A DNA stretch of 32,275 nucleotides from contig SCQH01000017.1 of the NCBI GenBank assembly GCA_004321925.1, positions 1-32,275 of the forward strand. Reading direction: 5' to 3'. The DNA comes from Nitrospirota bacterium (GTDB lineage Bacteria > Nitrospirota > Thermodesulfovibrionia > Thermodesulfovibrionales > UBA6898). The translations under genes and the position numbers were made by a program. Shown here one piece after another: positions 1 through 32,275 of the stretch. Numbering within the stretch: the stretch's first letter is position 1; each line of letters starts with the position of its first letter. The notes beneath the pieces are model-generated. The model saw only the letters and a list, made by a program, of their open reading frames with translations, had not been told where the DNA came from and searched no databases.

Positions 1-1
1 T

Positions 2-334
2 ATCTCAACCTGGTACATGACCTCAAAGACCATGCTGAACGAGGGCCTGAAGCTGCTTGAGATGCTCAAGGAAGATGCTGCCCTGATGGGTGCAAGCAAC
101 CTCCATGAGCTGATGAGATGCTGGGAGAACTACCACAGGATCCTTTCTGTTGAGGCACATGCACGGCATATCCTCTTCAGGGAAGAGACCAGGTACCCTG
201 GTTACTACTACAGAGGCGACTTCCTTGCCATCAATGACAAGGATTGGAAGTGCTTTGTCAATTCAACGTACGATGCAGCAAACAACACATGGGAAATGAA
301 GAAAGTCCCGTATGTTGCGCTCATCGCTGACTAA
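2..334 (+). CDS. aprA: Adenylylsulfate (APS) reductase alpha subunit, C-terminal end (partial)
   Basis: This is the 3' end of a gene that starts before the window; the frame is open from base 2 and ends at TAA 332-334, giving about 110 residues. The FAD-containing AprA works with the Fe-S subunit AprB in the cytoplasm and interconverts APS with sulfite plus AMP, a core step of dissimilatory sulfate reduction or, in reverse, sulfur oxidation. The C-terminal pattern is characteristic of the family: a helical stretch with AEAHARHILFREETRYPG-like residues (here SVEAHARHILFREETRYPG), then GYYYRGDF and DWKCFVNSTYD. The upstream aprB expected in this kind of locus is not visible. qmoABC follows on the same strand after about 150 nt, the usual neighbourhood for the electron partner of AprBA. 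The sequence alone does not show the direction of the reaction. The identification is strong despite truncation. Confidence 0.93.
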   Translation: MSTWYMTSKTMLNEGLKLLEMLKEDAALMGASNLHELMRCWENYHRILSVEAHARHILFREETRYPGYYYRGDFLAINDKDWKCFVNSTYDAANNTWEMKKVPYVALIAD

Positions 335-342
335 GATGACCT

Positions 343-370
343 TTCCGGGAGGGCTTCGGCCCTCCCGGAA
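343..370 (+). terminator. 12-bp perfect hairpin with TTCG loop after aprA
   Basis: Positions 343-354 pair perfectly with 359-370 around a TTCG tetraloop, starting 8 nt after the aprA stop. The T-run that follows is weak (TCTTTA), so it could be a leaky terminator or a stabilising 3' end that lets aprA mRNA accumulate above the downstream qmo message. It is clearly a very stable stem; its function is inferred. Confidence 0.6.
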
Positions 371-389
371 TCTTTACGGAAAGGCACGA

Positions 390-437
390 TGCACAATGCA
401 CAATGCAAAAGGTCCCTTTTGTGCTGTGCAGTATGCA
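390..437. repeat. Imperfect inverted repeat in aprA-qmoA spacer
   Basis: Bases 390-412 form an imperfect roughly 23-bp inverted repeat with 415-437 around a 2-nt centre (AAAAGG-TC-CCTTTT at the core). The left arm also carries tandem AATGCAC-type units. It lies between the aprA hairpin and the qmoA Shine-Dalgarno and may be a dispersed intergenic repeat. No promoter is obvious to me in this spacer. Confidence 0.5.
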
Positions 438-484
438 TTTTGCGCTCACGCAAACTGACTTACTGCCTATAAGGAGGATAATAC

Positions 485-1738
485 ATGGCAGAAAATAAAA
501 AAGTACTCGTGATCGGAGGCGGCTTCAGCGGCCTTACAGCGGCTGTTGAGACTGCTGAGGCCGGTTCTGAGGTGGTCCTTATTGAGAAGACCCCATTTCT
601 TGGCGGAAGGGTCACACAGCTCAATAAATATTTCCCGAAGCTCTGCCCGCCGAACTGCGGGCTTGAGATCAATTTCAGAAGGATCAAAAATAGCGGGGAT
701 ATCACCTTCCATACGCTCGCCGAGGTGGAGAAGATCAGCGGCCAGGAAGGCAACTTCGACGTGACCGTCACGGTCAAGCCCCGCTTTGTCAATGACAAAT
801 GCACCGGCTGCAACGCCTGTGCCGAGGCATGTCCGGTCGAGATGCCGGATGAGTTCAACTTCGGCCTGAATATGACAAAGGCCGCCTACATTACGCACAA
901 TCAGGCATTCCCCTTCAAGTACGCGATCGATGGCCGTTCGTGCAAGGGCAAGGCCTGCGCCAAGTGTGTTGAGGCCTGCAAGTACGACGCGATAGATCTC
1001 GACATGAAGCCGGAGACCATCACGCTGAAGGTCGGTTCGATCATCCTTGCCTCAGGCTGGGACCCCTATGATGTCACAAAGCTCGACAACCTGGGCGGCG
1101 GCAAGATCAAAAATGTCATTACGAATATGCAGATGGAGCGGATCGCCTCGCCAAACGGCCCGACCGGAGGAAAGATCCTCAGGCCGTCTGACGGCAAGGA
1201 AGCCCACAATATCGCCTTTGTCCAGTGCGCCGGAAGCAGGGACGAGAATCATCTGCCCTACTGTTCATTTATCTGCTGCATGGCCTCGCTCAAGCAGGCG
1301 ACCTATGTGCGGGAGCAGTACCCCGAGTCAAAGGCAGAGATCTTTTATATCGATATCAGGACCCCCGGAAGATATGAGCAGTTCTACTGGAAGGTGAAGG
1401 ATGATCCGGGCGTTACCCTCACGAAGGGGAAGGTCGCCAGGATCACTGAAGAGGCCGGCACCGGCAACCTGATCGTTGAGGCCGAGGACATCCTTTCCGG
1501 CAAAAAGGTCAAACGCACCTTCGATATGGTGGTGCTGGCCACCGGAATGGTCCCGTCCACAAAGGATACAAAGATCCCTGTAGAGGTCAAATACACCCCG
1601 GACGGCTTTGTCATGCCCGCGACCCTTCAGAAGGGCGTGTATGCAATCGGCACGCTGAAAAGCCCGGTTGATGTTGCAAAGTCGGTGCAGGAAGCAACAG
1701 GGGTTGCGATCAAAAGCATTCAGAGCGTGAGGAGGTAG
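485..1738 (+). CDS. qmoA: Quinone-interacting membrane-bound oxidoreductase subunit QmoA
   Basis: QmoA is an HdrA-like flavoprotein of the QmoABC complex, which exchanges electrons between the quinone pool and AprBA at the cytoplasmic face. The 417-residue length fits the family. An FAD Rossmann motif GGGFSG is at residues 11-16 and CPPNC at 54-58. A ferredoxin-type cluster motif CTGCNACAEACP lies at 106-117, and further cysteines (C153, C158, C161, C165) form a second likely cluster site. The middle contains the HdrA/Qmo-type stretch FVQCAGSRDENHLPYC. The start is ATG 485, with AAGGAGG at 471-477 spaced 7 nt. qmoB begins 8 nt after the stop and its ribosome site overlaps the end of qmoA, so the two are co-translated parts of one operon. 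Confidence 0.95.
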   Translation: MAENKKVLVIGGGFSGLTAAVETAEAGSEVVLIEKTPFLGGRVTQLNKYFPKLCPPNCGLEINFRRIKNSGDITFHTLAEVEKISGQEGNFDVTVTVKPRFVNDKCTGCNACAEACPVEMPDEFNFGLNMTKAAYITHNQAFPFKYAIDGRSCKGKACAKCVEACKYDAIDLDMKPETITLKVGSIILASGWDPYDVTKLDNLGGGKIKNVITNMQMERIASPNGPTGGKILRPSDGKEAHNIAFVQCAGSRDENHLPYCSFICCMASLKQATYVREQYPESKAEIFYIDIRTPGRYEQFYWKVKDDPGVTLTKGKVARITEEAGTGNLIVEAEDILSGKKVKRTFDMVVLATGMVPSTKDTKIPVEVKYTPDGFVMPATLQKGVYAIGTLKSPVDVAKSVQEATGVAIKSIQSVRR

Positions 1739-1746
1739 AGGCGGCG

Positions 1747-3972
1747 ATGGAGAAGAAATTCGGAGTATATATATGCAAGGGGTGCGGTATCGGTGATACC
1801 GTTGATATAGAAAAGCTCAGGAAAAATACCGCGGGTGGTGCGCGTATAGCCGCGGACGTGATCAAGGAACATGGCATACTCTGCAGCCCCGAAGGCCTTG
1901 AGCTTATAAAGAACGACATCAAGGAAGGGACGAACACGATCATCATAGGGGCCTGCTCCCCCCGTGTCAAGTTCGAGGAGTTCGATTTCCCCGGCACGCT
2001 GACCGAACGGGTGAATCTTCGTGAATTCGTCTCCTGGACTTCAGAGCCGATGACCGAAGCGACCCAGACCCTGGCCGAAGACTATGTGAAACTGGGCGTT
2101 ATCAAGTCCCAGAAGGGCTCTCTCCCTGAGCCGAACATCCTGCCTGATCTCAGCAATACGATCATGGTGATCGGAGGCGGCATTACCGGACTGACGGCAG
2201 CGCTTGAGACAGCCAATGCCGGGTACGAGGTCATCCTTATCGAGAAAGAGGCCGAGTTGGGCGGATGGTCAGCAAAGCTCTACAAAGAGACCCCGCGCCA
2301 GTACCCGTATGACAAGCTGGATGAGCCGCAGATCTTTGACAAGATCAAGGAAGTCGAGGCGCATCCGAAGATAAAGATCTATAAATCCACGACCATTGAA
2401 AAGACTGACGGCCAGCCGGGCTTATTCGATGTGACCCTCTCAACGCAGGGTTCCAGTGAGACGGTCAAGATCGGTGCCTTCATCATGGCTGCAGGCTGGA
2501 AGCCCTATGATGCAACGAAGCTTGGGCATCTCGGCTATGGCAAGCCCAATGTGATCACGAACGTCCAGATGGAAGAGCTTGCGAAGAAGGGCAAGATCGT
2601 CCGGCCTTCTGACGGAAAAGAGGCAAAGAAGGTCGCCTTCATACAGTGCGCCGGCTCCCGTGATGCGAACCATCTCCCGTACTGTTCCTCATTCTGCTGC
2701 GGGACATCGTTAAAGCAGGCGCAGTATGTGCGTGATAAGAGCAGCGACGCCGTTGCCATGATCTTCTACAAAGACATTAGGACCCCGGGCCAGTCCGAAC
2801 TGTTTTACAAGAATATGCAGAACAACCCCGGGGTGCTGCTGACCAAGGCTGACGTGACTGCGATCACCGATGCAGGGAACGGCAACCTGTACGTTGAGGC
2901 AGAAAATACCTTCCTCGGAGAAAAGATCAAGGTTGAAGCCGACCTTGTCGTCCTTGCTACCGGCATTGTTCCGGCAACCCGCGCACCCCAGGAGTACCTC
3001 GACGGTCTGGCCGAGGCAGGTAAAAAGGGCGATGATGCGAAGAAGCTCTATGTTGACGAGACGGTCAAGCCTGATTTTGTACTGAACCTGACCTACAAGC
3101 AGGGGCCTGAACTGCCGTCGCTTGAGGGGGCCTATGGTTTTGCCGACTCGAACTTCATCTGCTTCCAGTACGAGACACGGAGGACCGGGATCTACTCGGC
3201 CGGCTGTGTCCGTCAGCCGATGAATATGACCGAGGCTATCCAGGATGCTTCCGGTGCAGCCTTAAAGGCTATCCAGTGCGTCGAGCATGTGGCGCAGGGC
3301 ATTGCCGTGCACCCGCGTGCCTGGGATGCCACTTTCCCGGACCCGATGATGATCAAATGCACCTCCTGCAAGAGATGCACGGACGAATGTCCGTTCGGCG
3401 CGATCGACGAAGATGCGAAGGGCACGCCGTTCTTTAAGATCAACCGCTGCCGCCGCTGTGCAACCTGCATGGGGGCCTGTCCGGAGAGGATCATATCCTT
3501 CAAGGATTTCAGTGTCGATATCGTCGGCTCGATGATCAAGGGGGTCGACATCAACGAGGATGATTTCAGGATCATCGTGCTGGCATGCGAAAACGATGCC
3601 TATCCGGCGCTTGACAGCGCCGCGATCAAGCGCATGAAGATCAGCCCGAGTGTCAGGATCATACCGGTTCGCTGCCTCGGATCGACGAACCTGGTCTGGG
3701 TCACCGACGCATTTTCGACCGGCATTGATGGTGTTCTCCTGCTTGGCTGCAAATACGGCGAAAACTACCAGTGTCACTTTGTCAAGGGCAGCGAACTTGC
3801 CAACTACCGTTTCAGCAAGGTGCAGGAGACGCTCAACAAGCTCCAGCTTGAGGCTGAACGGTGCCAGTTGATGCAGGTCTCGATATCTGACTATGACAAG
3901 CTGCCGCAGATGATAAATGACTTCGTTGCAAGGGTTGAAGAGATAGGCCCTAACCCGTTCAAGGAATTATAA
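1747..3972 (+). CDS. qmoB: Quinone-interacting membrane-bound oxidoreductase subunit QmoB
   Basis: QmoB is the large HdrA-like flavoprotein of the complex, here 741 residues. An N-terminal region with cysteines CKGCG (10-14) resembles the HdrA N-terminal domain. It is followed by an FAD motif GGGITG at 143-148 and the FIQCAGSRDANHLPYC stretch shared with QmoA. Two [4Fe-4S] ferredoxin motifs lie at about 538-549 (CTSCKRCTDECP) and 568-579 (CRRCATCMGACP). The last 130 residues form an MvhD-like domain that keeps four cysteines (LACEND, VRCLG, LLGCKYGENYQC), the usual [2Fe-2S] site. MvhD-type domains hand electrons between flavoproteins, so QmoB probably links the flavins to the rest of the complex. 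It sits tightly between qmoA and qmoC. Confidence 0.95.
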   Translation: MEKKFGVYICKGCGIGDTVDIEKLRKNTAGGARIAADVIKEHGILCSPEGLELIKNDIKEGTNTIIIGACSPRVKFEEFDFPGTLTERVNLREFVSWTSEPMTEATQTLAEDYVKLGVIKSQKGSLPEPNILPDLSNTIMVIGGGITGLTAALETANAGYEVILIEKEAELGGWSAKLYKETPRQYPYDKLDEPQIFDKIKEVEAHPKIKIYKSTTIEKTDGQPGLFDVTLSTQGSSETVKIGAFIMAAGWKPYDATKLGHLGYGKPNVITNVQMEELAKKGKIVRPSDGKEAKKVAFIQCAGSRDANHLPYCSSFCCGTSLKQAQYVRDKSSDAVAMIFYKDIRTPGQSELFYKNMQNNPGVLLTKADVTAITDAGNGNLYVEAENTFLGEKIKVEADLVVLATGIVPATRAPQEYLDGLAEAGKKGDDAKKLYVDETVKPDFVLNLTYKQGPELPSLEGAYGFADSNFICFQYETRRTGIYSAGCVRQPMNMTEAIQDASGAALKAIQCVEHVAQGIAVHPRAWDATFPDPMMIKCTSCKRCTDECPFGAIDEDAKGTPFFKINRCRRCATCMGACPERIISFKDFSVDIVGSMIKGVDINEDDFRIIVLACENDAYPALDSAAIKRMKISPSVRIIPVRCLGSTNLVWVTDAFSTGIDGVLLLGCKYGENYQCHFVKGSELANYRFSKVQETLNKLQLEAERCQLMQVSISDYDKLPQMINDFVARVEEIGPNPFKEL

Positions 3973-3984
3973 GAGGAGGAGCAG

Positions 3985-5145
3985 ATGGCAGAGCAGATAA
4001 TTAAACCTGACTTAAACTTCATAAATGATGTGATCAACGCAGGGGGTGAGTCACTGAAGAAATGCTATCAGTGCTCGACATGCACGGTCGTCTGCAATGT
4101 GACGCCTGATGACAAGCCCTTCCCGCGCAAGGAGATGGCCCTCGCCCAGTGGGGCCAGAAGGACAAACTTTTTGGAAATCCGGACATCTGGCTATGCCAT
4201 CAGTGCAGCGATTGCACCGCGTATTGTCCAAGGGGCGCCAAGCCGGGAGAGGTTTTGGGCGCGATAAGAAAGCTCAGCATCGAGGAATTCTCGGTCCCCG
4301 GGTTCCTGGCGAAGATGGTAAACAATCCGAAATTTCTGCTGGTGCTTCTTGCGGTCCCTGCTCTGCTCTATATCCTGATCATCGCGTCACAGGGCTTTTT
4401 CGGGAGCGTTGATATCCCAACAGAGGAGGGGAAGATCGTTTATGGAAAATTCCTTTTTTCCCTGTATTATGTCGACACGATATTTACCGCTACAGCCCTC
4501 TTTGCGGTGTTTAGTCTCTTCCTGGGTGTCACAAAGTACTGGAAGGCCATGGCTGCAGAAAACCCAAATACCAAGACAGGCAGTCTCGGGAACGCGATCT
4601 CTGCAACAATTGTGGATATACTCGGGCATAACCGGTTCAGGAAGTGCGAGGTAACAAAAGGCAGGGCAACAGCACATATGCTGGTATTTTACAGCTTCAT
4701 CGGCCTGTTCATCACCACCATACTGGCCTTTGCGAGGGTCATCCCGGAATACATCCATCACCTGAAGATCTCTGAGAGCATTGACGTTCACCAACTTGAC
4801 TGGCTTGCCTACATTTATAAGCCGATAGGCAATGTCAGTGCGGCCGCCCTGATGCTGGGGATCCTGTTGATGATGTCAAACAGGTTCAAAAACCAGGAGA
4901 AGGCCGGGCTGGGAAGCTACTATGACTGGCTTTTTATCTCCCTGGTGGCAGGAGTCGGGATCACCGGACTGCTGGCGCAGTTTCTGAGAATGGCCAACAC
5001 CGTGGCGGCATATCCTACTTATGTTGCTCACCTTTGTCTGGTGTTTTTTCTTTTTGCATATGCACCTTTTTCAAAGATGGCACACATGGCATACAGGACG
5101 ACCGCAATGGTCTATACAAAGCACAGCGGCAGGGACGCGGAATAA
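3985..5145 (+). CDS. qmoC: Quinone-interacting membrane-bound oxidoreductase subunit QmoC
   Basis: QmoC anchors the complex in the inner membrane and reacts with menaquinone. The 386-residue protein joins an HdrC-like Fe-S domain to an HdrE/NarI-like cytochrome b domain. Two cluster motifs are seen at 27-37 (CYQCSTCTVVC) and 71-81 (CHQCSDCTAYC). About six hydrophobic segments follow, roughly 117-137, 165-190, 228-252, 285-302, 316-336 and 345-364, with histidines (for example in the AHML and YVAHL helices) that could bind heme. The start ATG 3985 follows AAGAGGAGGAG. It is the last of the three qmo genes; a CBS-domain gene starts 48 nt later. Confidence 0.95.
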   Translation: MAEQIIKPDLNFINDVINAGGESLKKCYQCSTCTVVCNVTPDDKPFPRKEMALAQWGQKDKLFGNPDIWLCHQCSDCTAYCPRGAKPGEVLGAIRKLSIEEFSVPGFLAKMVNNPKFLLVLLAVPALLYILIIASQGFFGSVDIPTEEGKIVYGKFLFSLYYVDTIFTATALFAVFSLFLGVTKYWKAMAAENPNTKTGSLGNAISATIVDILGHNRFRKCEVTKGRATAHMLVFYSFIGLFITTILAFARVIPEYIHHLKISESIDVHQLDWLAYIYKPIGNVSAAALMLGILLMMSNRFKNQEKAGLGSYYDWLFISLVAGVGITGLLAQFLRMANTVAAYPTYVAHLCLVFFLFAYAPFSKMAHMAYRTTAMVYTKHSGRDAE

Positions 5146-5193
5146 CAACAAGACTGATTGCCGCTGAACAGCGGGAGACAGGGAGGTAACAAA

Positions 5194-5640
5194 ATGGCAA
5201 CAGTGAAAGAGACGTTAGGAGAGGTTGATAAGTCAATAATCTCCCTTGACATGGACAAGACCGTCGCAGATGCGGTCAGCCTGCTGGTCGAACATGAGAT
5301 AGGCGCCCTGGTGGTCGTGGACAAGGAGGGCAAGCCTGCCGGCATGTTCACCGAAAGGGACGTGCTCAAGTGCTGGACAAGAAAAGGCGAGAGGCATTTC
5401 AAGGACATTAAGGTCTCCGAGGTGATGAGCACGAATCTTATCATTGTTGAGGCCGACGACGATCTCTGCTACGTCACGACGATCATGATCAAGAACAGGA
5501 TCAGGCATCTCCCTGTCCTGGAGAATAACAAACTGGTTGCCATGCTTTCTATCCGGGATGTGGTCAAGGCGCAGGTTTCAGACCTCAGGGCGGAAAACCA
5601 TTATCTGAAGGATTATATCTCGGATAAGTACCCGGGGTGA
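5194..5640 (+). CDS. Two-CBS-domain protein between qmoC and hppA
   Basis: This 148-residue soluble protein consists almost entirely of a CBS pair. The first CBS unit (about 14-65) ends with the typical GMFTERDVLK, and the second (about 75-130) runs through VSEVMSTNLIIVEADDDL to LVAMLSIRDVVK. CBS pairs usually bind adenine nucleotides such as AMP, ADP, ATP or S-adenosylmethionine. Start: ATG 5194 preceded by GGGAGGTAA; an in-frame TTG at 5158 has no ribosome site and is not preferred. It has no fused catalytic domain. Its place between the Qmo genes and a PPi-driven pump makes an adenylate sensor attractive, because APS reductase makes AMP, but the ligand is inferred. Identification as a CBS protein is firm; partner unknown. 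Confidence 0.88.
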   Translation: MATVKETLGEVDKSIISLDMDKTVADAVSLLVEHEIGALVVVDKEGKPAGMFTERDVLKCWTRKGERHFKDIKVSEVMSTNLIIVEADDDLCYVTTIMIKNRIRHLPVLENNKLVAMLSIRDVVKAQVSDLRAENHYLKDYISDKYPG

Positions 5641-5782
5641 CGATTATGTGCAGTTCGAGAAGTTTTACTTATTTTACTTATAATTCGGCGTTTGAAGGAG
5701 GTGAAGTCAGGAGGGTCTTTTGTCTTTGTCGAGAACAATAAGGGCCAGTTTGCTCTATAAATCAAACAGAAGGAGGAAATGA
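5641..5782 (+). promoter_or_regulatory. Leader of hppA with possible promoter and strong Shine-Dalgarno sites
   Basis: The 142-nt spacer contains an A+T-rich block with TATAAT at 5680-5685, a candidate -10 box. There are two strong ribosome-binding sequences. AAGGAGGTGA at 5695-5704, a full complement of the usual 16S 3' end, has no clear gene behind it. AAGGAGGAAA just before ATG 5783 serves hppA. hppA could therefore have its own promoter besides read-through from qmo. Confidence 0.4.
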
Positions 5783-7861
5783 ATGAGTTCAACAATACTT
5801 TTTGCTTTAGGTTGCGGATTATTAGGCGTGATATACGCCATTGTGACCGCAATGTGGGTGAACAAGCAGGATGCAGGCAGTGCGAAGATGCAGGAGATCT
5901 CAAATGCGGTCAAAGAGGGCGCATATGCTTTCCTTGCGCGTGAATATAAAACCGTTGCCATGGTTGCTGTTGTTCTGGTCATTGCCATTGCCGCAATACC
6001 ACAGCTCGGCATGTGGGCAGCTATCGGCTTCGTCATCGGAACGGTCGGCTCGGCCTTTGCAGGTTTTGTCGGGATGTGGGTCACTGTCCGCGCAAACGTC
6101 CGTACAACTGCGGCGGCCAGCAGGGGCCTCCAGGCAGCCCTCGGGCTTGCCTTCAAGGGCGGGTCGGTCACCGGCGTTATGGTCGTCGGTCTCGGGATTA
6201 TTGGATTGGCCGGCTTTTATTTTATCGCAAAACAGTCTGCTCCCGAACAGGCATTCCATGCACTGATCGGTCTTGGCTTCGGCTGCTCGCTCATGAGCGT
6301 GTTTGCCCGTATCGCCGGCGGTATCTATACTAAGGCTGCTGACGTTGGTGCCGACCTTGTCGGAAAGGTTGAAGCCGGTATCCCCGAGGATGACCCCCGG
6401 AATCCGGCCGTTATCGCAGACAACGTCGGTGACAACGTCGGTGACTGCGCCGGTATGGCAGCCGACCTTTATGAAACCTATACGGTAACGCTCGTTGCCG
6501 CAATGCTTCTTGCCAAGACCGTCTTTGGCGCTGACAGCCCCTGGGTGGAATTCCCGATGATGCTCGGCGGCATATCGATCATCGCTTCCATTATCGGAAC
6601 CTTTGCAGTACGTTTGGGCAAGAGCCAGTACATCATGGGCGCCCTGTATAAGGGCCTGGCAGTTGCAGGCGTCCTTGCCGCAATAACCTTTTATATTGTG
6701 ACCGGTGAATTTCTGAAGAGCCCTGAGGCAATGGCCTCAGTAGCAACGCACCCGTCATTTACACAGATGAACGTCTTCCTTATGTCGCTGATCGGCCTTG
6801 CCCTGACAGGCCTCATCGTGGCTATAACCGAGTATTTCACCGCCAAGGAGTATGCTCCGGTGAAGCACATCGCGCAGGCCAGCTTGACCGGCCACGGAAC
6901 AAACGTCATCGCAGGTCTCGCAGTCAGCATGAAGTCAACCGCAGCCCCTGTCCTGGTTATCGTTGCGTCGATCCTTGGCGCCTATCATCTGGGCGGCGGG
7001 TTTGACGGCGACCTGACGGGCGGTCTTTTTGCTATAGCCCTGTCAGCCGTCTCGATGCTTTCGATGACCGGTATCGTGGTGGCCATCGACTCATACGGTC
7101 CTATTACGGACAACGCAGGCGGTATCGCAGAAATGTCAGGACTGCCTGAAGAGATCCGCAACATAACCGATCCTCTTGATGCGGTCGGCAACACAACAAA
7201 GGCTGTTACCAAGGGGTATGCCATTGGCTCTGCCGGTCTTGCAGCCCTTGTTCTTTTTGCAGAATACTCGAGGTCGTTCTCAACCCCGGTCCTGTTCGAC
7301 CTTTCCAACCCGATGGTTCTGGCAGGTCTCTTTATCGGCGGACTTCTTCCCTACTACTTCGGCTCGCTTCTTATGGAAGCGGTCGGCAAGGCAGCAGGCA
7401 GTATTGTTGATGAAGTGAGAAGGCAGTTCAGGGAGATTCCCGGCATCATGGAATACAAGGCAAAGCCCGAGTACGGCAAGTGCGTTGATATTGTCACCCA
7501 GTCAGCCATCAAGCAGATGATGGTCCCGGCTCTTATCCCTGTCGTGGCCCCTATCCTTGTCGGGCTCCTTCTCGGTAAAGAGGCCCTCGGCGGCGTGCTT
7601 ATCGGAAGTATCCTGACCGGACTCTTCCAGGCCATTGCCATGACCAGCGGCGGCGGTGCATGGGACAACGCCAAAAAGGCCTTTGAAGACGGCGTTACCG
7701 ATTCCAAGGGCGTCGTTCATAAGAAGGGCAGCGACGGCCACAAGGCCTCTGTCACCGGAGATACGGTCGGCGATCCTTACAAGGATACCGCAGGTCCTGC
7801 TATCAACCCGATGATCAAGGTTATCAACATTGTCGCACTTCTGATCGTCCCGATGCTGTAG
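5783..7861 (+). CDS. hppA: Membrane-bound proton-translocating pyrophosphatase, K+-independent type
   Basis: HppA hydrolyses PPi in the cytoplasm and pumps protons across the inner membrane. The 692-residue length and many hydrophobic helices fit the family. The substrate site motifs are intact: [13 protein letters not shown] from about 187, [16 protein letters not shown] shortly after, and [19 protein letters not shown] near the C-terminus. The subclass signature reads [10 protein letters not shown] (about 469-478), with Lys at the position where K+-dependent enzymes carry Ala and Thr three residues later; this indicates a K+-independent H+ pump. Start ATG 5783 follows AAGGAGG. Next to apr/qmo genes, its likely job is to remove and exploit PPi from ATP sulfurylase, pulling sulfate activation forward. 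A strong terminator follows. Confidence 0.97.
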
Positions 7862-7882
7862 CAGTTCCGCAGTAAAAACCGA

Positions 7883-7919
7883 GGGGCTGATCCGGTAATC
7901 CCGGGTCAGCCCCTTTTTT
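7883..7919 (+). terminator. Rho-independent terminator after hppA
   Basis: GGGGCTGATCCGG (7883-7895) pairs with CCGGGTCAGCCCC (7901-7913) with one G-U pair, loop TAATC, followed by six T residues at 7914-7919. It lies 22 nt after the hppA stop and closes the sulfur/energy gene block. Confidence 0.92.
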
Positions 7920-8018
7920 ATATCATGTGCTGTTGTATTGATCTGAGATGCACCCGGGGAAAAGAACCCTGATTCATGTATTGTCGACGGTCAGTTCCCT
8001 CTCCGTAAGTCCCATCAG

Positions 8019-8909
8019 TTATCCTGCATCTTTCAGTAAGGAGATTATTTCGGCGATCTGGGCCTCAGCCTTGTCAGAGGCAAGGATACATCCTCCGGCG
8101 CCCTTATGACCGCCGCCGCCAAAGGCACTGCAGATCATTCCGCAGTTTGCCTTGCTTGTCCTGTTGAAGAGGTTGTGCCCGACGGTCACGGCAACGAATT
8201 TCTTTTGAGGTCCCCACTGCATACGGACAGAGACATTTGTATCCGGAAAGAGCGTGTAAATGAGGAACCGGTTGCCGACAGGGAGCCTGTCCAGTGAACG
8301 GAAATCGGTGATCACCACATTTCCATCCTTTTTCGAATGCGCCTTCAGGTCAGCGAGAAAGGCAGTATTGTTCTCGCGCATAAGCCTTATCCTTTCGGCT
8401 ACCTCAGGCTGCTGAAGGATCTCATCCACGGACATGGTCTTGAACCAGTCAACCAGTTTCATGAAATAATCCTTGAAACTCCCGATGCCTGAACGTGAGT
8501 CAATGGTAAAGCCGATAAGGATCTCCCCCTTCGGATCGGTCACTTCAGTGATCTCGAGTTGGGCAGAGTCGAAACGGTCCGTTTCGCTCACGAGGTGCTC
8601 AAACCTCTTCAGCTTCTCGGAGGAATAATAGTCGTAGACCACGCGTGCGACGCTCGGCTCTATCGCATGTCTGCCTCTGAAATCAGCAGGCGGCTTTTCA
8701 TTGCTGTCGGTAAGCTGGTGATGGTCGAACCAGAGAGCTGCCTTGGGGTGATAGGGGAGGTTGGTGAGAATATCGCTATCAGTTATTTCAAATTTCTTGT
8801 CCGTAATGTCCTGGGGGTGTATCAACGCTATGGAATCGATCTCCTCCATGGTGGTGATAAGGACTGCCGATACAAGACCGTCAAGATCCCCGCGGGTAAC
8901 AAGTCTCAT
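8019..8909 (-). CDS. DHH-family phosphoesterase (exopolyphosphatase/NrnA-like)
   Basis: A 296-residue soluble phosphoesterase of the DHH/DHHA1 superfamily. Metal-binding residues are seen in RGDLDGL (D8, D10) and the name-giving FDHHQ (D62-H63-H64), and the C-terminal DHHA1 domain ends with the substrate-binding glycine motif GGGGHKGAGG. Members cleave short RNAs, cyclic dinucleotide products, pApA/pAp or polyphosphate; the sequence does not decide which. pAp or short nucleotides would be reasonable, but this is only inference. The start ATG 8909 has GAGGAGGAG just upstream. It is the last gene of a minus-strand series led by the glutaredoxin-like gene and lies 48 nt after its upstream neighbour. 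Confidence 0.85.
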   Translation of the reverse strand: MRLVTRGDLDGLVSAVLITTMEEIDSIALIHPQDITDKKFEITDSDILTNLPYHPKAALWFDHHQLTDSNEKPPADFRGRHAIEPSVARVVYDYYSSEKLKRFEHLVSETDRFDSAQLEITEVTDPKGEILIGFTIDSRSGIGSFKDYFMKLVDWFKTMSVDEILQQPEVAERIRLMRENNTAFLADLKAHSKKDGNVVITDFRSLDRLPVGNRFLIYTLFPDTNVSVRMQWGPQKKFVAVTVGHNLFNRTSKANCGMICSAFGGGGHKGAGGCILASDKAEAQIAEIISLLKDAG

Positions 8910-8957
8910 GCTTTTCTCCTCCTCTGCTTGTGATTAACCAAGTGACTATTGATACCG

Positions 8958-9350
8958 TTACAGTCCGAGTTCCTTTTTCAGCCAGGCCCTGATCTCTTCC
9001 GAAATGGCGTACATTCCGCACGTGGGGGGCTGGACCGGCCGCTCGATCGCTGCCCGGACCATTTCAGCCGGGACTTCCGTAATGCAGCCGACCGTGTTGG
9101 TTATATCGCTTCTGCCGATCTTCAGGAGCATCAGCGCCGGAGTTTCTGTCTCCGTCTCGATATAGAACATATATCCGGTAATGTCCTTCAACTTCTCAAG
9201 ATCCTCCGGCCGCGACTGAAACCGCGGCTCCATCATCATCTGGGGCGTTACCTCAAGTTTGATCTTGGGGAGTATGTCAGGTCTCTTCCTGATATCCTCC
9301 AGGCCAAGCATCTCAAAAATATTTTTGTCATCAATTTCAGGTATGTCCAT
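8958..9350 (-). CDS. Conserved-looking protein of unknown function in the Grx-FTR operon
   Basis: I do not recognise this 130-residue protein. It is soluble, acidic in its first half, rich in Pro/Glu/Met near residues 1-45, and has only two cysteines, in VGCITEV and PTCGMYA. No known motif is visible. The start ATG 9350 is preceded by AGAGGGA and overlaps the end of the ferredoxin:thioredoxin-reductase-like gene by 14 nt, so its translation is probably coupled to that gene. This arrangement suggests a partner or substrate of the redox proteins, but no function should be assigned. The overlap and codon pattern support that it is a real gene. Confidence 0.7.
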   Translation of the reverse strand: MDIPEIDDKNIFEMLGLEDIRKRPDILPKIKLEVTPQMMMEPRFQSRPEDLEKLKDITGYMFYIETETETPALMLLKIGRSDITNTVGCITEVPAEMVRAAIERPVQPPTCGMYAISEEIRAWLKKELGL

Positions 9351-9678
9351 CTGTTCCCTCTTTCTTTTGTCTTCGCTCCGGGACGGTCTTATGCCCGGTC
9401 ATCTCCCCATTCCACTCAGGAGAGACATACAGGCCGCAATAGCAGCTGCCGTATTCCCCGACGTCATCATTGCGATATGCGCAGGGACAGACGATGTCGG
9501 TGTCCTGATCTCTGTTGCCGGACGCGAGCCTGCAGGGGCAGGACCGGTATCCATAGCGTTCTTCATTCCTGAGCAGTCCTGCCAGAATGTCCAGGACAAA
9601 GTCCCTGTCTTTGTTGAGTTCCATGCCCTGACGCTGCGCATAGGCGGTCAGGGCATGGAAGAGCTGGTCAGGGGTCAT
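9337..9678 (-). CDS. Ferredoxin:thioredoxin reductase catalytic-subunit-type protein
   Basis: The 113-residue protein has the six-cysteine signature of the FTR catalytic beta subunit: CPC at 47-49, CPC at 64-66 and CYC at 79-81, followed by GLYVSPEW. In known FTRs these ligate a [4Fe-4S] cluster and supply an adjacent redox-active disulfide that passes electrons from ferredoxin to thioredoxin. Here the spacing is CPC-X14-CPC-X12-CYC, slightly different from the plant enzyme. No variable (alpha) subunit gene is visible in the window. It starts 6 nt after the glutaredoxin-like gene, which is the obvious candidate acceptor, and overlaps the following gene by 14 nt. The family is clear; the electron donor and acceptor are inferred. 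Confidence 0.87.
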   Translation of the reverse strand: MTPDQLFHALTAYAQRQGMELNKDRDFVLDILAGLLRNEERYGYRSCPCRLASGNRDQDTDIVCPCAYRNDDVGEYGSCYCGLYVSPEWNGEMTGHKTVPERRQKKEGTDGHT

Positions 9679-9684
9679 GCAGCA

Positions 9685-9942
9685 TCAAGACCCGTCGCGG
9701 CCGAGGACCTTTGCCCTCAAGGCATCAACATCATACCCGATGATCACTTCCTCGACCACGGTTGTCGGATAGGTCCCCGCAGGATTGCGCTTGGCCACTT
9801 CCCGGGTCGTCACCCACTGCTCCCCGGCCTCCAGCAGATCGACCTCAATGAGCGTGTAAGGGATGCTGTTATCGTCAAGGAGTCTTTTGACCTTCTTGCA
9901 AACAGGGCATGTGCTGAGAGAATAGACCGTTACTTTCTTCAT
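9685..9942 (-). CDS. Glutaredoxin-like thiol-disulfide protein
   Basis: An 85-residue thioredoxin-fold protein with the active-site pair CPVC at residues 12-15 in YSLSTCPVCKKVKRLL, then the typical cis-Pro region (GTYPTTVVEE) and IIGYD loop of glutaredoxins. It is probably cytoplasmic and reduces disulfides or acts as a redox relay. Because the next gene 6 nt downstream encodes an FTR-type catalytic subunit, it may be reduced from ferredoxin rather than by glutathione; that link is inferred from adjacency. It is the first gene of the minus-strand operon. Its start, ATG 9942, has only a weak ribosome site, but a good -10 box lies a short distance upstream. Confidence 0.87.
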   Translation of the reverse strand: MKKVTVYSLSTCPVCKKVKRLLDDNSIPYTLIEVDLLEAGEQWVTTREVAKRNPAGTYPTTVVEEVIIGYDVDALRAKVLGRDGS

Positions 9943-9964
9943 CCGTCAATCCCTGTCATCCTGA

Positions 9965-9975
9965 ATTATATCACA
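9965..9975 (-). promoter_or_regulatory. Extended -10 box for the glutaredoxin/FTR operon
   Basis: On the minus strand TGTGATATAAT spans 9975 to 9965, a consensus TATAAT with an upstream TGTG extension. Transcription would start near 9958, leaving a leader of about 16 nt before ATG 9942. No good -35 box is seen, as expected for extended -10 promoters. Confidence 0.5.
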
Positions 9976-10060
9976 GACCCGATACTTGAAACCGGAAGCC
10001 GGAGCGCATCCTGCACCGGCTGATGCCCGGCTGCGATGGTATCATTCCCGCATGATATAG

Positions 10061-10066
10061 TATAAT
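10061..10066 (+). promoter_or_regulatory. Candidate -10 box (TATAAT) upstream of the YkgJ-type gene
   Basis: The TATAAT stands in a TATAGTATAATA context 127 nt before ATG 10193. No convincing -35 was found. The rest of the 9943-10192 spacer holds no gene I can support. Confidence 0.35.
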
Positions 10067-10192
10067 AACAGGCGAACGTGCTCAGTGGGAACAGAGCGGC
10101 ATGAGCGGCGAATACTTTCTTCCTTTTTTCCATTTATCTGCCAACGTCCGTAAGCCATTGACGCAAAATCATAACAAAAGAGGAGTTCTTCC

Positions 10193-11104
10193 ATGGGTGC
10201 AAAAAAGAATAAGGACAAGGCCGCGGTCAATGAGATAAAACAGGCCCTCGAGGGCAAGATCAAACAAAGCGTTATCGTTCCGGAGTTTCTGACGGCCTCG
10301 TCACGCTTCAGATTCAAATGCTATCCCGGCATCGGCTGTTTTACCAAGTGCTGCAGCGGGATCAAGATCATTCTTTCCCCCTACGATATCTACCGCCTGA
10401 AGAACAGGCTCGGCAAGACCTATCTGGAATTCCTCAACGAGCATACCGTCCCCATGACCATAGAGGGGTCGTCCCTGGAAACCGTAGGTCTCCGTATGCT
10501 GGATGACGACGGCCGGTCCTGCCCGTTCGTGACCCCTGAAGGCTGCACGGTTTACACTGACCGTCCTCTTACCTGCCGGTATTATCCGATCGGCATGGGC
10601 ATGATGAAGAAGGACACCGGGACGACCGGCGAGGATTTTTTCATCAAGGTGAAGGAAGACCACTGCATGGGCCATAACGAAGAAAAGGTCTGGACGGTCC
10701 AGGAATGGCGGCAGGACCAGGAGTCAGATATTTATGACGAGATGAACAACGACTGGATGGCGATCGTGCTCAAGGCAAAGACCCTCGGCAAGGTCGAGTT
10801 CAGCCAGCGCTCACTGCAGCTCTTCTTTATTGTCAGCACCAACCTCGACCTCTTCAGGGACATGGCCTTTACCCAGAAATTTATCTCGGCCTATCAGCTC
10901 GATGAGGAGGCGCTTAAGAAACTCGCAGAGGACGAACTGGAACTGCTGAAGTTTTCTTTGAAGTGGCTCAGGTTCGTGACGTTCAATGAAGGTGACTTTA
11001 AGGTTGATCAGGAAGCCAGGCAGAAGGCAAAGGAGAAACTGATCGCCCAGGCTGAAGAAGAGATGAAAAGACGCAGGGAAGAAGATCCTATCATAGAAGA
11101 TTAG
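10193..11104 (+). CDS. YkgJ-family cysteine-cluster protein
   Basis: A 303-residue cytoplasmic protein whose first half has the YkgJ (CxxxCxxCC-type) zinc/iron-chelating pattern. Cysteines lie at C43, C49, C53 and C54 (FKCYPGIGCFTKCC), then C110, C118 and C128 in the stretch SCPFVTPEGCTVYTDRPLTC with RYYPIG. The second half is helical and charged, ending in a Lys/Glu-rich tail. Family members bind a metal or Fe-S cluster, but no reaction is established. Start ATG 10193 has AGAGGAG at a good distance. It is monocistronic and converges on trpG, with 23 nt between the stops. The family is clear, the function open. Confidence 0.82.
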   Translation: MGAKKNKDKAAVNEIKQALEGKIKQSVIVPEFLTASSRFRFKCYPGIGCFTKCCSGIKIILSPYDIYRLKNRLGKTYLEFLNEHTVPMTIEGSSLETVGLRMLDDDGRSCPFVTPEGCTVYTDRPLTCRYYPIGMGMMKKDTGTTGEDFFIKVKEDHCMGHNEEKVWTVQEWRQDQESDIYDEMNNDWMAIVLKAKTLGKVEFSQRSLQLFFIVSTNLDLFRDMAFTQKFISAYQLDEEALKKLAEDELELLKFSLKWLRFVTFNEGDFKVDQEARQKAKEKLIAQAEEEMKRRREEDPIIED

Positions 11105-11127
11105 CCTTTATAAGGCCTTTCGGCAGA

Positions 11128-11697
11128 TCAGTACGTCAGCTTCAGAAAATTCCTCAGCAGGTCCTTGCCGACGGTGGTGAGGATCGATTCGGGATGGAAC
11201 TGGACCCCCTCGATGATGAATTCCTTATGCCTGACCCCCATGACCTCCCCATCCTCGGCCCGGGCGGTTATTTCAAGGCATCCCGGCATGGTCTCCTCTT
11301 TTATGACGAGGGAATGGTACCGTGTGGCGATGAACGGGTTCGGGAGCCCGGCGTAGATAGTCTTTCCGTCATGCCTGATCATGGACGTCTTGCCATGCAT
11401 GAGCTTCGGGGCACGGATTATGTCGCCGCCAAAGGCTGCGCCGATCGATTGATGGCCGAGACAGACCCCGAGGAGCGGGATCCTGCCGGCGAAATGCTTT
11501 ATCAGCTCTACTGAAATGCCGGCCTCATTTGGTGTGCAGGGCCCCGGGGATACGACGATCTTTCCGGGCCGCATGGCCTCGATCTCCGCTATGGTGATCT
11601 TGTCATTCCGGTAGACCCTGATATCTTCCCCGATCTCGCCGAAATACTGCACGAGGTTGTAGGTGAAGGAATCATAGTTGTCGATCATCAGAAGCAT
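11128..11697 (-). CDS. trpG: Anthranilate synthase component II, glutamine amidotransferase
   Basis: The 189-residue class I amidotransferase releases ammonia from glutamine for anthranilate synthesis by TrpE. The catalytic triad is visible: nucleophile C79 in LLGVCLGHQ, and His/Glu in VQFHPESI near residue 167. [10 protein letters not shown] (51-60) is also typical. Many bacteria use the same subunit for p-aminobenzoate synthesis (PabA), so a double role is possible. Its ATG shares one base with the TGA of trpE (TGATG), which means translational coupling and one-to-one production. No trpD, trpC or other tryptophan genes follow; the gene converges on the YkgJ-type gene. Confidence 0.93.
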
Positions 11698-13166
11698 CAG
11701 CCCAGACCCTCCTCTGCCATGTCAACGGCCTTTATCATGCCACGGGCCTTATTGACCGTCTCCGTATATTCGCTCTCCGGCTGCGAGTCGGCAACGATGC
11801 CCGCGCCCGCCTGAACATAGATGGCGTCGTCCTTTATGATAAGCGTCCGGATCGTGATGCAGGTATCCATATTCCCTGAGTAGCTGAAATAGCCGACAGC
11901 GCCAGCGTACGGCCCTCGCTGTGTCGGTTCGAGTTCGTCGATGATCTCCATCGCCCTGACCTTCGGTGCGCCTGATACGGTCCCGGCCGGGAAACAGGCC
12001 CCAAGCACATCAAAGGCATTGAGGCCCTCCTGCAGTTCGCCTTCGACATTCGAGACCAGGTGCATGACATGGCTGTACCGTTCGACGGCCATCATCCCGG
12101 TCACCTGCACCGAACCCGGCCGTGATACCCTGCCGACGTCGTTCCTGCCGAGGTCGACGAGCATGATATGTTCGGCCATCTCCTTGGGGTCCTTCTTCAG
12201 TTCCTCTTCCAGTGCCCTGTCCTCGGTCTCCGTGTTCCCGCGTCTCCTGGTCCCCGCGATAGGGCGGAGGACGATCTTGCTGCCTTCAAGCCTCACCAGG
12301 ATCTCAGGCGATGATCCGACGATCTTCGCCTCCCCGATATCGATAAAGTACATATAGGGTGAAGGGTTGATGACCCGAAGGGCGCGGTAGATGTTGAAGG
12401 GGTCTGCTGACGAGGGACGTGAAAAACGCTGCGAGAGCACGACCTGAAAGATGTCGCCAGCCTTGATATATTCCTTTGCCTCTTCGACCGACGACATGAA
12501 TGCCTGCTTTGTCTGGTTGGAGTCAAGCCCCTCTTCCTTGCGGACCCCGGCATGGTCATTCATGACGAGCGGGGTGCGCAGCAGTCCGATGAGCGCATCG
12601 ATCTTCTCTGTGGCGTCCCGGTAGGCCTCTGCCGGGGTCTGCCCGACAATATGGGCATTGGATATCACCTTGATCTTCTGCCTGAGGTTATCGAAGATCA
12701 GCATCGTATCCGTGACCATCAGAAAGAAGTCAGGGAGGCCAAGCCCCTCTTTTTCCTTCAAGTCGACCGCCTCGAAATACCGGACCATGTCATAGCCGAT
12801 ATACCCGACGAGCCCTCCGAAAAAACGCGGCAGGCCCTCGATCTCTACCGGCCGGTAGCGGGAGATCTCCTCCTGCACCAGCGCCATCGGGTTGTCGGTG
12901 GTGATGGTCTGAGGGGCATGAGACCCGTCGATGATCTCGACCGTACTGCCTTTCCCCTTAATGATCCGCGACGGCCGTGAGCCGATGAACGAATAGCGGG
13001 CCCAGGTCTCCCCGCCTTCAACGCTCTCAAGCAGGAACGACGGCGAGCCGCCGACCTTCAGGTAGGCGGTCACCGGCGTATCCGCGTCTGCCAGGATCTC
13101 CTTGTAGACGGGGATGAGGTTGCCTTTGCCGGCTAATGTTTTAAATGTATCGTAGTCAGGGTACAT
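11697..13166 (-). CDS. trpE: Anthranilate synthase component I
   Basis: TrpE converts chorismate plus ammonia to anthranilate, the first step of tryptophan synthesis, with TrpG. The length of 489 residues is typical. The N-terminal regulatory region includes [20 protein letters not shown], whose LLES motif is part of the tryptophan feedback site in TrpE. The C-terminal chorismate-binding domain is complete, with the [31 protein letters not shown] and [16 protein letters not shown] stretches. The LLES motif favours TrpE over PabB. Start ATG 13166 lacks a clear ribosome site. A likely promoter lies about 45 nt upstream, overlapping that of tRNA-Gly. No attenuator or leader peptide was recognised in the short leader. 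Confidence 0.93.
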
Positions 13167-13181
13167 AAGGGCAAAAATCGC

Positions 13182-13222
13182 TTGTCAAATTTTTTTGTTT
13201 TGAATTATAATTATACCTCAAG
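13182..13222. promoter_or_regulatory. Overlapping divergent promoters for tRNA-Gly (+) and trpE (-)
   Basis: On the plus strand TTGTCA (13182-13187) is followed after 18 nt by TATAAT (13206-13211), facing tRNA-Gly. On the minus strand TTGCTC and a TATAAT spaced 16 nt lie in the same A+T block GAATTATAATTATACC, facing trpE with a leader of roughly 35 nt. The two -10 boxes sit on top of each other, so the two promoters probably compete. Inferred from sequence only. Confidence 0.5.
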
Positions 13223-13277
13223 ACGGAGCAAGAAGTTAAGGCTTCATTCTGGCGCGTACGGCAGTATGATGAACAAT

Positions 13278-13352
13278 GCGGGAATAGCTCAGTGGTAGAG
13301 CACAACCTTGCCAAGGTTGGGGTCGCGGGTTCGAATCCCGTTTCCCGCTCCA
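13278..13352 (+). tRNA. tRNA-Gly (GCC)
   Basis: A complete cloverleaf is present. Acceptor GCGGGAA pairs with TTCCCGC (13342-13348), followed by discriminator T and an encoded CCA. The D arm is AGCTCAGTGGTAGAGC, and the anticodon stem CAACC/GGTTG has loop TTGCCAA, giving anticodon GCC. The T loop is TTCGAAT. Confidence 0.97.
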
Positions 13353-13466
13353 AAATAAAGACAGTGGTCAGCCATCAGTGTTCAGGTCTCGGTTGAGAGA
13401 CCCCCAAAGATACAGAACCTGTTTAGATTTCCCTGCTGATAGCTGTCTGCTGATAACTGATTTTAG

Positions 13467-13542
13467 GGCGACGTACCCAAGTGGCTAAGGGGGAGGTCTG
13501 CAAAACCTTTATGCAGCGGTTCAAATCCGCTCGTCGCCTCCA
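13467..13542 (+). tRNA. tRNA-Cys (GCA)
   Basis: Acceptor GGCGACG pairs with CGTCGCC, followed by TCCA, so CCA is encoded. The anticodon stem GAGGT/ACCTT has loop CTGCAAA, giving anticodon GCA. The T arm is AGCGG-TTCAAAT-CCGCT. Its last 22 bases overlap the 3' end of the minus-strand gene that converges on it. It lies 114 nt after tRNA-Gly. The spacer holds a short direct repeat, CTGCTGATA at 13433 and 13447. Confidence 0.96.
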
Positions 13543-15374
13543 GTTTTTGCCGGTTCTTTTTCTTCCCGCAGTGCTTCGAGTATGGTGATGTCGAGCCCCT
13601 TTTCCTCAAAATATTCTCTTTCCAGGGATTCAATGTAAAACCGGTCGAGTCCGCTGTTATCGAGGAAGTCCTCCCTGAGCAGCGGGTCCCGGCTGCTGAT
13701 GACGGTCGGGAAGATCTGGTTGAGATAGACCGATTCCTTGCGAAGATCAATAAAGACCTTCTCGAAGAGCTTTTCCGGGACCTGGTTCGTGATCCCCTTT
13801 TCGGAGAGCTCGGCAATGATATCGGCCCTGATCTTTTCCCGAACTTCCCTCATCTCCAGCCCGGGGAAGAAGCTGCGCATCCTTTCCTTGAGTGCAGAGT
13901 GGGTCTCATGGTACAGCCTTTCTTCGTCGGTCAGTTTTTTGAGTCCGGTGATGACATCTTTCAGTGAGGCCTCGCCCTGCTGGATATTGTCGATGCCTTT
14001 GAGGATCAGGCGTATCTTCTGCCTTCCATAATTCGTTATATACTTATTTACCAGAAGGTCCCTGACGAAGGCCGTATTGAAGACATCGGGGTCCAGGTCA
14101 TCGAAGGCCTTTTTGTTGCCGATGAGGCTTCGCAGGGATTCTTCCTTGAAGTCAATGTTCTTCATGAACGCCAACTGGCTCAGCAGGGAGTATACATTGT
14201 CATACCGGTCAAAATAGGTGATCAGGGCGCTCAGCTCCTCAAAGATGCTGAAGTCGTCCGTCTCGCGTGAAAGTTCATCGCAGGCCTTCCCGATGTCCAG
14301 CAGGACCTGTTCAAAACCCCGGTCGTTCAGGGAATAGGCCATGTGTTTGGCCTTGACCAATTTCACGATGTCTTCCTTGATGATATGCTGCTTGAGGGAC
14401 GGGTCCTTGAAAAAGAGGTTTTCGAGGACCGCACGGACATCCTTGAGATAATCCTGCTCTTCAGTCTCCTGGATCTTTTTGCCCTTCAGCAGGAGGTCAT
14501 CAAGGGTGTCAAAGAGCACGACCGGGATATTGTTCCTGATGCTCAGGGTCCTGAGCCGGTTAAGCCGTGCATACTCCGATGCCTGCAGGATGTCCCTGGC
14601 AAGGCCTCTGACAAGGACGTCCCGGTATTCATCGACCACGACCCGGTTCTCGGGATGCCGGTACATGATGTCGATCTTCATGCGTTCCTGCTGATAACGG
14701 TCAATGTTGTTCCTGAGAACGATCTTCTCAAGATGGGCCTCGTCTTCGGCGCTCAGTTCCCGGTTCTTCGCATAGAGGTCCCTGAAGGTGGTGTAGTATT
14801 CCTGGTTGGCCCTGTTGATCAGCTTGAAAATAAAGACGATGGACTGTTCTTCTTTGAGCTCGGCGCAGAAGCTGCCGAGGAGGTCGGTGTCACGGTCATC
14901 AGCCACCAGGGTGGTCCTCTTGAGGAACTTGCCCACGGACTTCAGTATCTGGCGCTGCCGTTTCTTGTAATCGCCGCCGAAATCGGCTGAAACAATAAAA
15001 TAGTAGTTGGTGACGGCATGTCCCTGAAGGAAGAGCCTCGAGAAGGTCTCGATGCCTTCCGTGTTGTTGGTGAATACGACCTGCTCCTTGTCGTCCAGGA
15101 ACGCACCGAACATGATCAGTCTGTTCAGCAGGTCATTTTTCGACATATCCTTCAGCGGTTTTTCGACACCGAACATATACTCACAGAAGCTGCCGCCGGT
15201 CCCCCGGTAGATAAGGTTATTCTCCGTTATGCTGAATTCGTTGCCCCTCGAAAAAAAACGCACCCGGGAGGCTTCTTCTTCATAGAAATAGGTGTTGTAG
15301 GTGCTGTGGCCGGCAACGAAGGCGAAAAAGTCCACGATCCCGACACTGCCGTGAAGTCTGAGGTCTTTGATCAT
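13521..15374 (-). CDS. Large conserved-looking protein of unknown function (617 aa)
   Basis: I cannot assign a function. The protein is soluble, highly charged and largely alpha-helical (many Leu/Lys/Glu/Asp/Arg heptad-like stretches from about residue 170 on), without signal peptide or membrane segments. The N-terminal part has more beta-type sequence (STYNTYFYEEEASRVRFF). From memory it resembles an uncharacterised family of sulfur-metabolising bacteria (TIGR04442-like), which I cannot verify. The start is uncertain: in-frame ATGs at 15431 and 15407 would add 19 or 11 residues, but none has a Shine-Dalgarno. I prefer 15374 because a TATATT box lies 7 nt before it. The C-terminus (about seven codons) is encoded opposite the 3' end of tRNA-Cys. 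It is divergent from murA. Confidence 0.75.
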   Translation of the reverse strand: MIKDLRLHGSVGIVDFFAFVAGHSTYNTYFYEEEASRVRFFSRGNEFSITENNLIYRGTGGSFCEYMFGVEKPLKDMSKNDLLNRLIMFGAFLDDKEQVVFTNNTEGIETFSRLFLQGHAVTNYYFIVSADFGGDYKKRQRQILKSVGKFLKRTTLVADDRDTDLLGSFCAELKEEQSIVFIFKLINRANQEYYTTFRDLYAKNRELSAEDEAHLEKIVLRNNIDRYQQERMKIDIMYRHPENRVVVDEYRDVLVRGLARDILQASEYARLNRLRTLSIRNNIPVVLFDTLDDLLLKGKKIQETEEQDYLKDVRAVLENLFFKDPSLKQHIIKEDIVKLVKAKHMAYSLNDRGFEQVLLDIGKACDELSRETDDFSIFEELSALITYFDRYDNVYSLLSQLAFMKNIDFKEESLRSLIGNKKAFDDLDPDVFNTAFVRDLLVNKYITNYGRQKIRLILKGIDNIQQGEASLKDVITGLKKLTDEERLYHETHSALKERMRSFFPGLEMREVREKIRADIIAELSEKGITNQVPEKLFEKVFIDLRKESVYLNQIFPTVISSRDPLLREDFLDNSGLDRFYIESLEREYFEEKGLDITILEALREEKEPAKTGGDERI

Positions 15375-15381
15375 ATCTAAA

Positions 15382-15392
15382 AATATACCACA
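15382..15392 (-). promoter_or_regulatory. Candidate extended -10 box of the large unknown gene
   Basis: TGTGGTATATT on the minus strand (15392 to 15382) resembles the TGTGATATAAT boxes of hisC and the glutaredoxin gene. It lies 7 nt before ATG 15374, so the mRNA would begin at or next to the start codon. Confidence 0.4.
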
Positions 15393-15502
15393 ATATACGG
15401 GAAACATTCTATTTGGAGCCTGTCCCTGCATCGCCGCCGGTCATATTCCTTTTTGGCGTACGATGCGATTACAATAGACCATTGCTGCAAGCGGAGGCGT
15501 AA

Positions 15503-16756
15503 ATGGATAAACTGGTGATCAATGGCGGAAAGAGGCTGTCCGGAGCGGTCGAGATCAGTGGGGCGAAGAATGCCGCACTGCCGATCATGGCGGCGGCTAT
15601 TCTGGCTGAAGGGGAGCATCATATTTCGAACGTCCCGCAGCTGCGGGATGTCCGCACCATGGGCCGCCTGATTGCCAACCTTGGCGCCGGGTTCCACCTC
15701 GAGGACAGCACGGCGATCCTGGACTGCAGCATGATAAAGAATTTCGAGGCCCCCTATGACCTTGTCAGCACGATGCGGGCGTCCGTCCTTATTCTCGGGC
15801 CTCTCCTGGCAAGGCTCGGCAGGGCAAAGGTCTCTCTGCCCGGCGGATGCGCCATAGGGGCAAGGCCGATCAACCTGCACCTCATGGGGCTCAAGAAGAT
15901 GGGGGCCACCATCAAGCTCGAATCCGGCTATGTGCTGGCAAAGGCGAAGCGGCTGAAAGGCGCCTCGATATATTTCGATACCCCGACCGTGACCGGGACC
16001 GAAAACCTCATGATGGCCGCTGTGCTGGCCGAGGGGAGGACGGTCATCGAAAATGCGGCCCGGGAGCCGGAGGTGACCGATCTGGCGAATGCACTGATAT
16101 CGATGGGTGCGCAGATCAAAGGAGCCGGAGAAAGCATGATCGAGATCGAGGGGGTCAGCAGGCTTGCGCCGATGGACTATGCCATCATACCGGACCGGAT
16201 AGAGACCGGGACCTTTATGACGATCGCCGGAATTACCGGCGGGGACATTACGATAAGGAAATGCAGGCCCGACCATCTCGATGCCCTGATCAATAAACTG
16301 CAGGACAGCGGGCTCAGGTTCAAGAAGGCCCGGGGCGGTATCAGGGTGACCGGGCCGGAGAGGCCTTCGGCAGTGAATGTCAAAACAATGCCCTATCCGG
16401 GGTTTCCGACAGATATGCAGGCCCAGTTCATGGCGATGATGTGCATAGCTGACGGGACCTGTGTTATCTCGGAAAAGATATTTGAGAACCGGTTCATGCA
16501 TGTTGCCGAACTCCGCCGGATGGGGGCTGACATCACGATCGAAGGCAGTACTGCCACGATCAGGGGGATTAGCCGCCTGAAAGGCGCTCCGCTGATGGCA
16601 ACGGACCTCCGTGCTTCGGCGTCTTTAATTGTTGCCGCGCTTGCGGCAGAAGGACAGACAACGATCCACAGGATCTACCATCTTGATCGCGGGTACGAAA
16701 AGATCGAGGCAAAGCTCCAGGCCCTCGGGGCTGACATCAGGCGCGAAAAAGAATAG
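15503..16756 (+). CDS. murA: UDP-N-acetylglucosamine 1-carboxyvinyltransferase
   Basis: MurA transfers enolpyruvate from PEP to UDP-GlcNAc, the first committed step of peptidoglycan synthesis in the cytoplasm. The length of 417 residues is normal. The substrate-binding K22-N23 (SGAKNAALP) is present, as is the catalytic Cys116 in the loop [12 protein letters not shown]. Because this position is Cys rather than Asp, fosfomycin sensitivity would be expected. Later family motifs such as [13 protein letters not shown] and [15 protein letters not shown] are intact. Start ATG 15503 has GGAGG 6 nt upstream. It is apparently monocistronic and meets the convergent kinase gene with only 8 nt between the stops. 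A TACAAT box lies about 30 nt before the start. Confidence 0.97.
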
Positions 16757-16764
16757 CCCGGGGG

Positions 16765-18951
16765 TTATCCGCCGCTGGCCGGTCTTTCAAGGACTTCGCG
16801 CACCTTTTTGAGAAGTTTATTAGGCAGAATAGGTTTGAGGAGCAGTTCAACCTTTGCTCCGGCCATGCCCTCACGGTACGCCTTGTCGGCAGTATATCCG
16901 CTGGCAAAAAGAGCCCTTACATCAGGCCGGATACTTCTGATCTGTTCATAGGCCTCCCTGCCGTTCATCTGCGGCATGATCATGTCGAGAATGACGAGGT
17001 CTATTTCGGCATTGTGCTCAATGAACTTCCTGACAGCATCTTTACCGTCTTCTGCCGTGATCACGGTATACCCTGCGGCCTCAAGCACTATCCGGGCGAG
17101 TTTTCGAAGTGACTCGTCATCTTCTGCCAGGAGGATCGTCTCAGTCCCTCCGGCGGGGGAGGAGACAGCCACTGATGGGGGTGCGTCCGTTTCGATGAGT
17201 GCATCGGAGAGAGGAAGGTAGATCCTGAAGGTGGTGCCTATTCCCGGCTCGCTGTATGCCTCGATATATCCGTCATGCTGCTTGATTATGCCGTATACTA
17301 CCGAAAGACCAAGGCCGGTCCCCTTCCCATACTCTTTTGTTGTAAAGAAGGGTTCGAAGATCCTCCTTCGGGTCTCCTCGTCCATGCCCTCACCCGTGTC
17401 AGAGGCAGTGAGAAGGGCATAGGCTCCGGGGTTTCCATATCCATGTCTGACGACGAAGCTCTCATCCAGTTCAACACAGGAGATTTCGATCGTGAATGTT
17501 CCTCCGTGAGGCATGGCATCTCGCGCATTGGTGGCGAGGTTCATCAGTACCTGTTCTATTTGGCCGCTGTCGGCCATGACCGTTATTTTGTCCTCCCCGG
17601 GCATCGTCCGGATACTAATGTCTTCGCCGATGATCCTTCTGAGCAACGTCTGAACCCTCCTGACCAGATCGTTCAGCTGCACCGGTTTGACATGCATGAT
17701 CTGCTTTCTGCTGAAGGCCAGAAGACTGTGGGTCAATGCCGTGGCCCTGTCTGCGGCATTCAGTATCTCTTCGACGTTCATGCGCATTGGGTCGTCTTCT
17801 TTTGTCTGCACCTGAAGAATATGTCCGTAGCCGACTATGGTACTGAGGATATTATTGAAGTCATGCGCGATCCCTCCTGCAAGGGTGCCTATAGCCTCCA
17901 TCTTCTGGGCCTGGAGCAGCTGGGCTTCAAGTTTCTTTTGCACGGTAATGTCCATGACCATCCCCGATATTATGTTGTCGTCGAGCACTGCGCTGATAAC
18001 GATGGTCTTGTCATCACCGGATGGCGTCGTTATTCCGATCTCATAGCCGCTGATCATCCCTCTTTCTTTCAGGTTCACGATAAACGTTTCCCTGTCGCCG
18101 GGTCTTTTGTAACTGCTCAGGACCGGCACGGCCAGCAGTTCTTTGGCCGTGTTAAAGCCCAGGATGGTGGCCATTGCCTCATTTACGTATAGAAATGTTC
18201 CTTCCATGTTGGAGCGGTACACGCCCACGACCGCATGGTCCACAAGGCTCCGGTACTTCCGCTCGGATTCCTGCAGTGCTGCTTCGGCCAGTTTTCGCTC
18301 TGTAATGACGTCGAAAACAGCGACAAAGTGGTCCTTCTTCGGGCTGTATACCGAAAACCAGAACCACTTCTGCAGAGCCCTCACAAACATTTCAAACCGT
18401 TCAGGAAGCCCGGTCCGGGAAACACGGCCGTAGATCTCGAACAACTGCGGGTCAGATTCGCGTATGCCGGGTATGACTTCGGACACCTTCCTGCCGGTAA
18501 CATCCTTCAGCCCGGTGAGGGTGGTAAAAGCGTCGTTGACGCTCAGGTAAATGAAATCGCGGGGACGATCATCCTCGAAGATCATCCGGCAATAGGCGAA
18601 CCCGTTCAGCATATTGCTGAACAAAGAGCGGTAGAGCTCTTCGCTTGCACGCAGCTCGTCCTCGGCCTGAAATTTTGAAAGGGACTCACTCAGGAGTTGC
18701 TGCCGGAGACGACCCAGCAGGAATAACAAAAGCAGAGAAGTGACGGCGATAAAAGCCAGGCCCTTGAGCGTATTGACAAGGGTTATATGAACCGGTTCGC
18801 CGAAGACGAGGCCGACCACCCTGTCTGAAAGGAGTATCCATAGAGCGCCGAAGACCGCATAGTAGAGCACGATTCTGATGAAGCCGGCCTTCTCCGGCAG
18901 GCCTGAAGGGACGGAGGGTCTTTGATCAGTGTCTGCGTTCACGTGATCCAC
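16765..18951 (-). CDS. Membrane PAS hybrid histidine kinase with C-terminal receiver
   Basis: The 728-residue sensor has two N-terminal membrane helices (about 25-50 and 60-80) with a very short outer loop, and so probably senses inside the cell or membrane. Two PAS domains follow (about 105-220 and 230-340). The phosphoacceptor helix is GTLAGGIAHDFNNILS with H363, then a HATPase domain with N box (NLATNARDAMPHG), G1 (DTGEGMD) and G2 (GTGLGLSVVYG). It ends with a receiver domain (about 605-725) with acidic EDDE, phospho-acceptor Asp in LVILDMIMPQMNG and the conserved Lys in LLKP. No response regulator with an output domain is adjacent, so the downstream target is unknown. The start is GTG 18951; a convincing ribosome site is missing. 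Confidence 0.9.
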   Translation of the reverse strand: MDHVNADTDQRPSVPSGLPEKAGFIRIVLYYAVFGALWILLSDRVVGLVFGEPVHITLVNTLKGLAFIAVTSLLLLFLLGRLRQQLLSESLSKFQAEDELRASEELYRSLFSNMLNGFAYCRMIFEDDRPRDFIYLSVNDAFTTLTGLKDVTGRKVSEVIPGIRESDPQLFEIYGRVSRTGLPERFEMFVRALQKWFWFSVYSPKKDHFVAVFDVITERKLAEAALQESERKYRSLVDHAVVGVYRSNMEGTFLYVNEAMATILGFNTAKELLAVPVLSSYKRPGDRETFIVNLKERGMISGYEIGITTPSGDDKTIVISAVLDDNIISGMVMDITVQKKLEAQLLQAQKMEAIGTLAGGIAHDFNNILSTIVGYGHILQVQTKEDDPMRMNVEEILNAADRATALTHSLLAFSRKQIMHVKPVQLNDLVRRVQTLLRRIIGEDISIRTMPGEDKITVMADSGQIEQVLMNLATNARDAMPHGGTFTIEISCVELDESFVVRHGYGNPGAYALLTASDTGEGMDEETRRRIFEPFFTTKEYGKGTGLGLSVVYGIIKQHDGYIEAYSEPGIGTTFRIYLPLSDALIETDAPPSVAVSSPAGGTETILLAEDDESLRKLARIVLEAAGYTVITAEDGKDAVRKFIEHNAEIDLVILDMIMPQMNGREAYEQIRSIRPDVRALFASGYTADKAYREGMAGAKVELLLKPILPNKLLKKVREVLERPASGG

Positions 18952-19101
18952 CAGGCATGATCGATATAGATCGCTGATGATGGTAAATGCATTTTCGTGT
19001 TTTCATTCACCGTATTGTCTTTCGTGGCGTCGCATCCCCTCTTTTGAAGACTGCCCTGACTGCCGCACATGCTACATCGTATCACATTATTCTGCAGTTT
19101 T

Positions 19102-20313
19102 CTATTTCAGCAGCAGGTATTCAATACATGCCGCCAGGAAGATGAGGAGGCTTGAAGGGATGATCTTTTTGTAAACCCCCCACATGTCCGCCTTGAAGTA
19201 TTCCCTGGTCAGTACCAGGCAGAGGTGCACCGGAGATATCAGGACGCCGATGAACCCTGCTGCAAAGGCCAGGGACATGACCGGCAACGAGGCGCCTCCG
19301 GCGATGCTGATGAGCAGCGGGAAGGTGCTCCCGACAAAACCGACGGTCAGTCCGGTCAGCAGACCGGTCAGAAACGGCAGAAGACAGACGATCGGCAGGA
19401 CAGGGATGCCATTATCAACAAAGACGGCGCTCAGGTTTCTGACTGAACCCGTGGCCTCCATCGTCTCTTTGAAGAGCATGATGCCGATGATCAGGACGAC
19501 CACGTCAAGGCCGAAGCCGTGGCGCAGGATCCGCCAGATATCAGAGGGCCCGTACCGGAATATGATGCAGAGCGGGACGATCATGGCCAGCAGGGCGTAA
19601 TGCAGGTCCATCTGCAGTGCTACGACCAGGAGCAGAACACCCCCGACCGGCCCAAAGCTCAGCAGGGCGCTTCTGCCCGTGACCCCGGCCGTGGCCTGCG
19701 CCCCGGGGGGCTTATCCGCCCGCTTCTCTATAGTGCGCATGCTGTAGATAAAGCCGGCAGAGAAGAGCACCAGGGCATACGGGATGTTTGCAACGACAAA
19801 ACGGTAAAGCGGCAACCCGGAGAGCGCTGCCGCCAGCAATATGCCAGGATAGAGCGGCAGTATATACTCCCAGGGATGCCTGAACCAGTAGTTGATATAG
19901 GCCTTTTCCTCTGGGGACATATGCAGCCCTGAGGTGGCCTCCTTTACCATGGGCGCAGAAAAGTAGGCGCCGCCAAGGGAGGGGAGCATCCCTATCAGCA
20001 GCGGCATGGATATGACGACCGCCTTTTTGCTGCTGACATAGGTCGTTACCGCCGACATCATGGTCGAAAGCACCTGCTTTTCCCGAAGGATCAGCTCGAA
20101 GACCCTGATGAGCGAAAGCGAGAGCCAGAGGGTTATGGTGACCCTGCCCAGGAGCGTCTTTTTGCCGGTACTGACCACGGCCGGCAGGTCCATCCGATAC
20201 ACAAGCATCAGCACTGCGGCGGCGATCAGCAGGACATATCCGACAGGGATTTTTTTCCTGAGCAGCAGGAGGATGATCACGAATACGGCAACGATTTTCA
20301 GAATGTCAGGCAT
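19102..20313 (-). CDS. DUF401-type multi-pass membrane protein
   Basis: A 403-residue integral membrane protein with about ten hydrophobic helices. The N-terminal helices (MPDILKIVAVFVIILLLL) and the motif MLPSLGGAYFSAPM followed by EEKAYINYWFRHPWEYILPLYPG are characteristic, as I recall, of the DUF401 family (also TIGR00529), which is related to gluconate/ion-type permeases. The C-terminal half has the glycine-rich GLLTGLTVGFVGSTFPLLIS stretch expected in such transporters. Substrate unknown. A longer frame begins at 20382, but its extra residues are not hydrophobic in a useful way. ATG 20313 is preferred because TGTGATACAAT lies 5 nt before it. No partner gene is close; the kinase gene lies 150 nt downstream on the same strand. 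Confidence 0.8.
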   Translation of the reverse strand: MPDILKIVAVFVIILLLLRKKIPVGYVLLIAAAVLMLVYRMDLPAVVSTGKKTLLGRVTITLWLSLSLIRVFELILREKQVLSTMMSAVTTYVSSKKAVVISMPLLIGMLPSLGGAYFSAPMVKEATSGLHMSPEEKAYINYWFRHPWEYILPLYPGILLAAALSGLPLYRFVVANIPYALVLFSAGFIYSMRTIEKRADKPPGAQATAGVTGRSALLSFGPVGGVLLLVVALQMDLHYALLAMIVPLCIIFRYGPSDIWRILRHGFGLDVVVLIIGIMLFKETMEATGSVRNLSAVFVDNGIPVLPIVCLLPFLTGLLTGLTVGFVGSTFPLLISIAGGASLPVMSLAFAAGFIGVLISPVHLCLVLTREYFKADMWGVYKKIIPSSLLIFLAACIEYLLLK

Positions 20314-20318
20314 TTCCC

Positions 20319-20329
20319 ATTGTATCACA
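20319..20329 (-). promoter_or_regulatory. Candidate extended -10 box of the DUF401-type gene
   Basis: On the minus strand TGTGATACAAT (20329 to 20319) ends 5 nt before ATG 20313, the same arrangement as in hisC. It would give a leaderless transcript. Confidence 0.4.
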
Positions 20330-20369
20330 CAGCCCGGCCCGTGATCATGAAAGAGGAAGATAAAAGTGC

Positions 20370-20398
20370 TTGACAACAGCACCGAAAAGGAGTAACTT
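20370..20398 (+). promoter_or_regulatory. Promoter of the structured RNA candidate
   Basis: A perfect -35 TTGACA (20370-20375) is followed after 17 nt by TAACTT (20393-20398), a weak -10. Transcription would start near 20405. Confidence 0.5.
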
Positions 20399-20404
20399 TA
20401 AATC

Positions 20405-20550
20405 AAGGAGTAAGCATGAATCAGGCAGTAAAGGTGGTCTTGCTCCCCATTGTCCATGGTCTGAAGCAGTAAGGTCGCAAGACACTTAATTGTGAGATGA
20501 TTAATCTCAGAAAGACCTGGAAGAGGGGGACCTACAAGACCATCTTTTTT
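20405..20550 (+). ncRNA. Candidate stand-alone structured RNA of about 146 nt
   Basis: A closing helix joins distant ends: 20430-20442 pairs with 20535-20547 (13 bp, one G-U), extended inside by TCCCC (20444-20448) with GGGGA (20526-20530). Inside, AGGTC (20472-20476) can pair with GACCT (20514-20518), and TGAGAT with ATCTCA forms a hairpin with loop GATTA (20493-20509). The closing helix runs directly into a T6 tract (20545-20550), so it doubles as a terminator. A TTGACA promoter lies in front. Downstream on this strand there is no gene, only convergent ones, so it is not an evident riboswitch or attenuator. It matches no RNA family I can identify with confidence. Confidence 0.5.
20416..20472 (+). 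CDS. Possible 18-residue small ORF inside the structured RNA
   Basis: ATG 20416 to TAA 20472 encodes 18 residues (MNQAVKVVLLPIVHGLKQ) behind a good Shine-Dalgarno, AAGGAG at 20405-20410. Its codons cover the 5' arm of the closing helix, so translation would prevent the terminator-like fold. If the mapped promoter is right, transcription begins almost at the Shine-Dalgarno itself, which argues against efficient translation. It may be a leader peptide, a dual-function RNA or chance. No run of one regulatory codon is seen. Confidence 0.3.
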   Translation: MNQAVKVVLLPIVHGLKQ

Positions 20551-20561
20551 AGTGATAGTGC

Positions 20562-20597
20562 AAAAAGAGAGGCGGTGTTCATCACCGCCTCTCTTTT
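20562..20597 (-). terminator. Terminator of the cysteine-rich protein operon
   Basis: A 15-bp perfect stem (20563-20577 with 20583-20597, loop of 5 nt) lies about 26 nt after the stop of the 128-residue gene. Read on the minus strand it ends in five U residues. Because the arms carry A4/T4, it may also stop transcription from the plus strand. Confidence 0.85.
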
Positions 20598-20622
20598 AAT
20601 TTCATGCCCGGGTTACGGACAG

Positions 20623-21009
20623 CTAGTTGACCTTAACTTTCTCCATGTCCTTGCCGCAGGTGCATTTGCCGGGGTTCTGGCTGATCGTGTCGCATTTGCA
20701 TGCAGGTCCGCAGGCGCAGGCATACTGACCGGTCGTCTTAAATGCCCTTTCCTTTGTCCAGCCCTCTGCCTTGAGCGTGGCCTTTCCTTCTTCTGCCTTG
20801 ACTACCGTGGCCTTGACCATATCCTTGCCGCAGGTGCATTTGCCGGCATTGCGGGACATGCTGTCACACGGACATTTTTCTCCGCAGTTGCAGGCGTAAA
20901 TCTCATCTCCTGCCTTCAGCTCCATCGTACTCTTCAGTCCTGCAAAGGCAACCACTGCCAAGGCAACGGTCAATAAGGCAACCAATCCTGTTAATGCTGA
21001 TCTCTTCAT
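20623..21009 (-). CDS. Secreted cysteine-rich protein with two metal-binding-like repeats
   Basis: This 128-residue protein has a clear signal peptide (hydrophobic 5-22, likely cut after AFA). The mature part is two copies of a motif of about 28 residues. Repeat 1 (39-66) starts YACNCGEKCPCDSMS and ends GKCTCGKDM; repeat 2 (about 95-122) starts YACACGPACKCDTIS and ends with the same GKCTCGKDM. Each copy has six cysteines, twelve in total. The layout recalls the heavy-metal-binding domain found at the N-terminus of some metal-efflux proteins (Y-C-P-x-H-P...PGKCPxCGMxL), but with extra cysteines. Periplasmic metal or redox-metal binding is likely; the ligand is unknown. Start ATG 21009 has GGAGGAG. 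It lies 24 nt behind the small double-CxxC gene and is followed by a strong terminator. Confidence 0.82.
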   Translation of the reverse strand: MKRSALTGLVALLTVALAVVAFAGLKSTMELKAGDEIYACNCGEKCPCDSMSRNAGKCTCGKDMVKATVVKAEEGKATLKAEGWTKERAFKTTGQYACACGPACKCDTISQNPGKCTCGKDMEKVKVN

Positions 21010-21033
21010 TCTTTCTCCTCCTAGGTTATGGGA

Positions 21034-21240
21034 TTAATTGTAGGTGATCTGGATCTCCCAGCCTACACTGATATAGTCTGAATTCAGTTTTTCGAGGCAG
21101 GGCAAACAGATAGCATCATTATCGTTCTGTGCCGGGAGATTCAGCCCGTCACCCGCCCTGAGGCTCTTCCGGGTCCTTCCGGCTTCATGGTGAACCATCC
21201 ACGGGACCTCTCTTTTGCATATACGACAAAGCTTTTTCAT
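21034..21240 (-). CDS. Small double-CxxC (zinc-ribbon-like) protein
   Basis: A 68-residue soluble protein with CRIC at 5-8 and CLPC at about 45-48, a spacing suitable for one tetrahedral zinc or iron site. The middle is basic and hydrophilic (HHEAGRTRKSLRAGDG). There is no helix-turn-helix or enzyme motif, so I do not assign a function. A strong ribosome site (GAGGAGG) lies before ATG 21240. It is the first gene of a two-gene operon with the secreted cysteine-rich protein, and its predicted promoter carries a Crp/Fnr-type palindrome near -41. A role in regulation or metal handling is possible. Confidence 0.72.
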   Translation of the reverse strand: MKKLCRICKREVPWMVHHEAGRTRKSLRAGDGLNLPAQNDNDAICLPCLEKLNSDYISVGWEIQITYN

Positions 21241-21279
21241 ATAAGCCTCCTCGTCCAGCGTCGCTATACTCCTGATTAA

Positions 21280-21321
21280 ATTATAAGGGGATGGCTGTAG
21301 AAAGTATGTGACAATGTCACA
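21280..21321 (-). promoter_or_regulatory. Crp/Fnr-type operator and -10 box of the cysteine-protein operon
   Basis: The palindrome TGTGACA-A-TGTCACA occupies 21307-21321. On the minus strand TATAAT is at 21285 to 21280 and no good -35 exists. The palindrome centre is 29 bp upstream of the first base of the -10 box, about -41 from the expected start near 21273. That is the class II activator position of Crp/Fnr proteins. The leader would be about 33 nt. Confidence 0.6.
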
Positions 21322-21333
21322 GAACAGGCAGGA

Positions 21334-21975
21334 TCAGATATTGGTCAACTGGATGAGATTTCGGGAGAGGACTATTTTCCCTCTTCTTTCAAAGTCCTTG
21401 AGGATCCTGCTGACGACCTCCCGGGAGGTGCCGAGGTCGTTTGCGATCTTCTGGTGGGTTATTGCCAGCCTTCCGTCTGCTGCTTCGGTCCTGAGGTAAT
21501 CACTGAGCCGCTCGTCCATCTTCCCGAAGGCTATCTCTTCGACCAGGGCCATTACCGTGGCAAGCCGCTGGCTGAGGATCTTGAATACAAAGTCCCGCAT
21601 TTCCGGATACTTTTCGATCATCCTGCGGAATTCCCCTGCAGGGACCAGGAGCATTTCACCCCCCTGCACAGCGCTCGCATGAGCGGGGTAGGAAAGATCG
21701 GAGAGTATGCAGGAGGCGTTCAGTATGCAGGTCTCCCCCTTATGGATCTCATAGAGCGTTATCTCCCTCCCCCCCTCCCCGACCTTGAAGACCCGGATCT
21801 CGCCCGACAGGAGAAAGGCAATGGCCGAGCAGGTATCGCCCTCGTTATAGACGTTCATACCCTGGGGGAATGTCTGGAGGCGTGAGGAGGTAAAAAGGTC
21901 TTTCAGCAAGGCTTCCTGTGCATCATGGAAGACCGGAAAGGTTTCGAGGAACCGTGACCGCGCATTCTCCTGCAT
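21334..21975 (-). CDS. Crp/Fnr-family transcription regulator
   Basis: A 213-residue regulator with an N-terminal cyclic-nucleotide-binding-type beta-barrel (about 15-125), a long dimer helix and a C-terminal winged helix. The recognition helix reads TSREVVSRILKDF: Arg-Glu-x-x-x-Arg spacing as in E. coli CRP (R180, E181, R185), which reads TGTGA half-sites. No N-terminal Fnr cluster cysteines exist, but two cysteines lie in GETCILNASC inside the sensor domain, possibly redox or heme related (inference). I chose ATG 21975 (MQENAR); a longer frame from 22020 is A+T-rich promoter-like DNA. It is directly upstream of, and codirectional with, the small double-CxxC and cysteine-rich genes, with the matching palindrome between. 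Confidence 0.88.
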   Translation of the reverse strand: MQENARSRFLETFPVFHDAQEALLKDLFTSSRLQTFPQGMNVYNEGDTCSAIAFLLSGEIRVFKVGEGGREITLYEIHKGETCILNASCILSDLSYPAHASAVQGGEMLLVPAGEFRRMIEKYPEMRDFVFKILSQRLATVMALVEEIAFGKMDERLSDYLRTEAADGRLAITHQKIANDLGTSREVVSRILKDFERRGKIVLSRNLIQLTNI

Positions 21976-22122
21976 GGTTATACTATAATAGAACCTGAAA
22001 AAATTTACATGGTTTGTCACGTTCTGATCTTAAAACGTTCCGGGTCCGGCATTGTCAGCCCCTGAACCTTGCTGAAAGACCGCACGATAGTGCAGAATAT
22101 CCGATAAATATGGGAGACGTAT

Positions 22123-23052
22123 GTGCCGGTAAAGGTTGGTGTAATTGGCGTTGGCTATCTGGGTAAACACCATGCCCGGATATATTCTGAAATAGAAGGC
22201 GCAGAGCTTGTTGCCGTGGCTGATCCGAGCCGGGAGGCGGTATCTGCTGTTGCCGGGGCATATGGCTGCAAGTTTTACACGGATTACCGGGATATTATCG
22301 GGCTCTGTGATGCCCTGAGCATTGTTACCCCTACGACAACACATTATGCCATTGCCATGGAATGCCTGAAGGCAGGCAAGGACCTCCTGATCGAAAAGCC
22401 GGTCACGGCAGACATCAGTGAGGCGCAGGCTGTTGTCGCGGAGGCTGCCAGGCAGAACCTGGTCCTTCAGGTCGGGCACCTCGAACGATACAACCCCGGC
22501 ATTGCCGCCGCCGCCGGGATAATCACCGTGCCGAGCTTCATCGAGTCTGAGCGGCTGTCCCCCTTTATGGGGAGGGCTGACGATGTTGATGTTACCATCG
22601 ACCTGATGATACATGATATCGATATTGTCCTGAGCCTGGTCAACGCACGGCTGACGGATATCAGGGCGGCCGGGGAAAGCATCATTACGGACAAGATAGA
22701 TGTTGCACGGGCATGGCTGGAGTTTGATAACGGGTGTAAGGCGCTGGTAACGGCCAGCAGGGCGGCAACGGACAAGGTGCGCACCCTGAAGGTCTCGCAA
22801 AAGGACTCATACGTGACCATTGACTATCAGAAGCAGGAGGTCACTCATTATGTCAAGTCCGGGAAGACCCTCTCTTCGGTGCATATCAGGCCCGAAAACA
22901 GAGAGCCATTAAAGGAAGAGCTGAAGGATTTTATCCTTTGCGTACAGACCAGGCAGAGACCCCGGGTCTCAGGCGTTGAGGGCATGAATGCCCTTGATGT
23001 TGCCCTCAGGATAACCGAGATAGTGAAGGCCGGATTTCAGGTATGCTGTTGA
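22123..23052 (+). CDS. Gfo/Idh/MocA oxidoreductase, probable UDP-GlcNAc 3-dehydrogenase
   Basis: This 309-residue NAD(P)-dependent oxidoreductase starts with GVIGVGYLGKHHARIY (Rossmann) and has the family's EKPVT motif near residue 91. HLERYNPG follows near residue 120, and an Asp/His-rich DLMIHDIDIVLSLV helix carries likely catalytic residues. The start is GTG 22123 with GGGAG upstream. It leads a set with a DegT-type aminotransferase, lpxB and waaA. In Acidithiobacillus ferrooxidans a like pair, GnnA and GnnB, lies between lpxA and lpxB and makes UDP-2,3-diamino-GlcNAc for lipid A. By that context it is likely the GnnA-type enzyme oxidising the 3-OH of UDP-GlcNAc. The family is certain; the substrate is inferred. 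Confidence 0.8.
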   Translation: MPVKVGVIGVGYLGKHHARIYSEIEGAELVAVADPSREAVSAVAGAYGCKFYTDYRDIIGLCDALSIVTPTTTHYAIAMECLKAGKDLLIEKPVTADISEAQAVVAEAARQNLVLQVGHLERYNPGIAAAAGIITVPSFIESERLSPFMGRADDVDVTIDLMIHDIDIVLSLVNARLTDIRAAGESIITDKIDVARAWLEFDNGCKALVTASRAATDKVRTLKVSQKDSYVTIDYQKQEVTHYVKSGKTLSSVHIRPENREPLKEELKDFILCVQTRQRPRVSGVEGMNALDVALRITEIVKAGFQVCC

Positions 23053-23086
23053 GGATATTCAATTTTACGACTGGAGATAATGCACT

Positions 23087-24175
23087 ATGATACCGATGGT
23101 TGATCTGAAACGGCAGTTCAATGACATAAGGGATGAGGTCTGTTCTGCGATCACCGAGGTGCTGGAGAGCTCGCAGTATATCCTCGGGCCCAGGGTCACG
23201 GAGCTGGAGAAGAAGATAGCAGCCTATCATGGCGTGGCCGAGGCGCTTGGCGTGGCGTCTGGTACCGATGCCCTGCACCTGGCGGTCGAGGCCCTTGGCA
23301 TCGGCGATGACGACGAGGTCATAACGACTCCCTTCACCTTTTTTGCCACTGCCGAAGCGATCATGTATACGGGAGCCAAACCGGTCTTTGTTGACATTGA
23401 ACCTGATACCATGAACATCGATCCCGCCGAGATCGAAAAGAAGATAACTAAAAAGACCAAGGCGATCATGCCGGTCCATATCTTTGGTCATCCGGCCGAT
23501 ATGAGGAAGATCCGGCAGATCGCCGATGACCATAAGCTCAGCATCATAGAGGACTGTGCGCAGTCCTTCGGCGCAGAAATGGACGGTAAAAAGACCGGGA
23601 GTTTCGGAGATGCAGGCTGTTTCAGCTTTTATCCGAGCAAGAACCTTGGGGCATACGGGGACGGGGGTATGATCCTCCTGAACGACCCTGCGGTGGCTGC
23701 TGATATAAGGAAATTGAGGAACCACGGATCAAAGGGACAGTACCGGCATGAATCGGTCGGGTTCAATAGCAGGCTTGATGAGCTGCAGGCCGCCATCCTG
23801 CTGGTGAAATTCAAGCGTATAGACGCCTACAATGAGCAGAGACGCCTCAAGGCTGCTCTGTATAACCAGCTTTTGACCGGGAGTGTGACTCTGCCGGTCG
23901 AGAGGCCGGGCTGCAGGCACGTCTATCATCAATACACGATACGATGCAGCAACCGGGACATGGTACAGAAGGTCCTGCAGGAGAAAGGGGTCTCCTCGGT
24001 GGTCTATTATCCGACCCCTGTCCATCTCCAGGAGGCGGTCAGCTTTTTGGGCTATAAGAAGGGTGACCTGCCGATCGCTGAAGAGGCGGCGGAGAAGGTC
24101 CTTTCCCTTCCCGTCTATCCGGAGCTGGAAGAGGCATCGATCAGGGAGACAGCGGCGATCATCAATAATGTCTGA
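23087..24175 (+). CDS. DegT/DnrJ/EryC1 aminotransferase, probable GnnB-type
   Basis: A 362-residue PLP-dependent sugar aminotransferase. PLP contacts are visible in ASGTDALHLA (58-67) and IIEDCAQSFGA (about 153-163), and the Schiff-base lysine is K185 in SFYPSKNLGAYGDGG. The C-terminal half contains HGSKGQYRHESVGFNSRLDE, the substrate loop typical of the family. Start ATG 23087, 34 nt behind the oxidoreductase. Its last 8 nt overlap the start of lpxB, so it is translationally coupled to lipid A synthesis. The likely reaction is transamination of UDP-3-keto-GlcNAc with glutamate, giving the 3-amino sugar for amide-linked acyl chains. Other 3- or 4-keto sugars cannot be excluded from sequence. 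Confidence 0.83.
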   Translation: MIPMVDLKRQFNDIRDEVCSAITEVLESSQYILGPRVTELEKKIAAYHGVAEALGVASGTDALHLAVEALGIGDDDEVITTPFTFFATAEAIMYTGAKPVFVDIEPDTMNIDPAEIEKKITKKTKAIMPVHIFGHPADMRKIRQIADDHKLSIIEDCAQSFGAEMDGKKTGSFGDAGCFSFYPSKNLGAYGDGGMILLNDPAVAADIRKLRNHGSKGQYRHESVGFNSRLDELQAAILLVKFKRIDAYNEQRRLKAALYNQLLTGSVTLPVERPGCRHVYHQYTIRCSNRDMVQKVLQEKGVSSVVYYPTPVHLQEAVSFLGYKKGDLPIAEEAAEKVLSLPVYPELEEASIRETAAIINNV

Positions 24176-25334
24176 GACGGTCATGATCGTGGCAGGGGAG
24201 ACCTCGGGTGAGTTGTACGGGGCCCTGCTTGCTGCGGCACTCAGGGAGAAAAGGCCGGACCTGGACCTGATAGGCATCGGCGGAGAGAGGATGAGGGAGG
24301 CCGGTGTCACCCTCGTTGCCGGCATATCCAGTGCCTTTGGTTTTGCCGAGGTCATTGCCTCCATCAGGGAATTAAAGAGGACGTTCCAGAAGGCCGTTGA
24401 TGCGCTCAACAGCCGGAAGCCTTCCGTCCTGGTGCTTATCGACTATCCTGATTTCAACCTCAAACTTGCCGAAAAAGCGAGAAACCTTCATATCAAGGTC
24501 CTTTATTATGTGAGCCCTCAGGTGTGGGTCTGGCGGAAGAACAGGATCCATACGATCGCCAGGCTGGTTGACAAAATGGCGGTGATCCTGCCTTTTGAAG
24601 AGAAGATCTACCGGGACATAGGAGTTGACTGCGAGTTTGTCGGCCACCCGGTCCTTGACGAACTGAAGGGGATGTCCCTGCAGAAAGAGGATCTGAAAAG
24701 GGAACTGGGGCTCAGGCCCGGCGTCCCTCTGATCTCACTCCTCCCCGGCAGCCGGACACATGAGATAAATAAACTCCTGCCCGTCATGACAGAGGTGATC
24801 AGGGAATGCAGGCAGGAGTTCAAAGATATCCAGTTCTGCATACCCTTTGCCCCGAACACGGATATGGAAAAATACCGGCAGGAGATCAGCCTGCTTGAGC
24901 AGGAAGGCGTCAGGATAAACCAGGGCAAGGCGGTCAAGGCCCTTGCTGCCTCAGACTGCGCCGTTGTCGCCTCTGGGACCGCCTCTCTGCAGGCTGTTCT
25001 GCTCGGCATTCCTCTCGTGGTCATTTACAAGGTCTCATCAATAAGCTACTGGATCGGCAGGATGGTCCTGGAAGGGAAATATATGACCCTTGCCAACATA
25101 CTCTCCGACAGAGAGATCGTCCGGGAGTTTCTGCAGGCAGATGCTTCAGCCGCTAATGTCAGCAAGGAGCTCAAAAGGCTCATGACAGACAGCAGGTACC
25201 GGGAGAATGCGCTTGAGGCCTACAGCAGGGTGCAGGAGATGTTTAACGGCAAAAAGGCCTCCGACAGGGTATCGGATATGGTGCTGCAATTGATCGGCAA
25301 GGTGCATAACTCTTCATTGATCAAAGAAGGCTGA
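24168..25334 (+). CDS. lpxB: Lipid-A-disaccharide synthase
   Basis: LpxB (GT19) condenses UDP-diacyl-glucosamine with lipid X at the inner face of the cytoplasmic membrane. The 388-residue length is typical. Recognisable motifs are GETSGELYGA at the N-terminus, YYVSPQVWVWRKNR in the middle, VGHPVLDEL, SLLPGSRTHEIN and the nucleotide-binding VASGTASLQAVLLGIPLVV. The start is ATG 24168, overlapping the aminotransferase gene by 8 nt; an in-frame codon at 24063 would add an Arg-rich sequence that is only a shadow of that gene. waaA begins on the base after the stop. With the upstream pair the acceptor and donor probably carry 3-amide acyl chains. Confidence 0.95.
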   Translation: MSETVMIVAGETSGELYGALLAAALREKRPDLDLIGIGGERMREAGVTLVAGISSAFGFAEVIASIRELKRTFQKAVDALNSRKPSVLVLIDYPDFNLKLAEKARNLHIKVLYYVSPQVWVWRKNRIHTIARLVDKMAVILPFEEKIYRDIGVDCEFVGHPVLDELKGMSLQKEDLKRELGLRPGVPLISLLPGSRTHEINKLLPVMTEVIRECRQEFKDIQFCIPFAPNTDMEKYRQEISLLEQEGVRINQGKAVKALAASDCAVVASGTASLQAVLLGIPLVVIYKVSSISYWIGRMVLEGKYMTLANILSDREIVREFLQADASAANVSKELKRLMTDSRYRENALEAYSRVQEMFNGKKASDRVSDMVLQLIGKVHNSSLIKEG

Positions 25335-26582
25335 ATGTTCTTTATCTACAGCATGGTGTATACCGCTGCAGCTCTGATACTGTTCTTTCCCCAGTATCTG
25401 AAGCGTCCGCAGGCCCTCAGAAGAAAATGGCTCAGGAACAAGCTCGGCATATTCGACCTTGATCCCGGGATCAAGACCCCTGTCTGGGTACATGCCGTAT
25501 CGGTCGGCGAGGTCACTGCGGCGATCCCTTTTCTGAACAGGCTGAAGGCCGATCATCCGGCCCAGCCGGTCATTGTCTCCACCATCACCGACACCGGGCA
25601 GAACGTTGCAATGGCTAAAATGCCTGCAGGAACAACAGTTGTCTACATGCCCTTTGATATCGGGTTCATTCTCAGGAGATGTCTTGGCAGGGTCAGCCCC
25701 AGGCTCTTTATCGTTGTCGAGACAGAGATCTGGCCAGGCATCTTCAGGGCGGCCTCAAAATGCGGGGCGACGGTCATCATGCTCAACGGGAGGCTCTCGG
25801 AAAAATCCTGCAGGGGCTACCGGCTGCTGCCTCATTTCATGAAGAGGGTCCTCGGCTATGTCAGCGTTTTCGGGATGCAGGACAAAGCCAGCGCCGGAAG
25901 AATGGAGCGTATTGGCGCGGACAATGCCCGGATATTCGTTACCGGCAATTTCAAGTTTGACACGCCCGGCCAGCGAGAGATCCCCTTATGGGCGAAGGCC
26001 CTTGGGAGTCCCCTGGTCATAGCAGGCAGTACCCATGCAGGAGAGGAAGAGCTGATCATCTCTGCTTTCAGGGAGAACCTTGAGCGCTTCCCTGACCTCA
26101 GGCTGATCCTTGCCCCCCGGCATCCTGAAAGGTTTTCCGAGGTTGAGGACCTTCTCAGAAAAAGCGGGCTCCCGTTCATAAAACGGACCGACATCGATGA
26201 ACTGCGGCTCTCAGAATACAAGGTAAAACGTATTGTCCTTCTTGACAGTATCGGGGAGTTGTCGGCTGTTTACGGGGCAGGGGACATTGCCGTGATCGGC
26301 AAGAGCTTTCTCGGATACGGCGGTCAGAACCCCCTTGAACCGGCCCTGTTGGGGAAGGCGGTCATCTGCGGTCCCCATATGGAGAATTTTTCGTTTATGC
26401 CTGAGTTCTACGAGAACGGAGCAGCCTTCCAGGTCGAACAGAACGGCCTCGCCAAGATGATAAGGAATCTTCTTACCGAGCCGGGGAAGGCACAGAAGGC
26501 AGGGGACAGGGCACGGGAACTCTCGGAGAAGAATGCCGGGGCCGTCCAAAGGTCTCTGGAGATCATCAGGCAGTACCTTTAA
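25335..26582 (+). CDS. waaA: 3-deoxy-D-manno-octulosonic acid (Kdo) transferase
   Basis: WaaA (KdtA, GT30) adds Kdo from CMP-Kdo to the lipid A precursor. The 415-residue protein has an N-terminal membrane anchor (about 2-20) and then the family pattern: RRKWLRNKLGIF, WVHAVSVGEVTAAIPFLNRL with the catalytic Glu, and VVETEIWPGIFRAA. The C-terminal domain has the nucleotide-sugar site (IAGSTHAGEEELI, KSFLGYGGQNPLEPALLGK). It follows lpxB with no spacer, so the two are coupled. How many Kdo units it adds cannot be told from sequence. No lauroyl/myristoyl transferase gene follows in this window. Confidence 0.95.
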   Translation: MFFIYSMVYTAAALILFFPQYLKRPQALRRKWLRNKLGIFDLDPGIKTPVWVHAVSVGEVTAAIPFLNRLKADHPAQPVIVSTITDTGQNVAMAKMPAGTTVVYMPFDIGFILRRCLGRVSPRLFIVVETEIWPGIFRAASKCGATVIMLNGRLSEKSCRGYRLLPHFMKRVLGYVSVFGMQDKASAGRMERIGADNARIFVTGNFKFDTPGQREIPLWAKALGSPLVIAGSTHAGEEELIISAFRENLERFPDLRLILAPRHPERFSEVEDLLRKSGLPFIKRTDIDELRLSEYKVKRIVLLDSIGELSAVYGAGDIAVIGKSFLGYGGQNPLEPALLGKAVICGPHMENFSFMPEFYENGAAFQVEQNGLAKMIRNLLTEPGKAQKAGDRARELSEKNAGAVQRSLEIIRQYL

Positions 26583-26606
26583 ATCAAATGTTGCAAAGGA
26601 GGATTC

Positions 26607-26981
26607 ATGGCCACGTGGTATGAGGGACTGCCCGATGACGCGGTGGTCCCTGAGGCGGACAGGATGTACCGGCAGGAGATCAACAGGGTCAGGGAGGGGC
26701 TTTCAAAGGGGCTTGGGTTCGAAGAGGCCATTAAAGCGATAGAGGAAAAGGACGAAGGTCTGAGGCAGGCCATTATTGACGATGTCCTGAAGGTGCTGAT
26801 AGCCGAAGAGCATTTTGCCGGGGGAGTTTCTCTGAGTGAGATGGCAAAGAGGCTGAAGCTGACTGTCAGGCGGCTTGAGGCGGCCAGAAAGAGCATGCTT
26901 GACGAAGTGGTCGGGGACGCAGCGATGCGGGAGTATCTGCAGGAGCTTGATCCGAATGACCCGGGCCGCACTGATGCCTGA
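26607..26981 (+). CDS. Small protein of unknown function with HTH-like region
   Basis: A 124-residue soluble, very acidic and helical protein with no cysteine. Residues 76-100 (FAGGVSLSEMAKRLKLTVRRLEAARKS, given here as the region rather than a motif) read like a helix-turn-helix with a possible recognition helix. No family is recognised, so a DNA-binding role is only a suggestion. Start ATG 26607 has AAGGAGG at ideal distance. It follows waaA by 24 nt and is probably the last gene of the lipid A transcription unit, because a separate promoter stands before the next gene. Confidence 0.68.
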   Translation: MATWYEGLPDDAVVPEADRMYRQEINRVREGLSKGLGFEEAIKAIEEKDEGLRQAIIDDVLKVLIAEEHFAGGVSLSEMAKRLKLTVRRLEAARKSMLDEVVGDAAMREYLQELDPNDPGRTDA

Positions 26982-26983
26982 AA

Positions 26984-27013
26984 TTGTCTTGACAGGAATC
27001 AAAGAGTTATAAT
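26984..27013 (+). promoter_or_regulatory. Promoter of the L,D-transpeptidase gene
   Basis: TTGTCT (26984-26989), spacer 18 nt, TATAAT (27008-27013). An overlapping TTGACA at 26989 is too close (13 nt). The -10 box ends 6 nt before ATG 27020 and there is no Shine-Dalgarno, so the transcript is probably leaderless. Confidence 0.6.
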
Positions 27014-27019
27014 TTTATC

Positions 27020-27919
27020 ATGAGAAGTTTTATAGGCATCCTCCTCCTGTTCTTTGCTGCATCAGTGGCGCAGGCCACGATGATCATCGGAGAAGAAGGT
27101 TTTTACACGGTAAAAAAGGGGGATACTCTGGACCTGATAGGCGCACGGCTTGGTGTATACTGGAAGCAGATCGTCAGGGAAAACAGGCTGGACCCCCAGA
27201 AGCCGCTGAAAAAAGGCACCAAGCTTAAGGTTGACACACGCAGAATAGTGCCGCAGGTGATCGATAACGGCATCATTGTGAACATCCCCGACAGGACCCT
27301 CTATTATTTTAAGGAGGGCCAGGTCGAGGCTGCCTTCCCTGTTGCCCTCGGTATGCGCCCCCGCGAGGAGGCGGCCGACTGGACAACACCTCTGGGGAAG
27401 TTCACGATCCTGAGAAAAGAGAAGAACCCGGCCTGGTATGTTCCCAAATCCATACAGGAGGAGATGGAGGAGGAGGGAAAGCCTGTTGAAACGATCGTCC
27501 CGCCCGGTCCTGATAATCCGCTCGGCAGGTATGCGATGAAGACATCAATTCCGGGGATCCTGATACATGAGACGATCAAGCCCCGGTCGATCTATCAGTA
27601 CCGGAGCCATGGCTGCATACGGGTGATGCCTGAGCATATGGAGCACTTCTTCGATAAGGTCGAGGTCAACACCCCGGGCGAACTGATCTATGTCCCGGTG
27701 AAGGTTGCCGTGTCAGAGGAAGGGCACGTTTTTCTTGAGGCGCACGGAGATGTATATAAAAAAGGCAGGAACCTGAAGGCAGAGACGCGCGAGGCAATAG
27801 AAAAGCTCGGCCTTTCGGAAAGGGTGGACTGGCGGAAGGTGGAGAAGGTACTAAAAGAGAAGGCTGGTGTCCCCAGAGATGTTACGCTGGCTGACAGGAC
27901 CCCAAAGGAGAGGATATAA
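27020..27919 (+). CDS. LysM and L,D-transpeptidase (YkuD) cell-wall protein
   Basis: A 299-residue exported protein. A signal peptide covers residues 1-19 (cleavage after AQA). A LysM peptidoglycan-binding domain is at about 28-71 (FYTVKKGDTLDLIG). The YkuD catalytic domain runs from about 84 to 220, with His183 (ILIHET) and the active-site SHGCIRV, His197 and Cys199. The domain makes 3-3 peptide crosslinks between meso-DAP residues or attaches proteins to peptidoglycan in the periplasm. The C-terminal 80 residues are charged and helical (TREAIEKLGL, VEKVLKEKAG) and may be an extra substrate or wall-binding part. The gene seems to have its own promoter and a leaderless start. The next gene begins immediately after its stop. 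Confidence 0.92.
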   Translation: MRSFIGILLLFFAASVAQATMIIGEEGFYTVKKGDTLDLIGARLGVYWKQIVRENRLDPQKPLKKGTKLKVDTRRIVPQVIDNGIIVNIPDRTLYYFKEGQVEAAFPVALGMRPREEAADWTTPLGKFTILRKEKNPAWYVPKSIQEEMEEEGKPVETIVPPGPDNPLGRYAMKTSIPGILIHETIKPRSIYQYRSHGCIRVMPEHMEHFFDKVEVNTPGELIYVPVKVAVSEEGHVFLEAHGDVYKKGRNLKAETREAIEKLGLSERVDWRKVEKVLKEKAGVPRDVTLADRTPKERI

Positions 27920-28576
27920 ATGCACAAGCAAGAGACGATAAAGACAAAGGTCTTTCAGGCTGCTATCAACTTTGTTCGGGAGCATCATCCTGATGCGATC
28001 GATGCGGCCTATAAATATTACTGGGATGACCAGCAGCCGGATGAATTCATGCAGGGCATGGCCCTTGAGCTCGGCTTCATGAATTTTGAGGACTGGCTGA
28101 TCTTTGACTATAAGGCAAATGAGGAGAAGGAGACGTTTCTCACCATCTATAGCAAGTGCGACCCCTGTCTGAGCGCAGAGGAAAAAGCGGTCATTGAGGC
28201 GACACAGGATTCGTTTCTGAGCTTCTATGAGGTCCTGTCTGTCTCTGAGGACAAGAGGGTTCTGCTCAAAGACCTGCTCTGCGGCGGAGATTTTCTTCTG
28301 GGAGACAAGAACCTGACCAGGGGACTCAACGTGGGCGATATCTTTGCGACAAGACTCCTGTTCCTTGATGATACTTACGTGATAGGCGGGTGTGTCTATC
28401 CCTACAGCGCAGAGCAGAAACAGCAGATCCTCAGATATGTCGACGTGCAGTTCGGAAGATATAAGAGGAATGTGCGTCAGGATGGGACGATCGAGAACTA
28501 TCTCAAAGACTATGGAGATGTCTTCAATATCATCTGGATGAATTACTTCCTAGACCCTTCGGCCAACGAGGTCTGA
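27920..28576 (+). CDS. Unknown 218-aa protein coupled to the L,D-transpeptidase gene
   Basis: I do not recognise this protein. It is soluble and acidic, with no signal peptide or membrane helix. It is rich in aromatic residues and has the clusters AAYKYYWDDQQPDEFMQGMALELGF, given here only as its residue range of about 30-54, and IWMNYFLDPS at the C-terminus. Five cysteines are scattered (including KCDPC at 74-78). The ATG directly follows the TAA of the transpeptidase gene, and its ribosome site AAGGAGAGG lies inside that gene, so they form one unit. Cytoplasmic location of a partner of a periplasmic enzyme is puzzling; the function should be left open. Confidence 0.72.
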   Translation: MHKQETIKTKVFQAAINFVREHHPDAIDAAYKYYWDDQQPDEFMQGMALELGFMNFEDWLIFDYKANEEKETFLTIYSKCDPCLSAEEKAVIEATQDSFLSFYEVLSVSEDKRVLLKDLLCGGDFLLGDKNLTRGLNVGDIFATRLLFLDDTYVIGGCVYPYSAEQKQQILRYVDVQFGRYKRNVRQDGTIENYLKDYGDVFNIIWMNYFLDPSANEV

Positions 28577-28599
28577 CAGGGGCCTGCTGCGGCCCCCTG
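28577..28599 (+). terminator. GC-rich hairpin after the 218-aa gene
   Basis: CAGGGGCC (28577-28584) pairs with GGCCCC.TG (28591-28599) with one bulged C, loop TGCTGC. No T tract follows, so termination would be weak or Rho-dependent. Confidence 0.35.
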
Positions 28600-28692
28600 A
28601 CGCCTGAGTGCCCTTTCCCCCCGGCCTCCTGATGTATCGTATCCCTGCCCCGGCCCGGCGCTGCTTGTTTTGGAGCATGTTGAACGGGCTTT

Positions 28693-28703
28693 TGTGATAT
28701 AAT
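28693..28703 (+). promoter_or_regulatory. Extended -10 box of hisC
   Basis: TGTGATATAAT at 28693-28703 ends 8 nt before ATG 28712. Transcription would begin 1-2 nt before the start codon, so hisC mRNA is probably leaderless. No Shine-Dalgarno is visible. The remaining spacer (28600-28692) holds nothing I can name. Confidence 0.5.
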
Positions 28704-28711
28704 CAGCGGAT

Positions 28712-29746
28712 ATGAATATCAAACGACTTGTCAGGAAAGATGTGGCCTCTTTGAAGGCTTATAATGCAACGGAGATCCCCTGCAGGATCAAACTGGACGC
28801 CAATGAAAGCCCTTATGGATTTGCTGCAGCCTTAAAGGCGGTCAGCACGGTCCGCACGAACAGGTACCCTGATCCTGAGGCAAAGGGGCTCAAGGATCTC
28901 CTTGCAAAAGACCTCGGGGTAAGACCTGACAATATCCTCCAGGGCAACGGCTCGGATGAGCTTATCTATTGCCTGATCGCCACCTTCGGCGGTCCGGTCC
29001 TCTTCCCTGTCCCAACTTTTTCGATGTACGGGGTAATAGCGCAGGCCCTCGGAGAAAAGAGGTCTGCCGTCCGGCTCAATGCTGACTTCGACCTCGACAG
29101 CGAAAAGATGCTGGCGGCCATCAAAAAAGATAAGCCTAAGCTTGTCTTCCTGAGCAGCCCGAACAACCCGACCGGCAACTGTTATTCTGCAGAAAAGATC
29201 CTCGCGGTCATAGAGGCCTCGAAAGGGATCGTGGTCGTCGACGAGGCATACCAGCCCTTTTCGAGCGAGAAGGGTTTTCTCCCGCTCCTGAAAGACTATA
29301 AGAACCTTGTCATCCTGCGGACCCTGAGCAAGACAGGCCTGGCGGCCCTGAGGCTCGGCTTCATGATCGCTGACCCTGAGATCGTCGAAGAGGTGAACAA
29401 GGTGAGGCTGCCCTTCAATGTCAATGCCCTTTCACAGGTAGTAGCTGCTGCAGCCCTGAAGGAAAAGAGGCAGCTGGCCGGATTTATAAAAGTGATCATT
29501 GCAGAGCGCGACAGGCTGCTCAGCGCTATGGACAAGATAACGGGAGTAAGACCGTTCCCGTCCGAGGCCAATTTTATCCTGTTTAAGGTCAAGGACCCTG
29601 ACAGGGTCTATCGCCTGCTGCTGAAAAAAGGGATGCTGGTGAGGAACCTCAATGGCGTACTGAAGGGCTGCCTTAGGGTGACTGCAGGGACGCCGCCTGA
29701 GAATACTGCTTTTCTGGCAGCACTCAGCGAAATACAGAAGGGTTAA
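28712..29746 (+). CDS. hisC: Histidinol-phosphate aminotransferase
   Basis: HisC converts imidazole-acetol phosphate plus glutamate to histidinol phosphate (histidine synthesis). It is a 344-residue class I/II PLP aminotransferase. The sequence shows LDANESPYGF (28-37), RYPDPEAKGLKDLLA, QGNGSDELI, SSPNNPTGN (about 148-156), VVDEAY with Asp177 and Tyr180, and the Schiff-base Lys207 in LRTLSKTGLAALRLGF. The N-terminal ANESP and RYPDP favour HisC over aspartate aminotransferase. Start ATG 28712 fits the box just upstream. hisB follows 30 nt later; hisA, hisF, hisH and hisG are not in this window, so the pathway is split across the genome. Confidence 0.93.
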   Translation: MNIKRLVRKDVASLKAYNATEIPCRIKLDANESPYGFAAALKAVSTVRTNRYPDPEAKGLKDLLAKDLGVRPDNILQGNGSDELIYCLIATFGGPVLFPVPTFSMYGVIAQALGEKRSAVRLNADFDLDSEKMLAAIKKDKPKLVFLSSPNNPTGNCYSAEKILAVIEASKGIVVVDEAYQPFSSEKGFLPLLKDYKNLVILRTLSKTGLAALRLGFMIADPEIVEEVNKVRLPFNVNALSQVVAAAALKEKRQLAGFIKVIIAERDRLLSAMDKITGVRPFPSEANFILFKVKDPDRVYRLLLKKGMLVRNLNGVLKGCLRVTAGTPPENTAFLAALSEIQKG

Positions 29747-29776
29747 ATTCCGGGCTGACAGGAGAATAGCAAAGCC

Positions 29777-30364
29777 ATGAGAAGATCAAAGATCCAACGC
29801 AAGACCAAAGAGACAGATATAGCGATAGACCTGAACCTCGACGGGGAAGGAAAATACTCGGTGCGGACCTCCATCCCGTTTCTGGACCATATGCTTTCGC
29901 TGATGTCCAAGCATGGCCTCTTTGACCTGACGATCAGGGCAAAAGGCGATATCGAGATCGACGATCATCACACGGTTGAGGATGTCGGCATTGCCCTGGG
30001 CAAGGCCTTAAAGCAGGCCCTTGGGGATATGAAGGGGATATCGAGATACGGGCAGGCCTCGGTGCCGATGGATGAGACCCTCGCCTCGGCCATCCTCGAC
30101 ATAAGCGGGAGGCCCTATCTTGTCTATAAGGTGGAGTTCTCGAAAAAGAGCAAACTAAAGGAGTTCGACCCTGACCTTATCGAAGACTTCATGCATGGGT
30201 TTGTGGCCAACGCCGGCGTAACCCTTCATATCAACGTGGCCTACGGCAGAAACACCCACCATATCATTGAGGCTGTCTTCAAGGCCCTCGGTCGGGCGCT
30301 CAGGCAGGCGGTCCAGATCGACCCGCGCGTCAAGGGTGTCCCCTCGACAAAAGGAAAACTGTAG
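29777..30364 (+). CDS. hisB: Imidazoleglycerol-phosphate dehydratase
   Basis: HisB removes water from imidazoleglycerol phosphate to give imidazole-acetol phosphate, the substrate of HisC. The 195-residue length is that of the stand-alone enzyme, without a fused histidinol phosphatase. Manganese-binding and catalytic His/Glu motifs are intact: PFLDHML (about 34-40), [14 protein letters not shown] (about 62-75), [14 protein letters not shown] and [18 protein letters not shown] near the C-terminus. Start ATG 29777, with GGAG upstream and a 30-nt gap from hisC. The two form a short operon; a hairpin follows about 50 nt after the stop. Confidence 0.96.
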
Positions 30365-30416
30365 ACCGGACATAGGGGTAAGAAGAAGGCGGGGCAGAAT
30401 ATTTTCGCTCATTCTC

Positions 30417-30437
30417 GTCCCGGCGAACTGCCGGGAC
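30417..30437 (+). terminator. Hairpin after hisB
   Basis: GTCCCGGC (30417-30424) pairs perfectly with GCCGGGAC (30430-30437), loop GAACT. Only TTTT after a short GC stretch follows, so it is a modest terminator or a repeat element. Confidence 0.4.
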
Positions 30438-30510
30438 TCCGAGGCTTTTACCTCTATGCTCCATGCTCACTCTTTAGGTTCTATTAACCCGGCAATTGAA
30501 TATCCCAATC

Positions 30511-30576
30511 TGTCATCCCCGCTTGTCGGGGATCCTTCTTTGTTTTCGGAGAGATTCCGGACAAGCCGGAATGACA
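30511..30576. repeat. Inverted repeat bounded by TGTCAT/ATGACA
   Basis: Left arm 30511-30532 starts TGTCATCCCCGCTTGTCGGG; right arm 30554-30576 is its imperfect reverse complement ending in GGAATGACA. Each arm is itself a small hairpin: CCCCG-CTTGT-CGGGG and TCCGG-ACAAG-CCGGA. This is the look of a dispersed intergenic repeat known from many sulfate-reducer genomes; copy number must be tested. Confidence 0.65.
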
Positions 30577-30627
30577 AAGTATACGCAAAGACTATGACGT
30601 TGGGTCTAAGTTAAAGACCTCTTCAAT

Positions 30628-30652
30628 AATTCAAAGTTAAGAATTCAAAATT
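30628..30652. repeat. Direct repeat copy 1 (25 nt, A+T-rich)
   Basis: The core TTAAGAATTCAAAATT at 30637-30652 is identical to the second copy; over 25 nt the copies differ at two positions. They lie 75 nt apart. Confidence 0.6.
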
Positions 30653-30702
30653 CAAAATTTCTTTGCGCTATGCCCTATGCCTTTGCTCTTCGGATAACTC
30701 AA

Positions 30703-30727
30703 AACTCAAAATTAAGAATTCAAAATT
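30703..30727. repeat. Direct repeat copy 2 (25 nt, A+T-rich)
   Basis: Second copy of the 25-nt unit, with core TTAAGAATTCAAAATT at 30712-30727. Confidence 0.6.
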
Positions 30728-30789
30728 GTTCTTAAGTTTTTATTTGCGCAGGGAAACCTGAAATCATAGCATAATAATCAGAAAAAAGA

Positions 30790-30809
30790 ACCTGTCAGTT
30801 CTGACAGGT
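30790..30809. repeat. Near-perfect palindrome ACCTGTCAG-TT-CTGACAGGT
   Basis: Nine-bp arms around TT. It lies about 75 nt before the transglutaminase-like gene. It could be an operator, a transposon-end remnant or a dispersed palindrome; nothing else in the window matches it. Confidence 0.5.
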
Positions 30810-30883
30810 GACATGTTTGGGAGGCCCATATATACTTTGCGGGTGGCGGTACATTTAAGCCGAAAAGCATAGGGGGGATCGGG

Positions 30884-32275
30884 ATGAAGAGATGGCGCAG
30901 GGTGATTTCGGGGGTGCTTTTGTTTATGCTGCTGTCGGCAGAGGCGTGGGCCTGGCTGCCTTACCGGGGCCTGAACCTGCCACAGAGAGAGCCAAAGGAG
31001 GGAGTATCGGTCATCCCTGCCTATAAGGGCGGCCCTGCCAGGGGCGTAACACCCGAAGATACGGAAGAGACTGCAGAGGCCCCGCAATCTTATGAAATAG
31101 CGGTCCTTGCCCAGAGCCTTAACTGGAGCCCTGTCCTGATCTATGAATACGTAAAGCATACGATAGAGACCGAGTGGTACTGGGGCTGCATGAAGGGGGC
31201 TCAGGAGACACTGCGCCAAAAAAGCGGCAACGACTGTGACCAGGCATCACTCCTTGCAGCCCTGCTTCGGGTCTCAGGCTTCCCGGCGAGATACGTAAGG
31301 GGCAGCATGGAGTTCTTTGCCGGCGGGCAGTCGATAGATATGGACAGGGCCAGAAACCTCCTCGGCATAGACGACCCTGCCGCGATAGCAGATTTTTTCC
31401 GGAGGGCCGGCATCCCCTATAGACCAATTTTAGCAGGCGGAAAGATAGAGAACTTTGAGGTAGAGCATATCTGGATAGAGACGCAGGTCCCCTGGGGCAA
31501 CTACCGCGGAACGATCATCGACGACTCGGATAAGTCCTGGATCGGACTCGATACCAGCATCAAGACCAGCGATTACCAGTACAGCAACCTGATAGATATA
31601 TATCAAGAGCCGGCCCTCAGCAGTCAGCTCGCAATAGTAAAAGACGAATACCTGAATGCTGTCCGAGCAGAGACCCCGCTGGAATACCTAAGGGCTCTGG
31701 TTGAGGGGAAGCTCTCACAAAGCCATCCGGGCAGGTCTTATGGCGATCTTATGAGGACCAGGACCCTTCCGCCCGATATCCTGAAGATCCTGCCCTCGAG
31801 CCTGCAGTTTACCCAGAGGTCCATTACCCATGAATACAGAGAGATCCCCGATGAACTCAAACATAAGGTGCGCTTCGTCGCCGGCACCTCAGGGCCTCTC
31901 CCGACGATCCTTTTTGATATAACTCTTGACACCCTTGACCTCTCAAACCAGATGATCAGCCTAAGCTACGAAGCCGAGACCGTGGAAGACCAGGCTATCA
32001 TCGATGCAAACGGAGGTCTGGATAATACACCGGCCTATAGCGTGAGACTGCGGCCGGTGCTGAGCCTCAACGACGGGATGGTAGCCGCAGGCTCAGACGG
32101 TCTGGCGATGGGGACTAGACATGATCTGAGCATCGAGCTCATATCTCCATCAGGGCCAGCCGGAGTTGAAAAGATAACGGGCAGCCTTACAGCCGGCACC
32201 CTTGTCGCCATCGGGATAGCGGCTGGTAGAGTCACACCCTCTGTCCCGCCCATACCGCAAGAGGGAGGGAATGAC
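30884..32275 (+). CDS. Exported transglutaminase-like protein (partial, runs off the window)
   Basis: From ATG 30884 the frame stays open for 464 codons to the last base, so the gene is cut at its 3' end. A signal peptide is clear (hydrophobic 8-19, cleavage after AWA). Residues about 95-230 form a transglutaminase-like fold: Cys118 in GNDCDQASLLAALLRVSGFPARYV, stated here as 116-138, His195 in VEHIWIE and Asp223 in GLDTS give the Cys-His-Asp set. The rest (240-464) is beta-rich and of unknown role. Such proteins stand in front of large surface or RHS/YD-repeat proteins in related genomes (from memory), so the sequence to the right is of interest. GGGGGGATCGGG before the ATG is a plausible ribosome site. 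Target and activity (protease, crosslinker or peptidase) are unknown. Confidence 0.83.
   Translation, partial: MKRWRRVISGVLLFMLLSAEAWAWLPYRGLNLPQREPKEGVSVIPAYKGGPARGVTPEDTEETAEAPQSYEIAVLAQSLNWSPVLIYEYVKHTIETEWYWGCMKGAQETLRQKSGNDCDQASLLAALLRVSGFPARYVRGSMEFFAGGQSIDMDRARNLLGIDDPAAIADFFRRAGIPYRPILAGGKIENFEVEHIWIETQVPWGNYRGTIIDDSDKSWIGLDTSIKTSDYQYSNLIDIYQEPALSSQLAIVKDEYLNAVRAETPLEYLRALVEGKLSQSHPGRSYGDLMRTRTLPPDILKILPSSLQFTQRSITHEYREIPDELKHKVRFVAGTSGPLPTILFDITLDTLDLSNQMISLSYEAETVEDQAIIDANGGLDNTPAYSVRLRPVLSLNDGMVAAGSDGLAMGTRHDLSIELISPSGPAGVEKITGSLTAGTLVAIGIAAGRVTPSVPPIPQEGGND

Follow-up and report, generated by a model that had tools for sequence, protein, structure and literature searches.

The regulator P0001, encoded in a 32,275-nucleotide stretch of Nitrospirota DNA (the window, i.e. 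the whole stretch analyzed), is a Crp/Fnr member whose odd 15-bp operator, cysteine cassette and sulfur regulon make it a distinct variant of that superfamily. Comparison of sequences across genomes leads us to propose, with a probability of about 65%, that P0001 is a thiol-based, reactive-sulfur-responsive class II activator; that the 15-bp palindrome next to its gene is an operator is near certain.

An odd-length palindrome ahead of a cysteine-rich operon

The locus reads on the minus strand, in the order P0001 (21975-21334), palindrome, TATAAT, P0002 (21240-21034), P0003 (21009-20623) and a terminator-like repeat (20598-20563). Its features are as follows.

21334..21975, minus strand: P0001, Crp/Fnr-family regulator, 213 aa; Cys49, Cys83, Cys89; recognition helix S184-R-E-V-V-S-R190
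21307..21321, no strand assigned: operator TGTGACAATGTCACA, 15-bp palindrome, half-sites 5 nt apart, centre at about -41
21303..21308, minus strand: degenerate -35 CATACT, assigned from family profile and sequence, overlapping the promoter-proximal half-site 17 bp before the -10
21280..21285, minus strand: -10 element TATAAT, first base 29 nt from the operator centre; predicted +1 near 21273
21034..21240, minus strand: P0002, small protein of 68 aa, CxxC...CxxC, zinc-ribbon-like, no Pfam match; RBS GAGGAGG
20623..21009, minus strand: P0003, exported-type protein of 128 aa, two 6-Cys repeats (12 Cys) with metallothionein-like spacing
20563..20598, no strand assigned: strong inverted repeat AAAAGAGAGGCGGTG...CACCGCCTCTCTTTT, likely intrinsic terminator of the P0002-P0003 operon

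The palindrome is perfect and has a single match in the window even when up to three mismatches are allowed; TGTGA-N5-TCACA likewise occurs only at 21307-21321, and a window scan for TGTGA/TCACA pairs with N4, N6, N7 or N8 returned none. Simple arithmetic predicts roughly two perfect palindromes with 7-bp arms, of any sequence, per 32 kb; such a palindrome is therefore not rare by itself, and the significance of the window site rests on its conservation. An earlier sequence-only reading of this DNA had placed the palindrome between the regulator gene and the double-CxxC/12-Cys operon with its centre 29 nt before the TATAAT, and both statements are exact (centre 21314, first base of the minus-strand TATAAT 21285). 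The site, which would drive P0002, lies 74 nt from the first start codon, compared with 67-84 nt for the DUF2892 sites at other loci; the window operon has no DUF2892 gene, and the regulator stands beside the operon instead.

The regulator and its site occur together

We searched 61 related genomes for orthologs of P0001, defined by at least 51% identity (every other match is at about 33% or less), and found them in 13. The exact site TGTGAC-N3-GTCACA is present in 11 of the 61 genomes, 10 of which have the ortholog (hypergeometric p=3.3e-8); the same pattern read backward gave 2 matches in 2 of the genomes searched. P0001 thus shows the combination of ortholog and TGTGAC-N3-GTCACA that marks the subfamily, and the pairing of regulator and operator that had been proposed from the window is borne out. 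The exact 15-bp site in the genome without an ortholog (L087, G050:C17:65002-65016) is perhaps a chance occurrence. The even alternative TGTGAC-N4-GTCACA, which is the classical N6-spaced CRP form, was rejected as the general site; it does not clearly track the ortholog in the 61 genomes, and one subclade uses it.

Each of the 13 ortholog genomes has a full-length DUF2892 (PF11127) gene with an upstream site at no more than one mismatch, 67-84 nt before the gene (308 in one case), and among the DUF2892 genes examined in genomes that have no ortholog, not one carries a site at that stringency. In genus g5 the order is site-DUF2892-P0002-P0003 and the regulator lies on another contig; because the site is kept on the P0002-P0003 operon without a linked regulator, the link appears to be functional and not one of mere neighbourhood. 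The regulator was seen beside P0002-P0003 in this genome only, the usual pair being regulator and DUF2892, so that the "compact sensor-effector unit" of the sequence-only reading is not supported in that form. A DUF2892 gene directly behind the 15-bp site is usual in the subfamily, not defining, and is not found in the window.

Twelve of the DUF2892 sites in ortholog genomes have the 3-nt spacer and that in P0001's own genome (G000) a 4-nt spacer; there the best DUF2892 gene stands behind the 16-bp site TGTGACTTTTGTCACA (L148, G000:C40:1307-1322), whose half-site-to--10 distance is the same as for the 15-bp sites. The same regulator may read both spacings, or another protein may read the N4 site. 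Candidate sites at one mismatch or fewer are few in this genome (four), and the three inexact ones are probably due to chance.

A scan of 84,980 species genomes yielded 50 regulator loci, mostly from Nitrospirota with some from Thermodesulfobacteriota and Myxococcota, in which we counted TGTGAC/GTCACA pairs at spacers of 0-8 alongside reversed controls. Spacer 3 gives 20 exact and 11 one-mismatch sites (31) in 30 of the 50 loci, with no site in the reversed controls; spacer 4 gives 3 exact and 8 one-mismatch sites in 6 loci, and all other spacers are at background level, the loci being phylogenetically related so that these counts are not independent events. Conservation of the palindrome in related loci, which the sequence-only reading had named as a check, is thus seen both in the 61 genomes and in the wider set, and its suggestion that the 5-nt TGTGA/TCACA spacing marks a distinct subgroup agrees with the enrichment of spacer 3. 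The regulators of the six spacer-4 loci cluster together in the tree, and protein and spacer length have apparently co-evolved in this subclade. Its members (L125, L127, L128, L131-L133) carry a CIINA[SL]C cassette (CIINASC/CIINALC) and pair with 16-bp sites. At a further locus (L150, G002:C69), two 16-bp palindromes, at 2789 and 4799, precede genes of one paralogous family that encode large exported proteins.

Conserved cysteines in the regulator

P0001 has the cNMP-binding fold and C-terminal Crp-type HTH of the Crp/Fnr superfamily (PF00027, E=5.8e-13; PF13545, 4.2e-11; PF00325, 5.5e-8). The R-E-x-x-x-R recognition helix noted in the sequence-only reading is R185-E186-V-V-S-R190, with R185, E186 and R190 invariant across 12 orthologs, as are C49, C83 and C89. 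The best PDB sequence match is 3dv8 (E=1.3e-29, 28% identity over most of the length). An AlphaFold model (mean pLDDT 86, pTM 0.63) shows the CRP fold within each domain and matches the 3dv8, CRP and GlxR structures; against whole chains the rmsd is high, which leaves the domain arrangement uncertain. P0001 scores far under the cut-offs of the characterized types: 53.1 bits against 266 for the NCBIfam CRP equivalog, 29.9 against 228 for Fnr, and similarly for NtcA and FtrB. It has no FNR-type N-terminal [4Fe-4S] cysteine cluster, its first cysteine being residue 49.

In CRP, Arg and Ser ligands of the phosphate-binding cassette hold the cAMP phosphate. By-eye placement puts C83-x5-C89 of P0001 within this segment (GETCILNASC...YPAHA) and Y96-P97-A98 at the positions where the Arg/Ser ligands of CRP would be expected, which would make cAMP an unlikely ligand. 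Cys83 is kept in nearly all members, usually as C-x5-C, so that P0001 and most of the subfamily share a cassette cysteine followed five residues later by a second one; in eight Rhodobacterales regulators this pair accounts for exactly the two cysteines present. A strict two-cysteine switch is not universal, with C89 and C49 each missing in some clades: Cys89 is Ser or Ala in L113 and L134-L137, though site and DUF2892 are retained, and Cys49 is absent in L131-L133 and the Rhodobacterales members.

Targets, neighbours and the probable signal

The E. coli ygaP gene carries the same membrane domain as DUF2892. Genes behind family sites are dominated by this domain (YgaP-TM) and also encode P0002/P0003-like proteins, rhodanese (G029, and as DUF2892-rhodanese in G030), a PccH cytochrome, an MBL hydrolase and, in L118 and L129, the regulator itself. 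The spacer-4 regulators L131-L133 adjoin TusA, an SQR-like flavoprotein and DUF1641 (domains tested in L133). Homologs in Clostridia (33% identity) adjoin a Pyr_redox-rhodanese-TusA-DsrE fusion of the CoADR type, about 100 nt upstream of which lies TGTGATTAAGTCACG, a weak, site-like palindrome with two mismatches, seen in two near-identical genomes.

Pseudomonadota homologs are plasmid-borne and 34-44% identical to P0001, and the annotated plasmid order is Crp/Fnr - DUF2892 - YeeE/YedE - DUF6691 - MBL hydrolase - TIGR01244 sulfurtransferase - SulP or SQR-type flavoprotein; in Thiothrix and Azospirillum the Crp/Fnr gene is paired with DUF2892, and in Rhodobacterales the same odd-spaced site accompanies an operon of YeeE/YedE, persulfide dioxygenase and SQR. 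The Paracoccus aminophilus MBL protein matches the Blh sulfurtransferase/dioxygenase model over its dioxygenase part (E=2e-112) while scoring under the curated cut-off, which was set for a two-domain protein, and the flavoproteins match type III SQR, under its cut-off. An odd palindrome lies downstream of the homologs in Thiothrix, Azospirillum, Paracoccus, Ruegeria and Thioclava, and spacer 3 is best or joint-best of ten spacers in 12 of 12 regulator-to-next-gene intervals (1-3 mismatches; ties in L217 and L224). Regulator and odd-length site appear to be conserved together in at least two, probably several, phyla. The subfamily has limits: the Persicobacter (Bacteroidota) homolog, at 33.5%, has neither sulfur-type neighbours nor the site, and the matches in Pusillibacter, Caballeronia and Deinococcus (25-33%) have no such neighbours.

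Because the repeated partners are persulfide and sulfane-sulfur proteins, and because the regulator stands where ArsR-type repressors stand elsewhere, we infer a reactive-sulfur signal, which would act on Cys83 with Cys89 or Cys49 and which we consider as probable as the main reading itself. In Azospira suillum a DUF2892 gene is up roughly 10-fold during H2S oxidation, its deletion having a minor effect (PMC5358917); E. coli YgaV governs ygaP upon sulfide via a Cys31-Cys98 tetrasulfide (PMC9774250), and BigR governs a yeeE-yedE-pdo2 operon (PMC7315123). The metal, redox or nitrosative signal guessed in the sequence-only reading fits the targets and neighbours less well than reactive sulfur does.

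Nitric oxide is the main rival. The same regulator and operator could answer NO or nitrosative stress, through S-nitrosation of the same thiols or through bound haem, as DNR/NnrR do; NO-type haem proteins lie behind family sites (cytochrome P460 in L080, truncated globin with DUF2892 in L123, cytochrome c' in L124), and the NnrR regulon of Bradyrhizobium includes a DUF2892 gene and a truncated haemoglobin (PMC6710368). We regard this as unlikely, given that sulfur genes recur next to the regulator in Rhodobacterales, the N4 clade and Clostridia and that we noticed no nor, hcp or nir gene following a family site.

Somewhat less probable still is that the same regulator and operator respond to a thiophilic metal (Cu, Zn) or to thiol oxidation in general, with P0003 as a metallothionein-like buffer. 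P0003, with its 12 Cys downstream of a signal-like N-terminus, weakly resembles metallothioneins, under the cut-offs of both models (PF01439, 15.1 of 23 bits; MymT, 16.2 of 80), some P0003 homologs adjoin NosL, and CutA1 follows DUF2892 in L085 and L126; against this, most family targets have no metal link, and the P0003 copies beside NosL have no family site. For P0003 itself, whose homologs stand beside NosL at other loci, a metal signal is possible.

P0003 paralogs occur outside the regulon (L006-L014, L026-L030, L164), five of them adjoining NosL-domain genes, a neighbourhood that suggests copper; a larger paralog is on contig C21 of P0001's own genome (L161). Elsewhere in the window, positions 17-5145 hold the end of aprA, two HdrA-like (QmoA/QmoB-type) flavoproteins, QmoC, a CBS-domain gene and a membrane pyrophosphatase, which would be genes of sulfate/sulfur energy metabolism; the aprA end and the qmoABC-like genes speak for the sulfur reading.

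Promoter architecture predicts class II activation

The profile of the 31 site-bearing promoters in the wider set is TYTGTGAC-WWW-GTCACA-K-A-C, followed by T at +29 (28/31), A at +30 (25/31) and T at +34 (28/31). These are the three most conserved bases of a sigma70 -10 and place the operator centre at -41, in agreement with the class II geometry deduced earlier from the window alone. Among 26 DUF2892 promoters, TA...T at +29 scores 66 of 78 possible matches, and no position scored above 41 in 2000 shuffles. A further rise in TATAAT similarity, at +34, was discarded because it reflects the final, conserved T of this -10. Nearly all of the 31 promoters also share A at +9 (30/31) and C at +10 (29/31). 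The conserved KAC falls on a degenerate -35, CA[T/G]AC (family consensus CAKACa), which lies 17 bp upstream of the -10 and overlaps the right half-site. Of the earlier statement that the TATAAT lacks a -35, the TATAAT stands but the wholly absent -35 does not. Read by hand, most promoters, whether of the spacer-3 or the spacer-4 class, have 27 nt between the right half-site and the -10; since this distance is kept in most spacer-4 promoters, the promoter-proximal half-site is the fixed one.

The layout is that of a class II activator, which suggests direct binding and activation. A regulator that instead represses, blocking RNA polymerase at -41, would account for the overlap of site and -35; we consider this improbable, as the -35 is weak, the operator centre keeps the 29 nt from the -10 that class II activation requires, and the 27-nt distance recurs in most hand-checked promoters whichever their spacing class. 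A further reading of the palindrome, as an RNA hairpin or a terminator belonging to the regulator gene, can be dismissed. The palindrome lies 12 bp past the regulator stop and could fold with a 6-bp stem and 3-nt loop, but it has no T-run, such sites also stand before unlinked operons that no regulator gene precedes, and the palindrome is coupled to a -10 at fixed distance.

Proposed mechanism and relation to known regulators

We propose that P0001 is a thiol-switched activator in which reactive sulfur species (persulfides, polysulfides, sulfane sulfur) would modify Cys83, a residue of what was once the cyclic-nucleotide phosphate-binding cassette, and Cys89 or Cys49 would serve as the resolving partner. 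Once active, the dimer would bind TGTGAC-WWW-GTCACA at -41 and bring sigma70 RNA polymerase to a promoter whose -10 is good but whose -35 is poor. Its targets across the family would be the YgaP-TM (DUF2892) membrane protein, rhodaneses and persulfide-oxidizing operons; in its own genome the site would drive P0002 (CxxC) and P0003 (exported, 12 Cys), with the variant site preceding the best DUF2892 gene. The linkage of regulator, site and promoter and their spacing emerge from the genome comparison.

Crp/Fnr operators are normally even, at 14-16 bp. P0001 and its promoter resemble E. coli CRP at class II promoters (TGTGA-N6-TCACA at -41.5) in fold, R-E-x-x-x-R helix, TGTGA half-site and -10 distance; the half-sites here are one base closer, and the cassette, judged by eye, appears to be without the Arg/Ser phosphate ligands of CRP. 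Eubrec_1222 of Eubacterium rectale (3dv8), an uncharacterized Crp/Fnr protein, has the Cys49, Cys83 and Cys89 positions in common with P0001. DNR/NnrR/FnrP-type regulators read FNR-type half-sites (TTGAT/TTG-N8-CAA) with even spacing and are not known to have a C-x5-C signature as a group. They share with P0001 the superfamily and some targets (truncated globin, DUF2892; PMC6710368). YgaV, BigR and SqrR have similar kinds of target (YgaP TM domain, rhodanese, PDO, YeeE/YedE) and a two-cysteine chemistry (PMC9774250, PMC7315123), but they are ArsR-type repressors of an unrelated family, whereas P0001 is a predicted class II activator.

The broader proposition, to which we give roughly even odds, is that a whole subfamily detects persulfide/sulfane sulfur with cysteines that occupy the old cAMP pocket and recognizes an odd 15-bp operator, as an activator counterpart of YgaV/BigR/SqrR. 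Its members would occur in Nitrospirota and, with lower identity, in Thermodesulfobacteriota, Myxococcota, Pseudomonadota and possibly Clostridia, one subclade having moved to a 16-bp site.

Significance

Our literature search found no description of a P0001-type regulator, operator or regulon; subscription journals lay outside its scope and the slash in "Crp/Fnr" is unsearchable, so that a published account may exist elsewhere. The passages on Crp/FNR in the review PMC9774590 contain no such regulator, and the only match that combined the Fnr family and persulfide with sulfur genes, PMC8014003, concerns denitrification regulators. Under the proposed reading, a group annotated only as "Crp/Fnr family transcriptional regulator" in the public records examined would acquire a function, a binding site and a testable signal, and hard-to-culture sulfur-cycling bacteria would have a named regulon (DUF2892, rhodanese, persulfide oxidation, small Cys-rich proteins). 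The conserved odd 15-bp operator, together with the one clade at 16, is a natural experiment on how a dimer reads half-site spacing.
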